DNA of 64,000 bases from Bradyrhizobium sp. CB3481 (GTDB lineage Bacteria > Pseudomonadota > Alphaproteobacteria > Rhizobiales > Xanthobacteraceae), in assembly GCF_029714305.1 (NCBI RefSeq), contig NZ_CP121647.1:5910501-5974500 (forward strand). The letters run 5' to 3'. The number at the start of each line of letters is the position of its first letter. The stretch's first letter is position 1. Below the pieces are notes generated by a model, which ran no database searches, was not told where the DNA came from, and was given only the letters and a program-made list of their open reading frames with translations. Shown piece after piece: positions 1 to 64,000 of this stretch. A program made the translations under genes and the position numbers.

Positions 1-1
1 G

Positions 2-538
2 GCCGAGCAGCGCTCCAACACCGATGCACTGACCGGGCTCGCCAACCGGCACTCCATGGACGAGTTCCTCCGCCTCGCCCAGATTGCGGCGATGGAAAAG
101 GACGAGGCGCTCAGCGTCTTCCTGATCGACATCGATCACTTCAAGAAATTCAACGACGATTACGGCCATCAGGTCGGCGACCAGGTGCTACGGCTGGTGG
201 CCAAGGTGCTGCAGGAAGGCGTTCGCGAAGTCGATCTGGCAGCCCGCTATGGCGGCGAGGAATTGATCGCGGTGCTTCCCGGCGCCGATCTCGAAGCCTG
301 CACGTCGGTGGCTGAGCGCATTCGCCGCCGCATTGCCGAGGCGAAGCTGACCCGCCGCGCAACCGGCAAGGAAATCGGCAGCATCACGGTTTCAATCGGG
401 GTCGCGCAATTCCGCCTCGCCGAATCAGCGGAGGCCATGATCGAGCGCTGCGACCGCGGGCTCTATCAAGCGAAGCGGCTCGGCCGTAACCGCACGGTGA
501 CGGAAACCGAGCTCGAGCCCGAGGCCGGCGCGGCCTAA
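2..538 (+). CDS. GGDEF diguanylate cyclase, C-terminal part (5' end outside window)
   Basis: The reading frame is already open at base 2 and gives a typical GGDEF domain beginning with DALTGLANR. The substrate-binding region IDIDHFKKFNDDYGH follows, then the active-site loop. The loop reads GGEEL instead of GGDEF/GGEEF; the last position varies in some active enzymes. An inhibitory-site motif RxxD (REVD) lies five residues before GGEEL, so product inhibition by c-di-GMP is plausible. The protein would make c-di-GMP from two GTP. Its sensory N-terminus lies upstream, so the input signal and membrane topology are unknown. The gene ends just before a palindromic repeat. Confidence 0.9.
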   Translation, partial: AEQRSNTDALTGLANRHSMDEFLRLAQIAAMEKDEALSVFLIDIDHFKKFNDDYGHQVGDQVLRLVAKVLQEGVREVDLAARYGGEELIAVLPGADLEACTSVAERIRRRIAEAKLTRRATGKEIGSITVSIGVAQFRLAESAEAMIERCDRGLYQAKRLGRNRTVTETELEPEAGAA

Positions 539-637
539 AGCGCGATGAGGATGAGATTGAGTTGAATCGTCATCGCGCTCTTTGTTTGAGCATGATCTTT
601 TCGGAAAACCGCTGCACACTTTTCCGGATCATGCTCT
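539..637. repeat. Intergenic palindromic repeat (two hairpins)
   Basis: Two consecutive inverted repeats directly follow the GGDEF stop codon. The first pairs AGCGCGATGA (539-548) with TCATCGCGCT (570-579). The second pairs GAGCATGATC (588-597) with GATCATGCTC (627-636), enclosing TTTTCGGAAAA-type sequence. From general knowledge this resembles a palindromic element scattered between genes in Bradyrhizobium and relatives. It may also terminate transcription of the upstream gene. No second copy was found in this window. Confidence 0.7.
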
Positions 638-835
638 AGGGACTCATCCGCTCCGATTGCGTCGGAGCAGCGTCATTTCACCATCCCTTTTTATCTCGCA
701 GGCCGACGCGCCCACGCGCGAAAAAGCTGTTCTTGATCGAAATTCCACCAAAGAATCAGCGGCAATCCCGCTTGCCGTGGAACTAATGCCGCAATCGCGG
801 CTTATCGTAGACGGTCTTAAGCCGGGGAGTAATCC

Positions 836-1159
836 ATGAAAATCGCAGGGATGATTTTGGCTGCCACGGCAGCTCTCAGCATCGCCGGTACGTCGGCTCT
901 CGCCCAGCAGACGCGAACCGGAATGGTGACCAGAATAGACCGGATCAGCAACACCATCACGATCAAGGACGTGCCCGAAGGCACGGTCGGGGCCAACACT
1001 GGTGCAGCGGCGGAAGAATTCAAGGTCCAAGATGGCGCGCGGCTCAACGCAGTGCACGCCGGCGACAGGGTCAGCTTCGCCGTGAGCGACAGCGCGGGGA
1101 CCAAAACCATTACGAAGCTCGACAGGGCCGAAGCCGTCACGAAGATCGACAAGAAGTGA
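836..1159 (+). CDS. Secreted CusF-like small protein
   Basis: A 107-residue protein with a clear Sec signal peptide (about residues 1-23, cleaved after SALA). It is followed by a single small beta-barrel-like domain with the pattern GMVTRID, NTITIKD, FKVQD, HAGDRVSF. This matches the OB-fold layout of periplasmic CusF/copper-binding-type proteins. The metal-binding His and Met residues of true CusF are not evident, so copper binding is doubtful. The ATG follows a plausible ribosome-binding site (CGGGGAG). It appears to be monocistronic. Its role is unknown; a periplasmic housekeeping or stress function is an inference. Confidence 0.75.
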   Translation: MKIAGMILAATAALSIAGTSALAQQTRTGMVTRIDRISNTITIKDVPEGTVGANTGAAAEEFKVQDGARLNAVHAGDRVSFAVSDSAGTKTITKLDRAEAVTKIDKK

Positions 1160-1218
1160 GGCGATGCCGAAGCGATATCCCGTGATGATTCGCTTGGCCT
1201 AAAACAGCCCTAAAACAG

Positions 1219-1281
1219 CGAGGCCCGGAGAGCTCTGAGCAAAATGACGAAACTCATTTTGCTTCGGGAGTCCGGGCCTCG
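1219..1281. other. Long two-stage hairpin (63 nt)
   Basis: CGAGGCCCGGA (1219-1229) is the exact reverse complement of TCCGGGCCTCG (1271-1281). Inside it, AGCAAAATGA pairs with TCATTTTGCT around a CGAAAC loop. The result is a long, nearly continuous stem. No U-tract follows on either strand, so it is not a classic intrinsic terminator. It could be a small RNA, an mRNA 3' structure or a repeat element. Confidence 0.6.
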
Positions 1282-1414
1282 TAACCGGAACTGCCCATCC
1301 GGAGGAGCTGCTCGGTACGGATATCACTTTAGAGCAATCCGGCCGGCTCGCCTTGATCTGCAGCAAACGCAAAGACCGGAAGAAACCGGGTCTCTCTCTG
1401 ATGTGGAGCACGCG

Positions 1415-1636
1415 TCAGCGCGGCGGGGCCCGCTCCAGCGAGGCACGGATTTCTGCAGCCGCCTTGTCGTAGTAGTCGTTCAGCTTTTGAAATCGTTGTT
1501 GCAGCGCCCAAAGTGTCAGCGCACGTTTGGCCGGCCCTTCTCGATCGATGTTGAATCTGTCGGCCGGTGATGGACGGGACGCGGTGGCCTGCGATGCCGT
1601 CCATATCGATGTGTCTTGACCGTTGTTGGAAGACAT
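1415..1636 (-). CDS. Small hypothetical protein
   Basis: A 73-residue reading frame whose second half is a convincing amphipathic helix (ALTLWALQQRFQKLNDYYDK, then AAAEIRASLE), probably coiled-coil or DNA/protein-associated. The start at 1636 is chosen because residues farther upstream are Cys/Arg-rich and unlike protein. No strong ribosome-binding site is visible, so the start is uncertain. The family was not recognised and no neighbour suggests a function. Confidence 0.45.
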   Translation of the reverse strand: MSSNNGQDTSIWTASQATASRPSPADRFNIDREGPAKRALTLWALQQRFQKLNDYYDKAAAEIRASLERAPPR

Positions 1637-1895
1637 TCTGCACGCCCCGCAAACTGCAATCCGACCGGAATCGATCCGGTGGAATTTCCACATGACCCCG
1701 CGCTAACGTTGCCAGCTTGCACTCCGCAGTGTGTTGTTTGGATGCCCGGCCAGGGCCGATTTGGTGGCAAAAGATGGATGTGCATGGCGAAATAATCAGG
1801 AAAACCTAGTATTCTTACGGACTCGATCTCCACGATTAAGTTGCAATCGAGGGCCAGCTTCGCTGACATAATTTGTTGCTTCAGCGATTGTCCGA

Positions 1896-2120
1896 ATGGC
1901 CGCACCGCATCCAGAATCCGTCCTGCCGCCGCGCTGCGAAATTTGCGGGATCGGCACCGTCAGGATCGGGAAGCTGCCCCGAATCGGATTGCGGCCGCTC
2001 GTCTACGTCTACAAATGCGACGCCTGCAACCAGATCACCTCGGTCGAGCCGGACCGGCTCGAAGAGACGTCTCGCCGCCGCCCGGCATCGACCCGGCGGC
2101 CGCGGCACCCGTCAAGATAG
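1896..2120 (+). CDS. Small zinc-ribbon-like hypothetical protein
   Basis: A 74-residue protein with two Cys-x2-Cys knuckles, CEIC near residue 14 and CDAC near residue 41, separated by a hydrophobic beta-like stretch. This is the layout of a small zinc ribbon. The C-terminus is Arg/Pro-rich and may contact nucleic acid. The cysteines support zinc binding; the partner and role are not known. It stands alone between two longer intergenic stretches, so there is no operon context. Confidence 0.6.
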   Translation: MAAPHPESVLPPRCEICGIGTVRIGKLPRIGLRPLVYVYKCDACNQITSVEPDRLEETSRRRPASTRRPRHPSR

Positions 2121-2223
2121 ACCGCTTATAAAAACGCGATTGCTCTGCGTCCGGCCGGGTTTCTTCCCCGCCGTGCCGCATGTATAGCTTCGGCCAAATT
2201 TCTCATAAAGAACAGGCAGGGAC

Positions 2224-3615
2224 ATGTCCGAGGGCTTCATTGACGAACTGCGCAACGTGCTGGGCGGCGCGGTCCTGTCCGGCGATGATATCGACGCGCG
2301 CTATCATCACGATCTCGCCGGTAATCCGGCGCCGAAGCCACGCGCGGTCGTCCGTCCGAAGACGACGGAGGATGTCTCGGTCTTGCTGCGGCTCTGCCAT
2401 CGCGAAGGCGTCCCTGTTACGACCCAGGGCGGCATGACCGGTCTGGTCCGTGGTGGAATGCCGAATGCGAACGAAATCGTGCTATCGATGGAGCGCATGA
2501 ACAACGTGGAAGAGGTCGATGCCTCCGGCGGCGTCGCCATCGTGCAGGCCGGCACGCCGCTGCAGAAGCTGCAGGAGCGGGTCGAGCAGGACGGGCTGAT
2601 GTTTCCGCTCGACCTCGGCGCGCGCGGCAGTTGCACCATCGGCGGCAACATCTCGACCAACGCCGGCGGCAACCGCGTCATCCGTTACGGCATGACGCGT
2701 GAGCTGATCCTCGGCCTCGAAGTCGTCACGGCCGACGGCACCGTGCTCAGGGGCCTGCGCAAATATATCAAGAACAACACCGGCATCGATTTGAAGCATC
2801 TCTTCATCGGCAGCGAAGGCATCCTTGGCGTCGTGACGCGCGCCGCGCTGCGCATCTTTCCGGCGCCGGCGGAGCGACAGGTGGCACTGTGCGCTCTGCC
2901 CTCGTTCGGCCAGGTCATGGCCTTCCTGAAGCTGGCGCGAAAATCGCTCGGCGGCGACCTGACCGCGTTCGAGGCGATGTGGAATGCCTACTATCGCCAC
3001 ACCGTCGAGCGTGTGAAGGGAGTGGTCGGCCCATTGCCGACCCACCATCCCTTCTATGTGCTGCTGGAGGCCTCCGGAAGCGACGCAGAACGCATGCGGG
3101 AGGTCCTCGAGAAGATGCTCGAGGCGGCGATGGAGGATGGCGTGATCCTCGACGCCACGATTTCGACCTCGAACGCGTCGGTGGCCGCGATCTGGCGCAT
3201 CCGCGATTCCAGCGTCGAGCTCGGTCGCAGCTTTCCATTCGCGGCACGGATGGGGTTCGATGTCAGCGTGGCCATCGACAGGATGGAGGAATATGCCGAT
3301 ACGCTTGATGCACGCGTCAAGGCGATCGATCCGCAAGCCTTCACCATCGTGATGGGACATGTCGGCGACGGCAATCTGCATCCGAGCGTGTATCACGAAC
3401 ATACGCCGGACAAGCACGACGAGTTCGAGAAGTTGGTCTACGACCTCACGGGCGAATTCGGCGGCTCGATCTCGGCCGAACACGGTATCGGCATTTCGAG
3501 GCGGCCTTACTTGAAAATGAGTCGCACCGAGGAGGAAATCGAAACCATGCGGGCGCTCAAGCGCGCGCTGGACCCGAAAAACATTCTGAACCCCGGGCGG
3601 ATCTTCACGGTGTGA
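2224..3615 (+). CDS. FAD-linked D-2-hydroxyacid dehydrogenase (GlcD/D-2-HGDH-like)
   Basis: A 463-residue flavoprotein of the VAO/PCMH superfamily, the usual length for the GlcD/D-lactate/D-2-hydroxyglutarate dehydrogenase group. The FAD-binding half carries the PCMH signatures TTQGGMTGLVRGG (about 60-75) and GSCTIGGNISTNAGGNRVIRYG (split around residues 135-157). The C-terminal catalytic cap contains GHVGDGNLHPS and SAEHGIG, where the family has its metal-binding His and catalytic residues. It would oxidise a D-2-hydroxyacid to the 2-oxoacid and pass electrons to a quinone or ETF. The exact substrate cannot be told. The gene is monocistronic with ribosome-binding site CAGGGAC. Confidence 0.92.
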   Translation: MSEGFIDELRNVLGGAVLSGDDIDARYHHDLAGNPAPKPRAVVRPKTTEDVSVLLRLCHREGVPVTTQGGMTGLVRGGMPNANEIVLSMERMNNVEEVDASGGVAIVQAGTPLQKLQERVEQDGLMFPLDLGARGSCTIGGNISTNAGGNRVIRYGMTRELILGLEVVTADGTVLRGLRKYIKNNTGIDLKHLFIGSEGILGVVTRAALRIFPAPAERQVALCALPSFGQVMAFLKLARKSLGGDLTAFEAMWNAYYRHTVERVKGVVGPLPTHHPFYVLLEASGSDAERMREVLEKMLEAAMEDGVILDATISTSNASVAAIWRIRDSSVELGRSFPFAARMGFDVSVAIDRMEEYADTLDARVKAIDPQAFTIVMGHVGDGNLHPSVYHEHTPDKHDEFEKLVYDLTGEFGGSISAEHGIGISRRPYLKMSRTEEEIETMRALKRALDPKNILNPGRIFTV

Positions 3616-3647
3616 ACTTTGCGCGGCCAAGCCGGTGGCCGCGCGCC

Positions 3648-3884
3648 TCACTCCTTGAAGCTATACTGCTTGCTGAGGTGGTCGCCGATCTGGACCAGCA
3701 TGGCGACGCATTCGGGATAGCCCGGCTTGGCGATCGTGGCCTCCGCAGCGCTGGCGCGGAATTCCCAGCTATCGCCGTCGCGGAGCACCGAGATCTCGAT
3801 GCCGTCGGGACACTCGAGATGCACCTTCAGCTCGGCCCGCGCCATCGCGATGAGTTCGGCTTCGGTCTTGGCAGGCTTGCTCAT
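3648..3884 (-). CDS. Hypothetical protein (78 aa)
   Basis: A 78-residue acidic soluble protein beginning MSKPAKTEAELI, with an alternating strand/helix pattern (IEISVLRDGDSWEFRA) and no signal peptide or Cys. It is convergent with the FAD dehydrogenase, whose stop lies 32 bases away. Composition and third-position G+C look like real coding sequence. The family was not recognised; small proteins of this style are common in rhizobial genomes. Confidence 0.65.
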   Translation of the reverse strand: MSKPAKTEAELIAMARAELKVHLECPDGIEISVLRDGDSWEFRASAAEATIAKPGYPECVAMLVQIGDHLSKQYSFKE

Positions 3885-4010
3885 CGTGGCGACATCCTCC
3901 GGCAGGTTGTTTGCCCGGAGGTTGCCGCTATGGGGCGCATCTGTCGAGGGGTAGAGGATCGACGCGCCAGCTCCGTTCCGGTCCGCGATCCCGCAGCGCC
4001 TACGCCATGC

Positions 4011-4391
4011 CTATTGCGCCGCGGTTGCCGGCCTCGTTTCGGCGATGACCCGCAGCGTGGCGGCATTGTCCATACCGGCTCCCGGACCGGCTGGGATCGG
4101 ATCGGTCAATGGCAGCGGCTTCTGAACGTGCTTGGTGAAGATGCGGACGACCTGGCCTTTGACGTGCGGCGCCTTCTGGAAGATTTCGGAAGCGATGCTT
4201 TCGACGGCATCCCGCAGCGCCAAAAACTGCGCCTGCCTCGCCATGCTCTCCGTGCCCTTTACGCCGCCGAGTTCGTCCAATGCAGCGTCGCTGATCTGGC
4301 ACTCTACCGTGTCGGCGTTGTTCAGCATGGTGAAGCGAAACGCCAGGCGCTCGTTGTCGTGTCCTATGATTCGGTCTCGGGTCAGCGGCAT
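4011..4391 (-). CDS. DUF1488-like hypothetical protein
   Basis: Starting at the internal Met (MPLTRDRIIGHDNERLAF) gives 126 residues. The opening resembles DUF1488 proteins, which begin with a short strand, a conserved F-x-M stretch (FRFTMLNNADTVECQIS) and then a helix. The upstream-extended start would add an Arg/Pro-rich, non-protein-like stretch, so 4391 is preferred. The C-terminal third is longer than usual and low in complexity. Biochemical function is unknown for the family. Confidence 0.6.
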   Translation of the reverse strand: MPLTRDRIIGHDNERLAFRFTMLNNADTVECQISDAALDELGGVKGTESMARQAQFLALRDAVESIASEIFQKAPHVKGQVVRIFTKHVQKPLPLTDPIPAGPGAGMDNAATLRVIAETRPATAAQ

Positions 4392-4506
4392 GGGACGGCG
4401 AGCTAGCGACGATTGAGGTTGACGCCGAGGCGGCGCTGCCATCGTCCCTACTGCGTCAACTCGTCAAAAGTTGGCCGAACCTGCGGCCGAATTCGCTACC
4501 TGTGTA

Positions 4507-7500
4507 TTACTTGGCGCGTTTCGTCAGATCGATCTGCCGGACCCTGGCAATCGCCGGCAAGGCGCCGGTGTGGATCGGCTCGGACAGCGGCGCGCGGGCA
4601 CTGGCGCCCTCCGGGAAGCGGTTCTTCATTTCGCGGATGAAGCCGTCGAGCGTGTCGACGCTGGCGGCCATCTTGGCGATCTCCAGGAATTCGGCACTGT
4701 TGGACGCGGCCGGCTTGCTGGCGGTATCGAACGCCAACCGGTCGGCCTCGCCGGTCATCAGCGGCGCGTACTTCTCCCGGAAGCGGGCCAGGCCAAGCGC
4801 ATCCTCGGCCAGCGCATAGCCAACCACGGCCCGGAGCACGTCGCTCTTCTCGGCGGCATTGAGCGGTTTGAAATCCCGCCAGCGGTCGCCGTAGTACAGC
4901 TCGATCTGCTCGGACGCCTCCCGCCACTGCCGCGATGCCCAGTAGATGTCGGACCGCAGCCGGATCGCCTCGCGGCCATTGATGTTGGAGATGATATCGA
5001 GCGCGAGGTCATGGCGGCCGACATCGCTCTGGGCGCGCGACTCCAGCAGCAGCCGCTGCTGCCGCAGTTCGCCGGAGAGATCGGAAATCCGCGTCATGCG
5101 CAGGGCGGTGATCGCCCGGTCAGGCTTGCGTGCGGTCAGATAGACCATGGCAAGGCGCGCGGCGACCTGCGCGCGCGCGGCGCCCTCGAGGCGCTTGTCG
5201 ACCTGATATTGCAGCAACTCCGCCGCCTGGTCGAGCAGGTCGATCGAGGCAAGCCGGTCCGCCAGGCGCCGGATCATCTCGTCGCCACGCCGGCCGATCG
5301 GCGTCAATTCGCGGTATTCGTAGAACATGGCGAGCGCGTCGACCGGCTTGAGGTCGTCGCCCTTCGCCCCGAGATAGAGATCCGCGAACAACGCGGATGC
5401 GGTATCCTGGGCCTGCCGCGATAGATCGGAATTGGGCTGCAGCTTGGTGGCGGTCTTGGCGGCGGCCAGCGCGTCGGCATAGCGCCCGGTTTCGGCATAG
5501 AGCTGGGTCAGCTTGTTCAGCACCTTCAGCTCGATCGCGTCGCCACGCCAGAGGACCGACAACGCTTCGAGCTCGCTGATCAGCTCGGGCTGGCCGAGCT
5601 CGCCGCGCTTGTGCCGCAGCAGCGCCAGCAGCCGCCGCGCCTCCGCCGACGCCTCCCGGTCGGGCGACTGGGCAGCGAACCTGTAGGCATCGAGCGCGTC
5701 CTTGTCGTGTCCGAGCGCTTCGGCGAGACGACCGCGCAGCACCGCGATCTCCGGCTTCATCGCGGCGGGGATGCCGATCACCTCGAGTTCGCTGCGCCGC
5801 CGCGAAGCCCCGCCATAATCCTTTACCTCGAGCGAGGCCCGCATCGCGTCGGCCGTGACGACCCGCTGCAGCTCGAGCGGCAGCGCGGCGATCGAGAATT
5901 CGGCGTTCTTGAACTTTTCGCGCGCGTCCGCCCATTTTTCCTGACGGGCAAAAGCAAAACCCTTCCACAGCTGGGAATCGTAGCCGTTGCCGATCGCCGG
6001 ATCAGCGAGCACCTTCAGCGCGCGCTCGGGATGGCCGATCAGGATGCTGGCCACCGCATGCACCATCAGCACGGCGGAATCCTCGTTCCCCTGGGTCTCT
6101 GAGAGGATGAGGTTGGTCACCCCCCTCGCCTCCTGATACATGCCGCGCGACATGTAGAAATTGGCGAGGTCGGCACGAGCCTGGGTCTTCTGCTCCGGTC
6201 CCGCAATGGCCGCGGCCTTGATCAAGGCGTCCAGCCGGGGAAGAAATTTCTCGTCGCGGTTCTTGCGCCATTCATTGGCGTCGAACAACGGTCGCACCGC
6301 TGCGGTGGCGCGTTCGGCCGCGACGTCGGCGGACGACAGCGTCAATCCGCCGGGCCGGCCGAGCATCACCTTGTCGGAGCCGACTTGGGCACTGATATCG
6401 TCGGAATTCGGATGCACGGCCACGCCATGCACGGATTCCAGCAGCGACAACTCGACGAAATCCTGCCGCTTGATGAGGCCCCGCGTCGGGGGCGGCGCCG
6501 TGACGATCAGCAGCGTATCGCCGGCGTCGGGATCGACCAGCCGGTGCATCGCGCCGGGATTGGCGAGCGGCACGGTGACGCTGGCAAGCGCGGGATCGGC
6601 AATGTTCCGCAGCACGGTCAGCGGCAGCGGCATCGCCTGCCCGCGGTCGGCGAATGTCAGCGTCCACTCGGTGCCATTGGCGCGGCCTTCGCTTTCGAGC
6701 GAGGGGATCTGCGGCCGGTTGAGCCGGATACGGATGGCCTGGCCCTTTTCCAGCGGCAACCGGGTGACATCGCCGATGATGGCGCCGCCCTTGGTCCGGA
6801 TCGGGTCGATATCGACCGGCTTGGTATCGTCGAACACCAGCCACACCGTATCGGCACGGCGGAATAGCGCAGCCGGAGTGGGCGCGGCGAAGTTGAATGT
6901 CACGCGCAGCCCGTCACTATCGCGCCTCGCCTCGACCGTGGCGGCCTTGGCCGTGCCGCTTTCCGAGGGTGGATTCGATGCGGCCGGGGCTGGCTTCTTC
7001 GGCGGCTCGACCGGCGTTGACGCCGGCTTGGGTGCCGCAGGCTTCGGCGCCTCCGCGGCGTCGGCCGGGACCTGTTCGGCGGGCGGCACGGCCTTTGCCG
7101 CGACGGCAGGCGCCGGTGACTTTTCCGGTACGGCCGCCATCTTCTCACTCGCCGGAGCACCGCTGTTATCCGCCGGCGTCGCCCTTTCGGCGGCAGGCGT
7201 TGCGGCCGCGGCCGGCGCGTCGGCGACCTGCGCGGGCTTGATCTCGATCTTGGCCTGTTCGGCGATCATCTCCGAGGTGGCGGGCGGGATCTCCGCCGGC
7301 TGTTGCGGCGGCGGCGATTCCTTCACTGGCTTGTCGCGCGAAACGCGTGAGGCCAGCCCCGGCCTGGCCGGTGCAGCCGGCTTGGCGGCAGGCTGCACCT
7401 CGGTCAAAGCAGCCGGCTTCTCCGCCTGCTGGAAGGCGACGTCGATCACGTAGTTCTTTTCCTCGCGGAAAGAATGCACGTCGACCTCGCCGATCAAGAG

Positions 7501-8298
7501 GATATCGACGGCGGACGAATCGACGTCGGCCCGCTGGCTGATCGAGGCGACGTTCGGCGGCGCCGCCACCTTCGCATCGGCCAGATCGAAATTGAGCACA
7601 CTGTTGAACTGCAGCGTCAGCTTCTGCTCGTTCAGGACCGACGACACATTGACGCCGTCGGGCATCTCGAACACGAAGCGCACGAATGTCGGCTGCACCG
7701 AGGCGCGAACCCGCACCGGCGGCCGCTTCTTGGCGGACGCGACCGCAAGTTGGGCGCGAAGCGCGCGCTCGGCGGCGCGCGCCCGCTCGGCGAGTTCGCG
7801 CACGACCGCCGACGGAAGCGGCGGCGGCGGTCCGGTCCAGCTATCGGGCAGGAAGTCGACGAATATCCGCTCGCCCGCGGTCATGGTGTTGACGGTTGCC
7901 CGCCGCGCCAGCGACAGGCGGATCGCGGTGCCGTCGGGATCGCGCCGCGCCGAGCCGACATAATCGGGGACGGCGTCCGATAATTTGTCGACCGGAATAT
8001 CCACTGGACGCTTGAAGCGGATGATGATGATCGAACCGGCGGTCATGACCTCGGATTCGACGTCCTCGGCCAGCTTCATCACCAGCCGCGCAAAGCCGCC
8101 GCCGGCGGTAAACGTCGCCTCCCCGCGGACCGGGTCGTCAGCCCGGCAGGGCTGCGAAAACGCCGGGACAGCGAGCAGCAGCACCAAGGCAAGCGGCCGG
8201 CCAAGGCAAAGGTAACGGGCAAGGCAACGGCAAAGCCGGGCCGCCCGCGCCAAAGCACGGCCCTGCGACCCAGTTCCAGCGGCAGCCCGTTGCCCCAT
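4507..8298 (-). CDS. Large exported AMIN-like/TPR protein adjacent to flagellar motor operon
   Basis: A 1263-residue protein with a signal-peptide-like hydrophobic core (about 34-50, LALVLLLAVPAFSQ). Two beta-rich segments of AMIN style follow (about 58-155 and 190-275). Next come a roughly 170-residue Ala/Pro/Lys-rich linker and a third AMIN-like segment with VWLVFDDTKPVDI near residue 487. The last 550 residues are helical TPR-type repeats. This architecture suits a periplasmic scaffold whose beta domains touch peptidoglycan or a motor while the TPR array binds partners. It lies downstream of motE and fliM on the same strand, separated by two plus-strand genes. A motility role is inferred from context and was not seen directly. 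Confidence 0.8.
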   Translation of the reverse strand: MGQRAAAGTGSQGRALARAARLCRCLARYLCLGRPLALVLLLAVPAFSQPCRADDPVRGEATFTAGGGFARLVMKLAEDVESEVMTAGSIIIIRFKRPVDIPVDKLSDAVPDYVGSARRDPDGTAIRLSLARRATVNTMTAGERIFVDFLPDSWTGPPPPLPSAVVRELAERARAAERALRAQLAVASAKKRPPVRVRASVQPTFVRFVFEMPDGVNVSSVLNEQKLTLQFNSVLNFDLADAKVAAPPNVASISQRADVDSSAVDILLIGEVDVHSFREEKNYVIDVAFQQAEKPAALTEVQPAAKPAAPARPGLASRVSRDKPVKESPPPQQPAEIPPATSEMIAEQAKIEIKPAQVADAPAAAATPAAERATPADNSGAPASEKMAAVPEKSPAPAVAAKAVPPAEQVPADAAEAPKPAAPKPASTPVEPPKKPAPAASNPPSESGTAKAATVEARRDSDGLRVTFNFAAPTPAALFRRADTVWLVFDDTKPVDIDPIRTKGGAIIGDVTRLPLEKGQAIRIRLNRPQIPSLESEGRANGTEWTLTFADRGQAMPLPLTVLRNIADPALASVTVPLANPGAMHRLVDPDAGDTLLIVTAPPPTRGLIKRQDFVELSLLESVHGVAVHPNSDDISAQVGSDKVMLGRPGGLTLSSADVAAERATAAVRPLFDANEWRKNRDEKFLPRLDALIKAAAIAGPEQKTQARADLANFYMSRGMYQEARGVTNLILSETQGNEDSAVLMVHAVASILIGHPERALKVLADPAIGNGYDSQLWKGFAFARQEKWADAREKFKNAEFSIAALPLELQRVVTADAMRASLEVKDYGGASRRRSELEVIGIPAAMKPEIAVLRGRLAEALGHDKDALDAYRFAAQSPDREASAEARRLLALLRHKRGELGQPELISELEALSVLWRGDAIELKVLNKLTQLYAETGRYADALAAAKTATKLQPNSDLSRQAQDTASALFADLYLGAKGDDLKPVDALAMFYEYRELTPIGRRGDEMIRRLADRLASIDLLDQAAELLQYQVDKRLEGAARAQVAARLAMVYLTARKPDRAITALRMTRISDLSGELRQQRLLLESRAQSDVGRHDLALDIISNINGREAIRLRSDIYWASRQWREASEQIELYYGDRWRDFKPLNAAEKSDVLRAVVGYALAEDALGLARFREKYAPLMTGEADRLAFDTASKPAASNSAEFLEIAKMAASVDTLDGFIREMKNRFPEGASARAPLSEPIHTGALPAIARVRQIDLTKRAK

Positions 8299-8701
8299 CC
8301 AGGAAATCTCGCGGCCTCAATGAGTTCTGCGGCGAAGTTCTCTCGCCTGCGGCTTTGAATCTTGGATGGGCCGACTTAAGGTTTTGTTAACGCCAACTTA
8401 TTGATTTCGTTAGAAGGCGCGATTGGGCACCGGCCGTCGCCGCAAGCCGGCATTTCCGCTCCACCGACGGCCCGGAATGCGCTCCCTTTCGGGACTATCC
8501 AGCCTTCGTTTCGCCGCTGCCGCAATTGCCATCGTGTCGCCACGTGGCAGGATCAGAATCATTCTCGCCAGTTGAATGGAACCAACATCCGTCGTCCCGT
8601 TTTAGGAAGATCATAGACCCGGGCTAAGCGCCGGCAGTCGATCAACCAGCGCCCCCGAGTCCGCAAACCTGCCTCAGGCAGCCAATTCGGAGTGCGTGAA
8701 A
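8299..8701. other. Intergenic region upstream of the AMIN/TPR gene
   Basis: About 400 bases between two divergently oriented genes. It contains an A+T-rich patch (GTTTTGTTAACGCCAACTTATTGATTT within about 8380-8410, quoted in parts) that could hold promoters. Apparent reading frames here have poor codon usage. No hairpin or repeat stands out. Confidence 0.4.
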
Positions 8702-8923
8702 ATGGCAACCCAGATCGTGATGGATCGTACCGGCGACACCCGTCATACCTTCGACGTCCATGATCGCATGGAGGTCGAGAAGGCCGAGCGGCGGTTCAAG
8801 GAATTGACCGGCGCAGGCTTTACGGCGGCGGTGCGATCGGGGCCCGGCGAGCAACGGGTTATCCGCTCCTTCGACCCGACAGCAGAAGAAACACTGTTTT
8901 ATCCGCGCCTCGTCGGCGGCTGA
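8702..8923 (+). CDS. Hypothetical protein (73 aa)
   Basis: A small soluble protein beginning MATQIVMDRTGDTRH. It has an alpha/beta pattern (HTFDVHDRMEVEKAERRFKEL) and ends in a conserved-looking EETLFYPRLVGG. The start at 8702 is preferred over an in-frame GTG six bases earlier. Its stop is followed after five bases by the GTG of the next gene, suggesting translational coupling. Many Bradyrhizobium genomes carry proteins of this look; function is unknown. Confidence 0.7.
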   Translation: MATQIVMDRTGDTRHTFDVHDRMEVEKAERRFKELTGAGFTAAVRSGPGEQRVIRSFDPTAEETLFYPRLVGG

Positions 8924-8928
8924 CGGTC

Positions 8929-9372
8929 GTGACCCAGCAGATCGCCCTCGCGATATGCTCGTTCATCCTGGCCTTGCTTGGCACCGTGCTGCTATCGGCG
9001 CTTTCGCTGGTGGTGGCACGATCCAGCTCAAACAGCCGATCGTTCCGCTTTGAGACCGAGGCACGAGCGCTGGCGCTGCTCAAGAGCTGGCTCTCGCCGA
9101 AGCAACGTGCCAGCTACGAGCGCTTCAGATATTTCGATGTCATCGGCAGCGATACCGGGACGCGTTATCGGATACATCACGGCACGCAGACGAATATCGA
9201 GGAGCTCAACGGTACGGGTCACCATGTCTGCAAATGGTGCTTCGTTCCGGATGGCGATCTCGTCGCGGGCGATGTCATGCTGGCGCAGAAGGTCGCGCTC
9301 GAAACCAACGAGCGCGGCGCCCTTTCGGTAGCCCATCGCTCGTTCGTGTCGACGGGACCGCGCAGGTTCTGA
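8929..9372 (+). CDS. Hypothetical membrane-anchored protein
   Basis: 147 residues, GTG start, with one N-terminal transmembrane helix (about 5-30, IALAICSFILALLGTVLLSA). A soluble domain follows with TGTRYRIHHG, CKWCFVPDG and GDVMLAQKVALE. The CxxC pair might bind metal or be redox-active. It follows the 73-residue gene by five bases and is probably co-transcribed. The domain was not recognised; the latter half resembles a domain seen in several rhizobial hypothetical proteins. Confidence 0.7.
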   Translation: MTQQIALAICSFILALLGTVLLSALSLVVARSSSNSRSFRFETEARALALLKSWLSPKQRASYERFRYFDVIGSDTGTRYRIHHGTQTNIEELNGTGHHVCKWCFVPDGDLVAGDVMLAQKVALETNERGALSVAHRSFVSTGPRRF

Positions 9373-9447
9373 CGCGCGCGTCAGTTGGGGTCAATTGGCT
9401 CGGTCAATTAGCCTCAGCATAATTAGCCTTGGCTAATTGCACCCGGC

Positions 9448-10233
9448 TCAATTCGGCCTGGGCTGCAGGATTTTGCCTTCGATTTTCGGCAGCTCGGCCA
9501 TGGGCGCCGACTTGTCGCCGCCGGCGCGGCGGGCCAGTTCGACCGTCAGCCGCTCGGCGGCTTCCGGCTGCATCAGGCCCAGAATGTCCGACATCTTCCG
9601 CGGCGCGATCTGCGATGCGATTTCATAGAGCACGGACATTTCCAGCCGGTCGAACACCTTGGCGGCGTCCTTCGGCTTCATGCCTTCGTACATCGTGATG
9701 ATGCTTTTGAAGCGGGCGGCGTCCTGTTCGGCCTTCTGCCCGGTCGCGGTCGATATCCGCGTTTCGGTCGCCTTCATTTCCTCGACGCGGCCCTCGATGC
9801 GCTTCTCGGCGGATTTCAACAGGCTTTCGCGAATTTCGATTTCGCGCGCGCGCTGCTCCAGTTCCTGGCGCCGCGCCTGCAGCCGCTCCAGGATGGCGCG
9901 CTCCGACGGCGAGACCGCTTGCGGGTTCTGTTCGGGAAACACCACGACACCCTCCGGCTTCGGTGCCTCGGTGGCGGGCGCGGCCGGCTTCGGCGCTTCT
10001 TCCTTCTTGACCGATCCAGTGACGTCGGCTGCATCGGACTTCACGGGATCAGGCTTGGCGCCGCCGGGATAACCGAGATTGTCCTGCGCCCAGGAGCGCT
10101 TGGGGGGCGAGCTGATCTGATAATCGAACACGTATCCGCCGTCGATCACGAGGCCGGCGACCTTCAGCACAGCGAGGCCGAAGATCGCGACCAGCACGAC
10201 CGGAATGACACGGATGTCGCGAACCGATTTCAT
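9448..10233 (-). CDS. motE: MotE-family motility protein
   Basis: 261 residues. An N-terminal membrane/signal helix (about 9-30) leads into a Pro/Ala-rich linker and then a long coiled coil (about 105-175, rich in E/R/A). The C-terminal domain is of MgtE-N type (MYEGMKPKDAAKVFDRL to the LGLMQPEAA stretch). This order is that of MotE, a periplasmic chaperone which in Sinorhizobium stabilises MotC for stator function. It is the last gene of fliL-fliM-DUF6468-motE and overlaps the preceding stop by four bases. Confidence 0.85.
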   Translation of the reverse strand: MKSVRDIRVIPVVLVAIFGLAVLKVAGLVIDGGYVFDYQISSPPKRSWAQDNLGYPGGAKPDPVKSDAADVTGSVKKEEAPKPAAPATEAPKPEGVVVFPEQNPQAVSPSERAILERLQARRQELEQRAREIEIRESLLKSAEKRIEGRVEEMKATETRISTATGQKAEQDAARFKSIITMYEGMKPKDAAKVFDRLEMSVLYEIASQIAPRKMSDILGLMQPEAAERLTVELARRAGGDKSAPMAELPKIEGKILQPRPN

Positions 10234-10685
10234 GCGGCGACACTGGCCCTTCGGCGCTCGGAGAAGGCTTCAGCCGCCGCGGCGACCGCCCTGGCGGAAG
10301 AAACCTTGGGGGCCGCAACCGGAGCCGCTTGCGCGACGGGTTCAGCCTCCTGCGAGGGCCGCGCCGCGATCGCGATCTTCGACAGGCGGCGAATGACGCC
10401 ATCGCCTTCGGCGAGCATGTTCTTCAAATGCCCAGCCATCTGCGTTGCCGCCGTGAGCTGGCTGCCGAGATTCTCGTTGACGTCGCGCACGGTGTGCTTG
10501 AGGCCGCCGATCGCCCGCTCGGCGATTTCGGTCGCGGTGATCAATTCGGCGATCGTGGCCTTCAGCGAATGCTCGTCCGCCTTCAGCCGCTGCAGCCGCT
10601 TGTTGAGCAGCATGCAATAGCCGATCGTGAGCATCAGCAGCACCGCCACCAGACTCTCGATTACAATGCCAAGGGAATGACTCAT
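10230..10685 (-). CDS. DUF6468 flagellar-operon protein
   Basis: 151 residues. It has one N-terminal transmembrane helix (about 5-25, GIVIESLVAVLLMLTIGYCML) and a helical coiled-coil region to about residue 110 (KADEHSLKATIAELI). An Ala/Pro-rich tail ends in Arg-rich residues. Proteins of this type sit between fliM and motE in many alphaproteobacteria (DUF6468). It overlaps both neighbours by four bases, so expression is coupled to the switch protein. The molecular role is unknown; a motor-associated membrane protein is inferred. Confidence 0.8.
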   Translation of the reverse strand: MSHSLGIVIESLVAVLLMLTIGYCMLLNKRLQRLKADEHSLKATIAELITATEIAERAIGGLKHTVRDVNENLGSQLTAATQMAGHLKNMLAEGDGVIRRLSKIAIAARPSQEAEPVAQAAPVAAPKVSSARAVAAAAEAFSERRRASVAA

Positions 10686-11881
10686 TGTGCCTCCATCAAC
10701 TTGGTCTGTTCATCGGCCTTCTCGAACATCGCGAAGGTCGTATTCGGCTTGCGCAGCGGCTTGGTGACGCGGATGGCAACGCGGTCGCCGACCCGGCCCA
10801 TCCGCCCTTCGGTCAGCGTGACGTCGCCGCAGCGGACCGAAACCAGCGCGTCGGGACGCATCTCCAAAGGCAGGGTGTCGCCGACCTTCAGCTTCATCAG
10901 ATGCTTGAGCGGAATGTCGGCCTCATACAGCACGGCATCGACCGAGATTTCGGCCTGGGCCACTTCGGTCGCGAAATGCCCTTCCCAGATCGGATCGCGG
11001 CCGAACTTTTCGCCCATGAACATCTGGAGCAGAACCGGGCGGATCGGCTCGATCGTCGCATAGGGCAGCAGCAATTCAATATTGCCGCCGCGGTCTTCCA
11101 TGTCGATGCGCAGTCGCACCAGGATCGCAGCGTTGGCGGGCCGCGAGATCGCGGCGAAGCGCGGATTGGTCTCCAAGCGGTCGATCGAGAAGGTCACCGG
11201 CGACAGCGGCCGGAACGCCTGCTCGGCATCGGCCAGCACCACTTCGACCAGCCGCTTGACCAGGTTGGTCTCGATCGTGGTGTAAGGCCGACCCTCGATG
11301 CGCAGCGAGGTCTGGCCGCGCCGGCCGCCGAGCAGCACGTCGATCATCGAATAGATCAGGCTGGAATCGACCATCGCCAGACCGAAATTCTCCCACTCCT
11401 CGGCCTTGAACACGCTGAGCACGGCCGGCAGCGGAATCGAATTCATGTAGTCGCCGAAGCGGACCGAGGTGATGCGGTCGAGCGAGACTTCGACGTTGTC
11501 GGAGGTGAAGTTGCGCAGGCTCGTGGTCATCAGCCGCACCAGGCGGTCGAACACGATTTCGAGCATCGGCAGACGCTCGTAGGACACCATCGCGGAATCG
11601 ATGATGGCGCGAATGCCGGAATTGTCGTCGAGATTGACATCGCCGACGGAGAAGCCGAGCAGATTGTCGATTTCTTCCTGGGATAGAACCCGCTCGCCGG
11701 AATTCTTGTTGCCGAACTCGCGGCCGCCATCCTCGACCATGGCGGCCCATTGCAGCGCCATGCTCTCGGAAAGTTCGTTGGCGGCAGCTTCTTCCGCGGC
11801 CGCCGCGGGATCTTCGGAATCGAGCGATGCCTCCCATTGGGCGGCTATCGCATCCTGGTCCATCTGGTCGTTGCCGGCCAT
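10682..11881 (-). CDS. fliM: Flagellar motor switch protein FliM
   Basis: 399 residues, longer than the roughly 330 of enteric FliM because of an extended N-terminus. The CheY-binding-type motif LSQEEIDNLL, normally at the very N-terminus, is at about residues 66-75. The middle CheC-like domain (about 100-300) and the C-terminal SpoA domain (about 310-390, GDTLPLEMRPDALVSVRCGD) are complete. FliM forms the C-ring and switches rotation direction on CheY-P binding. The first 52 residues contain two similar QW-centred motifs at about 11-21 and 41-51. The gene follows fliL and overlaps the DUF6468 gene. Confidence 0.96.
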   Translation of the reverse strand: MAGNDQMDQDAIAAQWEASLDSEDPAAAAEEAAANELSESMALQWAAMVEDGGREFGNKNSGERVLSQEEIDNLLGFSVGDVNLDDNSGIRAIIDSAMVSYERLPMLEIVFDRLVRLMTTSLRNFTSDNVEVSLDRITSVRFGDYMNSIPLPAVLSVFKAEEWENFGLAMVDSSLIYSMIDVLLGGRRGQTSLRIEGRPYTTIETNLVKRLVEVVLADAEQAFRPLSPVTFSIDRLETNPRFAAISRPANAAILVRLRIDMEDRGGNIELLLPYATIEPIRPVLLQMFMGEKFGRDPIWEGHFATEVAQAEISVDAVLYEADIPLKHLMKLKVGDTLPLEMRPDALVSVRCGDVTLTEGRMGRVGDRVAIRVTKPLRKPNTTFAMFEKADEQTKLMEAQ

Positions 11882-11899
11882 GATCCTAAGCCCGTCCCG

Positions 11900-12391
11900 T
11901 CACTGAACCATGATTTCTTTGAACAGCACGGCGCTCACCTGCTGCGGCGCCACCGCTGAATTGACCCGCTTGGTCAGCTCTTCCTTCAGCCGGAACAGCC
12001 CGGCCGAACCGTTGATGTCGGAGGGGCGCAGCTCGCGCAGATAGGTCTGGAACAGGTCGGTGACGCGCGGCAGGTTCGGCTTGATGCCCTCGACCTGCTT
12101 CTCGTCCTTGATCTCGAGCACGACCTTGACGCGGAGATATTGCACGCGCTCGCCGGGGGCGCCGACCAGGTTGACCATCATGTCGGGCACTTCGACGTAG
12201 GACGGCGGCTTCGGCGGCGGCGCCTCGGCGTGCTTCACCTCGCCATGGCCGCGCATCAGGAAGAACCAGCCGGCGCCAGCGCCAAGGATGACGACGAACC
12301 CGGCGACCGCAATGATAAGCTTGAGCTTGCCCTTCTTCGACGGTGCGGCCTCTGCGCCGTCTGCGCCTTCCGCCTGCTCGTTCTCAGCCAT
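11900..12391 (-). CDS. fliL: Flagellar basal body-associated protein FliL
   Basis: Starting at the Met of MAENEQAEGADG gives 163 residues, the usual FliL size; the longer frame upstream is not protein-like. A short acidic cytoplasmic tail and one transmembrane helix (about 25-45, LKLIIAVAGFVVILGAGAGW) precede the periplasmic stomatin-like FliL domain (VEVPDMMVNLVG, LRELRPSDINGSAGLFRLKEEL). FliL surrounds stators and raises torque. It is the first gene of the motor/switch operon and is transcribed away from flgF across a 389-base shared upstream region. Confidence 0.95.
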   Translation of the reverse strand: MAENEQAEGADGAEAAPSKKGKLKLIIAVAGFVVILGAGAGWFFLMRGHGEVKHAEAPPPKPPSYVEVPDMMVNLVGAPGERVQYLRVKVVLEIKDEKQVEGIKPNLPRVTDLFQTYLRELRPSDINGSAGLFRLKEELTKRVNSAVAPQQVSAVLFKEIMVQ

Positions 12392-12780
12392 TGCCCCGCC
12401 CGCTTCGAATCCGAAAAACGAACGCGGTTGCCACCAGCCCGGGTAACGATGCCCCCACAACGCGAAACAAAAGCCGCCAGCGCACACGCGCTCTCTACAT
12501 GTGCAACGCTAGGGTAATAATGGTTAACGGAACCTTTCCATTGGCGTCCAACTGGGAAAAATCTGCCGGGCAAACATGGTCAACAAGACCTTTCTGCCGC
12601 CCGCCTGAAAGCCCGAAAAACACCTAACCCCTTTAAAAACCATAGCTTCCCGACTTGGCACGGCTTTCGCTGAGAAGACGGCGTGACCGGCCGGCTTGGG
12701 AGAGCCCAAAGGTTACGACGGATCCGGACCTTGGGCTTGGGAGAGCCTGTTTTCGGATCGATCAAAGGGGAGATCCACCG
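12392..12780. promoter_or_regulatory. Shared divergent control region fliL / flgF
   Basis: 389 bases between divergent flagellar operons. The plus-strand side has a sigma-54-type promoter (listed separately) and the flgF ribosome-binding site (AAAGGGGAGAT). The fliL side shows an A+T-rich stretch (TAATAATGGTTAAC near 12515) but no clear -24/-12 element. Small frames in this region are not convincing. Confidence 0.5.
12655..12671 (+). promoter_or_regulatory. Candidate sigma-54 promoter of flgF-flgG-flgA-flgH
   Basis: The sequence TTGGCACGGCTTTCGCT matches the -24/-12 consensus TTGGCACG-N4-TTGCW except for one base in the -12 part. Spacing between the invariant GG (12657-12658) and GC (12669-12670) is exact. 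It lies 110 bases upstream of flgF and in the right orientation. The same TCGCW variant occurs before flgI. Confidence 0.65.
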
Positions 12781-13545
12781 ATGGAGAACATGCTTCTCGT
12801 CGGACTATCGCGGCAGATGACGCTGGAACGGCAGTTGGATGTCGTCGCCAACAACGTCGCGAACATCAACACGACGGGCTTCAAGGCCGACCGGTCGCTG
12901 TTTGAGGAATATCTGCGCTCGCCGGCGCATGAAGACAATTTCGTGCGCGCCGACCGCCGCGTCTCGTTCGTGAATGACCGCGCTACCTTCCACGATTTCG
13001 CCGCCGGCCCGAGCGAGCAGACCAAGAACCCGCTCGATATCGCGATCGACGGCAAGGCCTTCCTGGCGGTGCAGACCGCGGCTGGCGAGCGCTACACCCG
13101 CGACGGCGGCCTGCACATCAACAACCAGGGCCAGCTCGTGACCGCGAGCGGCGATCCGGTGCTGGGGACCTCCGGCCCGATCGTGTTCCAGCCGACCGAC
13201 AAGGCGATCAACATCGCCGCCGACGGCAACATCACCGTCGTCGAGGGCACTGGCCGCACCGACTCGGTCCGCGGCAAGCTGCGGCTGGTCTCCTTTGCCG
13301 ATCCGCAGAAGCTCGTGAAGGAAGGCGGCAACCTCTACTCCGCGGGCCAGGGCATCGCCCCGCAGCCCGACATCACCTCGCGGGTGAACCAGGGCTACAT
13401 CGAGAAGTCGAACGTCAACTCCGTCCATGAAATGAGCCGCCTGATCGAGATCACGCGCACCTACACGCAGATCTCGGCAATGCTGCAACAGCAGCACGAC
13501 CTGCACCGAACCGCGGTCGAGAAACTCGCCGACGTTCCGGCATAA
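12781..13545 (+). CDS. flgF: Flagellar proximal rod protein FlgF
   Basis: 254 residues from the ATG at 12781, which follows a strong ribosome-binding site AGGGGAGA. An in-frame upstream extension lacks protein character. The N-terminal rod/hook helix MENMLLVGLSRQMTLERQ with NNVANINTTGFKAD and the C-terminal helix NSVHEMSRLIEITRTYTQI are the paired signatures of axial proteins. In between is the flgF-type beta domain. FlgF forms part of the proximal rod in the periplasm. First gene of flgF-flgG-flgA-flgH, 18 bases before flgG. Confidence 0.95.
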   Translation: MENMLLVGLSRQMTLERQLDVVANNVANINTTGFKADRSLFEEYLRSPAHEDNFVRADRRVSFVNDRATFHDFAAGPSEQTKNPLDIAIDGKAFLAVQTAAGERYTRDGGLHINNQGQLVTASGDPVLGTSGPIVFQPTDKAINIAADGNITVVEGTGRTDSVRGKLRLVSFADPQKLVKEGGNLYSAGQGIAPQPDITSRVNQGYIEKSNVNSVHEMSRLIEITRTYTQISAMLQQQHDLHRTAVEKLADVPA

Positions 13546-13563
13546 CGCTTAAGGCACAGATCG

Positions 13564-14352
13564 ATGCGCGCACTCTACACAGCAGCGACCGGCATGGCGG
13601 CACAGGAACTCAACGTTCAGGTGATCTCCAACAACATCGCCAATATGCGCACCACCGGCTACAAGAAGCAGCGTGCGGCGTTTCAGGACCTGATCTACGA
13701 CCACGTGCGCCGCGTCGGCGCGCAGGCGTCCGACCAGGGCACCATCCTGCCGGTCGGCGTCGATGTCGGCGGCGGCGTCAAGACCGTCGGCACGCCGCGC
13801 CTGATGAGCCAGGGCACGCTGTCGCCGACCGGCAACGATCTCGACATTGCGATCCGCGGCGAAGGCTTCTTCAAGATCCAGATGCCCGACGGCACCTATG
13901 CCTACACCCGCGACGGCTCGTTCATGATGGACGCGCAGGGCCGTGTCGTCACCGCCCAGGGCAATCCGGTGCAGCCGACGATGACGATCCCGCAGAATTC
14001 CTCGCAGATCACCATCAACGCGCAAGGCCAGCTCACGGTGATGCTGCCGGGCTCGACCACGCCGACGCTGGTCGGCCAGATCGGGCTGACGCGCTTCATC
14101 AACAAGGCCGGCCTCAACCCGATCGGCGACAATTTATTCACGGATACTCCGGCCTCCGGCACGCCACAGGACGGCGTCGCCAATACCGACGGTTTCGGCG
14201 ACATGCAGCAGGGCAACCTCGAACAGGCCAATGTCGAGGTGGTGACCGAAATCTCCGATCTGATCGCCGCCCAGCGCGCCTATGAGATGAATGCAAAGGT
14301 CGTCAGCGCCGCCGACCAGATGCTGCAATCCACCTCCAACATGTTCCGCTGA
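13564..14352 (+). CDS. flgG: Flagellar distal rod protein FlgG
   Basis: 262 residues, the standard FlgG length. The N-terminus MRALYTAATGMAAQEL with NNIANMRTTGYKKQRAAF, and the C-terminus EQANVEVVTEISDLIAAQRA, are hallmark FlgG sequences. The FlgG-specific N-terminal stretch after TTGYKK is present. FlgG polymerises into the distal rod that runs through the P and L rings, whose genes (flgA as P-ring chaperone, flgH) follow directly. Confidence 0.97.
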   Translation: MRALYTAATGMAAQELNVQVISNNIANMRTTGYKKQRAAFQDLIYDHVRRVGAQASDQGTILPVGVDVGGGVKTVGTPRLMSQGTLSPTGNDLDIAIRGEGFFKIQMPDGTYAYTRDGSFMMDAQGRVVTAQGNPVQPTMTIPQNSSQITINAQGQLTVMLPGSTTPTLVGQIGLTRFINKAGLNPIGDNLFTDTPASGTPQDGVANTDGFGDMQQGNLEQANVEVVTEISDLIAAQRAYEMNAKVVSAADQMLQSTSNMFR

Positions 14353-14361
14353 GCCCTGATC

Positions 14362-15477
14362 ATGATCGCCCGCGCCCTCCTCCTGGCCGCCGTCCTCACC
14401 GCCGCATCGAGCGCGGCTGCGTTCGCACAGACCCAGGACAGATTTGCGAACGACAGCTTTACGAACGGCAGCTTTGCGAACCGCAACGTGATCGCCGTCC
14501 CGGTGCTGCGCGCCAATGTGCAGGTATCCGGCGAGCTGGTGCGGATCGGCGACGTGATCGACAATGCCGGCAACGCCGCACAGATCGCGATCTATCGCGC
14601 GCCGGATTTGGGCACCACGGGCACGCTGCCGGTGGCGCAGGTGCTGAACACCCTTCGCGCCCACCGCGTGATCGGCGTCGATACCCGCGATCTCAAGGAA
14701 ATTTCAGTGACGCGTCTTGCCCGCACGCTCGAAGGCAAGAGCATCGAGCAGCAGGTCGCCCAGGCGCTGGAGCGCCGCAACGGCCTTGGCGATGCCGCCA
14801 ACCTGTCGCTGACCTTCGACCGCGACCCCGGCGACATCAGGCTGGACGCGGGTTTCAGCGGTGCCGTACAGCCCACCATCGTGCGTTACGACAATCGCAA
14901 CGGCCGCTTCGACATCACCCTCGAGATCGCCAACGACAATGGCGGCGCCGCCGCCAAGCTGCGCTTCACCGGAACGGCGATCGAGACCGTCGAGGCCGCG
15001 GTGCTGGCGCGCAACGTCGAGCGCAACGAGATCCTGAAATCGTCCGACGTGGTGGTCGAGCGCCGCCCGAAGTCGGAGGTCGGCGCCGATGCCGCCGTGC
15101 GCGACCGCGCCGTCGGCATGCAGGCCCGCCGCCAGCTCCGCGCCGGCCAGGCGATCAAGACCGCCGATCTCGCCAAGCCCGATCTGGTGCAGCGCGACCA
15201 GAACGTCACGTTGATCTACGAGGCGCCCGGAATCTATCTCACCATGCGCGGCAAGGCGCTGGACAACGGCACCGAAGGCGATGCCGTCAGCGTCATGAAC
15301 CTGCAGTCGAAGCGCACGGTGACCGGCACCGTGACCGGCCGCGGCCAGGTGTCGATCACGCCGCCGGTGTCCCGCCTGCCGCAGACCAGCGATGCCACTT
15401 CCTCGCTCGGCACGGCACAAGCTGCGCCCATCGCCGTCGCCACCGTCAGTTCGCCAGTCGCTTCAAAAGCCGAGTAA
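14362..15477 (+). CDS. flgA: Flagellar P-ring assembly chaperone FlgA
   Basis: 371 residues with a Sec signal peptide (about 1-23). A FlgA N-terminal region (VPVLRANVQVSGELVRIGDVI) and a SAF-type domain (about 220-285, ILKSSDVVVERRPKSEVG) follow. The C-terminus carries the conserved loop RDQNVTLIYEAPGIYLTMRGKA split over about 275-296. FlgA helps FlgI monomers polymerise into the P ring in the periplasm. At about 370 residues it is longer than enteric FlgA, as is usual in alphaproteobacteria. It starts nine bases after flgG. Confidence 0.93.
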   Translation: MIARALLLAAVLTAASSAAAFAQTQDRFANDSFTNGSFANRNVIAVPVLRANVQVSGELVRIGDVIDNAGNAAQIAIYRAPDLGTTGTLPVAQVLNTLRAHRVIGVDTRDLKEISVTRLARTLEGKSIEQQVAQALERRNGLGDAANLSLTFDRDPGDIRLDAGFSGAVQPTIVRYDNRNGRFDITLEIANDNGGAAAKLRFTGTAIETVEAAVLARNVERNEILKSSDVVVERRPKSEVGADAAVRDRAVGMQARRQLRAGQAIKTADLAKPDLVQRDQNVTLIYEAPGIYLTMRGKALDNGTEGDAVSVMNLQSKRTVTGTVTGRGQVSITPPVSRLPQTSDATSSLGTAQAAPIAVATVSSPVASKAE

Positions 15478-15482
15478 TGTAA

Positions 15483-16235
15483 ATGTCAGTCCTCCGTTTC
15501 AACCGCATCGTTCTTACCGGCGCCGTGCTGTCGCTGGCCGCGCTCGCGGGCGGTTGCTCCTCGATCGATCGTTTGTCGCAGATCGGCGAAAAGCCGAAGC
15601 TGACCGAGATCGAGAATCCGACCACGCAGCCCGGCTACAAGCCGGTGCAGATGCCGATGCCGAAGCCGGAGCAGGCTTCCTACAATGCCAATTCGCTGTG
15701 GCGGAACGGCAGCCGCGCCTTCTTCAAGGACCAGCGCGCCGCCCGCATCGGCGATCTCCTGACCGTGACCGTCAACATCACCGACAAGGCCAACCTCTCG
15801 AACGAGACCCAGCGCAGCCGCACCGCCAAGGAAGATTCCGGGGTCACCGATTTCCTCGGTGCGCAAACCATCACGCAAGCCCACAAGATCCTGCCCGGCA
15901 AGATCCTGACCACGGATTCGACGTCGTCGAGCGACGGCAAGGGCTCGGTCAACCGGCAGGAGTCGCTGACAACCAACGTCGCCGCCGTCGTGACGCAGGT
16001 GCTGCCGAATGGCAATCTCGTGGTCGAGGGCAAGCAGGAGATCCGCGTCAACTTCGAAATCCGCGAGCTGATCGTCGCCGGCATTGTCCGCCCCGAGGAT
16101 ATCCAGAGCGACAACACCATCGATTCCTCCAAGATCGCGCAGGCCCGCATCGCCTATGGCGGCCGCGGCCAGATCACCGACGTGCAGCAGCCCCGCTATG
16201 GTCAGCAGGTGATGGACGTGCTGCTGCCGTTCTAG
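15483..16235 (+). CDS. flgH: Flagellar L-ring lipoprotein FlgH
   Basis: 250 residues with a lipoprotein signal ending in the lipobox LAGGC (Cys near residue 23), as FlgH requires for outer-membrane anchoring. The signature NSLWRNGSRAFFKDQRAARIGD is present over about 62-83, and the C-terminus RIAYGGRGQITDVQQPRYGQ is typical. FlgH forms the L ring. Start codons at 15477/15483 overlap the flgA stop region, indicating coupling. Last gene of the operon; a hairpin follows at 16292. Confidence 0.96.
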   Translation: MSVLRFNRIVLTGAVLSLAALAGGCSSIDRLSQIGEKPKLTEIENPTTQPGYKPVQMPMPKPEQASYNANSLWRNGSRAFFKDQRAARIGDLLTVTVNITDKANLSNETQRSRTAKEDSGVTDFLGAQTITQAHKILPGKILTTDSTSSSDGKGSVNRQESLTTNVAAVVTQVLPNGNLVVEGKQEIRVNFEIRELIVAGIVRPEDIQSDNTIDSSKIAQARIAYGGRGQITDVQQPRYGQQVMDVLLPF

Positions 16236-16291
16236 TTTTTTAAGAGCTCCCACATCTCGTTGCGAACCTAGGCGCGACGGAGATGTTCTAC

Positions 16292-16328
16292 GCGGCCCTC
16301 GTCAGCTCCCCTGGCGAGGGCCGCAGTC
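16292..16328 (+). terminator. Probable terminator after flgH
   Basis: GCGGCCCTCG (16292-16301) and CGAGGGCCGC (16315-16324) form a perfect 10-bp G+C-rich stem with a 13-base loop, followed after a few bases by TTTT. It lies 57 bases past the flgH stop. Confidence 0.6.
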
Positions 16329-16476
16329 GTTTTCGCCGCGCGCAAACCTTACGGTCAAGACGTAACAGTGGAACCTGACGCGCGCGGGAGCCGCCTGCGT
16401 CAATCCGCAGCGCTCTCTCCGGAACGTTTTCGCCGCGCCTCTCGTTTTTCTTTCATTCACTCCACTGGAGGAAAAC

Positions 16477-16836
16477 ATGTCTCTAGAAGCAAATGAAACC
16501 GGCAATCTGATCGGCAGTGACAAGGTCGAGGGAACTGCGGTCTATGGCGCCGACCGCAACAAGATCGGCTCGATCGAGCGCGTGATGATCGACAAGAAGA
16601 GCGGCAGGGTGTCCTACGCCGTTTTGTCCTTCGGCGGCTTTCTCGGCATCGGCGACGACCACTATCCGCTGCCCTGGCAATCGCTGAAATACGATACGTC
16701 GCTCGGCGGCTACGTCACCGGCGTGACCGAAAGCCAGCTCAAGGGCGCCCCGCATTACCGCAACGACAACGCCTGGAACTGGAGCGACCCGACCAGGACC
16801 CGCGCCGTCAATGACTATTACGGCGTCGCGATCTGA
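16477..16836 (+). CDS. PRC-barrel domain protein
   Basis: 119 residues, one PRC-barrel domain. The N-terminal part NLIGSDKVEGTAVYGADRN, then KIGSIERVMIDKKSGRVSYAVLSFGGFLGIGDDHYPLPW (quoted as successive pieces over about residues 25-68), is the classic fold pattern. The C-terminus is acidic/aromatic. Stand-alone PRC-barrel proteins are common in rhizobia and tend to be stress-related; a specific role is not known. A very strong ribosome-binding site (TGGAGGAAA) and its own terminator indicate a well-expressed single gene. Confidence 0.9.
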   Translation: MSLEANETGNLIGSDKVEGTAVYGADRNKIGSIERVMIDKKSGRVSYAVLSFGGFLGIGDDHYPLPWQSLKYDTSLGGYVTGVTESQLKGAPHYRNDNAWNWSDPTRTRAVNDYYGVAI

Positions 16837-16857
16837 TCGCGCTGAAGCCTTACTGCC

Positions 16858-16886
16858 GAAAGGCCCGCCGCCCCGGCGGGCCTTTC
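16858..16886 (+). terminator. Terminator after PRC-barrel gene
   Basis: GAAAGGCCCGCC and GGCGGGCCTTTC form a perfect 12-bp stem with a short GCCCC loop, 22 bases beyond the stop codon. Because the stem ends in AAA/TTT it may work on both strands. Confidence 0.8.
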
Positions 16887-16983
16887 GCATGGCTCGTCGC
16901 GATCGCAAATCGCCGTCCCTGTTCACCGTCAACCGCGAACCATTCCTGCCGCTTTGCGTTGAGAGGTCTGCGGGAGGTAGAGA

Positions 16984-17064
16984 ATGGGAAAATTCTTCTT
17001 GGTCGTTATTGCCGTAAGCGTCGCCGTTTTGCTGGCCATGAGCGCCTACGTCATCAGCCTGTAA
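16984..17064 (+). CDS. 26-residue membrane micro-protein
   Basis: A 27-codon frame encoding MGKFFLVVIAVSVAVLLAMS followed by AYVISL: one uninterrupted hydrophobic helix with a short positive N-terminus. It is preceded at ideal distance by GGGAGGTAGAG, one of the best ribosome-binding sites in the window. The length and topology fit a small single-pass inner-membrane peptide that regulates or stabilises a larger partner. Nothing adjacent identifies that partner. A transcript could start in the 100 bases after the PRC-barrel terminator. Confidence 0.6.
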   Translation: MGKFFLVVIAVSVAVLLAMSAYVISL

Positions 17065-17248
17065 TGCGATCCGGCTTGCCGATCCGCCCGGCTGGGTTGC
17101 GTAGATCGGCCGCGTCCTCGCAGCCAACGTTGCAAAAGGACCCCGGCGCCTCCCGGGGAACGATTGCGCCGGCGGCTGACGAGGTTACCGCGTGCCTGCG
17201 GAGACGGTCGCACAGGCTTCTCGATCCATGATCGTTGCTGTGCGCGCG

Positions 17249-17521
17249 TCACTTCTTCATGGTTCCGCCCGGAGTTGTGGCATCGCCCTTCTTGTCGGTG
17301 GCGCCCGCCGTTCCTGCACCTTGCGTGCTGGCATCTTTTGGCGATGGCCTGGAGGCGCCGGTGGTAGCGCCTGCGCCGTTCTTCTTCGCAGCTCCGTTCA
17401 TGTCCTCGCCCGCGGGCGTCTTCGAAGCCGGCCCGCTCTGCCGCGGACCGCCACCCTGCGCGAGCACCGCGGTGCTGGCGAGTGCGAGGGCGGCTGCGAA
17501 TGAAATGGATTTCATCTTCAT
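17249..17521 (-). CDS. Small secreted Gly/Ala/Thr-rich protein
   Basis: 90 residues from the Met of MKMKSISFAAALALASTAVLAQ, a textbook signal peptide cleaved after LAQ. The mature part is low-complexity (G, A, T, P, K) and likely disordered in the periplasm. The start is supported by GGAAACGACG upstream. An extended frame upstream lacks this logic. Such small secreted disordered proteins are frequent in Bradyrhizobium; function unknown. Confidence 0.65.
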   Translation of the reverse strand: MKMKSISFAAALALASTAVLAQGGGPRQSGPASKTPAGEDMNGAAKKNGAGATTGASRPSPKDASTQGAGTAGATDKKGDATTPGGTMKK

Positions 17522-18137
17522 CGTCGTTTCCGATCTGGTGCTCGCCCCACCAGTCAATTGCTGTTGCTCGCATGCGTTCCAGCAGTTCCTGTCCGGCAGT
17601 TCCTGGGCCGGAGAGGTCATCGCGATCGCTGTGGACGCTCGACGTCAGGCGACGCATGCGAGACGTGGTGCATGCGCCAAGTGCGGAAGTCTGCCGCAAC
17701 ACGTTATGTTCTTGCGTAAGCAACGGCGTGCAGGCTGGCCGCCCCGATACATCCACGAAAGGTTTTGGCGACAGCATGTAGCCGGCTACTACGATGGTCG
17801 AACTTGACTCGTTGCTGGCAAGCCGGCGAGGCACCTTCGAGCCGACCTGATTTTCGATTAACCATTATTTCGCCGGCGCCGGCGGCGAGAGCACCGTCCG
17901 AGCCGCCAATTCCATTGTCTGGAGAGCACCGATCGATCTCGGCCGGCCAGCCATGACTACCGAGTGGTTACCGCCGTTGCACACAGACTGCGGTTGCCGC
18001 GAGACCCCTGGCGGCCTACGCCCTCTTTCTTTTTTGAGGGAACTGTTTAGCATGGCCTGGGCTGAGCGAGCCGCGGGGACGCGCAAGACACCACTCGCCA
18101 GCAAGGGCAGGCGATCGGGTATTCCAGAGACAACGCG
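17522..18137. other. Long intergenic stretch
   Basis: About 616 bases with no convincing gene. Short frames on both strands are Arg/Ser-rich with erratic composition. There is a G+C palindromic patch (CGCCGGCGCCGGCGGCG near 17872) and an A+T-rich stretch (GATTAACCATTATTTCGCC in part) that could hold a promoter. No repeat or transposon end is visible. Confidence 0.4.
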
Positions 18138-18566
18138 ATGGACGCGGTAGGTCGCGGCATACTGGATGCCCCGCAGATGAGGGCTATGGGTATCTCTCGT
18201 GAGGCAATGGTTCTGCTTGTCGCGGTTCTCGTCGCGACCACGCCTGCATGTGCTGCCGAATCGTGCAACAAGCCGGCATCGCGCACCAGAATCGCCGAGA
18301 CGCTCAAGCTCGCCTCGGAGCAGCGGCCGGTCAATATCACCTTTCGTACCCACGCCGATGGCGTGAAACTGTCACAGAGTCTGAAGTCGAAATATCCCGA
18401 CGACATGACGATCATCCTGCAGCAGGACTTCGAACAGCTCAACATCAAGGACGATCGCTTCGAGGTACTGCTGCGCTTCATGGGCAATCGGGAACGGCTG
18501 ACCGTGCCCTTCAATGCCATCAAGGCGTTCTGGGACAAGTCCGAGCTGAAGTGCTCCGATAGCTGA
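18138..18566 (+). CDS. Exported SspB-like protein
   Basis: 142 residues. A hydrophobic signal sequence (about 22-40, ending ACAA) precedes a domain resembling alphaproteobacterial SspB, the ClpXP adaptor. Shared pattern elements are ITF at 67-69, GVKLSQSLKSKYPDDMTIIL at 75-94, FEQLNIKDDRFEVLLRF at about 98-114 and RERLTVPFNAIKAFWD at 118-133. True SspB is cytosolic and carries a C-terminal ClpX-binding tail; this protein has neither feature. Possible starts are 18138, 18177, 18186 and 18207. The fold match is by eye. The periplasmic placement follows from the signal sequence. Confidence 0.7.
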   Translation: MDAVGRGILDAPQMRAMGISREAMVLLVAVLVATTPACAAESCNKPASRTRIAETLKLASEQRPVNITFRTHADGVKLSQSLKSKYPDDMTIILQQDFEQLNIKDDRFEVLLRFMGNRERLTVPFNAIKAFWDKSELKCSDS

Positions 18567-18570
18567 AGTT

Positions 18571-19386
18571 TCAGTCTGGTGTCGCCCGCCGAATCAGCGC
18601 GCAAAGCCCTGTCATGCGCGCGATCGGATGTTCAACGAACAGGCGGCAGGACGCGAGCGCGCCCTTCAGTGTGGCCGGCGGCGCCGACGGTTTCAGTTGC
18701 GCAGCCAGAACCGCACCATGTGCATAACCAAGCGCGCGGGTTGAAAGCGTGAGTGCATTGAGGCGGCCCTGATGCTGCAGCGGCGCCAGCATGGTGCGCA
18801 CCAGCGCCAGATAGGCCGGCCAGTAGGCGAGATGCCGGTACATGCTTGCGATCAGTTGCGGTTCATCGTCTTCGCCGAAAGAATTCAGTTCGCCGACCAG
18901 GGCCGCCACTTCCGGATCGAGCGCGTCCATCGGCGGCAATTCCGGAATCCTTGAGCCAGGCGGATTTGGCGCGGCGTCGGCGGCCGCTACCGCAGGGACC
19001 TTGCGAGGCTCGTAATGCGCCAGTAGCGCGGACAGCACGACGAGCGCGAGCGCGTTGGTATGTTGATAGCTGTCCAGCACGCCGCGAATGAGTGCGCATT
19101 CGGCGTCGTCCACGCCGGCGGCCAGCAAGGTATCGGTGGAGAAGCCGGGCCAGTGCGGCAGCGCGATCGTCCGCCTGACGGCTTCGGCATGCAATGGCGC
19201 ATCGCCGAGATACAGCGCGCGCACCGTCGACCATGTCCATTCCAGCGCGCCCGGCATCGTCGCGAGGTTGCGCCAGATCAGGTTGACCACACTGGTGCCG
19301 AGCACCTTGCGGATATCGGCATAGATGTCGGCGATTTCGCCTCTCGCCTGGGATTCGAGAACCGACGGAACGCTCTCGGCCATCAC
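18571..19386 (-). CDS. DehI-family (2-haloacid dehalogenase-like) protein
   Basis: 271 residues, mostly helical. Opening elements GEIADIYADIRKVLGTSVVN and LATMPGALEWTWSTVRALY fit the halocarboxylic-acid dehydrogenase/dehalogenase DehI family, a helical pseudo-dimer. The two halves (ALEWTWSTVRALYLG and YLALVRTMLAPL) look like the internal repeat. DehI hydrolyses D- and L-2-haloacids; whether this member does cannot be judged because catalytic residues could not be aligned. It ends four bases from the convergent SspB-like gene and lies just downstream of the hydratase gene in the same direction. Confidence 0.7.
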   Translation of the reverse strand: MMAESVPSVLESQARGEIADIYADIRKVLGTSVVNLIWRNLATMPGALEWTWSTVRALYLGDAPLHAEAVRRTIALPHWPGFSTDTLLAAGVDDAECALIRGVLDSYQHTNALALVVLSALLAHYEPRKVPAVAAADAAPNPPGSRIPELPPMDALDPEVAALVGELNSFGEDDEPQLIASMYRHLAYWPAYLALVRTMLAPLQHQGRLNALTLSTRALGYAHGAVLAAQLKPSAPPATLKGALASCRLFVEHPIARMTGLCALIRRATPD

Positions 19387-19393
19387 GATCGCT

Positions 19394-20176
19394 TCATGTG
19401 AATTTGGCTTCCACAGCGCCCAGGCCGTCGAGCTCCATCCTCACGGTGTCGCCCGCCCCAAGCCAGACGGTCTTCACCAGACTGCCGGTGAGAACAATCT
19501 GCCCGGCATGCAGCCCCTTGCCCTCGTCGGCCAAGTGATTGGCAAGCCAGGCCAGCGCATTGTGCGGATGGCCGAGCACGTCGGCGCCAGTGCCCTGGCC
19601 GGCCTCCTTGCCGTTGACGATGGCACGTCCCCTCACCGTGAGCAGGTCCGGCGCCTTGGTGCGCGGCACCGCCTTGCCGAGCACGCAGCCAGCAGCGAAG
19701 AAATCATCGGCAACCAGCGTCGGCGCGCCCATCGTCTCCCATTTGACGTAGCGGTCGTCGACGATCTCGATCGCGGGGTGATAGGCCTCGATCGCCTCCA
19801 TCATCCACTCGGCGGTGAACGGGGCCTCCGACGGCGCGAGGCTGCGTGCCAGCCGCACCGCGATCTCGCATTCGACACCGACACGGACGTAGTCGGCGTG
19901 GCGCAGCCGGGCGCCGCTGTCGTGAACGCCCTTGGCAAACACGCCGCCGGCGCAGGGATGGGGGATGTCGAGATATTCCTGCATCACCGCGCTGGTGCAG
20001 CCGATCTTGTAGCCGACCAGGTTGCCCGTCTGCGGCAGCAAGAGATCGTGGACCGCGCGCTGGATGCGATAGCCTTCCGCCTCGTCGCCGGGGGCGACGT
20101 CAGCCGGAAGCGAAGCCAGCGGCGTATGGTTGCGGCGGGCAGTAGCGATGGTCTGTGCGGCCGCAAGAATGTTGTC
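19394..20176 (-). CDS. 2-keto-4-pentenoate hydratase/FAH-like hydratase
   Basis: 260 residues from the Met of MDNILAAAQTIA. Family signatures include VGYKIGCTSAVMQEYL, the acidic metal ligands in VECEIAVRLAR and HPAIEIVDDRY, and the C-terminal GQIVLTGSLV with GDTVRMELDGLG. These match MhpD-type enol hydratases, which add water to 2-hydroxy-penta-2,4-dienoates in aromatic meta-cleavage pathways. No aldolase or dehydrogenase of such a pathway is next to it, so its substrate is unclear. It is followed at seven bases by the DehI-like gene, so the pair is probably co-transcribed. Confidence 0.85.
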   Translation of the reverse strand, partial: DNILAAAQTIATARRNHTPLASLPADVAPGDEAEGYRIQRAVHDLLLPQTGNLVGYKIGCTSAVMQEYLDIPHPCAGGVFAKGVHDSGARLRHADYVRVGVECEIAVRLARSLAPSEAPFTAEWMMEAIEAYHPAIEIVDDRYVKWETMGAPTLVADDFFAAGCVLGKAVPRTKAPDLLTVRGRAIVNGKEAGQGTGADVLGHPHNALAWLANHLADEGKGLHAGQIVLTGSLVKTVWLGAGDTVRMELDGLGAVEAKFT

Positions 20177-20411
20177 CATCAGCGGCGGCTTTCTCGTTTG
20201 CACCCAGCAAGCGCTATGCCGACACATTAAGAACGGGGCGCCTAAGCCATTGAAGAATAAAGAACCAAGCCCGAATAAGCGAGTCGCCTTTTACTTTAAG
20301 AATGGACCGAGTGGCGCCTGTTTACATCAGCAATGAGTCGGTCTTCGTAAGTCGCTGAAAATACTCGATCTGTTGCTCTTCGTCAGAGCACTTTTTTCGG
20401 TAAACGGCGCC

Positions 20412-21416
20412 TCATTTTCGCAGGGTTGGCTTCACTGGCGTCTCGGGAGGCGCGGCCGAGATCGCGAATGTCACCCACGTAGTCCACGTCTTGGCGCGGT
20501 TTTCGGTCTCGAGATCCTTGTAGCCCTTGATGTTGAGGTAGCCCTGATACTCCTTCGAGATCGGGATGATGAATCCGATCTGCGGTCCGAGGCCGATGGC
20601 CCGTCCCCGGAAGCTGCCGAGCGTTGCACCGGGCCCAGAGTCGTCGGTGATCTGCTGGAAGTAGTACCCGACCAGGCCGACGTGCACGTTCTTGCTGATG
20701 AACTGCGAGGCCCCCCAGTCGAGATGGAAGTCAATGCCGTTCTGGTATTGAAGATAGGGGTTGATGGTACTGTAGGTCAGCCCTCCGACGACCGAGAATT
20801 CATGACCGGTCTTTTGGTCGAGATAGGTGTATCCGACGCCGGCGTCGATGCCGCCGAACCCGAAGCTCAGGTTCGCGAGCCGGTTGAGATCGTAGGTGCC
20901 GCTCGGGATGTTACCGACGACGTAGATCATCTCGTTGTGGACGCCCTGATTCCACTTCAGGGTGCCCTGGTAGAGGACGTCCGAGACCGTCGTGCGGTTG
21001 TCCGTCGCGACGCCGGAGATGGTATTTCCCGCCGGCCCCGTCAGCGTAGATCCGATGGCGGCCCCTACGTTGCCAGGCGCGGTCAGGAAGCTGATTGCCG
21101 CCTGGCCGCCAAGCACCGGCGTCGGAGAGGTGTAGGTGATGCCGACCGCGAGCGCATCAGCCCTGGCGTTCAACCCGGTGACCACGCTGCCGCGCCCGCC
21201 GTTGCTGGTGATGAAGTTCTGCGTCGCACCTGCGTTGGCCTGCAGATGCAGGTAGATGGTCGAATAGGCCCAGCCGGGCACTACCGGCGCAGCCGCCAAA
21301 CTGCCGAAGGCCCCTGGGAGCCAGAAGCTCACGCCACCGGCATCCGCGCGGGCGTCTGGCGCCTGCAGAGAAACCGCCGCCGTGAACGCTGACGCCACCA
21401 GAACTGCCTTCATCAT
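20412..21416 (-). CDS. Outer-membrane channel-like protein (MetA-pathway phenol-degradation type)
   Basis: 334 residues with a signal peptide (about 1-24, cleaved after DARA). Amphipathic beta strands follow, rich in Gly/Tyr/Phe and ending in aromatic/charged residues (VTFAISAAPPETP). The overall pattern (GGVSFWLPGAFGSLAAAPVVPGW in part; LNRLANLSFGFGGIDAGVGYTYL in part) fits the Phenol_MetA_deg/SphA-like outer-membrane transporter family. It is the last gene of the sulfatase operon, 16 bases after the HlyD-like gene. It would provide an outer-membrane route for a hydrophobic or sulfated compound (inference). Confidence 0.75.
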   Translation of the reverse strand: MMKAVLVASAFTAAVSLQAPDARADAGGVSFWLPGAFGSLAAAPVVPGWAYSTIYLHLQANAGATQNFITSNGGRGSVVTGLNARADALAVGITYTSPTPVLGGQAAISFLTAPGNVGAAIGSTLTGPAGNTISGVATDNRTTVSDVLYQGTLKWNQGVHNEMIYVVGNIPSGTYDLNRLANLSFGFGGIDAGVGYTYLDQKTGHEFSVVGGLTYSTINPYLQYQNGIDFHLDWGASQFISKNVHVGLVGYYFQQITDDSGPGATLGSFRGRAIGLGPQIGFIIPISKEYQGYLNIKGYKDLETENRAKTWTTWVTFAISAAPPETPVKPTLRK

Positions 21417-21432
21417 GGGCTCCTCCTACGGC

Positions 21433-22374
21433 TCAGAATGGGTTCACGTAGTTGAGGATCGCCACCTGCCGCAGCAGCACGCGGCGGATCACATGGCTGA
21501 CCTTTACCTGATCGGTGAAGATGGCGGCCGTGCCGGTCGCGCCTGCCGGAAGCCGATCGGCAAACGCGGCGTCGTCCAGCCTGACGCGGACCACGAAGGG
21601 GGCGGCAGTAAATTCCTTGGGCGTGACCGCCTGGCCGGAAACCTGGGCTTGACCGGTCGCGATCGCCTGAAGGACGCCCTCGACCCTACCGGTATAGACA
21701 TGCCCCGGCATGAACTTGAAGGTGACCTCGACTTCCTGGCCGGGAGCTATGTAGCGGGCGTCGATCTGGGCGATTTCGACGCCAATCAGCGTGTTTGAAG
21801 TGTCGATGAAGGCCATAGCCGGCGACAGCGGCAGGTTGGCGACCCGCGCGCCTTTCCGCAGCGCGACGTTGGTGACGTAGCCGTCGGCCGGCGCGCGGAT
21901 CGTGGTCTTGTCGAGATTCCATTGCGCGTTCTGAAGCTGCGCCTTGAGCTGGTCGACTTCGGACTGCCGCTGCTCGACGTCAAAACCGCGGCCGGCGTCG
22001 CGTTCGTAAAGATTGGTCATCTGCGCCAGCCGCGTGCTGGACAGCTTGAGCTGCGCCTCGATCGCCTTGACCTGCGCGTCGTAGGGGGTCGGATCGATCT
22101 TGAACAGCACGTCGCCTGCCTTCAGCGGCGTGTTGGCAGCCACGGGAACGTCCGTCACCTCGCCCGCGACGTCGGGAACGATTGCGACCGCGTTGCGGGC
22201 CACGATGGCGGGTCCTTGCGGCGCGCCCCAGCCCATCGGAATGAATAGGCCGAGGTTTAGCAGCAACAGCACGATCAGGGGCGAAGCCTTCCAGAACGCG
22301 TTGAAGCGGATGATACCGAGCCAGACCAGGGAGAAGAGCAGCGCCACGTAGAGCGCCATCAGGGCGACCATCAT
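21433..22374 (-). CDS. HlyD/EmrA-type membrane-fusion protein (YiaV-like)
   Basis: 313 residues. Two N-terminal transmembrane helices (about 5-25 and 32-50) precede the biotinyl-lipoyl half-motif AIVPDVAGEVTDVPVAANTP. A helical hairpin (about 95-160), the second lipoyl half DKTTIRAPADGYVTN and a beta-barrel (GQEVEVTFKFMPG) follow. This is the domain order of inner-membrane-anchored HlyD-like adaptors. Its start overlaps the end of the DUF3302 gene by four bases. The pairing matches E. coli yiaW-yiaV, whose function is not established. No ABC, MFS or RND pump is encoded with it. Confidence 0.87.
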   Translation of the reverse strand: MMVALMALYVALLFSLVWLGIIRFNAFWKASPLIVLLLLNLGLFIPMGWGAPQGPAIVARNAVAIVPDVAGEVTDVPVAANTPLKAGDVLFKIDPTPYDAQVKAIEAQLKLSSTRLAQMTNLYERDAGRGFDVEQRQSEVDQLKAQLQNAQWNLDKTTIRAPADGYVTNVALRKGARVANLPLSPAMAFIDTSNTLIGVEIAQIDARYIAPGQEVEVTFKFMPGHVYTGRVEGVLQAIATGQAQVSGQAVTPKEFTAAPFVVRVRLDDAAFADRLPAGATGTAAIFTDQVKVSHVIRRVLLRQVAILNYVNPF

Positions 22375-22616
22375 GGCGCACGCTCCTCAAGGCGGCGCGC
22401 AGGCACGTCGACGTAGGCCCATATCAGTGCGACCGGCCACAGCGCGAAGCCGAAGAGCAGCGTGATCCAGCCGGCCACGGCAACGGCCTGCGGCCAGGGA
22501 TGGCCGCGCCGGCGCGCGACGTGGCCCGGCAGCGACCCCATCAGCCAGATCACCAGCACGATCACCGCAACCAGAATGAGCAGTACGATCCAGGCGAAGA
22601 TGTCATAGCCGCTCAT
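22371..22616 (-). CDS. DUF3302 inner-membrane protein (YiaW-like)
   Basis: 81 residues with two transmembrane helices (about 6-28, IFAWIVLLILVAVIVLVIWL; about 45-68). Between them lies the conserved-looking loop GSLPGHVARRRGHPWPQA. This size and loop identify DUF3302, typically encoded immediately before a HlyD-like protein. The sulfatase gene lies 18 bases upstream in the same operon. The two proteins likely form an inner-membrane complex; the transported or sensed molecule is unknown. Confidence 0.88.
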   Translation of the reverse strand: MSGYDIFAWIVLLILVAVIVLVIWLMGSLPGHVARRRGHPWPQAVAVAGWITLLFGFALWPVALIWAYVDVPARRLEERAP

Positions 22617-22634
22617 GGCGGTTGCTCCGAGGCA

Positions 22635-24332
22635 TCAGTTGCTTTGGGTGGCCTCGAAATTTCTCTGCATCTTCTCGACGATCTGGTCGATCGAGAAGCT
22701 CGACGGCCGTTGACTCGGCGGAAATTCCTTGAAGGTCGCGAGGAATTTCCCCACGAGCGGCTGCGAGGCTATGAAGACGCCGGCCGAGTTTCTTATGATC
22801 CAATCGTAGTAGGAGTTCGAAGTGATGTCGGCGCGCTCGTAGGGATCCGAGCGCAGGTCGAACACCTTCGGCAGCCGCAATTTCGTGAACGGTTCGGCCC
22901 AGATGCGCATCGTGCCCGGGGCGCGCTGCTCCTCGAAGACGACTTTCCAATTTTCGTAGCGCACGTTGACGAGGTCGCCGTCGTCATTGAAGTAGAAGAA
23001 TTCCTTGCGAGCGCTACGCGGCTCTTGGCCGGTGAGATGAGCGAGTTGGCTGTACCCGTCCAAATGGACCTTGAAGGTCTTGCCGACCGCCTGGTAGCCG
23101 TCGAGGAGCTTTGTCTTGATGTTGGGCTCGCCTGCCGCCGCAAGGAGCGTCGGAAACCAGTCGAGTCCGCTGACGATTTCGTTCGAGATCGACCCCGCCT
23201 GAACGTGACCCGGCCAGCGGATCATGCAGGGGACGCGGAAAGCACCTTCCCAGTTGGTATTCTTCTCGCTGCGGAACGGTGTCGTCGCTGCATCCGGCCA
23301 GGAATTCTGATGCGGGCCGTTGTCCGTCGTGTAGAGCACGATGGTATCGTCGGCTATGCCGAGATCGTCGAGCACCTTGAGGATCGTCCCAACGGTCCTG
23401 TCGTGCTCGATCATCCCGTCGTTGTATTCCGTGCGGGCGGTGAGACCTGGCTGGTCCCGGTGCTCTTCGCGCACATGTGTGAAGAGGTGCATGCGCGTCG
23501 AGTTGTACCAGCAGAAGAAAGGCGTGTTCGCCTGCGACTGCCGCCTGATGAAGTCGATGGCGGCCGCCGACGTCTCGTCGTCGATCGTCTCCATACGCTT
23601 TTTGGTGAGCGGGCCGGTATCCTCGATGGTCTGCTTGCCGATGCGCCCCCAGCGCGGTTCCTCGGTCGGATCGTCGCGGTCGGTCGCCTTGCAGCGCAAG
23701 ACGCCGCGGGGTCCGAGCGCCGCCCGAAACTGTGCGTCGCGCGGATAAGTGCGCTGCTCGGGTTCTTCCTCCGCGTTGAGGTGATAGAGGTTGCCGAAGA
23801 ACTCGTCGAAGCCGTGCACTGTCGGAAGGTATTCGTTGCGATCGCCGAGATGGTTCTTGCCGAACTGCCCGGTGGCGTAGCCCAGCGGCTTGAGGGCTTG
23901 GGCGATGGTGATGTCCCGCGCCTGCAGGCCGACCGTGTCGCCAGGCTTGCCGACCTTGGACAAGCCGGTGCGCAGCGTGCACTGGCCGGTGATGAACGAG
24001 GATCTGCCTGCCGTGCAGCTCTGCTCGGCGTAGTAGTCGGTGAACATCATACCTTCTTTGGCGATCCGGTCGATATTCGGAGTACGATAACCCATCAAGC
24101 CGAACGAGTAGGCGCTGACGTTGGTTTGGCCGATGTCGTCGCCAAAGATCACCAGGATGTTGGGTTTTCGCCCCGAAGCCGCCGTTGGCGCGGCCTTCTG
24201 CGCCTGCGCCAATGCGTCGGATAGGAGAGCCGCGGCTGCGATCAGGCTCGAAGTGCCGAGCAGCAGGTTGCGGCGGTCGATAGGCTGACGAGCTGTTTGC
24301 GCAGTCTTCTTGTCTTCCGCTTCGGCGCTCAT
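22635..24332 (-). CDS. Arylsulfatase-type sulfatase, probably Tat-exported
   Basis: 565 residues. An N-terminal twin-arginine-type signal contains DRRNLLLGTSSLIAAAALLSD. The sulfatase core opens with NILVIFGDDIGQTN, providing metal-binding Asp residues. The formylglycine site is C-T-A-G-R with Cys at about residue 106. Later conserved elements are the substrate/metal loops GKNHLG and YTTDNGPHQN. The Cys must be converted to formylglycine for activity, and the gene for a matching converting enzyme lies 11 bases upstream. It would hydrolyse a sulfate ester; aryl versus alkyl or sugar substrate cannot be told. Confidence 0.93.
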   Translation of the reverse strand: MSAEAEDKKTAQTARQPIDRRNLLLGTSSLIAAAALLSDALAQAQKAAPTAASGRKPNILVIFGDDIGQTNVSAYSFGLMGYRTPNIDRIAKEGMMFTDYYAEQSCTAGRSSFITGQCTLRTGLSKVGKPGDTVGLQARDITIAQALKPLGYATGQFGKNHLGDRNEYLPTVHGFDEFFGNLYHLNAEEEPEQRTYPRDAQFRAALGPRGVLRCKATDRDDPTEEPRWGRIGKQTIEDTGPLTKKRMETIDDETSAAAIDFIRRQSQANTPFFCWYNSTRMHLFTHVREEHRDQPGLTARTEYNDGMIEHDRTVGTILKVLDDLGIADDTIVLYTTDNGPHQNSWPDAATTPFRSEKNTNWEGAFRVPCMIRWPGHVQAGSISNEIVSGLDWFPTLLAAAGEPNIKTKLLDGYQAVGKTFKVHLDGYSQLAHLTGQEPRSARKEFFYFNDDGDLVNVRYENWKVVFEEQRAPGTMRIWAEPFTKLRLPKVFDLRSDPYERADITSNSYYDWIIRNSAGVFIASQPLVGKFLATFKEFPPSQRPSSFSIDQIVEKMQRNFEATQSN

Positions 24333-24343
24333 GCGACTCTCCG

Positions 24344-25351
24344 TTAACGGGTTTGACGTTCCTCATCAGGTTTCGTAAGCGGGTAGAATGGGTTGCGTCG
24401 GACGCAGCGGAATCCAACGTGGCTGGTCGAAGTATCGATCGGCTCGGCATGCCGCGCGGCGGGCCGATAGCGGCGGCAATAGTTCGGTGCGCAGAGGTGC
24501 GAGCCGCCTTTCAGAACTTTCCGCGGGATCCTGATCTGGGGTTGACATGGATCAAAGCTCGCCGCCTCGGGCCCACCGCGCGGGTTAGAAGGAACGCAAC
24601 AGGCCTTCTTCGCGTCGGCTTCGTGCTTGCCCGACCACCAGTCAGACGTCCATTCCCACACATTTCCGATCATGTCGTGGACCCCGTAGCCATTCGGCGG
24701 GAAAGCCGTCACTGGCGAGGTCCGTTCGAAGCCGTCTTCTGCGAGATTCCGGACGGGAAAGTCGCCCTGCCAAGTATTGGCCATGTGTTTGCCGCCCGGA
24801 GCGAGCGTGCTGCCCCATGCGAACTCCTCGCCGTCGAGACCTCCCCGCGCCACGAATTCCCATTCGGCCTCCGTCGGCAGGTCCTTGCCGGCCCACCTCG
24901 CATAAGCGATCGCATCGTCATATGAGACGTGCACCACCGGGTAGTCGTCGAGATCCTTGATGTTGCTTTTGGGGCCGGACGGCCGCCGCCAGTTGGCGCC
25001 CTTCATGAAGGTCCACCACTGGCTCCAGTCGCGCAGGTCGGAGATGCTCGGAGGCGGCGCGAAGACCAGGGAGCCGGCGTAGATCATCTCGGGCAGCGCG
25101 CCAGGGTAATGCTTCGGATCGGGCACGATCTGGGCCGTCGTCACGTAGCCTGTCGCGTTGACGAAAGCCTTGAACTGTCTGTTCGTCACGGGCGTGCGGT
25201 CGATCCAGAAACCGTCGACGCTTACGCGATGGCTCGGGGCTTCCTCGGGATAGTGATGATCTGACCCCATGCTAAACGTGCCGCCGGGAATCCAGACCAT
25301 CTCCGCCGCAGAGGGCTCGGTCTCCAGCTGATCGAGGATGGAGTGCGACAC
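24344..25351 (-). CDS. Formylglycine-generating enzyme (SUMF1/FGE family)
   Basis: 335 residues from a GTG at 25351, preceded by CGGGGGCGTTGCC; the longer frame reads into an upstream gene. The FGE-sulfatase domain is complete: MVWIPGGTFSMGSDHHYPEEAP, DRTPVTNRQFKAFVN, LPTEAEWEFVARGG, GNVWEWTSDWW and HVGFRCVR. The catalytic cysteine pair appears as GGSHLC-APNY-C (about residues 287 and 292), spaced as in characterised copper-dependent FGE. It is therefore likely a true formylglycine maker, not only a domain relative. Its partner sulfatase with CTAGR is the next gene. Confidence 0.92.
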   Translation of the reverse strand: MSHSILDQLETEPSAAEMVWIPGGTFSMGSDHHYPEEAPSHRVSVDGFWIDRTPVTNRQFKAFVNATGYVTTAQIVPDPKHYPGALPEMIYAGSLVFAPPPSISDLRDWSQWWTFMKGANWRRPSGPKSNIKDLDDYPVVHVSYDDAIAYARWAGKDLPTEAEWEFVARGGLDGEEFAWGSTLAPGGKHMANTWQGDFPVRNLAEDGFERTSPVTAFPPNGYGVHDMIGNVWEWTSDWWSGKHEADAKKACCVPSNPRGGPEAASFDPCQPQIRIPRKVLKGGSHLCAPNYCRRYRPAARHAEPIDTSTSHVGFRCVRRNPFYPLTKPDEERQTR

Positions 25352-25373
25352 GGCAACGCCCCCGGCAATGACG

Positions 25374-25901
25374 CTATTGCGGGCAGTAGTCCCAGAAGCC
25401 CTGGGTGCGCGACGGATCGGTATAGAACCAGCACATGCCGGGCGCCGGCGCGGTACCGGCCCACGCTGCAGCATTCGCGGCGGTCACGAAGCCGATGGCG
25501 GCGCCCGCGGCGATGGCTCCGCCCACGGGCCAACGATACCAGCCGGGACGAGCCCACCGTACGCCCCCACCGTGATAGCCGGGGCGCACGACGGTCGTCC
25601 GTCGGACTGCCACGTTGCCGCGCGGCCCGACCACGGCGGTGCGGCCGCGATAGGCGGCTCCTCGTGGGCCGACCACCGCCCCTCCGCGGTGGACCACGGC
25701 GCCGCCGCGCGGCCCGACGACGGCGCGCCCGCCACGGGCCATGGCGCGAACAGGTTGGACGAGAGGAGATGTGTCGGAGAACGATGCCGGAGCGACAGGA
25801 GGCAGCGGCGCCGAGGCTGCTTGATCGGGCGTGAGGGTTATCGTGGTGAACAGAAGAACGAAACCGGGAAGAGCGAGGCAGAAACCGGACTTGACTGTCA
25901 T
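25374..25901 (-). CDS. Secreted protein with repeated VVGPRG motifs
   Basis: 175 residues. A signal-like hydrophobic start (about 5-30) is followed by an Arg/Gly/Val-rich stretch with imperfect repeats (AVVGPRGGAVVHRGG, AVVGPRGAAYRGRT, AVVGPRGNVAVRR). A C-terminal part has a hydrophobic segment (AIAAGAAIGFVTAANAA) and the ending PGMCWFYTDPSRTQGFWDYC. This type of small envelope protein is frequent in Bradyrhizobium. Its stop is 22 bases before the FGE start, so it probably leads the sulfatase operon. Function unknown. Confidence 0.7.
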   Translation of the reverse strand: MTVKSGFCLALPGFVLLFTTITLTPDQAASAPLPPVAPASFSDTSPLVQPVRAMARGGRAVVGPRGGAVVHRGGAVVGPRGAAYRGRTAVVGPRGNVAVRRTTVVRPGYHGGGVRWARPGWYRWPVGGAIAAGAAIGFVTAANAAAWAGTAPAPGMCWFYTDPSRTQGFWDYCPQ

Positions 25902-26779
25902 TTCACTTCCTCCTCGGCGGCCACTCTTATGGGGGCGGTCTCGCCGATTACTGATCGATATTTATCTCCATTGTGGTCGTTGGGTCGGGCCCCTCCGTCA
26001 CGCGTAAAACGGGTGAAGCGACGGAAGATCGACCGTTTGAGGCTAGAGCTACTCTTTGGTCATGGCAAGCGGCTTAGCTGTCGCGGGTCGCCGAGGCCTC
26101 TTTGGATGGATCGAAAGATGCAGGAACTCGGTTCCGTCCGACAGCGGGGTTCTAGGAGGGCAGCGTCCGACTGCGTTCACCGGAGGGAAACGAGCTCGTC
26201 GAATTCACGAAGACCTTCGTTCGAGAGACGGCGGGTTCCTTCAAGGATTTCGTCGAGAGCATAAAGAAAGCCGTGAGCTCGCGTTCCGCGAGCGGTGCTT
26301 GATGCGGCGGCGTCTCGCCTGGCACCGTCACCGTTGAAATAGATCAACAGGCGATCTTCGGCTTTGACGCCCAGATTGATCGTCATGTCCGCCCTGATCA
26401 CTCAACCGGAATCGCCGCAAAACCTTCGCGTTCGGAGGAAGCGCATCGCGTTGCGGAAGAGTATTTGGGCGATCTGAAGGAGGTCCAGCGCGAGCCGCGG
26501 CCCCGGCTGCTTCAGTGAAGTGCTCGCACGAAATAACGCTCCGACTGAGCTCGAAGTCCATCGGGATGCGGGCGCACGAAACCCCGCCGCGCAAAGAGCG
26601 AAATTCTTCCCAACCAAGCGTGTCCATGCGGCATGCGGCAGAGTGCTTATTCTACCCCGCAGGCGATCAGCGGTTGAACATCTATGAAAGCATCAACCGA
26701 CTCGTTCTTATTGCGCTTCCGACTCTTCTTTCGAAGGCCCATAGCGCTGACCGTCCGCGGTCAGTCGCCAGGCATTGCC
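25902..26779. other. Long stretch without a confident gene
   Basis: About 880 bases between the sulfatase operon and dksA. Frames on both strands are short and lack ribosome-binding sites. One 74-codon minus-strand frame (26177-26401) and a plus-strand helix-like stretch near 26200-26310 were considered and not accepted. The region should contain the operon promoter (an A+T-rich patch, GATCGATATTTATCTCC, near 25950) and possibly remnants of decayed genes. Confidence 0.4.
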
Positions 26780-27190
26780 CTACTCGTCGCGATAAACCTT
26801 CTCGCGCTTCTCGTGACGTTCCTGCGCTTCCACCGACAGCGTTGCAATGGGGCGGGCCTCCAGCCGCTTGAGCGAGATCGGCTCGCCGGTCTCCTCGCAG
26901 TAGCCGTAGGTATTGTCCTCAATGCGTTGCAGCGCGGCGTCGATCTTGGAGATCAACTTGCGCTGGCGGTCACGGGCGCGCAGTTCGATGGCGCGATCGG
27001 TTTCGGAAGAGGCGCGATCAGCCAGATCGGGATGATTGACGTTCTCTTCCTGAAGAGTCTGCAGAGTGATTTTCGATTCCCTCAGAATCTCGTCCTTCCA
27101 CGCCAGGAGCTTGGCGCGAAAATAATCGCGCTGGCGCTCGTTCATGAAAGGCTCTTTTTCGGAGGGTCGATAGTTCTTCAACTTTTCCAA
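26780..27190 (-). CDS. dksA: DksA-type RNA polymerase-binding transcription factor
   Basis: About 136 residues. The conserved core MNERQRDYFRAKLLAWKDEI, SSETDRAIELRARDRQRKLI and a zinc-finger-like region ending RHEKREKVYRDE are alphaproteobacterial DksA. Only one finger Cys remains (YGYCEETGEP); the others are replaced, as is normal in this clade. Conserved residues YRPSEKEPF precede the first ATG, so the true start is upstream; TTG at 27190 is the best candidate. With ppGpp it adjusts rRNA and amino-acid promoters. In several alphaproteobacteria it neighbours fliX. Confidence 0.9.
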   Translation of the reverse strand: MEKLKNYRPSEKEPFMNERQRDYFRAKLLAWKDEILRESKITLQTLQEENVNHPDLADRASSETDRAIELRARDRQRKLISKIDAALQRIEDNTYGYCEETGEPISLKRLEARPIATLSVEAQERHEKREKVYRDE

Positions 27191-27345
27191 GGCCAGCCCA
27201 TCTTCACGTGCAAGGCGGGGCGGAAAATTGTCCGTCCGCGCGGGCCTTATATAGCGGCGGGTTGTGACAGACAATATCGGCCCTCCCCTTGGGGGTAGCT
27301 CCCCCAAGGCCTTGCACAGGCAAAGTTATTGGGCAGCCCGTCGGT

Positions 27346-27957
27346 CTAGTAGCCGACCGTAAAGCGCTGGCGGATATGGGCCGGGCGCTCGATCTCGTCG
27401 GCGAGTGCAACTGCGAAGTCCTCGAAGGAAATCGAGCTTTTGCCGTCGGCAGCGGTCAAAAGCTGGTCGGTCCCGATACGGAACTTTCCGGTCCGTTCGC
27501 CGGCCACGAACAGGGCCGAGGGCGACAGGAAGGTCCAGTTCAGTTCCTTCTCGGCCCGAAGCAGGTCGAGGAACGCGGCGCCCGCCTCGGCTTCCGCCTT
27601 GTATGCCACGGGAAACCCCGGGGTGGTCACCAGCCGGACACCGGGTGCCACGTCAAGGCTGCCGGCACCGCCGACGACGAGGTACCTGCCAACCTTCGAT
27701 TCCCTGGCGGCGGCGATCAGCTTGAGCGGATCGCTGGCCAGAAAGCGGACCGAGCTGATGGCGGCGTCATGGCCGGCCAGCAGCCGGGCCAGCCCGGCCT
27801 GGTCGGCAACATCGCCCTTGACCGGAGTGACGCCCGCCTCGGCGGCGACCTTTTCGGGATTGCGGACGATGGCGGTCACGCTATGGCCGCGGCGGACGAG
27901 CTCGGCAGAGATGCGCGAGCCGGCGTTGCCGGACGCGCCGATGACGGCGATTTTCAT
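27346..27957 (-). CDS. NAD(P)-binding (NmrA/SDR-like) oxidoreductase
   Basis: 203 residues with the Rossmann start MKIAVIGASGNAGSRI (GxxGxxG), a strand/helix alternation and YLVVGGAGSLDV midway. It is the short atypical-SDR type that binds NAD(P)H, often acting as quinone reductase-like or redox sensor. It is divergent from an HxlR regulator across about 116 bases, a common arrangement in which the regulator controls the enzyme in response to electrophiles or disulfide stress. Substrate unknown. Confidence 0.88.
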   Translation of the reverse strand: MKIAVIGASGNAGSRISAELVRRGHSVTAIVRNPEKVAAEAGVTPVKGDVADQAGLARLLAGHDAAISSVRFLASDPLKLIAAARESKVGRYLVVGGAGSLDVAPGVRLVTTPGFPVAYKAEAEAGAAFLDLLRAEKELNWTFLSPSALFVAGERTGKFRIGTDQLLTAADGKSSISFEDFAVALADEIERPAHIRQRFTVGY

Positions 27958-28073
27958 GAAAGTCTCCCTTGCGATAACCGGATGTGGTATCCAATGGTGA
28001 CTAGATAGCGAAAGGGATGTAAGTGTGAAGAGAGCACTTTTGGGTCACCTGATTACGCCGGAGTAACCGCCTC
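27958..28073. promoter_or_regulatory. Divergent promoter/operator region for the HxlR pair
   Basis: 116 bases between two divergent genes. It contains A+T-rich segments (TGGTATCCAATGGTGACTAG near 27985-28005) suited to promoter and HxlR operator function. An imperfect symmetry around GGTATCCAATGGTGACTA may be the operator, but I cannot define it firmly. Confidence 0.4.
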
Positions 28074-28463
28074 GTGAAAGCCGCCAATTCGAAAATACCG
28101 AACGCCTATTCGGCCGATTGCCCGACCCGCCAGATTCTCGATCGCGTCGGCGACAAATGGGCGGTGTTGATCCTGCTTCTCGTGCGCGACGAGCCGATGC
28201 GTTTCAATGCGTTACGCCGCGCCATTGAAGGGATCTCGCAGAAGATGCTGAGCCAGGTTCTCAAATCGCTTGAACGCGACGGGCTGATCAAGCGCCGCGT
28301 CATCGCGACCGTGCCTGTTACGGTGGAGTATTCGATCACGCCGCTCGGCGCGACACTCGCGGACGCCGTCGATCCGTTGCGGGATTGGGCGGAGAAGAAC
28401 CTGAAGGAAGTGCTGAACGCGCAGCGCCGCTACGATGCGGCGCGCAAGGACATAGCGGCGTGA
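28074..28463 (+). CDS. HxlR-family winged-helix regulator
   Basis: 129 residues, GTG start. It has the HxlR hallmark: a conserved N-terminal Cys (SADCPTRQILDRVGDKWAVL, Cys about residue 16), then the winged helix RFNALRRAIEGISQKMLSQ and YSITPLGATLADAV. HxlR/YodB-type repressors often sense quinones or reactive species through that Cys. It is divergent from the NAD(P)-binding oxidoreductase, its likely target. Confidence 0.92.
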   Translation: MKAANSKIPNAYSADCPTRQILDRVGDKWAVLILLLVRDEPMRFNALRRAIEGISQKMLSQVLKSLERDGLIKRRVIATVPVTVEYSITPLGATLADAVDPLRDWAEKNLKEVLNAQRRYDAARKDIAA

Positions 28464-28477
28464 GTCCATCCACCGCT

Positions 28478-28582
28478 GTCATTCCCCGCTTTAAGCGGGG
28501 CATCCAGTACGCCGCGGCCTTTCCGCCAGAAAACAGGCTTCTCTGGAATACTGGGTTGCCCGGTCAAGCCGGGCAACGACAG
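28478..28582. repeat. Palindromic intergenic repeat with two GC hairpins
   Basis: The outer ends are inverted (GTCATT at 28478, AACGAC near 28580). Each side contains a hairpin: CCCCGC-TTTAA-GCGGGG (28484-28500) and GCCCGG-TCAAG-CCGGGC (28558-28574). It sits just after the HxlR gene and just before the convergent end of fliX. From general knowledge it resembles abundant Bradyrhizobium intergenic palindromes. It may also act as a bidirectional terminator. Confidence 0.7.
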
Positions 28583-28594
28583 TCGGATGTAGCC

Positions 28595-29011
28595 CTAGAA
28601 CCGCTGCCCGGCCTTCGCCAGTTCGACCTCGACGCGAAGCTCGATCTCGGAGAGCACGGCATCGAGGCCGGGATCGCCGGAGGAGGCCTTCAAATTCGCA
28701 GCCGCGTCGCGTAGCCGGTTCACCGTCGAGGCATCGAGATTGCCGGACAGCAATCCCATCTTGAGTTCGTCGAGCACGTCGAGCGCGCCCCTGCCCCGCG
28801 CCACCGAACGCTTGCGGCGCTCGGTCGGATCTTCGACGCCCTGCAGGGCGAGCAGCGCATCGATGTTGCCGGCGGCTTTGGGCGCAGCAGCCGAGCGCGT
28901 CTCTTCGGGCGCGGCCGGCGTTTCCGGCAGCGAGAAGCCGGTCGAACTGGTTCGCCGCGTATGGCTCGCAGGCGATCCAAGCGTCGTGCCGTTCGGTCCG
29001 TAGATGCGCAT
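28595..29011 (-). CDS. fliX: Flagellar assembly regulator FliX
   Basis: 138 residues starting MRIYGPNGTTLGSPAS, the typical FliX opening. A variable Pro/Ala linker follows, then the conserved helical half (about 45-135) with IDALLALQGVEDPTERRKRSV, GALDVLDELKMGLLSG and a final amphipathic helix. In Caulobacter, FliX links completion of early flagellar structures to the sigma-54 activator FlbD. It is divergent from flgI, a conserved arrangement. Confidence 0.9.
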   Translation of the reverse strand: MRIYGPNGTTLGSPASHTRRTSSTGFSLPETPAAPEETRSAAAPKAAGNIDALLALQGVEDPTERRKRSVARGRGALDVLDELKMGLLSGNLDASTVNRLRDAAANLKASSGDPGLDAVLSEIELRVEVELAKAGQRF

Positions 29012-29188
29012 CGTGGTGATCTCACCGTGAGAGTCGCAGGACCTTCGCCCTCTTATGGTTAACGACGCGTAAACAGCCCGGCAAAATCTGCCGACGTACG
29101 GCAGTTTCGCCCATCGTGGTGAAGCCGAGCAGCATCGGCGGCCCCGCGAACATTCAGCAATATCAAGCTATTGCCCAAGAGACGCGGC

Positions 29189-29205
29189 GTGGCACGGCGT
29201 TCGCA
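29189..29205 (+). promoter_or_regulatory. Candidate sigma-54 promoter of flgI operon
   Basis: GTGGCACGGCGTTCGCA matches -24/-12 promoters (GG at 29191-29192, GC at 29203-29204, correct spacing). It shares the TCGCW variant with the flgF promoter. It lies 72 bases before the flgI start codon. Confidence 0.65.
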
Positions 29206-29276
29206 TAGTTAATGGTGGACCGCCGTCATGGGAGTGGCGCCGCGGTCCGGCGGAAATACCTCGAGGGGAGCACGGG

Positions 29277-30401
29277 ATGCGCAGCATCCGTTCGGCAAAA
29301 CTGATTTGGGTGGCCTGCGCTGCGCTGCTCGCGCTGGCGCTATCGCCTTCGTCCGCGGGCGCGACGTCGCGGATCAAGGACCTCGCCAATATCGAAGGCG
29401 TGCGACAGAACCAGCTGATCGGCTATGGCCTCGTGGTCGGCCTCAACGGCACCGGCGACACCCTGAACAACATCCCCTTCACCAAGCAATCGCTGCAGGC
29501 GATGCTGGAGCGCATGGGCGTCAACATCCGCGGCGCCACCATCCGCACCGGCAACGTCGCCGCCGTCATGGTGACCGGCAACCTGCCCGCCTTCGGCACT
29601 CAGGGCACGCGGATGGACGTCACGGTATCCGCGCTTGGCGATGCCAAGAACCTGCAGGGCGGCACCCTGCTCGTCACCCCCCTGCTCGGCGCCGACGGCA
29701 ACGTCTATGCGGTCGCCCAGGGCTCGCTGGCGATCTCCGGCTTCCAGGCCGAAGGCGAAGCCGCCAAGATCGTGCGCGGCGTGCCGACGGTCGGCCGCAT
29801 CGCCAACGGCGCCATCATCGAGCGTGAGATCGAGTTCGCGCTCAATCGCCTGCCCAATGTTCGCCTGGCCCTGCGTAACGCCGACTTCACCACCGCCAAG
29901 CGCATTGCCGCCGCTGTCAACGACTTCCTCGGCGTCAAGACCGCCGAGCCGATCGATCCCTCCACGGTGCAGCTTTCGATTCCGGCCGAGTTCAAGGGCA
30001 ACGTCGTTGCTTTCCTGACCGAGATCGAGCAGTTGCAGGTCGACCCGGATCTCGCCGCCAAGATAGTGATCGACGAACGCTCCGGCATCATCGTGATGGG
30101 CCGCGACGTCCGCGTGGCCACCGTGGCCGTGGCCCAGGGTAATCTCACCGTGACGATTTCGGAAAGCCCGCAAGTGAGCCAGCCCAACCCGCTGTCGCGC
30201 GGCCGGACCGTGGTGACGCCGCGCACCGGCGTCAGCGTCAGCGAGGACGGCAAGAAATTCGCGGTCGTCAAGGATGGCGTCTCGTTGCAGCAGCTCGTCG
30301 ACGGCCTCAACGGGCTCGGCATCGGCCCGCGCGACCTGATCGGCATCCTGCAGGCGATCAAGGCCGCCGGCGCGATCCAGGCCGACATCGAGGTGATGTG
30401 A
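29277..30401 (+). CDS. flgI: Flagellar P-ring protein FlgI
   Basis: 374 residues with a Sec signal peptide (about 1-29). The conserved body begins SRIKDLANIEGVRQNQLIGY and GLVVGLNGTGDTLNN. The C-terminus has GVSLQQLVDGLNGLGIGPRD and LIGILQAIKAAGAIQADIEV. FlgI polymerises into the P ring in the periplasm with help from FlgA (flgA at 14362). Its TGA overlaps the ATG of flgJ by one base. Confidence 0.97.
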   Translation: MRSIRSAKLIWVACAALLALALSPSSAGATSRIKDLANIEGVRQNQLIGYGLVVGLNGTGDTLNNIPFTKQSLQAMLERMGVNIRGATIRTGNVAAVMVTGNLPAFGTQGTRMDVTVSALGDAKNLQGGTLLVTPLLGADGNVYAVAQGSLAISGFQAEGEAAKIVRGVPTVGRIANGAIIEREIEFALNRLPNVRLALRNADFTTAKRIAAAVNDFLGVKTAEPIDPSTVQLSIPAEFKGNVVAFLTEIEQLQVDPDLAAKIVIDERSGIIVMGRDVRVATVAVAQGNLTVTISESPQVSQPNPLSRGRTVVTPRTGVSVSEDGKKFAVVKDGVSLQQLVDGLNGLGIGPRDLIGILQAIKAAGAIQADIEVM

Positions 30402-30739
30402 TGAACGCCGTCGCCAATTCCTACAACAAGACCTCGTTGATCAACGGCCGCAAGGACCTGCAGCTGGCCGATGCGCTGACCAAGATTTCGCCCGAGGCGC
30501 AGAAGAAGACGCGCGCCAAGGCCGAGGAGTTCGAGGCGATGTTCCTCAACTCGATGTTTTCCCAGATGACCACCGGCGTTAAAGGCGAAGGACCGTTCGG
30601 CGACACGCCCGGCACCGGCGTCTGGCGCTCGATGCTGACGGACGAATACTCGAAGTCGTTCGCCAAGTCCGGCGGCATCGGCATTTCCAACGACGTCTTC
30701 CGCACCCTGATCCTGCAGCAAGCCAACCGCGCCGGCTGA
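30401..30739 (+). CDS. flgJ: Rod-binding protein FlgJ (N-terminal domain form)
   Basis: 112 residues from the ATG overlapping the flgI stop. It contains only the rod-capping domain: KAEEFEAMFLNSMFSQMTTG, GVWRSMLTDEYSKSFAKSGG and GISNDVFRTLILQQ. The C-terminal muramidase domain of enteric FlgJ is absent, which is the usual form in alphaproteobacteria, where a separate enzyme cuts peptidoglycan. It is placed between flgI and the FlgN-like gene. Confidence 0.92.
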   Translation: MNAVANSYNKTSLINGRKDLQLADALTKISPEAQKKTRAKAEEFEAMFLNSMFSQMTTGVKGEGPFGDTPGTGVWRSMLTDEYSKSFAKSGGIGISNDVFRTLILQQANRAG

Positions 30740-30756
30740 TCAAAAGGAATCCCGAC

Positions 30757-31254
30757 ATGAATCCGCGTCCCCAGACCAGCCCCGCCCCGGCGCCCGCGCC
30801 AGCAAGAGCGATCTCCACGCCGGCCGACGCGCGCAAGCTCGCCGAGAGCCTGATGGAGGTGATGGACGCCCTGCTCGGCACCATCGAGCGCGAAACCGAA
30901 CTGGTTCGCGCCGGCAAGCTGCGCGAGGCGATGCGGCTGGAAGAGCAGAAGGGCGAGCTGTCACGCCGCTACATGATCACGGTCGAAAATCTCAAGAACG
31001 CGCAAAAATATTTGTCGCAGGTGTCGCCGGAATTGCTTGCCACGCTGCGCCGCCATCACGACACCTTCCGCGCGATGCTGCAGATCAATCTCACGGTGCT
31101 CGCGACCGCGCACGCCGTATCCGAAGGCATCGTGCGTGGCGTTAATGCCGAGATCCAGCGCAAGAACATCCCGAGCACCTATACGGCTTCGGGGCAACGC
31201 GCCGCACCGGGTCCGCGCAACATGACCCCGCTCTCGGTCAGCCGCTCGCTGTAA
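30757..31254 (+). CDS. FlgN-like flagellar chaperone
   Basis: 165 residues, nearly all helical after a Pro/Ala-rich start. Long helices ESLMEVMDALLGTIERETEL, VRAGKLREAMRLEEQKGELS and RRHHDTFRAMLQINLTVLAT form the FlgN-type three-helix coiled coil. FlgN guards FlgK and FlgL before export. Gene position after flgI-flgJ supports a flagellar job. The C-terminal 25 residues are disordered. Assignment is by fold pattern and context. Confidence 0.75.
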   Translation: MNPRPQTSPAPAPAPARAISTPADARKLAESLMEVMDALLGTIERETELVRAGKLREAMRLEEQKGELSRRYMITVENLKNAQKYLSQVSPELLATLRRHHDTFRAMLQINLTVLATAHAVSEGIVRGVNAEIQRKNIPSTYTASGQRAAPGPRNMTPLSVSRSL

Positions 31255-31345
31255 CCACCGATCTTCGATATCTACAATTTTCACTAAATTTGCGCGCTCG
31301 CGTCAGAGCGAGATTTAGCGTGTTCCCTAACATCGCGTTGAGATG

Positions 31346-31362
31346 TAGGGGGCTATATTGCA
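31346..31362 (+). promoter_or_regulatory. Weak sigma-54-like site before the FlaG-like gene
   Basis: TAGGGGGCTATATTGCA keeps GG and GC with the exact -24/-12 spacing and a perfect TTGCA. It lacks the CAC of the -24 element. Position is 48 bases before the start codon of the FlaG-like gene. Confidence 0.3.
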
Positions 31363-31409
31363 ACCCACGAGGGGTTGGGATTTGACTCGCAGCAAGCCTG
31401 GAGGCTGCC

Positions 31410-31790
31410 ATGAGTACAGATTTCAACATCAAACCGGTGGGGGCACCGGTTGCCGCGCCGATCGTTCAGCATGTGAGCGAGGCGGCTCAACATGCGGTCG
31501 CAACCGAACTGCCGGCGAGCAAGAGCGTCGCGGCAGTCGACGCCGGCGCGCGCGCCAACACCGATTCCGCCGCAGTCCGCGTCTCCATTTCAAATCCCGC
31601 GGTGTCCAACCAGGTCGTGATCGATCGTGACGCCCGTGCCGTCGTTTATCAAGTTGTCGACGTCAAGACGAGCCAGGTGGTGAAGCAGTTTCCCGAAGAA
31701 GCCGTGCTACGCCGCCGCGCCTATTTCCACACCCTCGACCTCACCAAGGACGCGCCGCAGCGTCTTCGCGCCACCGACCGCAAGGCTTAA
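31410..31790 (+). CDS. FlaG-like flagellar-locus protein
   Basis: 126 residues. A disordered Ala/Val-rich first half is followed by a beta-hairpin typical of FlaG: VIDRDARAVVYQVVDVKTSQ then VVKQFPEEAVLRRRAYF, which parallels the FlaG pattern of DxxTGEVVRQIPxEE. FlaG influences filament length in other bacteria; its role here is inferred from that likeness and from position between FlgN-like and flaF. The ribosome-binding site is CTGGAGG. Confidence 0.65.
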   Translation: MSTDFNIKPVGAPVAAPIVQHVSEAAQHAVATELPASKSVAAVDAGARANTDSAAVRVSISNPAVSNQVVIDRDARAVVYQVVDVKTSQVVKQFPEEAVLRRRAYFHTLDLTKDAPQRLRATDRKA

Positions 31791-31852
31791 TCGCTCGGTT
31801 CTGAATTGGCATCAGGCTCGGCTAACGCGGTTCGGGATCACGATGCGTTGGC

Positions 31853-32215
31853 TTACGAACGCTTCGCATAGGCCTGATCGAGATAGGTCTGTCCGCTGGC
31901 GCCATCGGTGACAACGTTCTTGATCAGCGCCTTATTGTTCCCCGTGAGCGTGAACTTGGTGTCGCCGACCCGGAACGCGTTGTCCTTGATCAGCACTTCC
32001 TGATATTTGTTGGTGCCGCCGCTCTGGTATTGCACCTTGGCGCGGAATCCCGTGACGTTCGAGACCGTGATCTTGAACGTCTTCTGGTCCGCATATTTTC
32101 CTGTCCAGCTACCTTCATAGAGCTTGGGATCGACCGCCACGTATGGAGTCTTGGACGGGACGGCCATTCCCGCCGTTTTGTAGTTGGCTGAGATGATGTT
32201 CCAGAGGTCAGCCAT
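31853..32215 (-). CDS. Hypothetical protein encoded between fliC/flaF genes
   Basis: 120 residues from the Met of MADLWNIISANYKTAGMAVP. It has no signal peptide. The rest is beta-rich, with NKYQEVLIKDNAFRVGDTKF and FTLTGNNKALIKNVVTDG. It starts 23 bases after the flaF stop on the same strand, so it is likely co-transcribed with flaF. The family was not recognised. Its position suggests a flagellin-related role, but the sequence does not show one. Confidence 0.6.
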   Translation of the reverse strand: MADLWNIISANYKTAGMAVPSKTPYVAVDPKLYEGSWTGKYADQKTFKITVSNVTGFRAKVQYQSGGTNKYQEVLIKDNAFRVGDTKFTLTGNNKALIKNVVTDGASGQTYLDQAYAKRS

Positions 32216-32238
32216 CTTGGCACGCTCGAACGAACCGG

Positions 32239-32604
32239 TTAGCCGCGACCCGAGAGACCAGCGGCGAGATTGCAGTTGATGTCGATCAGCGACTTCAGCT
32301 TGGCAGGGTCCGGATTCAACTGCATGTCGACCGTCTGCTTCATCACGAACACGCCGATGTTGGCGATGTTCTGCCGCACCTCGATCGACTGGGGATTCTC
32401 GTCCGCCTGCGCCGCGCTCATGAAGATCGACCAAAGCCGGCGATTGAATAGCAGCGCGTTCTCCATCGCCTTGCCGGGGCCCTGCCAGTTGTTCTGAACT
32501 TCCTGGAGCTGTCGTGCGGCCTTCAGCAGCGCCTGCGCTTCGATTTCACGGGGGGACGACGTCGTTTGCGATGTACGCGCGTAGGCCTGGGCTGCATTAG
32601 ACAT
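32239..32604 (-). CDS. flaF: Flagellar biosynthesis regulator FlaF
   Basis: 121 residues with the FlaF pattern: AAQAYARTSQTTSSPREIEA, ALLKAARQLQEVQNNWQGPG, then ALLFNRRLWSIFMSAAQADE and NIANIGVFVMKQTVD. In Caulobacter FlaF is needed for flagellin translation/export and opposes FlbT, which represses flagellin mRNA. It is encoded downstream of fliC on the same strand, behind the fliC terminator, so it has its own promoter in the 300-base gap. Confidence 0.93.
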   Translation of the reverse strand: MSNAAQAYARTSQTTSSPREIEAQALLKAARQLQEVQNNWQGPGKAMENALLFNRRLWSIFMSAAQADENPQSIEVRQNIANIGVFVMKQTVDMQLNPDPAKLKSLIDINCNLAAGLSGRG

Positions 32605-32863
32605 TCACGAACCTCGATGGAAGCGGTTTTGCAGGACCGCGGGGAATTCGAAAAACTGCCCAACTTTCATACAGGTAGTGCCTTTAAATATGGTTAGCAG
32701 GCGTTACTGATTGTGTCGTTTAGCCGGCAAAATCCATACTTTCCTCAGCATGCGGCGACCAGGTTCGGATGGACTTAAGATCGAACACCAAATTCTCTGC
32801 TTCGGCTTTTTTCTTCATGTCGGCGCTTTTACTTTCGAGCTTGCGCGAAATTCATGCTGCAAG

Positions 32864-32894
32864 AAAAAAGGCGGCGAGGTTTTCCTCGCCGCCT
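32864..32894 (-). terminator. Strong intrinsic terminator of fliC
   Basis: Read on the minus strand, GGCGGCGAGG and CCTCGCCGCC form a perfect 10-bp stem with an AAAA loop, followed by TTTTTT. It is 25 bases after the flagellin stop codon, as expected for an abundant mRNA. Confidence 0.9.
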
Positions 32895-32918
32895 TGATCA
32901 TTGAAATTGCCGTCGCGC

Positions 32919-34943
32919 TTAGCGGAGCAGCTGCAGCACGCTCTGCTGGCTCTGGTTGGCCAGCGCCAGCGCGGACACCGCGATCGACTGGCGGGTCGAC
33001 AGCGCCTGGCTGTTCGCCGCTTCCTCGTTGGTGTCGGCCAGCGTCAGGTTCGACGAGCCGGTCTGCAGCACGTTGATCAGGTTCTTCGAGAAGTCCTGAC
33101 GGATCTGCACGATCGACAGGTTCGAACCGAAGGCCGAAGCCTGCGAGCGCAGCGTGGACGATGCGCCGTTCAACGCCGTCACGATGTCGTTGATCGCAGC
33201 GTTGTCCTTGAAGGCGCCCGTGCTCAGGACGTCGAGGCCGAGGCCGGCCGGGTTGAAGTTCACGCCCTGGATGCTCAGCGTGGACTTGCCGGTTTCGTTG
33301 AACGTCAGCTTCAGAGTGTCACCGCCGAGCAGGTTGATGCCGTTGAAGGACGCATCCTGCGAGGTGGTAGTGATCTGATTGATGATGTTGTTGTACTGAA
33401 TGACCAGGTTGTCTCGGGTCAACTTGGCCGATGGATCAACGATCGGAGCCGGAGCCGTGGTGCCGGCAGCGAACGCCTGGCTGGCGCCAACCGCGGAACC
33501 GGTGATCGCACCGATCGTGGCAGAAGCCGCTTCGTTCGTCGTGGTGATCGTCAGCTTGCCGGACACGAAAGTGGCCTGCAGGTTGTTGGCGGCAAGGGCC
33601 TCGTTCAACTGGTTGAGGTTGGACACGCGCCCCGCACCCGCGCCGAACACGATGTCGGTAGCAGTACCGCCGCCGGTCGCACCGATCTTCAGGGTCTTGC
33701 CTTCCAGCATGCCCGGGACTTGCGTGCGGGCCTGCGTCACGCCGCCTGGCAGACCGAGCGCCGTGAGAGCTGCAGCGTTGCTGCTGGTCAGCGTCAGGTC
33801 GCTCAGCGTGCCGGTGTTCAGCGTGATCTGGCCGCCGCTGATCGTCGAGGCCGTCGACGAGCCGGTCAGACCGTCGATCTTCGCCAGCAGGCCGGTGACG
33901 TCGCTGTTGACCTTGATCTCGTTCGGATCGTTGCCGATCGTGTTCGCGGCCACAAAGGTCAGCGTCTTGCCGTTGACGGTGAGGGTGTCACCCACCGCGA
34001 AGCCGTTCGACAGCGAAGCAGCCGTGCCGTCGCCGACGCTCAGCTTGGTCGTGCCGGCCAAAGCACCGGCCGTCACGGCGCCACCGCCACGCGTGGCGGT
34101 GCTTGCACCGGCGCCGTCGATGGCGAGTTTGTCGAGCACGTTTGCGGAGCCGGTCACGACGAGGTCGGCGGCCGTACCGGACCTCAGAGTGATGATGCCG
34201 CCCGTTGCCGTCGATGCGTTGGCCGGGGTCGTGTTGCCCGACAGAGTGTCGATCGCCGCCATCAAATCGCTCAGCGAGGTATCGACACCCATCGTATAGG
34301 CGGTGCCCGAACCGACGAGGCCGTTGGCGCCCGCTGCGAAGGTAATCGTCTTGCCGTTGACAGTCAGCGTGTCGTTAGCCTGGATCGCGTTGGCAGCACC
34401 GCCGACGCCAAGGTTGGTGGTCAGGCCCGACAGCAGCGTCGAAGCGCTCGCGTTGGTGGCGTTGCCCGAATAGAGCTGGGTGCCTGCTGTCGCGGGCGTG
34501 CTGGTATACGCGGCGCGCTGCGGAGCTGAAGCACCGGTAAATGCGGCGTTGGTCGGGGTCTGATCGGCGACGAGATTGTCGGCCGTTGCGCCGTCAATCA
34601 CGACGGATGTGAACGACGACTTGGTCGAGTAACCGACCGTCGTCTGCAACGCCTGATTGGCGACCGACTTGGCGGAGTCGACGAGCTTCTGCAGCGAGGT
34701 GATGCCGGTATTGGCGGCCTGCAGCACCTGCACGCCGTTGCCGATGCCGTCGAGGAGATTGTTGATGTCGCCGGCGCGCGCATCGAGCGACGCCGCGGTG
34801 AAGTAGTTGGTGGGGTTATCGAGGGCGGTGTTGACCTTCTTGCCGGTGGCAAGGCGATTCTGCGTGGTGGCGAGCAGATCGGCGGTCGACTGCAGCGAGA
34901 GGAGGTTCTGGCGAACCGAAGCCGAAAGAACAATACCGGACAT
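32919..34943 (-). CDS. fliC: Flagellin (large, with repeated DUF1522-type modules)
   Basis: 674 residues. The D0/D1 N-terminus (MSGIVLSASVRQNLLSLQST, ALDNPTNYFTAASLDARAGD) and C-terminus (ADTNEEAANSQALSTRQSIA, LANQSQQSVLQLLR) are complete flagellin. The variable middle holds about 330 residues of tandem modules: copy 1 at about 168-277 (DTLTVNGKTITF), copy 2 at 293-400 (DTLTVNGKTLTF), and a more divergent copy at 408-478 (GKTLKIGATGGG). The size matches large flagellins of the Bradyrhizobium thick flagellum. It has its own strong terminator. FlbT and FlaF are encoded on either side. Confidence 0.97.
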   Translation of the reverse strand: MSGIVLSASVRQNLLSLQSTADLLATTQNRLATGKKVNTALDNPTNYFTAASLDARAGDINNLLDGIGNGVQVLQAANTGITSLQKLVDSAKSVANQALQTTVGYSTKSSFTSVVIDGATADNLVADQTPTNAAFTGASAPQRAAYTSTPATAGTQLYSGNATNASASTLLSGLTTNLGVGGAANAIQANDTLTVNGKTITFAAGANGLVGSGTAYTMGVDTSLSDLMAAIDTLSGNTTPANASTATGGIITLRSGTAADLVVTGSANVLDKLAIDGAGASTATRGGGAVTAGALAGTTKLSVGDGTAASLSNGFAVGDTLTVNGKTLTFVAANTIGNDPNEIKVNSDVTGLLAKIDGLTGSSTASTISGGQITLNTGTLSDLTLTSSNAAALTALGLPGGVTQARTQVPGMLEGKTLKIGATGGGTATDIVFGAGAGRVSNLNQLNEALAANNLQATFVSGKLTITTTNEAASATIGAITGSAVGASQAFAAGTTAPAPIVDPSAKLTRDNLVIQYNNIINQITTTSQDASFNGINLLGGDTLKLTFNETGKSTLSIQGVNFNPAGLGLDVLSTGAFKDNAAINDIVTALNGASSTLRSQASAFGSNLSIVQIRQDFSKNLINVLQTGSSNLTLADTNEEAANSQALSTRQSIAVSALALANQSQQSVLQLLR
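33510..33722 (-). other. Divergent third module copy in flagellin
   Basis: Flagellin residues about 408-478 repeat the module logic in degenerate form: GKTLKIGA, then TDIVFGAG in place of the TITF strand, a helix LNQLNEALAANN and a final strand SGKLTITTTNEAA. Similarity to the other copies is weaker and partly structural. Confidence 0.45.
33744..34067 (-). other. Flagellin module copy 2 (DUF1522-type)
   Basis: Residues about 293-400: FAVGDTLTVNGKTLTF, then NEIKVNSDVTGLLAKIDGLT, then ISGGQITLNTG and LTLTSSNAAALTALGLPG. The same element order occurs in copy 1, FlgL and FlgE. Confidence 0.75.
34113..34442 (-). other. Flagellin module copy 1 (DUF1522-type)
   Basis: Residues about 168-277: STLLSGLTTN, IQANDTLTVNGKTITF, DTSLSDLMAAIDTLSG, TATGGIITLRSG and a final helix. 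It retains the STLLSG lead-in that is also present in FlgE and FlgL. Confidence 0.75.
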
Positions 34944-35295
34944 CTTTCATACCTTTCTGGTGTGAAATTAAACGAGCCACGATCCCGATCTCTCGATCAG
35001 GCGACCGGTCCACTCTGGAAGCAAGTCTCTAAGAAAAAATGAATCTGGCCGGATAAGCCGCCCGCAAAGACGATGAATTTGAAATTAATCCGCGGCGCCC
35101 GAATCGATTCCGTAGTTCTACTGGCCATTGCAGAAAGTCCCCGTCAAACGGGCACTTCTCGCATCTTCACCATTGGTTAACCATCATCGGAAAGGATGCA
35201 AAATCTGCCGGGCGTGGGTCTCGACGCGCAAGCTGGACGCGCGTTCCCATCGCGGGCGCGAAAGCGCGCAAAAAAGCGTCGAATGGAGAACAGGC
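34944..35295. other. Divergent intergenic region fliC / flbT
   Basis: 352 bases holding the flagellin promoter and the flbT leader. The fliC side has a ribosome-binding site (GAAAGGTATGAAAG). No confident -24/-12 or sigma-28 match was found for fliC. The flbT side shows TTGGTTAACCATCATCGG near 35172, containing a GGTTAACC palindrome. No additional gene is supported. Confidence 0.45.
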
Positions 35296-35724
35296 ATGGC
35301 CTTGAAAGTTGAGCTCAAGCCGCACGAGCGAATCATCATCGGTGCCTGCGTGGTCACCAACACCGATCAGCGCGCCAGGCTGCTGATCGACGGCGATAGG
35401 ATCCCGATCCTGCGCGAGAAAGACATCCTCACACCCGAAACCGCCGATACGCCGGCCAAGCTGGTCTATCTCGCGGTGCAGCTCATGTACCTGTCGCCGG
35501 ACCCGATGGCGCACCATCCGACCTATTTCAGCCTGGTGCGCGATATCCTCACGACGATGCCGAGCGCATGGCCTTTCATCGAGGGCATCAACAATTATAC
35601 GCTGAACGGCGATCTCTATCATGCGCTGAAGGAAGCGAAAAAACTGATCGGCCACGAAGAGCAGATTCTTGAGAGCGCCCGGAAGATGCAATCGTCCCAA
35701 GGGCCCGACCGCAAATCCGCCTGA
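35296..35724 (+). CDS. flbT: Flagellin synthesis repressor FlbT
   Basis: 142 residues from the Met of MALKVELKPHERIIIGACVV; the open frame extends upstream but without protein character. Conserved pieces are LIDGDRIPILREKDILTPE, AVQLMYLSPDPMAHHPTYF and VRDILTTMPSAWPFIEGINN. In Caulobacter FlbT binds the 5' region of flagellin mRNA and destabilises it until the hook is complete. Divergent from fliC and convergent with flgL. Confidence 0.93.
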   Translation: MALKVELKPHERIIIGACVVTNTDQRARLLIDGDRIPILREKDILTPETADTPAKLVYLAVQLMYLSPDPMAHHPTYFSLVRDILTTMPSAWPFIEGINNYTLNGDLYHALKEAKKLIGHEEQILESARKMQSSQGPDRKSA

Positions 35725-35733
35725 CGGCAAAAG

Positions 35734-35765
35734 AAAAGGCCCCCGCAAGGAGGGCCCTTTTTTGT
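35734..35765. terminator. Bidirectional terminator between flbT and flgL
   Basis: AAAAGGCCC and GGGCCCTTTT (one bulged C) form a stem around CCGCAAGGA with T runs on the plus strand and A runs upstream. It lies between the convergent stops of flbT and flgL. Confidence 0.75.
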
Positions 35766-35785
35766 GCGAAGAGGAAACCGCCCGA

Positions 35786-37663
35786 TCAGACCGGCAGGAA
35801 CTTGGTCAGCGTGGTCTGATAGAGCATCGACGTGGTCTGATACGAAGCCTGCAGGGACGTCTGGAGCGCCAGGATCTTGGTCGCGACTTCGTCCTGGTTG
35901 ATGCCCTCGATCTGGTCGAGCATGGTCTGCGCCATGCCCTTGAGCTGGGTCTGGCGGTCGGTCGAGGCCTTGATGGCGTTCTGCGCGCCGGCGAACTCGG
36001 CCTGCATGTCCTGGATCGACTGCTGGCCCGTCTGCGGCGCCAGGTTTGCCGAAATCCGCTGCTGCAGCGCGTTCACCTGCGCCTTCGAATTCGGATTGGC
36101 TGCATTGGTCGTCACCGCGGCATACACCGCGATGTTCTGCAACTGATAGCGCAGCGCCTGTTCGTTGGCGCGTGCTCCGTACTGCACCGTCGCAGACTGA
36201 TCGATACGCGCAATCGCCGTGCCGCGTGCCGGATCGGTTCCGATTTCGCCGGTGTACCACGAGACGGTGTTGGTGGATGTACCGCCAATCAGATTGGTGG
36301 CCGTGGCGAACGGAGGACCGTTGACTCGCAGCGGCGCGGGATTTGCACTCGCCGTGCCGCTGAAGCCCAGGGCTAAGAACGCAGCCGCGTTCGAACTGGA
36401 GATCGTCAGGCTCGTGCCATCGCCGCCATGCAGCGCGATCGCGCCGCCGGTGACCGTGGACGGCGTTCCGGTGCCGGTAATCGAATCAATCTTTGCCAGC
36501 AGGGTTTGGACGCTGTCAGTGATATTGAGCTGGTTGCCAGTCGCGCCGGAGGCGACGAAAGTGATCGGCGTGCCGTTGACCGTGATGGTATCGCCTGCTG
36601 CAAAGTTTGCGGCCAGCGAATCCGTATTCGCAGCGCCCGAAAGCAGCGTGGCGCCGGTGATCGGCGCTGGCACCGTGTCCTTGTTGTTGGCCGTACTTCC
36701 AACGACCGTCGCGGATGGATTGAAGAAATTGTTGGAAGCCTCGATCGCCGAGGCGGCAACCAGCGCGGTATCGCTCAGCGTTTGGATCGAGGACGTCAAC
36801 ACAGTCTGCAGGTTAGCCGTGGTCGCCGCCGTATCGGCGCCGATCAGAAAAGAGCCGGTGGGCGGCGGATTCGTCGTGGTCGCCGTCAGCGTGATCGCCT
36901 CGCTGGTGCCGTCAGGCAGATTGAAGTTGAAGGTGATCTTGTCGCCATCGTTCGGATTGACGGCGCCGAGGTCGATCGTCGCCGCCGGCGGCGTGCCGGC
37001 CGGCTGCGTCACGGTCGCGCCCGTCAGCGTCGAGGTGATTGCCCCCAGCTTCAGGCCGAAGGAAGAGCCGTCCTCGGCGAGACGTGTAACCGTCGTCGTG
37101 AGCGGCGGCGATGAAACCGTCAGATGCCCCATGTTGAAGACGCCCTGATCGGCCTGACGACGCTCGTTGATCAACTGTTTCAGCCCGGCCTGCGTCCCCA
37201 CGCCGTCGAGCATGACATCGGCCGGCACCGTCGCCGCCGTGTCGGTGGTGCGGCCGGAAAACAGATAGCGGTCACCCGACTGGCTGTTGAGCAGCGACAC
37301 CGCGTTCGAGAACGCGGCCTGCGCCGTGATCTGGCCGGAGGTCTGGCCGTTGTCGTTGAGCACGATGGTCGACGTGCTCGCCGCGCTCTTCACCGACTTT
37401 CCGATGTCGATCATGCCCTGCAGCGCGAGATTGACGACGCTGAGCCGCGTATTGACGTTCTTGGCGGTATCCGCGAAGGCATCGATGCTGCTGACCTGCG
37501 CGCGCAGGCTGAGCGCAAAGCCCCGATTGGCGCCCTCCCCCGCATAGGTCGTCGAGACCCGGCCGCTGGCGAGCTGCTGCGTCAGTTCATCGAGCTGCCT
37601 GCGCAGACCGATGATCGAGCTGCCGATATAGGATGTCCGGCCGTTAACGCCATCAATCGACAT
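35786..37663 (-). CDS. flgL: Flagellar hook-filament junction protein FlgL (HAP3), enlarged
   Basis: 625 residues, against about 300-350 for typical FlgL. The N-terminal flagellin-like helix (LDELTQQLASGRVSTTYAGE, FSNAVSLLNSQSGDRYLFSG) and C-terminal helix (DMQAEFAGAQNAIKASTDRQ, LQASYQTTSMLYQTTLTKFL) identify it. The extra length is a beta-rich middle of about 300 residues that includes a module like those of the flagellin and FlgE at about 336-437. It forms the junction between FlgK and the filament. Last gene of flgE-flgK-flgL, seven bases after flgK. Confidence 0.9.
   Translation of the reverse strand: MSIDGVNGRTSYIGSSIIGLRRQLDELTQQLASGRVSTTYAGEGANRGFALSLRAQVSSIDAFADTAKNVNTRLSVVNLALQGMIDIGKSVKSAASTSTIVLNDNGQTSGQITAQAAFSNAVSLLNSQSGDRYLFSGRTTDTAATVPADVMLDGVGTQAGLKQLINERRQADQGVFNMGHLTVSSPPLTTTVTRLAEDGSSFGLKLGAITSTLTGATVTQPAGTPPAATIDLGAVNPNDGDKITFNFNLPDGTSEAITLTATTTNPPPTGSFLIGADTAATTANLQTVLTSSIQTLSDTALVAASAIEASNNFFNPSATVVGSTANNKDTVPAPITGATLLSGAANTDSLAANFAAGDTITVNGTPITFVASGATGNQLNITDSVQTLLAKIDSITGTGTPSTVTGGAIALHGGDGTSLTISSSNAAAFLALGFSGTASANPAPLRVNGPPFATATNLIGGTSTNTVSWYTGEIGTDPARGTAIARIDQSATVQYGARANEQALRYQLQNIAVYAAVTTNAANPNSKAQVNALQQRISANLAPQTGQQSIQDMQAEFAGAQNAIKASTDRQTQLKGMAQTMLDQIEGINQDEVATKILALQTSLQASYQTTSMLYQTTLTKFLPV
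36353..36658 (-). other. Shared axial-protein module in FlgL
   Basis: FlgL residues about 336-437: ITGATLLSGAANTDSL, FAAGDTITVNGTPITF, VQTLLAKIDSITG, VTGGAIALHGGD and LTISSSNAAAFLALGFSG. The FlgE copy is closely similar, including the NNK residues just before it. Confidence 0.8.
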
Positions 37664-37670
37664 GAAACCC

Positions 37671-39557
37671 TCACATGGCCTGGATCAGCGTGTCGTACAT
37701 CTGCTTGATGGACGACATCACCCGCGCATTGGCGGAATAGGCATTTTGCAACGCGAGCAGATGCGCCATCTCGTCGTCGATATTGACGCCGGAGGCATCC
37801 GTCACCTTCTTCTGCAGTGTATTCAGCACCACGGCCTGGCCGTCGGCGAGTTGCTTCGCCGAGGTCGCAGCTTCGCCCTGCTGGCTGATGAATTGCTTGG
37901 CGAAGTTCAATAGCGTCCCGGTGAACGGCGCGCCGGTGGTGCCGATGCCGGTCTGCGGCGAATAGCGATAAGTTCCCGTCTGCAGCTGCGTGAGGATGAA
38001 GTCGGAGCGCGTGGTGTCGCCCGCGGGCGTCAGCGGACTGGTCGAGAACACGATGGTGCGCGAGGGATCGCCGAGCAGCCCGAGATTGACGCTGATGCGG
38101 CCGGCAAGCCCCGTCACCTGCGGACCGTTGGCCGTCAGCGCGCCCGTGTAGAGCCCGCCATTGTCGGTGAACAGCGGAAGCTGCGCATTGCCGCTGGTGA
38201 GCGACGACATCGTCGTGGTGACCGATGCAGACAGCACGTCCGAGCGATTCGGAGCGCCGTCGTCCAGCACGCGCAAGGTCGAGCCCGACGGATTTGAGAA
38301 CTGCAGATTTGCAGTGGGCCCAAGCGCGGCGTTGAGCTGCGAAACCACCGAAGCCATGCCGCCGGAAAAATTGACGCCGAGCACTTCGTCGTTCGGGTCG
38401 AGTGTCGCGGTATTGCTCAGCGGCAACACGCTCGGATCGTCGACGCGCACGATCGAGAGATTGTGTGTGATGCCGGTGGTGTTGTCCTTGTAGCTGACGT
38501 GAATGACGTTGCCCGACTGCAATCCGGTGAGATCGAGATCATAGCCGGCCTGCGGCAGGACTGACGCAGGAGCAGCGGCGCCGGCGGTCGTCTTGTCCGA
38601 CAGCGCGCTCGACATCGCCGCCGCGAACTGGTCGATCTGCGCCTGCGCTTTCACCAGCGTATTGTCGCGCAGCTCGAGGTAGGCGGCGATCTTGCCTGAG
38701 CGAATCGAGTTGGTGGATACCAGATCGTAGCTGCCGCCGTGCGGAAAATTGATCGTGATGGTGCCGACGTTGCTCTTGGTCGGATCGGTCGGATTGTATA
38801 GCGTGTTGGGCGTCATCGTGCCCTGCGGATTGAAGCTGAGCTGCGCCGCTTCGGTGCCGACGAGCTGCACGCCGGAATTCGTGAAAACCGTCACCTGGTT
38901 GAGGTCGTTGACGACGGTTCTGATGTCCATCAGCGACGACAACTGCGTGATGTATTGATCGCGCTGGTCGAGCAGAGAGGCGGTCGCCGCGTCGGTCTTA
39001 CCGTTGTTCTGCAGCTGGTTGTTGATGAACGCGATCTGGGCCATCGCGTTGTTGGCCGTAACGATGGAATCGTTGATGCCCATCTCGGCGTTGGCGCGAA
39101 GGTTCTGAATGCCTTGCGTCGTCGCATTGAGCGTCTGCGCCATGGTCTGCGCGGCGTTGACGGCACCGATCCTCGCCGACTGAGAGTCCGGGCTCGTCGA
39201 CAGGCCCTGAAACGCGGTCAACAGCTTGTTGAACGCATCCTCGATGGTGCCTGTTTCGGACGGGTTGCCGTAAACGCTCTGCAGATTTTGCAGGAAGGTC
39301 GAGCGGATATCGGCATAGGCCGCGCCGGAGGTTTCGGTGCGCAGCGCCGTCTGCAGATACTGGTCGAGCTGACGGTCGACGCCGTTGAGCAGAACGCTCG
39401 ATCCGTAGTCGCCGGTGACGCCGGCGGACTGGATGACCGACTTCCTGACGTAACCAGGCGTTTCCGCGTTGGCTACATTCGATCCGACCAGCGAGATCGC
39501 AGCTTGCGTCGCACGCAGGCCGGACATTGCGGTGGAGAGAGCTTGACTCAAACCCAT
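37671..39557 (-). CDS. flgK: Flagellar hook-associated protein 1 FlgK
   Basis: 628 residues. The N-terminus MGLSQALSTAMSGLRATQAA with GSNVANAETPGYVRKSV is typical. The central coiled coil (ANNAMAQIAFINNQLQNNGK, ASLLDQRDQYITQLSSLMDI) and the C-terminus VNIDDEMAHLLALQNAYSAN, ARVMSSIKQMYDTLIQAM are all FlgK. FlgK is the first junction protein above the hook. Unlike FlgE and FlgL it does not contain the shared module. Second gene of flgE-flgK-flgL, 44 bases after flgE. Confidence 0.95.
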   Translation of the reverse strand: MGLSQALSTAMSGLRATQAAISLVGSNVANAETPGYVRKSVIQSAGVTGDYGSSVLLNGVDRQLDQYLQTALRTETSGAAYADIRSTFLQNLQSVYGNPSETGTIEDAFNKLLTAFQGLSTSPDSQSARIGAVNAAQTMAQTLNATTQGIQNLRANAEMGINDSIVTANNAMAQIAFINNQLQNNGKTDAATASLLDQRDQYITQLSSLMDIRTVVNDLNQVTVFTNSGVQLVGTEAAQLSFNPQGTMTPNTLYNPTDPTKSNVGTITINFPHGGSYDLVSTNSIRSGKIAAYLELRDNTLVKAQAQIDQFAAAMSSALSDKTTAGAAAPASVLPQAGYDLDLTGLQSGNVIHVSYKDNTTGITHNLSIVRVDDPSVLPLSNTATLDPNDEVLGVNFSGGMASVVSQLNAALGPTANLQFSNPSGSTLRVLDDGAPNRSDVLSASVTTTMSSLTSGNAQLPLFTDNGGLYTGALTANGPQVTGLAGRISVNLGLLGDPSRTIVFSTSPLTPAGDTTRSDFILTQLQTGTYRYSPQTGIGTTGAPFTGTLLNFAKQFISQQGEAATSAKQLADGQAVVLNTLQKKVTDASGVNIDDEMAHLLALQNAYSANARVMSSIKQMYDTLIQAM

Positions 39558-39601
39558 GACTGATTGCCCATCTCAAATCGCATCGCGAACGTCGCGGCGA
39601 A

Positions 39602-41413
39602 CTACCGCAGCACGTTCAACAGATCCTGCACCATCGTGTTGGAAGTGGTGATCACCTTGGTGTTCGCCGAATAGGCCTGCTGCGTGACGATCAGCTTGGT
39701 GAACTCGTCGGCGATATCGGTGTTGGAGCCTTCCAGCGACGAGCCAACGATGGTTCCGGCCTTGCCGTACAGCGCCTGTCCGGATCCGTCGGTCATCTCG
39801 AACGCGCCGCCGTTGACGCGCTTGAGGAAGTTGGTGCCGTTGAAGGTCGCGACCGAGATTTCAGCGAGGTCGAGGTTGCGGCCGTTGGAATAGTTGCCAA
39901 CGATTCGGCCGTTGGTGCCGACGCCGACGGACTGCAACTGGCCGGCCGGGAAGCCGTCCTGCTGGATCTGGTTGACCTGCACGTTGCCGTTGGCATCCGC
40001 GAACTGGGTGACACCGCCGGTGCCGAAGTTGATGACGGGGCTGCCCAGCGCGACGCCGTTGACGACGGCATTGGTAAGCTCCACCGACGGAATCGCCGGC
40101 GTCATTTGGCCCGACGCCGAGAAGGTGAAGTTGGTATTGACGTTCTGCCACGAGACCTGCGTGCCGGTGGCGTTGGGATTGACCTGGTAGAACAGGTTCC
40201 ATGTGTCGGTATGGCCGGCGCCAAGCGAAGCGCTGTCGACCTTGGCCCAACGGAACTGCAGGTTCACCGGCGCGCCCGAGATGTCGTAGGTCGTAACCGC
40301 ACCGCCCGCGATCGACTCGGCGAGGAACGTCGAGTTGTCGTTGCCGACGACCTGGCCGGTGCCGACGCCGCCGCCGCCACCGCGCGTTGCCGTCACGGTG
40401 CCGGTAAAGCCGAGGGCAGCCCAGGCTGCGGTGTTCGAACTTGAGATCGAGAGATTGAAGTTCGTGCCGGAGTGCAGCGTGATCGAGCCGGAGGCGATCG
40501 TGGACGGGGTTGAAGTTTGCTGGAGCGCGTCGATCTTGGTCAGCAAGGTTCCGATGGTGTCGTCGACGTTGATCTCGTTGGGGCCGACGGCGGTGCCCGA
40601 CGCCTTGAAGGTGAGGGTTTGGCCGTTGACCGTGATGGTGTCGTTCACGACGAAATTGGTGGAGATCGAGTTGGTGCCGGCCGCGCCGCTGAGCAGGGTT
40701 GCGGCCGTATTTGCAACCGACGGCGTCGCCTTGTTGTTCTGGGTGGTGCCGCTTCGGGAAGTGTCGGTATAGGGCGCCGCAGGCGTGCCAAGCGCCAGCG
40801 GATTGTGTCCGGCGCTGTACGATCCGGGCACGATCAATTCCGAGCCGGGAACGGAAACGTCATGCTTGGTGGTCAGTGGATAGCTGGCGAGGTTGGCGCG
40901 ATAGTCGATCCGGGTGGTCTGCTGCGCCGGAAGGAAGTCGTTCTGAAACCTTAGAACCTGCGGCGAGCTGCCGGACGGGTTGCCCGTGGTCGGGTCGATC
41001 GGCACGCCCTGCAGATAGTAGCCGGCGCCGTTGACGAGATAGCCGCTCTTGTCGAGCTGGAAGTCGCCGCGACGGGTGAAGCGGTCGACGCCGTCGAACA
41101 CCGGCGTGCCGTCGGTGAAGTTGCCGGGCTTTTGCACCGCGAAGAAGCCGTTGCCGTTGATCGCCATGAAGGTCGCGACCGAGGCCGTCTGCACGTCGCC
41201 CTGCACCGAGTTGGTGGAGCGGGATTGCGTGGTGACGCCGCCGGCAAGCTGCGCCGTCGTGGCGGTCTGCGGGATGAGATCAAGGAAGGAGGTATCGATG
41301 CGCTTGAACGCCGTGGTCTGCGAGTTGGCGATGTTGCCCGAGACGTTTTCCAGCGCGTAGGAGTTGGCGCGAAGGCCGCCGACCGCGGTGGTGAGAGCGC
41401 CGAAGATACCCAT
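39602..41413 (-). CDS. flgE: Flagellar hook protein FlgE
   Basis: 603 residues, longer than the roughly 400 of enteric FlgE. The N-terminal rod/hook helix FGALTTAVGGLRANSYALEN and NIANSQTTAFKRIDTSF, the D1 motif FMAINGNGFFAVQ, and the C-terminal EGSNTDIADEFTKLIVTQQA with YSANTKVITTSNTMVQDLLN are complete. Residues about 236-345 hold a module shared with FlgL and flagellin. It polymerises into the flexible hook. First gene of flgE-flgK-flgL, behind a near-perfect sigma-54 promoter. Confidence 0.95.
   Translation of the reverse strand: MGIFGALTTAVGGLRANSYALENVSGNIANSQTTAFKRIDTSFLDLIPQTATTAQLAGGVTTQSRSTNSVQGDVQTASVATFMAINGNGFFAVQKPGNFTDGTPVFDGVDRFTRRGDFQLDKSGYLVNGAGYYLQGVPIDPTTGNPSGSSPQVLRFQNDFLPAQQTTRIDYRANLASYPLTTKHDVSVPGSELIVPGSYSAGHNPLALGTPAAPYTDTSRSGTTQNNKATPSVANTAATLLSGAAGTNSISTNFVVNDTITVNGQTLTFKASGTAVGPNEINVDDTIGTLLTKIDALQQTSTPSTIASGSITLHSGTNFNLSISSSNTAAWAALGFTGTVTATRGGGGGVGTGQVVGNDNSTFLAESIAGGAVTTYDISGAPVNLQFRWAKVDSASLGAGHTDTWNLFYQVNPNATGTQVSWQNVNTNFTFSASGQMTPAIPSVELTNAVVNGVALGSPVINFGTGGVTQFADANGNVQVNQIQQDGFPAGQLQSVGVGTNGRIVGNYSNGRNLDLAEISVATFNGTNFLKRVNGGAFEMTDGSGQALYGKAGTIVGSSLEGSNTDIADEFTKLIVTQQAYSANTKVITTSNTMVQDLLNVLR
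40379..40708 (-). other. Shared axial-protein module in FlgE
   Basis: FlgE residues about 236-345: TAATLLSGAAGTNSI, FVVNDTITVNGQTLTF, IGTLLTKIDALQQ, IASGSITLHSGTNFNL and SISSSNTAAWAALGFTGTV. Element order and many positions match FlgL 336-437 and flagellin copies 1 and 2. Confidence 0.8.
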
Positions 41414-41485
41414 GACATTTTCTCCAAATTCGATCCGGGCGGCTCGCCGGTCTCAGAAAACCCAGGCCGCGTCGGGAGAACATGT

Positions 41486-41502
41486 CGCAAGCGGCGTGCC
41501 AA
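41486..41502 (-). promoter_or_regulatory. Near-perfect sigma-54 promoter of flgE-flgK-flgL
   Basis: On the minus strand TTGGCACGCCGCTTGCG agrees with TTGGCACG-N4-TTGCW at all but the last base. It lies 72 bases before the flgE start codon, the same distance as the flgI promoter from flgI. Confidence 0.85.
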
Positions 41503-41533
41503 ACCATAAATGATAGAAAAATCATACCCTTAA

Positions 41534-41562
41534 GAAAAAAGCCCCCGTCGTGGGACCGGGGC
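41534..41562 (-). terminator. Intrinsic terminator after msrB
   Basis: Read on the minus strand, GCCCCGGTCCCACGACGGGGGC folds into a G+C stem and is followed by TTTTTT, 42 bases beyond the msrB stop. It separates msrB from the flgE promoter. Confidence 0.8.
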
Positions 41563-41603
41563 ACATTTGCCGGGCGGGGCAACAATTGCCGGGTGTCGGC
41601 GGC

Positions 41604-42104
<501 letters not shown>

Positions 42105-42167
42105 GGAAGTCTCCGTGCGTGGCGGACATAACGGTTCGCCATCAGATACGGGTCCGGAACGTGGACG

Positions 42168-43625
42168 TTACATGGATCCGTCCCGAATTTTCTCACTTTC
42201 CTGCGAGGAAGCAGCCGGCCGCGGCGGTTGCGGCCGCACCGGGCGAGGTGCGCCGGGCGGCGGACGGCGCGGCGGCCTGGTTCCGGCCTGCCGATTGGCC
42301 TCCGCGAGCCGCGCCTCTCGAACGCGCTCGCGGGCACGGGCGCCTTCGCGGTAACGGGCCAGCGCCCCTGCCGCCGCCGACTGACCGCGCGCCCAAAGTC
42401 CGATCAGATGGCCCGCGACGCGGCCGGTCGTGCCGCCCGCCCATACCAGCTCGAACGGCGAGAACAGCTTCCAGCGGTCCTCGCCCCACAAAATGCTGCG
42501 CGCAATCACCTGCCCGGCCATTGCCGAGGTGTTCAGCCCATGCCGGCCAAAGCCGCTCGCCACCCACAGCCCTTTGCGCAACTGGCCAATCTGCGGCATG
42601 CCATGCACGGTGACCCCGACAGCGCCGCCGAATACATCAGATATCGGCACCTTGCCGAGCCGTGGGAACACGGTGGCAATGCGGCGGGCAATGGCGGGTC
42701 CGAACCGGCTTGGCCGTGCATCCCAGGTGGTTTCCGGGCTCGCCCACATCAGGCGGTCGCCATCCACGATCCGGAAGTGGTCGATGCCGTCGCAGTCGGC
42801 CACCGAGCCCTTGAAACTGATTACCTCGCCAAGACGCTCGCCGAGCGGCTCCGTCACGGCGGCATAGCGCCAGACCGGCAGCAGCGTCTCCGACAGGCGG
42901 CGCAGCGGCGCGCCGAGATGGACGTTGCCGGCCAGCACGATATGCGAAGCGCGTAGCCGCGCCGACGGCGTCACGATGCGCTTGCGAATGCCCGACGGAT
43001 CGATGCTGACAACGGGGGTATCCTCGAAGACGCGCGCGCCCGCCCGCTTCGCCTGCACGGCAAGACCGTGGATGTATTTGCGGCCGTCGATCTGGAACGC
43101 GTGCGGAAAATAGATGCCGTGGAAATAGCGCGCCGTGCCGAGCTGATCGCGAACGCGATCGATTTGCCATCCCTCGACCTCGGTCTCGAAATCCTCGCTC
43201 AGGGTCTGCAGCCGGCTGATCAGCGTCTCGCCGGCGTCGACATTGGAGACCTCCAGCGCGCCCTCGCTCAGCGCAATTCCCGGCATCGCTGTGGCGGAGG
43301 CCCGAACGTAATCAGCGCCCTCCTTCGACATCGCCCATAATTCGCGCGCGTCCTCGAGGCCGACCCGCTCGATCAGGTCGGCGACCGGAAGGCTGTAGCC
43401 CGGCATCACCGTGCCGAGCTGATGGCCGGACGCGTTCCAGCCGACATGCCGGCCTTCGAGCACCGCGACGCTGGCGCCAAGACGCGCGGCCTCCAGCGCC
43501 ACCGTCAGGCCGGCAAGGCCGGCCCCCACCACGCAAATGTCAACATCCAGGTCGAAGGAAAGGCGCGAGCGGAAAGGCGCGTCATCCTCGGGGCCGTTGG
43601 TCGCACTTGAGAAAGTCTCGGGCAT
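42168..43625 (-). CDS. FAD-dependent oxidoreductase (DAO/glycine-oxidase-like)
   Basis: 485 residues. The dinucleotide-binding start DICVVGAGLAGLTVALEAAR (GxGxxG) is followed by a DAO-type body with HVGWNASGHQLGTVMPGY and a C-terminal FAD contact (VASGFGRHGLNTSAMAGQVI). It resembles gamma-glutamylputrescine oxidase-like DAO enzymes that oxidise amines or amino acids. The last 55 residues are Arg/Pro/Ala-rich and probably disordered, an unusual extension. The substrate is not evident from neighbours. Confidence 0.85.
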   Translation of the reverse strand: MPETFSSATNGPEDDAPFRSRLSFDLDVDICVVGAGLAGLTVALEAARLGASVAVLEGRHVGWNASGHQLGTVMPGYSLPVADLIERVGLEDARELWAMSKEGADYVRASATAMPGIALSEGALEVSNVDAGETLISRLQTLSEDFETEVEGWQIDRVRDQLGTARYFHGIYFPHAFQIDGRKYIHGLAVQAKRAGARVFEDTPVVSIDPSGIRKRIVTPSARLRASHIVLAGNVHLGAPLRRLSETLLPVWRYAAVTEPLGERLGEVISFKGSVADCDGIDHFRIVDGDRLMWASPETTWDARPSRFGPAIARRIATVFPRLGKVPISDVFGGAVGVTVHGMPQIGQLRKGLWVASGFGRHGLNTSAMAGQVIARSILWGEDRWKLFSPFELVWAGGTTGRVAGHLIGLWARGQSAAAGALARYREGARARERVREARLAEANRQAGTRPPRRPPPGAPRPVRPQPPRPAASSQESEKIRDGSM

Positions 43626-43719
43626 GGCCTTACTTACGGACCGCTGCGGCGCTTGTCACCTCGTCCGGGACATGAGCTTGTAGATTAGTCCAGACTAAGA
43701 CCGAATCGAGATTGCGCCC

Positions 43720-44274
43720 ATGCGCCGTTTGATGCTGCTGCGTCACGCCAAGACCGAACACGACGCGCCTTCGGGCCATGACCATGACCGCCGTCTCGAC
43801 GAGCGCGGCCGGCTGGATGCCGCCGCCATCGGAACCTGGATCGGCCGGCATCCCCCCTTCCCGGACACCGTGCTGGTTTCCACCGCGGTGCGGGCGCGGC
43901 AGACCTGGGACATCGCACGCGAGGCGATCAAGGATGCAGTGCGGGATAGGCCACCGCGGCCCCAGGTCGAATTGCTCGACGAGATTTACGGGGCCGAGCC
44001 GGCGCAGCTCCTGCAGATCATCCGCATGGCCGAGGTCACTGATCCCGAGCGGTTGATGCTGGTCGGCCACAATCCCGGCATGCATGAGCTGGCGCTGATG
44101 CTCGCCGGCAGCGGCGAGGCGGCGGCGAAGAAATCACTCCAGGACAATCTGCCAACCGCCGGCCTCGCCATTCTGGATTTCGCGATCGACGACTGGAGCG
44201 AGGTGGCGTTCCGCCGCGGCAAGCTGGTGCGCTTCACCAGCCCGAAACTGCTGAAGCAGGCGCTGGACGATTGA
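43720..44274 (+). CDS. SixA-like histidine phosphatase
   Basis: 184 residues of the histidine-phosphatase superfamily. The catalytic RH motif is LLRHAKTEHD (His about residue 9), the second His is in MLVGHNPGMHEL, and STAVRARQTWD carries the third phosphate-binding Arg. SixA dephosphorylates His-phosphotransfer domains; related short forms act on other phosphohistidines. Single gene; the target is unknown. Confidence 0.88.
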   Translation: MRRLMLLRHAKTEHDAPSGHDHDRRLDERGRLDAAAIGTWIGRHPPFPDTVLVSTAVRARQTWDIAREAIKDAVRDRPPRPQVELLDEIYGAEPAQLLQIIRMAEVTDPERLMLVGHNPGMHELALMLAGSGEAAAKKSLQDNLPTAGLAILDFAIDDWSEVAFRRGKLVRFTSPKLLKQALDD

Positions 44275-44426
44275 GGCGGGCGGACATCCGCGGCCGCCAG
44301 TGCTAAACTCACCGCCATGTTCGAGCAAAACAGCAACAAGTTCGCATAAAAAGAATACGCGTCAAAACAACGAGCTAGAGTCGGATTCTGACAGATCGGA
44401 ACCACGGACGCCTGAGGGAGACGCGA

Positions 44427-44852
44427 ATGTTCAAGTCGATTCTCGTGCCAATCGATCTGGCCGATACCGACCTCGCCAAGCCCGCGATCGCCACCGCGGC
44501 CACGCTGTCGCAGACCTGGAACGGCAAGGTGCGCCTGCTCAACGTGCTGCCGACGACGCCCGCGATGCTGGCCGAATATGTCCCAGCCGATTTCGACGCC
44601 CAGCAGCGCGCGACGTCGGAGGAAGCCCTCGCCATCGTGGCCAATGAATCCGGTATCGAGGCGCCGCGCATTTCTACCGCAGTGCGGAAAGGTGGCATCT
44701 ATCACGAGATCCTCGAAGAGGCGGCGGCGGTCAAGGCGGACCTGATCGTGATGACCTCGCACCGGCCGGCGATGCGGACCTACTTTCTCGGCTCCAACGC
44801 CGGCCACGTCGTGCGCTATGCAAAATGCTCGGTGCTGGTGGTCCGGCACTAG
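44427..44852 (+). CDS. Universal stress protein (UspA family)
   Basis: 141 residues, one Usp domain: MFKSILVPIDLADTDLAKPA at the start, DLIVMTSHRP, and the ending FLGSNAGHVVRYAKCSVLVV. The ATP-binding G-x2-G-x9-G-S pattern is incomplete: the two leading Gly are replaced in SHRPAMRTYFLGSN. It may therefore be a non-ATP-binding member. The ribosome-binding site is GAGGGAGA. Monocistronic. Confidence 0.93.
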   Translation: MFKSILVPIDLADTDLAKPAIATAATLSQTWNGKVRLLNVLPTTPAMLAEYVPADFDAQQRATSEEALAIVANESGIEAPRISTAVRKGGIYHEILEEAAAVKADLIVMTSHRPAMRTYFLGSNAGHVVRYAKCSVLVVRH

Positions 44853-45055
44853 TTGGAGTGCCCTCACACAAAATATCGAAAACAACCCCATGCACAGTAG
44901 GACGGCCCCGGACCAAGGCACGCCGGCCGCTTGTGTCCAAAGGCCTGAAATGGTCCGCAGCCCCGCACGGTAGCGTCGGGCGATGTTCCCACGCCGCCGA
45001 TGCCGTGCCCATTATTGCCGTTCGCCTGATCGGTCGTTAGGCCGGAGCGTGGCCG

Positions 45056-45090
45056 CAAAAAAATCGGCCCGGTCTTTCGACCGGGCCGAC
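45056..45090 (-). terminator. Intrinsic terminator of the DUF1127 gene
   Basis: On the minus strand TCGGCCCGGTC and GACCGGGCCGA form a perfect 11-bp stem with a GAAA loop, followed by TTTTTTT, 26 bases after the stop codon. Confidence 0.9.
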
Positions 45091-45115
45091 GGCGTCAAAG
45101 CTTCAATCCAAGTGC

Positions 45116-45352
45116 TTACATCATCCGCGCGTACATCGGATCGATCGCGCCCCGCACGGCCGATTCGATCTGGCTGCGATGAACCCCGATGTCGCGCAGC
45201 GCGCGGTCGTCCAGTTCACTCAGCGTTTTGATGGCTTGGCGGCGCGCAAGGTAGTCGACGACGCGGTTCACCCAGCCACCGAACACGCCGAACAATCCGG
45301 CCGGGCTCTTGCGGGAAGCAGGCTGGCCTGCCGTCTGGGATATCGTCGTCAT
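45116..45352 (-). CDS. DUF1127 small Arg-rich protein
   Basis: 78 residues from MTTISQTAGQPASRK; the ribosome-binding site AAGGAGAACGACG supports this start over the longer frame. The C-terminal DUF1127 domain is YLARRQAIKTLSELDDRALR, DIGVHRSQIESAVRG. Small proteins of this family bind RNA or tune phosphate/carbon metabolism in some alphaproteobacteria. Divergent from the MocR-type gene, across a region that contains direct repeats. Confidence 0.88.
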   Translation of the reverse strand: MTTISQTAGQPASRKSPAGLFGVFGGWVNRVVDYLARRQAIKTLSELDDRALRDIGVHRSQIESAVRGAIDPMYARMM

Positions 45353-45447
45353 CGTCGTTCTCCTTCTTTCACACGGCAAACCGCTGCCGCCGGCGCAGAC
45401 GCCGCGAAGCACCTGCACCTTCCAATGATCCGATTGCTTGCACCCCT

Positions 45448-45528
45448 CTCAGTGCAATCTCTGGCTTGATGGGTCCAAAATGATCCGATACATTTCTCGG
45501 TGCAAAGAAAACATTGCTCTCGGTGCAA
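45448..45528. promoter_or_regulatory. Direct-repeat operator of the MocR-type regulator
   Basis: CTCGGTGCAA occurs at 45496-45505 and 45519-45528, and CTCAGTGCAA at 45448-45457. A second motif, AATGATCCGAT, precedes the first and second boxes (about 45424 and 45479). The last box ends two bases before the start codon. Direct repeats are typical of MocR/GntR-aminotransferase operators, so autoregulation and control of the divergent DUF1127 gene are likely. Confidence 0.65.
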
Positions 45529-45530
45529 TT

Positions 45531-46871
45531 ATGTCAAAATTCGAGTACCTGAAGCTGGCCGATACCGTCGCTGCCGAGATCGCCAACGGCGCGCTCAAGC
45601 CCGGCGACCGCCTGCCGCCGCAGCGCAGCTTCGCCTATCAGCGCAAGATCGCGGTCTCGACCGCCAGCCGCGTCTACACCGAGCTGCTCCGCCGCGGCCT
45701 CGTGGTCGGCGAAGTCGGACGCGGCACGTTCGTCTCGGGCGAATCGCGCCGCGGCGTCACCATGCCGACCGAGCCGCGCGGCGCGCGCATCGATCTCGAA
45801 GTAAATTATCCGATCCTGCCGACGCAATCGGCGATGATCGCCAGGAGCCTCGCTGGGCTCGAACGCCCCGAAGTGCTCGATCTCGCCTTGCGGCACTCGA
45901 CCACGACCGGCACGCTGGCGGCGCGGACGATTTCCGCCGAGTTTCTGTCCCGCGAGGACTGGTCGCCGGCACCCGATCAGCTCGTCTTCACCGCGAACGG
46001 CAGGCAATGCATCGCCGCCGCGCTCGCGGCAACGGTGCCGAGCGGCGGCCGCTGCGGCGTCGAGGCGCTGACCTATCCCTTCATCAAGGAGATTGCCGCG
46101 CGGCTTGGCGTCACGCTGGTGCCGCTTGCGATGGACGAGAACGGCGTTCGCCCCGACGCCGTGCAGAAGGCGCACCGCGAAGTCCATCTATCCGCGCTGT
46201 ATATCCAACCGACGATTCAAAACCCGCTCGGCATGACCATGCCGCAGGCGCGCCGGGACGAGCTCTTGCGCGTCGTCGAAAAGCTCGGCCTCCCCGTCAT
46301 CGAGGACACCGTCTACGGCTTTCTCGACGAGGAAACGCCGATGGCCGCGTTGGCGCCCGACCTCTGCATCACGCTCGACAGCCTCTCGAAGAAGGTGGCG
46401 CCTGGTCTTGCGCTCGGCTTCATCGTGTCGCCGCCGCGCCTGCGCGAGCGCGTCATGGCCGCGGTCCGCTCCGGCGGATGGACAGCTTCCGGATTCGCCT
46501 TCGCCGCCGGGCAACGGCTGATGGCCGACGGCACCGTCGCCGAACTGTCACGCCTGAAACGGATCGACGCGGCGCGGCGCCAGCAACTGGCCGCAAAATA
46601 CCTGGCCGGCTTCGAGGTCCAGGCGAACGTCAAATCCTACCATCTGTGGCTTACCCTGCCCCCGCATTGGCGCTCGCAGACCTTCGTGGCCGCCGCCGCC
46701 CGGCGCGACATTGCACTGACCCCTTCGACCACCTTTGCAGTAACACCCGGCCACGCCCCCAACGCCGTGCGCCTCGCGCTCGGCGCGCCCTCTACCGAAC
46801 AGCTCGATCTGGCGCTGCGAACACTGTCGGGCATGCTGACGGCGAAGGAAGATCTCGACACGACCGAGTAG
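45531..46871 (+). CDS. MocR-type regulator (GntR winged helix fused to PLP aminotransferase)
   Basis: 446 residues from MSKFEYLKLADTVAAEI. The first 75 residues are a GntR winged helix (GALKPGDRLPPQRSFAYQR, VSTASRVYTELLRRGLV, GTFVSG). The rest is a fold-type-I aminotransferase domain with the PLP-lysine region TLDSLSKKVAPGLALGFIV (Lys in SKK) and IQPTIQNPLGMTMPQARRDE. MocR proteins use PLP as effector sensor. The start at 45531 is chosen because operator repeats lie just upstream. Confidence 0.93.
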   Translation: MSKFEYLKLADTVAAEIANGALKPGDRLPPQRSFAYQRKIAVSTASRVYTELLRRGLVVGEVGRGTFVSGESRRGVTMPTEPRGARIDLEVNYPILPTQSAMIARSLAGLERPEVLDLALRHSTTTGTLAARTISAEFLSREDWSPAPDQLVFTANGRQCIAAALAATVPSGGRCGVEALTYPFIKEIAARLGVTLVPLAMDENGVRPDAVQKAHREVHLSALYIQPTIQNPLGMTMPQARRDELLRVVEKLGLPVIEDTVYGFLDEETPMAALAPDLCITLDSLSKKVAPGLALGFIVSPPRLRERVMAAVRSGGWTASGFAFAAGQRLMADGTVAELSRLKRIDAARRQQLAAKYLAGFEVQANVKSYHLWLTLPPHWRSQTFVAAAARRDIALTPSTTFAVTPGHAPNAVRLALGAPSTEQLDLALRTLSGMLTAKEDLDTTE

Positions 46872-47208
46872 ATGCGGGCACATCCGCTACGGAGACGGAA
46901 TACGCTCCCCGTTTCGGGCGGACCACGCCGAAAAAAAGCCGAAGCGGGCCTTCGATCCCTGCGCGCCGCTGGAACCTTTATGAAGATCGGAACTCTCTGT
47001 TACACAATCGCCTGATCGCCGACGATGGGCGGGAGTGAAGCGCAGCGCATACGTCGAATCCTTGTTCAAGCTCGCGCAAACGCTCTACTCTATGACCGGT
47101 TGGATCGTCGGGAACCCGTGACACCCGATCCAGGATGGAATAGCTAAGAGGCCTCTGACACCGGCCGACAAGGCCCCAAAAGGGCGCAAGGAGCTCCATG
47201 GGATAGCG
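46872..47208. other. Intergenic region before the Crp/Fnr gene
   Basis: 337 bases with no convincing gene. The frame of the following regulator is open from 47122 without ATG, GTG or TTG. A strong ribosome-binding site (AAGGAG, 47188-47193) is followed by ATG at 47198, which meets a stop after two codons. Confidence 0.5.
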
Positions 47209-48003
47209 CTGAACAATGCGCTAAGCGGCGCCAATCGTGAGCCGACGGTTCGGGTCCAGAACCGCCTGCTGGCCGGACTTGCGCCGGCTTCCTTCGAGCG
47301 ACTTCGTCCTTTCCTGCAGCCCGTTGCGCTCAAGCGCCGGGCGATTCTTCAGGACTATCACCATCCCATCGAGCACATCTATTTCATCGAGCGTGGCGTC
47401 GCATCGATGCTGGTGCGGACGCAGCGCGACGGGCCGGTTGAAATCGCGATGGTTGGACGGCTCGGCTTCGTCGGCGTGGCGGCCGTGCTTGGCATATACC
47501 GATCTCCCAATCGATGCCTGATGTCGGTCCCCGGCTATGCATTGCGCATCGCCGTGTCCGACCTGCGACGGGTCGCGCACCGATGCCCCGATGTCCAGCA
47601 GCAGCTGTTCAACTATATCCATGCGCTGCTGGTCCAGAACGCCCAAACAACGCTTTGCAGCGCCCGTCACAGCCTCGAAGAAAGGTTGAGCCGCTGGCTG
47701 CTGCTTGCAGCGGACCGGCTGGACGACCGGGTCATTCCTGTGACGCACGACATGCTCTCGGTCATCCTGGGCGTACGACGCGCCAGCATTACGACGACGC
47801 TTGCCACACTGGAACAGAGCGGGGGACTCATCAGGCAGCGGGGCAGCATCAACCTGTGCGATCACGCGGCGCTCGAGCGTCGAACCTGTGAGTGCTATCA
47901 GATCATCGCTTCAGAATACGGGTATCTGACTCGCAGCGGCCTGCATCAGTATCGCTTATCCGCGGATAATGGTGCGATGCGCGCTTGTCGCTACTGCTTC
48001 TGA
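47209..48003 (+). CDS. Crp/Fnr-family regulator, start codon uncertain
   Basis: About 264 residues if started at CTG 47209. The upstream part (VQNRLLAGLAPASFERLRPF, then LKRRAILQDYHHPIEHIYFI) is the normal beginning of the cyclic-nucleotide-like domain, so the ATG at 47407 is internal. The C-terminal helix-turn-helix is THDMLSVILGVRRASITTTL and LEQSGGLIRQRGSINL. It lacks the Fnr cysteines and resembles rhizobial Crp/Fnr proteins of unknown ligand. It is followed by the ABC importer genes, which it could control. CTG, ATA (47203) or a frameshift are the possible explanations for the missing start. Confidence 0.75.
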   Translation: MNNALSGANREPTVRVQNRLLAGLAPASFERLRPFLQPVALKRRAILQDYHHPIEHIYFIERGVASMLVRTQRDGPVEIAMVGRLGFVGVAAVLGIYRSPNRCLMSVPGYALRIAVSDLRRVAHRCPDVQQQLFNYIHALLVQNAQTTLCSARHSLEERLSRWLLLAADRLDDRVIPVTHDMLSVILGVRRASITTTLATLEQSGGLIRQRGSINLCDHAALERRTCECYQIIASEYGYLTRSGLHQYRLSADNGAMRACRYCF

Positions 48004-48220
48004 CTCAATCACTTGGCAGTTTTTATCGCTCTGCCCCGCGCGGCGTGGGCCGCCGCCAATCTTTGTACGGCAACGTACCGAGTAACCGGCTTTAGTCGAA
48101 CGGGCCGACCTGCCCCTGGAAGTTATAGTAACGCCGAAAATGCAAGATCCAGGGCCGAGCCAGGCTGTTCCCCTCACTGGATAGCCTTCTCCGACTGGAG
48201 ACATCATAGGAGGAATCCAG

Positions 48221-49564
48221 ATGAGCACGGGCAGATGCCGCCGCGTCACGCGCCGCCGTTTCCTAACGCAATCCGGTCTTACGCTTGCCGCCGCGTCGGC
48301 GTCGTCTCTCACTGCGCCATTTATCTCCAGAGCCCTTGCGGACACCAAATCGCTGTCCATCGTGCAATGGAGCCATTTTGTTCCGGAATACGACAAATGG
48401 TTCGATCAGTTCGCCAAGGACTGGGGTACGAAAAACAACGTCGCCGTCGCCGTTGATCATATCCCGGTCGCCAACGTTGCCGCGCGTGCGGCGGCCGAAG
48501 CCTCCGCGCAATCGGGCCACGATCTGTTCGGCTGGAATGGCGCAGGCGGGGCACATCTCTACCGCAAATTCCTCGTCGACGTGACAAGCCTCGTCGAGGC
48601 GACCGAGAAGAAGTACGGCAAGGTCAGCACGATCGGCCGGCAGATCGGCTACAATCAAGATGACAAGACCTGGTCTGCGCTTCCCGATTTCTACATCAAC
48701 TTCCCAGCCATGTATCGCAAGAGCATGTGGGATGAAATCGGGATCAAGCCCGATACGTGGGATAATGTTCGCATCGGCGGCGCCAAGCTGAAGGCCAAGG
48801 GTCATCCGATCGGGATTTCACTGGGCCACAGCAACGATCCGAACACCACTTGGCGTGGCTTGCTGTGGAGCTTTGGTGGCGCGCTTCAAGACGCCGAAGG
48901 CAAGAAAGTGACACTCAATAGCAGGGAGACGGTCGAGGCCGTCAAGTTCGTCACCGCGCTATACAAGGAGGCAATGACGCCGGAAGTGCTGTCATGGGAC
49001 GACTCCAGCAACAACCGCTATCTTGTTTCGGGCATTGGCTCGATGATCGTCAATCCGATCTCGGCGTATCGGACGTTCCAGAAGGCAAACAAGAAAGGCG
49101 CCGACGATACATTCGTGATGGCTCCGCCGAAGGGGCCGGTGCGCCAGCTCATGGGCGGCGCTTCCGAGTTCTATGGCATCTGGAAGTTCGCCAAAAACAA
49201 GGAAGGCGCGATCGAGTTCCTCAGATACTATGTCGACAATTGGCCGGAAGCGTTCAAGGCGAGTGAAGGGTACAACAACCCCTGCTTCTCCAACCTTGTG
49301 CCGAAGCCGATGCCGATCCTCTCCAACGACCCAACCTCGACGCCGAATGATAAGCTTGCGGTGCTCGAGGACTCCGACCAGTGGTCGGCCTCTCCCGGAT
49401 ATCCCGGCCCGTCCTGGCCCGCCGTCGATGAAGTCTACAATGACTTCGTCATCTGCGACATGATGTCGAAGGCGGCGACCGGCGAGATGTCCGCCGAGGA
49501 GTCGGTCAAATGGGCGCACCAGCAGTCTGAAGCGATCTTCACGAAATGGCACGGGAAAACGTGA
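48221..49564 (+). CDS. ABC importer substrate-binding protein (family 1, sugar-type), Tat signal
   Basis: 447 residues. The N-terminus TRRRFLTQSGLTLAAASASS is a twin-arginine signal, cleaved near ALA-DTKS. The mature protein has the extracellular solute-binding family 1 pattern (GHDLFGWNGAGGAHLYRKFL, MYRKSMWDEIGIKPDTWDNV, SGIGSMIVNPISAYRTF). It would bind a sugar or sugar-like ligand in the periplasm and deliver it to the two permeases encoded downstream. First gene of the transporter operon. Confidence 0.92.
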   Translation: MSTGRCRRVTRRRFLTQSGLTLAAASASSLTAPFISRALADTKSLSIVQWSHFVPEYDKWFDQFAKDWGTKNNVAVAVDHIPVANVAARAAAEASAQSGHDLFGWNGAGGAHLYRKFLVDVTSLVEATEKKYGKVSTIGRQIGYNQDDKTWSALPDFYINFPAMYRKSMWDEIGIKPDTWDNVRIGGAKLKAKGHPIGISLGHSNDPNTTWRGLLWSFGGALQDAEGKKVTLNSRETVEAVKFVTALYKEAMTPEVLSWDDSSNNRYLVSGIGSMIVNPISAYRTFQKANKKGADDTFVMAPPKGPVRQLMGGASEFYGIWKFAKNKEGAIEFLRYYVDNWPEAFKASEGYNNPCFSNLVPKPMPILSNDPTSTPNDKLAVLEDSDQWSASPGYPGPSWPAVDEVYNDFVICDMMSKAATGEMSAEESVKWAHQQSEAIFTKWHGKT

Positions 49565-49697
49565 GGCCGTGCCCGGACCGCGCCCCCGTTGCGCGGTCCG
49601 GAATATCGGTAAAGCTTCCATTGTTTGGAGCAGGATTGGAATTCGGTCGAAAAACTGGCGGCAGAGTGCGCGCCATGCATTGGCTTTGGGAGGATCG

Positions 49698-50726
49698 ATG
49701 GCCGCTGTATTGACCCGGCATATCGTCAAGAAATTCGGCGAGTTCCCGGCCGTTAACGACATTTCGCTTATGGTACCGAACGGCGAGTTCATGGTGCTGC
49801 TCGGCCCCTCTGGCTGCGGCAAGACCACTTTTCTGCGCATCATTTGCGGCCTCGAGCAACAGACCAGCGGCGATCTCCTGATCGGCGGCAATGTCGTCAA
49901 CGACATCCCACCACGTGCCCGCGGCGTTGCGATGATGTTTCAGAGCTATGGCCTTTATCCGCATTACACCGTGCGCAACAACATCGCCTTTCCGCTGCGT
50001 ACGCAGCGCGTGCCCCGCGAGGAAATCCAGAAGAAGGTCGTGTGGGCCTCGCAGTTGCTTGGCATCGGCCATCTTCTCGAGCGGCGACCACGCCAGCTCT
50101 CCGGAGGTGAGCGGCAGCGCGTGGCGCTTGCCCGTGCGCTGGTCCGCGAACCGACCGCGCTTCTGCTCGACGAACCGCTTTCCAACCTCGATGCCAAATT
50201 GCGCACCTCGGCTCGCCAGGAAATCAGGAATTTTCAGCAGCGCGTTGGCCTGACCACCATCTACGTGACGCACGACCAGGTCGAAGCGATGGGCATGGGC
50301 GACCGCATTGCGGTCATCGACCATGGACGCGTTCGGCAGGTGGGAACGCCAACCGACATTTATGAGAATCCTGCCGACCTTTTTGTCGCGACCTTCGTCG
50401 GGGCACCGCCGATGAACATCGTCACCCGCAACGGCGGTGGCTATCTGGGATTCCGACCGGAGAATTTCCTACCCAAGAACATGATCGGAGATGACGGTGC
50501 GACTGAATTTTCTTTTCGCGTCGACCGCTCCGAATATCTCGGCTCCGAGCGCATCGTTTATGGCGTGATGGATGGCTTCGATTCGAGGCAGCCCATCACC
50601 GCGAAATTGCCGCCTGCCCACGTGGCCGAAGAAAGCATTCGCCCCGGCGAATGGCACGGGTTCGCGGTCAAGAACAGCGCGCTGCGCCACTTCGACAACA
50701 ATGGCAATCGTATCACTCGCCACTGA
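49698..50726 (+). CDS. ABC importer ATP-binding protein (CUT1/MalK-like)
   Basis: 342 residues from ATG 49698 (ribosome-binding site GGGAGGATCG). Walker A is GPSGCGKTT, the signature LSGGERQRVALARAL, Walker B LLLDEPLSNLDAKL and the H-loop VTHDQVEAM. A short C-terminal TOBE-like region follows (VATFVGAPPMNIVTRNGGGY). It would power import by the neighbouring permeases. The signature reads LSGGE rather than LSGGQ, a common tolerated variant. Confidence 0.95.
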   Translation: MAAVLTRHIVKKFGEFPAVNDISLMVPNGEFMVLLGPSGCGKTTFLRIICGLEQQTSGDLLIGGNVVNDIPPRARGVAMMFQSYGLYPHYTVRNNIAFPLRTQRVPREEIQKKVVWASQLLGIGHLLERRPRQLSGGERQRVALARALVREPTALLLDEPLSNLDAKLRTSARQEIRNFQQRVGLTTIYVTHDQVEAMGMGDRIAVIDHGRVRQVGTPTDIYENPADLFVATFVGAPPMNIVTRNGGGYLGFRPENFLPKNMIGDDGATEFSFRVDRSEYLGSERIVYGVMDGFDSRQPITAKLPPAHVAEESIRPGEWHGFAVKNSALRHFDNNGNRITRH

Positions 50727-50741
50727 GCCAGGAAGTCACCA

Positions 50742-51671
50742 ATGGCCGTCATCGCGGAACCTGTTGCCAAGCCGATTTCGCGCTCTCAATTCATTCTGGA
50801 TCGGCGGGAGGTGCTGGAGACGATCTTGGTCGCGCCAGCGATCCTCTACGTCCTGCTACTGGTAGGTTTGCCGCTCCTGCTCGCGGTATACTACTCGCTT
50901 AGCGCCTATACAATCTACAATCCAACCTGGAAGTTTGTCGGTCTGGTGAATTTCGAAGAGATCCTGCAAAATCCGACCTTCATTGACACGCTACTGAACA
51001 CCTTCGTCTTTACATTTGGGTCACAGCTTCTCGGGCTCGTACTCGGAAAGTTCGGCGCCTTCCTGCTGTTGCAGCCGTTCCCCGGTCGCAAGATTGTCCG
51101 GGCGCTGATCATCCTGCCTTTTGCGGTGCCGGTCGCGCTCGCCACGATCGCCTGGCAATGGATGTTCGATTCACTTTACAGCGTGATCAATTGGACCATG
51201 ATTGCGGCTGGTATCCTCACTCGCGAAGAGGCGCCGAATTGGCTCGGCAATCCGTATCTCGCGATGCTGTGCATTGTCATCATCAACGCCTGGCGCTTCT
51301 TTCCATTCGCTATCGTGATCTTCCTCGCCGGCATCACCGCTGTTCCGCAGGACGTGATCGACGCCGCAACGGTCGATGGTGCAGGATTCTGGCGCCGCAA
51401 CTACCAGATCATCCTGCCGATGATTCTGCCGATTATGGCCATCGGCCTGATCTTTGGCATCGTGTTTACCTTCACCGATCTTTCCATCGTTTTCTTGCTG
51501 ACCATGGGCGGTCCCGGTGGCGCGACGTCGGTCCTGGGCTTTGCGGGCTTTCAGACCGGCATTGTCTCCGGCGACGTGTCGCATGGCGCGGCGATCTCGC
51601 TGTTCATGTTGCCGGTACTCCTTGTCGTGGTGATCTTCATGCTGCGCTTCATTCGTCGGCGGGAGATTTGA
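50742..51671 (+). CDS. ABC importer permease (MalF-type)
   Basis: 309 residues with six transmembrane helices. The first lies at about 29-50 (VAPAILYVLLLVGLPLLLAV). The permease EAA-type loop is VIDAATVDGAGFWRRNYQII, followed by LPMILPIMAIGLIFGIV. It belongs to the CUT1 family inner-membrane channel. It starts 15 bases after the ATPase gene and ends one base before the next permease ATG. Confidence 0.94.
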   Translation: MAVIAEPVAKPISRSQFILDRREVLETILVAPAILYVLLLVGLPLLLAVYYSLSAYTIYNPTWKFVGLVNFEEILQNPTFIDTLLNTFVFTFGSQLLGLVLGKFGAFLLLQPFPGRKIVRALIILPFAVPVALATIAWQWMFDSLYSVINWTMIAAGILTREEAPNWLGNPYLAMLCIVIINAWRFFPFAIVIFLAGITAVPQDVIDAATVDGAGFWRRNYQIILPMILPIMAIGLIFGIVFTFTDLSIVFLLTMGGPGGATSVLGFAGFQTGIVSGDVSHGAAISLFMLPVLLVVVIFMLRFIRRREI

Positions 51672-51672
51672 T

Positions 51673-52518
51673 ATGTCGCACACTGTTGTCCGCACTCTCC
51701 GCCAGACCGGCTTTTTCCTCGGCGTCGCATTCTTCGTCATCCTGGCGGCGTTCCCGTTTTATTGGATGGTAATCACCGCATTCAAGCAGAACAGCGACCT
51801 TTACGACGTCACCAATATCCCGTTCTGGTTCAATGAGGCGCCGACGCTCGAACACATCAAGTATCTGTTCGAGGAGACCCTGTTCGCGCGCTGGTTGTTG
51901 AACTCGCTGATCATCGGCGTCTGCGTCACCGCGATCACGCTGGTCACCGCGGTTCCGGCCGGCTACAGCCTGGCCCGGATGACCAGCCGCAAGGGCGAAG
52001 CGCTCGGCATCATGATCTTCCTGACCTACCTCGTCCCTCCGACCTTGTTGTTCCTGCCGCTGTCGCGCATCATCGCCGAACTCGGCCTACAGAACTCGAT
52101 GTGGTCATTGGTGCTGGTCTACCCGACCTTCACAATCCCGTTCTGCTCCTGGCTGCTGATGGGATTCTTCAAGGCGCTGCCGGTCGAGATCGAGGAAGCC
52201 GCGATCGTCGACGGGTGCAGCCTGTTCGGCGCCTTCATCAGGATGGCGATCCCGCTCTCGGTACCAGCCATCCTGACAGTGGTGATCTTCACGTTCACCC
52301 TGACCTTGCAGGAGTTCGTCTACGCCCTGACCTTCGTCTCATCGTCCGACCAAAAGCCGATCACGCTAGGCGTTTCGACCGATCTGATCCGGGGCGACGT
52401 GTTCTTCTGGGGTGAGATTATGGCGGGTGCGTTGATAGCTGCCATTCCCGTGGCGATCGCCTACAATCTCTTCCTCGATCGCTTTATCGCCGGTATCACC
52501 GGTGGGGCCGTGAAGTAA
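51673..52518 (+). CDS. ABC importer permease (MalG-type)
   Basis: 281 residues, six transmembrane helices. The first is at about 13-34 (GVAFFVILAAFPFYWMVITA). The EAA loop is EIEEAAIVDGCSLFGAFIRM, followed by AIPLSVPAILTVVIFTF. It pairs with the MalF-type permease to form the channel. Last gene of the operon SBP-ATPase-permease-permease. Confidence 0.94.
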   Translation: MSHTVVRTLRQTGFFLGVAFFVILAAFPFYWMVITAFKQNSDLYDVTNIPFWFNEAPTLEHIKYLFEETLFARWLLNSLIIGVCVTAITLVTAVPAGYSLARMTSRKGEALGIMIFLTYLVPPTLLFLPLSRIIAELGLQNSMWSLVLVYPTFTIPFCSWLLMGFFKALPVEIEEAAIVDGCSLFGAFIRMAIPLSVPAILTVVIFTFTLTLQEFVYALTFVSSSDQKPITLGVSTDLIRGDVFFWGEIMAGALIAAIPVAIAYNLFLDRFIAGITGGAVK

Positions 52519-52699
52519 CCTGACGCTTCGTCGCCTTTGTTGCCGAAGGAACAGGTAACGCATTGCTGTGGCACATTGTGACTTCAACTCAGGCCACACC
52601 CCACTTTGGAAGCATGACAGTGCTAGCTTCGGGGTATTGCTCCGATTCCTCTTCGCGGCCGCCATCGAAGAGAGCGGACATCGCGTGCTGGTGCTGCTG

Positions 52700-52966
52700 G
52701 TTCACTGCGTGTCGATCATGGCGGTTGACTGACTGACGCGCTCACCGCGGCGCTTGCTGCCCAACGCCGAGGCCGCCGTCGGGCCACTCTCGCCTTGTAC
52801 GGCTCGATCTTGTCCCACTCACGCAGCATGCGGCGGCTGAATTCGGCGTCGGTGTGCCACAGCGCCCGCGGCATCGCAAAACTGTCGACGGTGACCAGCA
52901 TCTTCTCGACCTCGGGCCAGTGCCGGTGCAGCGTCATCGGATAGCGTCGTGCGGTCCAGGTATTGC
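52700..52966 (-). pseudogene. Broken duplicate of the ydcF 3' end
   Basis: This segment is nearly identical to 56041-56320, which holds the 3' end of the intact YdcF-family gene and its flank, in the same orientation. It lacks a 14-base stretch after 52790, shifting the frame, and differs at scattered bases. The 5' two-thirds of the gene is absent and the similarity stops abruptly at 52966. It therefore cannot encode a functional protein. The two copies form direct repeats around about 3 kb. Confidence 0.85.
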
Positions 52967-53221
52967 GACACACATGGACGCGAGGCCATCATCAAGCTAC
53001 CCGACAGATCGGGAAAATAGGTGCGGCGCACAAAGTCTGCAACTGGTCGCAAGCGACGATCCGGAGTAAGCCTTCTCATACCGATCTACCCTCGATAAGC
53101 GACGTTGCCGTGGCTCGGCGGTTCTTCGGCTGCCGGCCATGAATAGTCAGTTCGCAGCACTGTCTTTCAGTGCCAACTGCACCTTTGCTGCCGGTTGTGC
53201 TCGGATGGTCGCACTCGGAAC
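52967..53221. other. Intergenic sequence inside the accessory block
   Basis: About 255 bases between the broken ydcF copy and the acetyltransferase gene, more A+T-rich than surrounding operons. No gene, inverted terminal repeat or hairpin was seen. Confidence 0.4.
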
Positions 53222-53656
53222 TCAAGGCCGAAGTTTCTTGCGCATCATCACGTGCGATATGCCCGCATCATCGAAGACCGCTCCTTCCTCTATGTACCCA
53301 AGTCGTCTGTAAAACTCGCGTGCCGTGAATTGCGCGGCCAGAATGATGTCCTGGGCACCGTCACGGGAGGCAGCGGCCGCGGCGAATTCCATCAACTCTC
53401 TTCCAATCCCTTTTTTTCGTGAATGCCTCGATACCGCCATCCTGCCTATCTTCGCCGTGCGCTCATGGCGCACCATGCGCAACGTCCCGATGACGTGGCC
53501 GTCAGAAAGTGCAGCAAGATGCGCGGCGACCTTGTCGTTCTCATCGACTTCAAATTCTTCCGGAACATCTTGTTCAATGACGAACACTTCGCGTCGCAAG
53601 GCATATACCGCCGACATAAGCGGATCCGTAGCCCGGATCTCAACTATCGTAGTCAA
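53222..53656 (-). CDS. GNAT-family N-acetyltransferase
   Basis: 144 residues with the GNAT fold: strand/helix opening MSAVYALRREVFVIEQDVP, then HVIGTLRMVRHERTAKIGRM, the acetyl-CoA loop RHSRKKGIGRELMEFAAAAA (the RxxGIG part) and REFYRRLGYIEEGAVFDD. It resembles ElaA/YitI-type acetyltransferases. The acceptor substrate is unknown. It lies in the accessory block between ydcF repeats. Confidence 0.9.
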   Translation of the reverse strand: MTTIVEIRATDPLMSAVYALRREVFVIEQDVPEEFEVDENDKVAAHLAALSDGHVIGTLRMVRHERTAKIGRMAVSRHSRKKGIGRELMEFAAAAASRDGAQDIILAAQFTAREFYRRLGYIEEGAVFDDAGISHVMMRKKLRP

Positions 53657-53904
53657 TTTTCCATCTCCTCTTACCCGCCGCTTTTAGCAACCCACCACCG
53701 ACCACTGCAATTTTTGTGGACACTGTCTTCCTTGCCGGCCTAGCCCGCTGACGCGAAGCGGATGGTGGCGGGCAACTTCGCCGCTTTGGGTTACTTCCGA
53801 AGTTGGGCCTCGTGACAGAGGTGTCCGCTCCACACTTCGAGGGGAGATCGTCAGGCGACAACAACGGCAGGTCCAAAAAAATGGCCAGAAGCGGGCTCGC
53901 CATC

Positions 53905-54540
53905 TTACCGACTGTCTGACGCACTGGAACGAAGAGGCAGGTTATGCACACTCGTGCCTGCCACGAGAATTCCAGCGCTTGCGATCCAGAGCCAATAACC
54001 GCTTCCGTATGAAATAATCTCCAACTCACCGAACTTATCACTGAGAGGCACGGTAGCTACTCCCAGAAACGTCAGCATCAGTCCCAACGCAAGGAAGGCA
54101 GAAATCAACGCAGCGGATCGCTTGTCGGCAAGATACAAGAACCAAGCGGCTACAATGATTGGGTTGGCAAGCCAGGCTGCATAGCCAGCATTGGGAAGCA
54201 CCTCTTCGTGAAAACTAGCGACCATGGCGATGGAAGAGAAAGCGCAGATCAAGGCGGCAAGGTACCATCTTGCGCAGGCGCACAACCATCCTGCGAGTAT
54301 TAGGACGAAAAGCGGCGGGTGAAGCCAACTGCCTAGCACCCCACCCCATCCTATAAGCAATATGCCAAGACCGGGCTCGCTTCTTCTCTGCCCCACAACG
54401 TAGCAACATTCGGTTACAAATGCCGTTTGGGTAAGACAAGCGATGAACATAGTTGCACTTGCGACCAGCACGGCAGTACGCCAAGTCCTCAAGTTGCGGT
54501 CGCCATGAAGCACGAAGAGAATGTTTAGTGCGCTGCTCAC
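53905..54540 (-). CDS. Multi-pass membrane protein of unknown function
   Basis: 211 residues with five to six predicted transmembrane helices (for example AVLVASATMFIACLTQTAFV, LGILLIGWGGVLGSW, YWLWIASAGILVAGTSV). Codon usage is less G+C-biased than that of neighbouring housekeeping genes, suggesting foreign origin. The family was not recognised. Confidence 0.7.
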   Translation of the reverse strand: MSSALNILFVLHGDRNLRTWRTAVLVASATMFIACLTQTAFVTECCYVVGQRRSEPGLGILLIGWGGVLGSWLHPPLFVLILAGWLCACARWYLAALICAFSSIAMVASFHEEVLPNAGYAAWLANPIIVAAWFLYLADKRSAALISAFLALGLMLTFLGVATVPLSDKFGELEIISYGSGYWLWIASAGILVAGTSVHNLPLRSSASDSR

Positions 54541-54800
54541 GCCCGAATGACCTATCTGAATGAAGCACGACCGTGGGCATCATAGCCCATAGACCGGCTT
54601 CGGATTTTGCAGATTCTTAGGAGAATTTGCGTGCCCAAGTCAGCTTCGGGATCACAAGCCGACCTGGGCGGCGGCGGCGGCGCTTAAGAACTCAGCTTTG
54701 GGCCAAAAAGCGGACTGCCTCTTGATCTAACATGCAACATTTGGTTGTGTTGCGCGCGCAGTTTGATCTCTGCGCTTCAACGGGAGTCTCTCGTAGAGCC

Positions 54801-55127
54801 ATGCGGGTTTTTTGGATTGGAGTTGGAACACTCACCGCGCTGACCTTCGTCTTCATTCCCTACATCGCGAGCGAGCGCTGCAAGGACCGGTGGGCGCGCT
54901 TTAATCTTGAAGGGATTTGGAATTATGAGACGGGATGTTCGGTAAAGATTAGCGGCGCCCTCGTGAGGGAGGAATACGTCAGCTTTGATCCGAGAAAATC
55001 GGCGAACCCGCCAAGCAAGGACTTCGCAAAGCCGCTTGATCCACATGCGCCGAAGCAGACCCTGACGCGTCCCGACTGGGTGATTCTTGGGCCGGACGAT
55101 GTTGCTTCCCGGAAGAGCGGGCGTTAG
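54801..55127 (+). CDS. Hypothetical protein with N-terminal membrane helix
   Basis: 108 residues from the Met of MRVFWIGVGTLTALTFVFIP, a single N-terminal anchor or signal. A short soluble domain follows with two Cys (SERCKD and TGCSVKIS) that could form a disulfide. An in-frame ATG 69 bases upstream would add a less protein-like stretch. Unknown family; part of the accessory block. Confidence 0.5.
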   Translation: MRVFWIGVGTLTALTFVFIPYIASERCKDRWARFNLEGIWNYETGCSVKISGALVREEYVSFDPRKSANPPSKDFAKPLDPHAPKQTLTRPDWVILGPDDVASRKSGR

Positions 55128-55259
55128 GGCTGCAACGGGCCAGAAGCGCTCATTCCAGCACCCGAATTGAAAATGTACTCCGAAAATGTACTCCTAGGGG
55201 ACCATTGCCGATCCGCCCGCTCTCGGGTACATGCGACCTGCAACCTACGGGAGCCTCTT

Positions 55260-55433
55260 ATGGCGTTCGGCAAGCTTCAGTGCATGCTTTGCGGAAAGGA
55301 AAAGTCGGACCCTGAGGCCCACCCGCATCGAGATTTTTATCTGTGCTGGGATTGTTCAACGTTCTGGTTTGGTGACTACCTGCGTCGCCTGAGGATACGG
55401 ATGCTCAGTCTTCTCCCATGGAAACGGGAATAG
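55260..55433 (+). CDS. Very small zinc-ribbon-like protein
   Basis: 57 residues beginning MAFGKLQCMLCGKEKSD. Two Cys-x2-Cys pairs (CMLC about 8-11 and CWDC about 29-32) suggest a zinc ribbon. The tail is Arg-rich (LRRLRIRMLSLLPWKRE). An upstream extension lacks protein character; ACGGGAG before the start is a plausible ribosome-binding site. Role unknown. Confidence 0.5.
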   Translation: MAFGKLQCMLCGKEKSDPEAHPHRDFYLCWDCSTFWFGDYLRRLRIRMLSLLPWKRE

Positions 55434-55693
55434 ACTTTTGCGATTTGCTCCATGTCCGAGTTGGGTCCAAAATCAGACGTCTCGACCTACGCTGCTCCAA
55501 GACTGCTCTACCCCGGTAAGCGGGCCTCTGTGGCTCGACCGGTCATGACGGCTAAGGGGTCATTTGCGGTCATCGGCCGGGGACGCAGCGAAGTCCGCTT
55601 CACTCGCCGGTGAAGCGCTTTGCCAAGAGGTGCCGCCGCCCAAGCAAGTCCGCCGGCCGACGTATCGTTCAGGCGGCGCGGCGCCCCGCGACC
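55434..55693. other. Gene-poor stretch in the accessory block
   Basis: 260 bases. Short frames on the plus strand read Arg/Ser/Pro-rich and lack ribosome-binding sites; they look like decayed sequence. No clear repeat ends were found. Confidence 0.35.
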
Positions 55694-55882
55694 TCAAATC
55701 GGGGCCGCATCGGTTTGGCGTTCCAATGCTTTTTCAATGGCCAGTTCGGCATCCAAAACGGCATCAGCGCGTGTAAGCGCGATGCCAGTCCGCATTCTGG
55801 CAGCATCAACGAAAGCGGTCCATTTCCAGCCACATGAATTCGTCGTTTGAATGACTTCAAACTGAACCCCTTTGTGTTCCAT
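55694..55882 (-). CDS. Small hypothetical protein (62 aa)
   Basis: 62 residues, MEHKGVQFEVIQTTNSCGWK, then FVDAARMRTGIALTRADAVL and DAELAIEKALE. The alternating beta-hairpin/helix pattern and a clear ribosome-binding site (AGAGGGACGTCG) support a real gene. Small proteins of this look are repeated in Bradyrhizobium genomes; function unknown. Confidence 0.6.
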   Translation of the reverse strand: MEHKGVQFEVIQTTNSCGWKWTAFVDAARMRTGIALTRADAVLDAELAIEKALERQTDAAPI

Positions 55883-56040
55883 CGACGTCCCTCTTGAAGC
55901 TCAATTTCAACGCGAGGAAGATTGCCACTTTTTCCCGCGATCAAGGGCAAGTTGAAACGACTTAAGTTGATCGTTTGAGGGCAAAATGGAGGAAGCAATA
56001 TGCCGTTAGTATTGTTGTGGGCTGTCCCGCCGTAATCGTC

Positions 56041-56320
56041 GTTCGCTGCGCGTCGATCATGCGGTTGACCGACTGACGCCCTCACCGCTGCGCTTGCTGA
56101 CCAACGCCGAGGCCGCCGTCGGGCCACTCTGCGATAAAGCCCCTCGCCTTGTACGGCTCGATCTTGTCCCATTCATTGAGGACGCGGCGGCTGAATTCGG
56201 CGTCGGTGTGCCACAGCGCCCGCGGCGTCGCAAAACTGTCGACGGTGACCAGCATCTTCTCGACCTCGGGCCAGTGCCGATGCAGCGTCATCGGATAGCG
56301 TCGTGCGGTCCAGGTATTGC
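56041..56320. repeat. Direct repeat copy 2 (within intact ydcF 3' end)
   Basis: This is the intact counterpart of 52700-52966. The two copies share long identical runs, same orientation, about 3.3 kb apart start to start. It covers the last 80 codons of the YdcF gene plus 41 bases beyond its stop. Confidence 0.8.
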
Positions 56321-56705
56321 CGAGGCAGATTACGCTGCGGATATTGGCAAGCCCGAGCGCCTCCTCGAGGATCGGCAGCGAGAAGATCACGTTCTCGCCG
56401 GTGTTCATCGCGCGGTCCTCTCGAAGGATAATATCGGCGGGAACGCCGCGCGCGACCATCGCGCCGGCAATGATCTCGCATTCGGAGAGTTCCGAGCCCG
56501 GCGTGACGCCGCCGCTCACGATGGCCCAGCGAAAATATCCCTCGCGCCAGAGCCGGCAGGCTTCTTCCACGCGCACTTCGACATCCTTCCGCGTGCCGAA
56601 CACGAACAAGAGATCGGCCGGCCGCAACGGCGTCTCGATCAGATGCTGTGCATTGATCGCCGCAATCTCGGCTTCGGTCGGCAATCGTGTCGTCGAACTG
56701 GTCAT
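56082..56705 (-). CDS. YdcF-family (DUF218) protein
   Basis: 207 residues. The DUF218 pattern is LLFVFGTRKDVEVRVEEACR, AIVSGGVTPGSELSECEIIA, ILREDRAMNTGENVIFSLPI and VICLGNTWTARRYPMTLHRH. YdcF binds S-adenosylmethionine in E. coli; other members act on envelope or vancomycin-related functions. No membrane helix is visible here, so it is probably cytosolic. The 3' end is duplicated at 52700-52966. Confidence 0.88.
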   Translation of the reverse strand: MTSSTTRLPTEAEIAAINAQHLIETPLRPADLLFVFGTRKDVEVRVEEACRLWREGYFRWAIVSGGVTPGSELSECEIIAGAMVARGVPADIILREDRAMNTGENVIFSLPILEEALGLANIRSVICLGNTWTARRYPMTLHRHWPEVEKMLVTVDSFATPRALWHTDAEFSRRVLNEWDKIEPYKARGFIAEWPDGGLGVGQQAQR

Positions 56706-56772
56706 GGCAAGCTCGCCCAGGAGGAATGCCGCACAAGGTGCGGCGCCGTCCGGCGCTTTGCGAAATCACATT

Positions 56773-57405
56773 TCATTTCGTCTGATTGCGGGGGCGCGGC
56801 GGCAGCAACGTCTGCGGCAAATCATCGAAGCTGTAACGCCGCGGTTTGTTCCGCCAGATGAAGCCGCCCATCTGCCACCCGGCCAAGGCGGTAAATCCAA
56901 GCAGGAATAGCGCGGCGGCGAATTGACCCGTGGCGACAGCGCGCGCGAGCAATGCGACAACGGCGATCGCAACGAGCGCGAGCAACAGGCAGCCTCCGGC
57001 ATAGGCGATCGGGCCGATGCCGCCGACCAGCGCGACATTGCCCCCTGCCGCCTTCAGGCGCTCATGCAGTTGTTCGATGAAGGCGCGAAAATCCCCGTCC
57101 TGCGGCACCATTAGCGCAATCGTCTGCCAGCTCGTGGAGAAAATCGCGAGGCTCTGGCCGCTCCTATGTTGCACATCGGCGCGAAAGCGGCGCGATTGCA
57201 TCGATACCGGCCGATAGGACAGGCGTATGGCGGCGATATCGGAATAGGGCCACATCCCCGATCTTCCCCGCGCCTCCCACGACAGGCCTTGATCCGTCAA
57301 TTCGAACGCGTGCGCCGATCCGACCAGCGATGCCCGGTGGGTATAGCGGGTGCCGGGCGAACTATCGCCCGCTGTGACCGGCTGTTTCGGTCGTGAAATG
57401 GACAA
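56773..57405 (-). CDS. Hypothetical membrane protein
   Basis: 210 residues. A soluble N-terminal half with a PH-like strand pattern (HAFELTDQGLSWEARGRSGM, YSDIAAIRLSYRPVSM) is followed by two transmembrane helices (about 132-155 and 160-180). A short tail, RRYSFDDLPQTLLPPRPR, ends the protein. The arrangement suggests a membrane-anchored bacterial PH-domain-like protein. Function unknown. The start lies close to the divergent 57475 gene. Confidence 0.7.
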   Translation of the reverse strand: MSISRPKQPVTAGDSSPGTRYTHRASLVGSAHAFELTDQGLSWEARGRSGMWPYSDIAAIRLSYRPVSMQSRRFRADVQHRSGQSLAIFSTSWQTIALMVPQDGDFRAFIEQLHERLKAAGGNVALVGGIGPIAYAGGCLLLALVAIAVVALLARAVATGQFAAALFLLGFTALAGWQMGGFIWRNKPRRYSFDDLPQTLLPPRPRNQTK

Positions 57406-57474
57406 GTCAGAATCCCGGTATCGTTGCGCATGGCCCGCTTGCGCGGCGAGCCGGCTTTACCTTACAAGCGGAGC

Positions 57475-57909
57475 ATGGCCGAGACGACCTATTTTCCGCA
57501 CCGCCTGATCCTCGCCGGCGCGATTGTTTCCGGGGTGCTGCTGGCGCTCGCCGTACACATGCTGGGCGTGCGCTACGGCCTCGATCTCGGCGGCCTGTGG
57601 CGAAAAGATACCAGCGAGTTCATGCCGGCGGGCGCCGCGATCGCCTGGTGGTTGATCGCGACTGTCGGGTTTTCCGGCGGCTATTTCACTGCCAACCTGA
57701 TGCACAGCGCGGCCTCGGGGCAAATTCCGCAGCGGATGCGGCAGTTCCTGATCGCGGTCGGCGTGCTGATCCTGGCCGGCGCCGGACAGGCCGCCTCGGC
57801 ACCGAGCCCGATCCCGACCGTATCGGGCGTGCTGGCCGGCCTTGCGGCACTGTGCCTCGGCGCCGTGATGGCGTTCTGCGGTTCGCATTTCGCGCTGCGC
57901 AAGGCCTGA
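57475..57909 (+). CDS. Small four-helix membrane protein, unknown function
   Basis: 144 residues from MAETTYFPHRLILAGAIVSG. Four transmembrane helices (about 11-30, 58-78, 92-112, 118-138). The start at 57475 is preferred over an upstream in-frame ATG at 57424, because the intervening residues are Arg/Pro-rich and GGAGC precedes 57475. No family recognised. Confidence 0.65.
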   Translation: MAETTYFPHRLILAGAIVSGVLLALAVHMLGVRYGLDLGGLWRKDTSEFMPAGAAIAWWLIATVGFSGGYFTANLMHSAASGQIPQRMRQFLIAVGVLILAGAGQAASAPSPIPTVSGVLAGLAALCLGAVMAFCGSHFALRKA

Positions 57910-58066
57910 GAGAACAAGGCTTGCAGAAGCAAGCCTGCGGGAACTAGCTAGCTAGGGCGTGTACTCACAAAATGCGACGTCGGCTTCCGAGGGTAAGCAG
58001 ATGTTTTGTGCCCGCTCTGAGAATTTCGCCTTATGACCCCGTGCAGACCTCACGGCTGTGCAGCCG

Positions 58067-58426
58067 CTATCGACCAGTATGCAATCGCCAAGGGGCCATA
58101 TCTCTAGCAATCAATTCAAAGATTGCCTGTGACATAATCTCCTTGAAAGCCGCGCCCGCTGGCGGGGTTTCATTGCATACTGCTTCTAGCCGCAATTTTG
58201 AATTCCCTGCGGCCGAAGCAAATATCTCATTGAGCAGTCGAACGCAGTCGTCCCACTCAGCATCCGATGGCGGTTCATCGGCTCGAATGTGAATGAAACA
58301 CGTCTGCGGGTCGGCGGCAGCGTAAATGCCTTTGATCCATGTGAATGCGGGCCAAATCAACTCGAACAATGCCAATTGTATGCCGGCTAATCTCTCACTC
58401 AGCGGATCATCTGATAGGTTGTTCAT
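58067..58426 (-). CDS. Hypothetical soluble protein
   Basis: 119 residues from MNNLSDDPLSERLAGIQLAL, with alternative starts at 58486 and 58522. It has a helix-rich opening and FIHIRADEPPSDAEWDDCVR in the middle. Composition is more A+T-rich than its neighbours, suggesting an acquired gene. No signal peptide or membrane helix. Family not recognised; its size and acidity are reminiscent of immunity-type proteins, which is only a guess. Confidence 0.5.
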   Translation of the reverse strand: MNNLSDDPLSERLAGIQLALFELIWPAFTWIKGIYAAADPQTCFIHIRADEPPSDAEWDDCVRLLNEIFASAAGNSKLRLEAVCNETPPAGAAFKEIMSQAIFELIARDMAPWRLHTGR

Positions 58427-58546
58427 TCTAAAGAAGCTCAACGCACCAAGTGAAAGCAGTTCAGTTGAGAAAGCCGTCGAGGCCATCGAAGGTGCGTTCT
58501 GATACCGCCGATCCGCGCCCACTGACCAGCGGGATTAATACACGCC

Positions 58547-60952
58547 CTAGGCAACGACCCGCCGCGCCCGAGCTTTCGACAGCATGGTTTCCACCTCGGC
58601 TGCGGGACGCGGCGGGCTGAACAGATAGCCCTGCGCCTGCGTACAGCCCTCCTGGCGGAGCAGGTCGAACTGCTCGTCGGTCTCGACGCCTTCGGCCGTG
58701 GTGACGATGCCGAGGCTCTTGCCGAGCCCGGTCACGGCACGCACGATCGCCATCGAATCCTCGCGCGTGGCGAGCTCGGTGACGAACGAGCGGTCGATCT
58801 TGATCTTGTCGAACGGGAAGCTGCGCAGGTAGCTGAGCGAGGAATAGCCGGTTCCGAAGTCGTCGAGCGAAATCCGCACCCCGAAGGCGCGAAGCTCGTG
58901 CAGGACCGACAGCGTCGCCTCGCTGTTCTGCAGCAACACCGATTCGGTGATCTCGAGTTCCAGCCGGTGCGCCGGAAGCCCGGAGGCGCGCAGCGCCTCC
59001 TTCACCGTCGCGACCAGGTTGGGGTTTTTGAACTGCACCGGCGAAAGATTGACGGCGACGCCGACATGTTGCGACCAACTCGCCGCGTCCATGCAAGCCT
59101 GGCGCAGCACCCACTCGCCGATCGGCACGATCAGCCCGGTTTCCTCCGCCAGCGGAATGAAATTCGCCGGAGAGATCATGCCGCGCAGCGAATGATTCCA
59201 CCGTGCCAGCGCCTCGAAAGCGACGACGACATCCTTGGCGACGTCGCGGATCGGCTGGTAATAGACTTCGAATTCCTTGCGGTGAAGCGCGGCGCGCAAA
59301 TCGAGCTCCAGGAGCCGCCGGGCCTGCGCGCGGGCGTCCATCCCGGTCTCGAAGAAGCGATAGGTGCCGCGGCCGTCTTCCTTGGCGCGGTAGAGCGCAA
59401 GATCGGCCTTCTTGAGCAGCTCGTCGGGATTCTTGCCGTCCTCCGGGGCGAGCGAGATACCGATGCTGACGCCGATGACGAGCTGATGGCCGGCAACCTC
59501 GTAAGGCGCTGAAACCTGCTCCACCACATGGCTGGCAAGCAAGGAGACCGCCGACGGATCACAGTCGCTGCAGAACTGCACGATCGCGAATTCGTCGCCG
59601 CCGAGCCGCGCCACGGTGTCGTTCTCGGCGATGCATCCGCTTAAGCGGCGCGCGACTTCCTTCAGAAGGGCGTCGCCGACCGGATGGCCGAGCGAATCGT
59701 TGATCGCCTTGAAGTGGTCTAGATCGAGACAGAGCACGGCAAGCTGGTCGTTGCGCCTGGCCAGCCGCAGCGCCTTTTCGAGCTGCTCGCGGAACAGCGT
59801 GCGGTTTGGCAGATTGGTCAGCGCGTCATGGCGCGCCATATGCGAGATCTGTTCCTGGGCAGCCTGCCATTCGGTGATGTCCTCGAAGGTTGCGACCCAG
59901 CCGCCGCCCCGCATCGGCTGATCGACCACGCGAATCGAACGATCGTTGCGGGTAACCGTCCTCGTCACGCTCTCGCCGGCCTTGGCCGCAGCGATCACGC
60001 GGGCTACGAACTGATCGGGATCGCCATCCCAACGATTGAGCGCCTTCTGCTGCCGGAGCACGTCGAGCAGCAAACGCCCCTGCAGCGTCATGCCGGTTCG
60101 CCCCATCATTTCGGCATAGCGTTCGTTGTTCAGCAGGATCCGCCCATCCGCGTCGAACATGCAAAGTCCCTGCGACATGTTGTCGAGCGCGGTATCGAGC
60201 AGGACCTTCTGGCTATGCAGTTCGCCCTTGGCGCGGCGGTCGATCATCGCCGCCAGCAGCGACAGGCCGAGGATGGCGAAGGCCGCGACCGCGGTCAGGA
60301 ACGAAAGCGCGGTCGGGGAAATCGACAGCCCGTCGCTGCCGAGCGTCGGGTTGGGAATGAGCGTGACGGCGCCCATCGCCGTGAAATGGTGCGAGACGAT
60401 GGCGACTGTCAGCAAGCCGGTCGCCGCGATGGTGTGGATGGGATTGTCGCAGCGCGCGGCGACCAGAAGCGCGAGGCCTGCGAACAGGCTGCCAAACACG
60501 ATTGAGGCCACAACGATGCCGGTCGACCACACGATGAACGCGGGCAGCTCGAGCGCCGCCATGCCGGTATAGTGCATCGCCGCGACGCCGCCGCCGATGA
60601 CGACGCCGCCCAGGGCGATCACCGTCCGGCGCGTGCTCGACAGCGCGACGCAAAGGCCCGCGGCGACAATGAGAATCGCGAAGACCAGCGACAGCAGCGT
60701 GACCGGTATGCTGTATCCGGCGCCGGCGCCGGGATCGTAAGCCAGCATCGCGACGAAATGAGTGGCCCAGATTCCGCAGCCGCCGACTGCCGCATCGAGC
60801 GCGATCCAGACCGCGCGCGACCGGCCGCGCGAAGCCCTGGCGCGATGAAAGAGGCTGATGGCGACGGCGCTGGCAAGCCAGCAGATGGTGCCGGCCAGCA
60901 CGACCAGGCGCCAGTCATGTTCAGTGGTGAGGCAAGTCAGGACGCGGTACAT
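58547..60952 (-). CDS. MHYT-PAS-GGDEF-EAL membrane sensor of c-di-GMP metabolism
   Basis: 801 residues from MYRVLTCLTTEHDWRLVVLA. Seven-helix MHYT sensor at about 1-235 with motifs THFVAM, MHYTGM and HHFTAM. A PAS domain follows at about 250-360. The GGDEF domain (about 370-530) has an intact GGDEF at 451-455 but lacks the RxxD inhibitory site. The EAL domain (about 545-795) keeps EAL at 580-582, DDFGTGYSSL and TAEGVET. MHYT domains are proposed to sense O2, NO or CO via metal. It could make or degrade c-di-GMP. Confidence 0.94.
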   Translation of the reverse strand: MYRVLTCLTTEHDWRLVVLAGTICWLASAVAISLFHRARASRGRSRAVWIALDAAVGGCGIWATHFVAMLAYDPGAGAGYSIPVTLLSLVFAILIVAAGLCVALSSTRRTVIALGGVVIGGGVAAMHYTGMAALELPAFIVWSTGIVVASIVFGSLFAGLALLVAARCDNPIHTIAATGLLTVAIVSHHFTAMGAVTLIPNPTLGSDGLSISPTALSFLTAVAAFAILGLSLLAAMIDRRAKGELHSQKVLLDTALDNMSQGLCMFDADGRILLNNERYAEMMGRTGMTLQGRLLLDVLRQQKALNRWDGDPDQFVARVIAAAKAGESVTRTVTRNDRSIRVVDQPMRGGGWVATFEDITEWQAAQEQISHMARHDALTNLPNRTLFREQLEKALRLARRNDQLAVLCLDLDHFKAINDSLGHPVGDALLKEVARRLSGCIAENDTVARLGGDEFAIVQFCSDCDPSAVSLLASHVVEQVSAPYEVAGHQLVIGVSIGISLAPEDGKNPDELLKKADLALYRAKEDGRGTYRFFETGMDARAQARRLLELDLRAALHRKEFEVYYQPIRDVAKDVVVAFEALARWNHSLRGMISPANFIPLAEETGLIVPIGEWVLRQACMDAASWSQHVGVAVNLSPVQFKNPNLVATVKEALRASGLPAHRLELEITESVLLQNSEATLSVLHELRAFGVRISLDDFGTGYSSLSYLRSFPFDKIKIDRSFVTELATREDSMAIVRAVTGLGKSLGIVTTAEGVETDEQFDLLRQEGCTQAQGYLFSPPRPAAEVETMLSKARARRVVA

Positions 60953-61087
60953 TACAGACCCCCATGGCCTGTAACAGCATTCCCATTGGTATATTTGGCG
61001 TAACCTTCGCGGCCCAGTTGCAGGGATGGTGAATGAATACCCCACCCGGCGGCCCACGCCGGCCGCCGAGATCAATGTGCGGGAACG

Positions 61088-62548
61088 TCAACGAGCTTCG
61101 CTTCGAGCGAAGTATCCTTTCCGATCGGTTACCGCCGATCCGCCCCACCAGATCGCGGCGGCAGCCGCGAGCAATACGCCGGCCGAAATCCCCAGCGAGG
61201 CGTGCAGGCCGCCCATGAACGCACCGGAGCGGCCGACCAGTGAGCCGAACAAGGCGACGCCAAGCACGCTGCCGGTTTGCCTGGTCGCGTTGAGCACGCC
61301 TGCGGCCACGCCCGAACGCGATTTTTCCACGCTGCCGAGCAGCGTCGATGTCAATGGCGGCACCAGCAATCCGAGACCGGTGCTCAGCGCGATCAATTGC
61401 AGGCAGATCAACCAGTAGCTGGTGCCGGCCTCGATTCCGAGCATCGCAAGACATCCGGCTGCCGAGAGCAGCGCACCGACCGCAATCGTGGCCGGCGCAC
61501 CGATACGTTCGGCCAGCCGCGGGGCGATCAGATTGACCGGCAGCACCGCGCCCATCATCGGCACAAACGCGAGCCCGGTCATGAATACCGACAATCCGTT
61601 GATCTGCTGAAAGTAGAGACTGAGCACGAAGATCAATCCGTAGATCGCGACATTGACCAGCAGGCCGATCAGCGATGTCAGAGCAAACATCCGGTTTCTG
61701 AATAATGCGAGCGGCAGCATCGGTTGCGCCGCTCGCGCTTCGCGCCATACGAACAGGGCCGCAAAGGCCGCAGCCACGGCGAAACCTGCGATCACGAGCG
61801 AATGATTCCAGCCCAATGAGCCGGCCTCGATGATCGCGCCGGCGAGCGAGCCGAGCGCCACGATCGCGGCGATCTGGCCAGGCAAGTCGATCTCGCGTTC
61901 CGCCGTTCGCGTCGTCTCGTCGGCAAAACGCCAGGCGAGGTACAGGCCGGCAAGGCCGATCGGCAGATTGACGAGGAAGATTGAGCGCCAGCCGACCAGC
62001 GCGATCAGCGCGCCGCCGACGAACGGACCGGCCGTTAGCGCAAGGCTGGCGCCCGCGGCCCAGATGCCGACGGCGCGCCCGCGCGCCTTTTCTTCCCCAT
62101 AGGCATGGCTGAGCAGCGCCAGTGAATTCGGCACCAGAATGGCCGCGGCCAATCCCTGAACGCAGCGCGCCAGGATCAGCACCGTGGCATTGGGCGCCAG
62201 CGCGCAGGCCACCGAGGCCGCCGTGAACATGGCAAAGCCCGCCATGAACACCCGCTTGGCGCCGATCCGATCGCCGAGCGCGCCGGCCGTCAATATGAAA
62301 GCCGCAAAGGCGATGGTGTAGGCGCTCACCACCCATTGCAGTTCGGTAACGCCCCCGCCGAGCGAAATGCCGATGGCATTGAGGGCGGTATTGACGATGG
62401 TGACGTCGAGCTGAACGACGCCATAGCCGAGACTCATCGCGGCGAGCGTCAGCGACGCTGCGAACCTGCTCGCCATCGGCGCGGCCTCGGAACGGGTCGA
62501 CGCTCCGCCCGCCGGAACCGGTCTCAATCCGGAAGATAGGTTTGTCAT
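61088..62548 (-). CDS. MFS drug/metabolite exporter (DHA2, EmrB/QacA-like)
   Basis: 486 residues with about 13-14 transmembrane helices. The DHA2 opening is VVQLDVTIVNTALNAIG, motif A is GALGDRIGAKRVFMAGF and motif C is ASLALTAGPFVGGALIALV. It exports small compounds by proton antiport. It has no EmrA-type partner next to it, unlike classical EmrAB. It starts 160 bases from the convergent end of the ferritin-like gene region. A substrate cannot be named. Confidence 0.92.
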   Translation of the reverse strand: MTNLSSGLRPVPAGGASTRSEAAPMASRFAASLTLAAMSLGYGVVQLDVTIVNTALNAIGISLGGGVTELQWVVSAYTIAFAAFILTAGALGDRIGAKRVFMAGFAMFTAASVACALAPNATVLILARCVQGLAAAILVPNSLALLSHAYGEEKARGRAVGIWAAGASLALTAGPFVGGALIALVGWRSIFLVNLPIGLAGLYLAWRFADETTRTAEREIDLPGQIAAIVALGSLAGAIIEAGSLGWNHSLVIAGFAVAAAFAALFVWREARAAQPMLPLALFRNRMFALTSLIGLLVNVAIYGLIFVLSLYFQQINGLSVFMTGLAFVPMMGAVLPVNLIAPRLAERIGAPATIAVGALLSAAGCLAMLGIEAGTSYWLICLQLIALSTGLGLLVPPLTSTLLGSVEKSRSGVAAGVLNATRQTGSVLGVALFGSLVGRSGAFMGGLHASLGISAGVLLAAAAAIWWGGSAVTDRKGYFARSEAR

Positions 62549-62647
62549 GGCTTCACCCTTCAGGGGGCAACGCCGTTAATTTGGTGTCCGTTTCAACAAA
62601 ACACTTCGTCAAAGCTCGAAGTGTGGGTGCAGCCGGCCGCTGGCGCG

Positions 62648-62686
62648 AAAAAGCCGCGCAGGGAAGAGGCCCTCGCGCGGCTTTTT
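62648..62686 (-). terminator. Intrinsic terminator of the DUF892 gene
   Basis: AAAAAGCCGCGC and GCGCGGCTTTTT form a perfect 12-bp stem. On the minus strand it is followed by TTTTT-type ends, 20 bases beyond the stop codon. The A/T ends allow action on the other strand too. Confidence 0.85.
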
Positions 62687-62706
62687 GTCTCAACGCGGGC
62701 GAGCGA

Positions 62707-63213
62707 TCAGCTTGCGGCGCGCAGGTTGACCTTGCCCTCGGCCAGCGAGGTCAGCTTCTTGTCGACCGTCTTTTCCTCATCGAGCGTCTGCTGCAGGATG
62801 GCGGCGCAGTCGTTGCGCCCGAGCTGCCGCGCCCATGCGATCAGGCTGCCGTAGCGGGTGATTTCATAGTGCTCGGCGGCTTGCGCTGCATTGATCAACG
62901 CAGCATCCAGCACATCCTTGTCCGCGATCTCGCCGGCCACATCGTCGGCTTCCTCGATGATGCCGTCGATCGCCGGGCAATCGACCGCCTTCGCCTGGGC
63001 GCCGTGCATGCGAAAGATTTCTTCGAGACGCTGCACATGCGTCTTGGTTTCATCGAGATGGCTCAAAAAGCCCTGCTTCAGCTGCTTGTCGGTAGCCTTT
63101 TCCGCCATTTTCGGCAGCGCTTTCACAAGTTGTTTCTCGGCGTAATAGATGTCCTGCAACTGATGGACGAACAGGTCGTTCATCGTCTTGATGTCTTTGG
63201 TGAAGAGTCCCAT
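62707..63213 (-). CDS. Ferritin-like DUF892 (YciE/YciF-type) protein
   Basis: 168 residues starting MGLFTKDIKTMNDLFVHQLQ. The ATG at 63213 sits eight bases after AAAGGA; an in-frame ATG two codons earlier is too close. The four-helix ferritin-like bundle carries carboxylate/His pairs such as DIYYAEKQLVKALPKM, HLDETKTHVQRLEEIF, AAEHYEITRYGSLIAWA and TLDEEKTVDKKLTSLAEG. Members respond to stress and bind di-iron or manganese; enzymatic function is uncertain. Confidence 0.92.
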   Translation of the reverse strand: MGLFTKDIKTMNDLFVHQLQDIYYAEKQLVKALPKMAEKATDKQLKQGFLSHLDETKTHVQRLEEIFRMHGAQAKAVDCPAIDGIIEEADDVAGEIADKDVLDAALINAAQAAEHYEITRYGSLIAWARQLGRNDCAAILQQTLDEEKTVDKKLTSLAEGKVNLRAAS

Positions 63214-63597
63214 TGCCATGATCCTTTGTTGGGGGAACACGCAAGGCGCAGCTGTCCTGCCCGGCACGGCGCGCTCGCTGTTCGATGCTGATCAGAAACT
63301 AACCGGCCCCCGAAAAGGATGTTCCTAAGGCCTCGAAAACGCCGCGATGGAACGAGCGGGAAACTGCGGCAAAAACGGCCCGCGGAACGGACCTCCTTGC
63401 GACTCAAAATCGTTAACGTGGCGACATATGTGGGGCGTATGACAAAGGCGTCGAACGAAGCCAAAAGCCATGTTTGTCAAGGGCTGCACAAGGGCCCGAT
63501 TTTGGCTTATGGATTTCGCGCACGGTGCCTCTGACCGTCGACTGTCGCTTGCGTGACAGGCCCATCTCTATGTTTTGCCGCCCCGCCGGGAGGATGA
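63214..63597. other. Intergenic region before flippase-like gene
   Basis: About 380 bases upstream of two divergent genes. It contains an A+T-rich patch, CTCAAAATCGTTAACGTGG near 63405, that may hold a promoter. No gene or strong hairpin is supported. Confidence 0.4.
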
Positions 63598-64000
63598 ATG
63601 CATCGGCTGCTGACCGCGCTCCGGCGTGGCTTCAAGGAGAAGATTGGCTGGAAACGGCTGGGAATCGCCGCGAGTCTTCTCATCATAGCGCTTGCGATCA
63701 CCCATCTGGTGCGCACCCTCAAGGGGGTCGACACCGGGGTTATTCTCACGGCCCTGACCGACATCGCCCCGCATCGCATCGCGCTGGCGGCGCTGTGCGT
63801 GGTCGGCGCATTTTGCACACTGACCCTTTATGATTTCTTCGCGCTGCGAACCATTGGCAAGAACCACGTTCCCTATCGCATCGCGGCGATGTCGAGCTTC
63901 ACCAGCTACACCATCGGTCACAACATCGGTGCCACCGTCTTTACCGGCGGCGCGATCCGGTTCCGGATCTATTCGGACTACGGCCTGACCGCGATCGACG
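63598..64000 (+). CDS. Membrane flippase-like protein (LPG synthase TM/YbhN-type), N-terminal part
   Basis: Open to the window end: 134 codons. It begins MHRLLTALRRGFKEKIGWKR, behind an excellent ribosome-binding site GGGAGGATGA. Two hydrophobic helices (about 21-39, LGIASLLIIALAITHL-like; about 66-86) are followed by SSFTSYTIGHNIGATVFTGG and AIRFRIYSDYG, a hallmark of the lysylphosphatidylglycerol synthase transmembrane / YbhN flippase family. If a C-terminal synthase domain follows, it would be MprF; the window ends too soon to tell. Confidence 0.8.
   Translation, partial: MHRLLTALRRGFKEKIGWKRLGIAASLLIIALAITHLVRTLKGVDTGVILTALTDIAPHRIALAALCVVGAFCTLTLYDFFALRTIGKNHVPYRIAAMSSFTSYTIGHNIGATVFTGGAIRFRIYSDYGLTAID

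Follow-up and report, generated by a model that had tools for sequence, protein, structure and literature searches.

An outer domain shared by the hook, junction and filament proteins of the Bradyrhizobium flagellum, with copying between flgE and flgL in some relatives

Introduction

In Bradyrhizobium sp. CB3481, three axial proteins of the flagellum share a module of ~120 residues, which occurs once in the hook protein FlgE, once in the hook-filament junction protein FlgL, and as two tandem copies in the flagellin. The module is a compact, self-folding, alpha/beta outer domain related to DUF1522, and the gene sequences of some relatives show clearly that it has been copied between flgE and flgL. 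That one outer domain occurs in three axial proteins is well supported, and its copying between two of these is documented. With a probability of about 0.7, we read it as an interchangeable and selectively maintained domain held at tolerant surface loops of these proteins, where it would add bulk and contacts.

The genes lie within a window of 64,000 nucleotides (contig NZ_CP121647.1, positions 5,910,501 to 5,974,500 of the forward strand), whose own numbering is used for the following features.

39602-41413, minus strand: flgE, hook protein of 603 aa, which aligns to Campylobacter FlgE
40373-40738, minus strand: FlgE module, residues 226-347 (profile 181 bits), at the D2 insertion site of the hook protein
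37671-39557, minus strand: flgK, 628 aa, without the module (TIGR02492, 340.7 bits)
35786-37663, minus strand: flgL, hook-filament junction protein of 625 aa, assigned from its position after flgK and from matches to TIGR02550 (45.9 bits) and NF004669 (59 bits), both under the model cut-offs
36329-36688, minus strand: FlgL module, residues 326-445 (profile 168 bits), an insert between the NNFF(D/N) and PPLRV of module-free FlgL
32919-34943, minus strand: flagellin (FliC), 674 aa, with Flagellin_N and Flagellin_C (NF009330, 648.6 bits)
34080-34469, minus strand: flagellin module 1, residues 159-288, type A (profile 145 bits; DUF1522 match at 219-268; AF2 model)
33717-34088, minus strand: flagellin module 2, residues 286-409, type B (profile 163 bits; trees; AF2 model)
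33498-33737, minus strand: flagellin residues 403-482, a separate conserved flagellin element with no demonstrable module copy

Sequence relationship of the modules

A preliminary description of this DNA had proposed one module in FlgE, in FlgL and twice in the flagellin, and the comparison of the segments bears this out. Scored by local alignment against 300 shuffles, the pairs reach z=31 (FlgE/FlgL), z=23 (FlgE/FliC-2), z=20 (FlgL/FliC-2), z=15 (FlgE/FliC-1), z=12 (FliC-1/FliC-2) and z=9.6 (FlgL/FliC-1). BLASTP aligns the FlgE and FlgL modules at 55% identity over 121 residues (E=3e-29), and the FlgE and FliC-2 modules at 53% over 98 residues (E=2e-20). The HMM-HMM comparison agrees, with the profiles of the three hosts reaching 99.9-100% HHalign probability against one another. 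The NNK lead-in described as common to FlgE and FlgL is present in both, and is also found in flagellin modules of two relatives (L105, L113). In trees, the type B flagellin module groups nearer to the FlgE and FlgL modules than type A does. HHalign also matches the modules to the part of FlgE ahead of the module, probably as an artefact, because the profile of this part, made from an 85-residue query, is 122 columns long and apparently extends into the module.

FlgK had been described as lacking the module, which holds for the protein of the window (all five segments score inside the shuffled range) and for every FlgK in the census given below. A search of the whole genome (E<=0.1) finds six copies, every one in flagellar proteins, and two of the six belong to a second flagellin (G000:C1:455254-455976). 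The gene of this second flagellin (G000:C1:454813-455976; L005, L007, L037) lies far from the operon and encodes the same tandem pair, type A followed by type B, with 90% identity over its part in L037. Among named genomes, the closest FlgL module is that of B. murdochi (96%), and those of B. retamae, B. lablabi and B. jicamae are 88-89% identical.

A weaker third flagellin copy had also been proposed, at residues 408-478. We reject it as a sequence-level copy: its z-scores are 0.4-1.1 against every other segment, and its comparison with the three host profiles gives HHalign probabilities of 1.5-3% and pairwise E of 0.005-0.013. The AlphaFold model has a shorter strand-strand-helix-strand-strand order in this stretch, and a remote kinship to the module may exist on the basis of the model. 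The element at 33498-33737, which follows the modules, occurs also in the flagellins of other families (L195, L197).

Fold and relation to DUF1522

Structure prediction is in line with a common module. The FlgE module is modelled with a pLDDT of 93.1 (AF2), and both flagellin copies have a strand and helix order equal to that of the FlgE module in the AlphaFold models. The module profile finds no solved relative by sequence (best E 0.16), and FlgL finds none at E<=0.01.

The suspected kinship to DUF1522 (PF07482) likewise stands, as this family matches 28 of 40 module sequences at E<=1 (best 2.6e-7), and residues 33-64 of the FlgE module match DUF1522 positions 1-32. Measured against the Pfam gathering cut-off of 25 bits, the window flagellin scores 18.9 bits in hmmscan and 22.6 bits, or 26.3 with neighbours, in the genome search, and the FlgE module alone scores 17.9 bits; for FlgL and full-length FlgE, no DUF1522 match is listed at E<=1 in hmmscan. 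The window's flagellin modules fall within residues 113-516, the hypervariable region as defined by the core ends (residues 14-113 and 516-674) that align to the minimal Caulobacter flagellin, and the FlgE and FlgL copies fall outside the definition of DUF1522 by the flagellin hypervariable region.

Flagellin_IN, a short surface motif reported in flagellins and hook-associated proteins, is not among the matches listed (25 of 29 Pfam families) for the 40 modules at E<=1. In flagellins, Flagellin_IN was counted 3286 times and DUF1522 155 times, the latter in the hypervariable regions of 26,587 flagellins (PMC5595980; here and below, studies are cited for the excerpts of their text that we used). 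This count is of flagellins only, whereas here the domain also occurs, below the Pfam cut-off, in hook and junction proteins.

Insertion sites

The proposal that the module is inserted where outer domains are added agrees with both sites that could be compared: the FlgL and FlgE sites are empty in relatives, and the FlgE site is the D2 insertion site. Among the uncut FlgL proteins, 54 of 89 have no module match, and 50 of these 54 measure 495-539 aa. FlgL with one module measures 623-635 aa (28 proteins), with two modules 768-774 aa (three proteins) and with three modules 878 aa, and in three further FlgL of 794-797 aa the upstream copy is under the profile threshold. In 14 module-free FlgL of the alignment, NFF(D/N), or one residue more, is followed at once by PPLRV or similar; the whole insert of module-bearing FlgL lies between these two motifs.

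Some FlgL proteins depart from this scheme. Frames of 586-591 aa (L108, L165 and L167 of genus g44, and L109 of G170) have ~85 extra residues with no module match, which may result from the choice of the N-terminal start or from another insert. In G603, a genome of another family (L201 3634-5490), the FlgL module lies in a different loop (residues 271-386) and the usual site is empty as read from sequence, which indicates an independent gain.

In FlgE, residues 7-177 and 350-600 align to residues 4-180 and 592-848 of the Campylobacter protein, in which D3-D4 comprises residues 193-618 (PMC5069557), and this places the module between the two halves of D2. In several genera, matches to the window FlgE are split to ~1-210 and 350-603 in frames of ~460-500 aa. 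Fourteen such regions were read at the module position: nine genes have 0-1 residues there (eight of the family, one of another family), and five from four genera (L245-L249) have 184-298 residues of different sequence at the D2 site, with no module match at E<=1. The hook site can thus lack an insert, contain this module or contain a different sequence, and the D2 site of FlgE is an insertion hot spot.

Module numbers range from 0 to 3 in FlgE, 0 to 3 in FlgL and 0 to 4 in flagellin, and the flagellins with 0-4 copies span 387-980 aa. FlgK is nearly constant in length (606-633 aa in 88 of 89 proteins, with one frame of 377) and has no module.

Distribution among genomes

A module match is present in 36/36 Bradyrhizobium genomes and in 0/24 genomes of other families in the same sample. 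Sampled more widely, matches occur in 110/296 genomes and 14/47 genera of the family; in 21/297 genomes of the order, 11 of them outside the family and six of these only at E above 1e-6; and in 7/289 genomes of the class, namely this genome and six weak ones outside the order (E 5e-8 to 9e-5). Among proteins not cut by the end of a stretch, the module is present in FlgE (86/86), FlgL (35/89) and flagellin (51/95) and in none of 89 FlgK, but since these clusters come from genomes picked for having hits, only the contrasts between proteins are informative. All 35 module-bearing FlgL belong to the genera g1 (Bradyrhizobium) and g67.

Two further matches were noted. In another family, G511:C48:97000-104000 (L200) contains a giant flagellin frame of 1706 aa with nine tandem module matches, mostly weak. 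The contig JAJKIB010000186.1 (L277), labelled as a Mycobacterium MAG, encodes a Bradyrhizobium-like FlgL module (70%) and is probably mis-binned.

Copying between flgE and flgL

Spread of the module by intragenomic duplication had been suggested, and this part of the preliminary description stands for relatives (G015, G007), in which copying between flgE and flgL has left its trace, and is not supported for a recent event in the genome of the window. Here, the nucleotide alignment of the flgE and flgL modules gives 65.6% identity over 259 bp, which speaks for no recent gene conversion. In G015, modules 1 and 2 of FlgE and module 1 of FlgL form one clade (100/98; bootstrap not fully settled), and the data reject a tree with every FlgE module in a single clade (AU p=0.0003; the transfer groups under test, here and below, were picked from trees already inspected). 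The flgE and flgL genes have 373 bp in common at 81.8%. In G007, the two genes share 710 bp at 75.8%, a stretch two modules long. An extra upstream module is present in the FlgE of 14 second-clade genomes, and also in the FlgL of G007 and, separately, of G034, G014 and G018; a single origin of this extra module in FlgL is rejected (p=0.024). Nesting of the FlgE modules of the second clade's core inside FlgL modules was considered and dropped, as a single FlgE-module clade is not rejected (p=0.237), and in this core the canonical modules of FlgE and FlgL lie on two sides of one branch (100/100).

Copying within the tandem flgE-flgK-flgL genes could result from recombination or gene conversion, and flanking homology could allow it between strains as well. 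The flgE and flgL modules form direct repeats that flank flgK, so that a crossover between near-identical copies would delete flgK, and we infer that long-lived flgE/flgL copies should be diverged ones, as in the window. Whether the outer domain constitutes a shared pool of cassettes, hopping among the hook, junction and filament genes, within a genome and between strains, apart from the host genes, is to us an even question; surface domains would then evolve as interchangeable parts, with FlgK closed to the module.

A phage or plasmid origin gained no support from sequence searches: tblastn with one FlgE module, one flagellin module of the window and one flagellin module of a relative gives no match in phages, and with the FlgE module none in plasmids. 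Weak leads to phage proteins are that phrog_28344 (a PHROG of unknown function) matches 13/40 modules (best E 2.1e-7), the predicted viral protein A0A7S5R744 has a similar fold (Foldseek E 4.6e-5, probability 1.0, 30% identity), and that a stretch similar to the module occurs in L205, which looks like a phage tail protein.

Selection and alternative explanations

The mean dN/dS of the module is 0.39 in FlgE and 0.21 in FlgL, and the module is thus on average under purifying selection. These values weigh against the view that, instead of being a mechanical part, it serves as a hypervariable shield with a diversity directed against flagellum-binding phages or hosts. Of the three parts compared, the FlgE module does have the lowest conservation (72% mean identity versus 88-89%), copy number is variable, and the viral fold noted above would fit such a role; however, the FlgL module varies about as much as the stretch of FlgL ahead of it (78.8 versus 79.3% identity), the three modules tried have no phage sequence match, and we consider the shield unlikely. 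About equally improbable, in our estimate, is ancient paralogy without mobility, in which the family's ancestral forms of these proteins already had the modules and many losses followed, with G007 and G015 as exceptional cases of copying. Several observations would suit it: the tree of 203 modules sorts mainly by host protein (9 changes, where at least 2 are needed and shuffling gives 89 on average), constraining all FlgL modules to a single clade is not rejected and yields a slightly better fit than the free search, and FlgE proteins of another family have weakly related sequence in roughly the position of the module (G502, 28.5 bits; G040, 22.5 bits). Yet the FlgL proteins with a module form two separated groups in both the FlgK tree and the FlgL-backbone tree (fewest changes 3), where one gain and losses alone would take about six by our reading of the trees. 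Moreover, the FlgL backbone of the window is nearer to the module-free FlgL of genus g64 (60-62%) than to the module-bearing FlgL of the other group (~42-52%, best BLASTP piece), while its module is nearer to that of the other group. FlgL modules of the window's clade have mean identities of 60.5% and 66.0% to the two subsets of the other clade's FlgL modules, and of 58.1% to the FlgE modules of their own clade; this too counts against a recent duplication in the window's genome and, set against the backbone values, points to movement of the module independent of its host gene. The trees hint at a conflict between FlgL modules and FlgL backbone but do not establish it, as the alternative grouping is not rejected (AU p=0.141).

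The preliminary description had further supposed that the module makes successive axial parts present a matching surface. The idea that one module is maintained along successive parts to make their surfaces fit or bind one another is, of the explanations considered, the one we find hardest to credit, although one family does occur in three neighbouring parts. FlgE and FlgL modules show a slight within-genome excess of identity over all 36 genomes (53.9 versus 52.2%; 105 of 20,000 permutations) and in the 23 genomes of the other clade (51.8 versus 50.1%; 407 of 20,000), but the former arises at least in part because the clades differ (58.1% within the window's clade, 50-54% across). In the 13 genomes of the window's clade, identity is 57.4% within and 58.1% between genomes (18,566 of 20,000 permutations at least as high), so that no concerted evolution of the two modules was found there, and the core of 14 genomes in the other clade has no within-genome excess either (6,870 of 20,000). 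Lengths give a similar picture: the FlgE-FlgL correlation seen in 84 genomes (rho 0.42, p 7e-5, with no kinship correction) is rho 0.10 (p 0.45) in the 54 genomes with all three proteins, and in these neither FlgE (rho 0.16, p 0.26) nor FlgL (rho 0.11, p 0.43) tracks flagellin length. Module numbers also differ freely (G025 has one in FlgE and three in FlgL; G294 has four in its flagellins and none in FlgL), and FlgK, the part that intervenes, carries the module in 0 of 89 proteins. In the favoured reading, that of an interchangeable outer domain, the copies would need no mutual match, each being tuned to its own ring or lattice. The domain would point outwards in the assembled flagellum and add subunit-subunit contacts and bulk, and may thereby stiffen and widen the hook and decorate the filament, by comparison with grafted hook D3-D4 domains (PMC5069557) and with filament outer domains (PMC8931119, PMC10256154).

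Relation to known systems and significance

Hook D3/D4 domains of Campylobacter and Caulobacter (PMC5069557) resemble the FlgE module in that they use the same insertion site and vary in presence between species. They differ in that the D3 domains are reported to be mutually unlike in sequence and fold, whereas the hook domain described here recurs in FlgL and flagellin and has been exchanged with FlgL in some genomes. A Salmonella hook with Campylobacter D3-D4 assembles, is bulkier (25.1 nm) and supports swimming at about two-thirds speed, while one with D3 alone gives no flagella (PMC5069557). Junction proteins also gain or change outer domains between species in the case of FlgK D2/D3 (PMC5691160), where D3 of Burkholderia FlgK resembles D2 of the same protein in fold; there it is FlgK that varies, while here FlgK is nearly constant and FlgL and FlgE vary.

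Giant flagellins with tandem domain-extension (DE) repeats grow by tandem copies of a surface domain, as do the flagellins with 0-4 copies described here, although DE is set apart from the module by its name in that study as a different domain (PMC6248924). The swimming flagellum of Bradyrhizobium is thick (PMC5017801, PMC6248924), and the module had been offered as a possible reason. By analogy with giant flagellins, which give thick filaments (PMC6248924), the extra flagellin domains plausibly thicken the filament; the FlgE and FlgL copies cannot explain filament thickness.

In the cited studies, so far as the excerpts used extend, outer domains of hook proteins and flagellins are treated protein by protein, whereas here one family occurs in three axial proteins. 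Among the literature matches listed, no title or abstract opening concerns this domain as common to hook, junction and filament, which is no proof of absence. One of these studies raises the question whether thick filaments go together with a correspondingly large size of the other flagellar parts (PMC6248924), and the lack of any link between hook or junction protein length and flagellin length in the 54 genomes bears on this question. In other bacteria, outer domains are of importance when cells move through viscous media (PMC8931119, PMC10256154). The module family offers empty sites in two hosts for comparison, with copying caught between hook and junction genes, and a natural series of 0 to 4 copies in which the roles of outer domains in hook stiffness, filament width and swimming in viscous surroundings may be tested.
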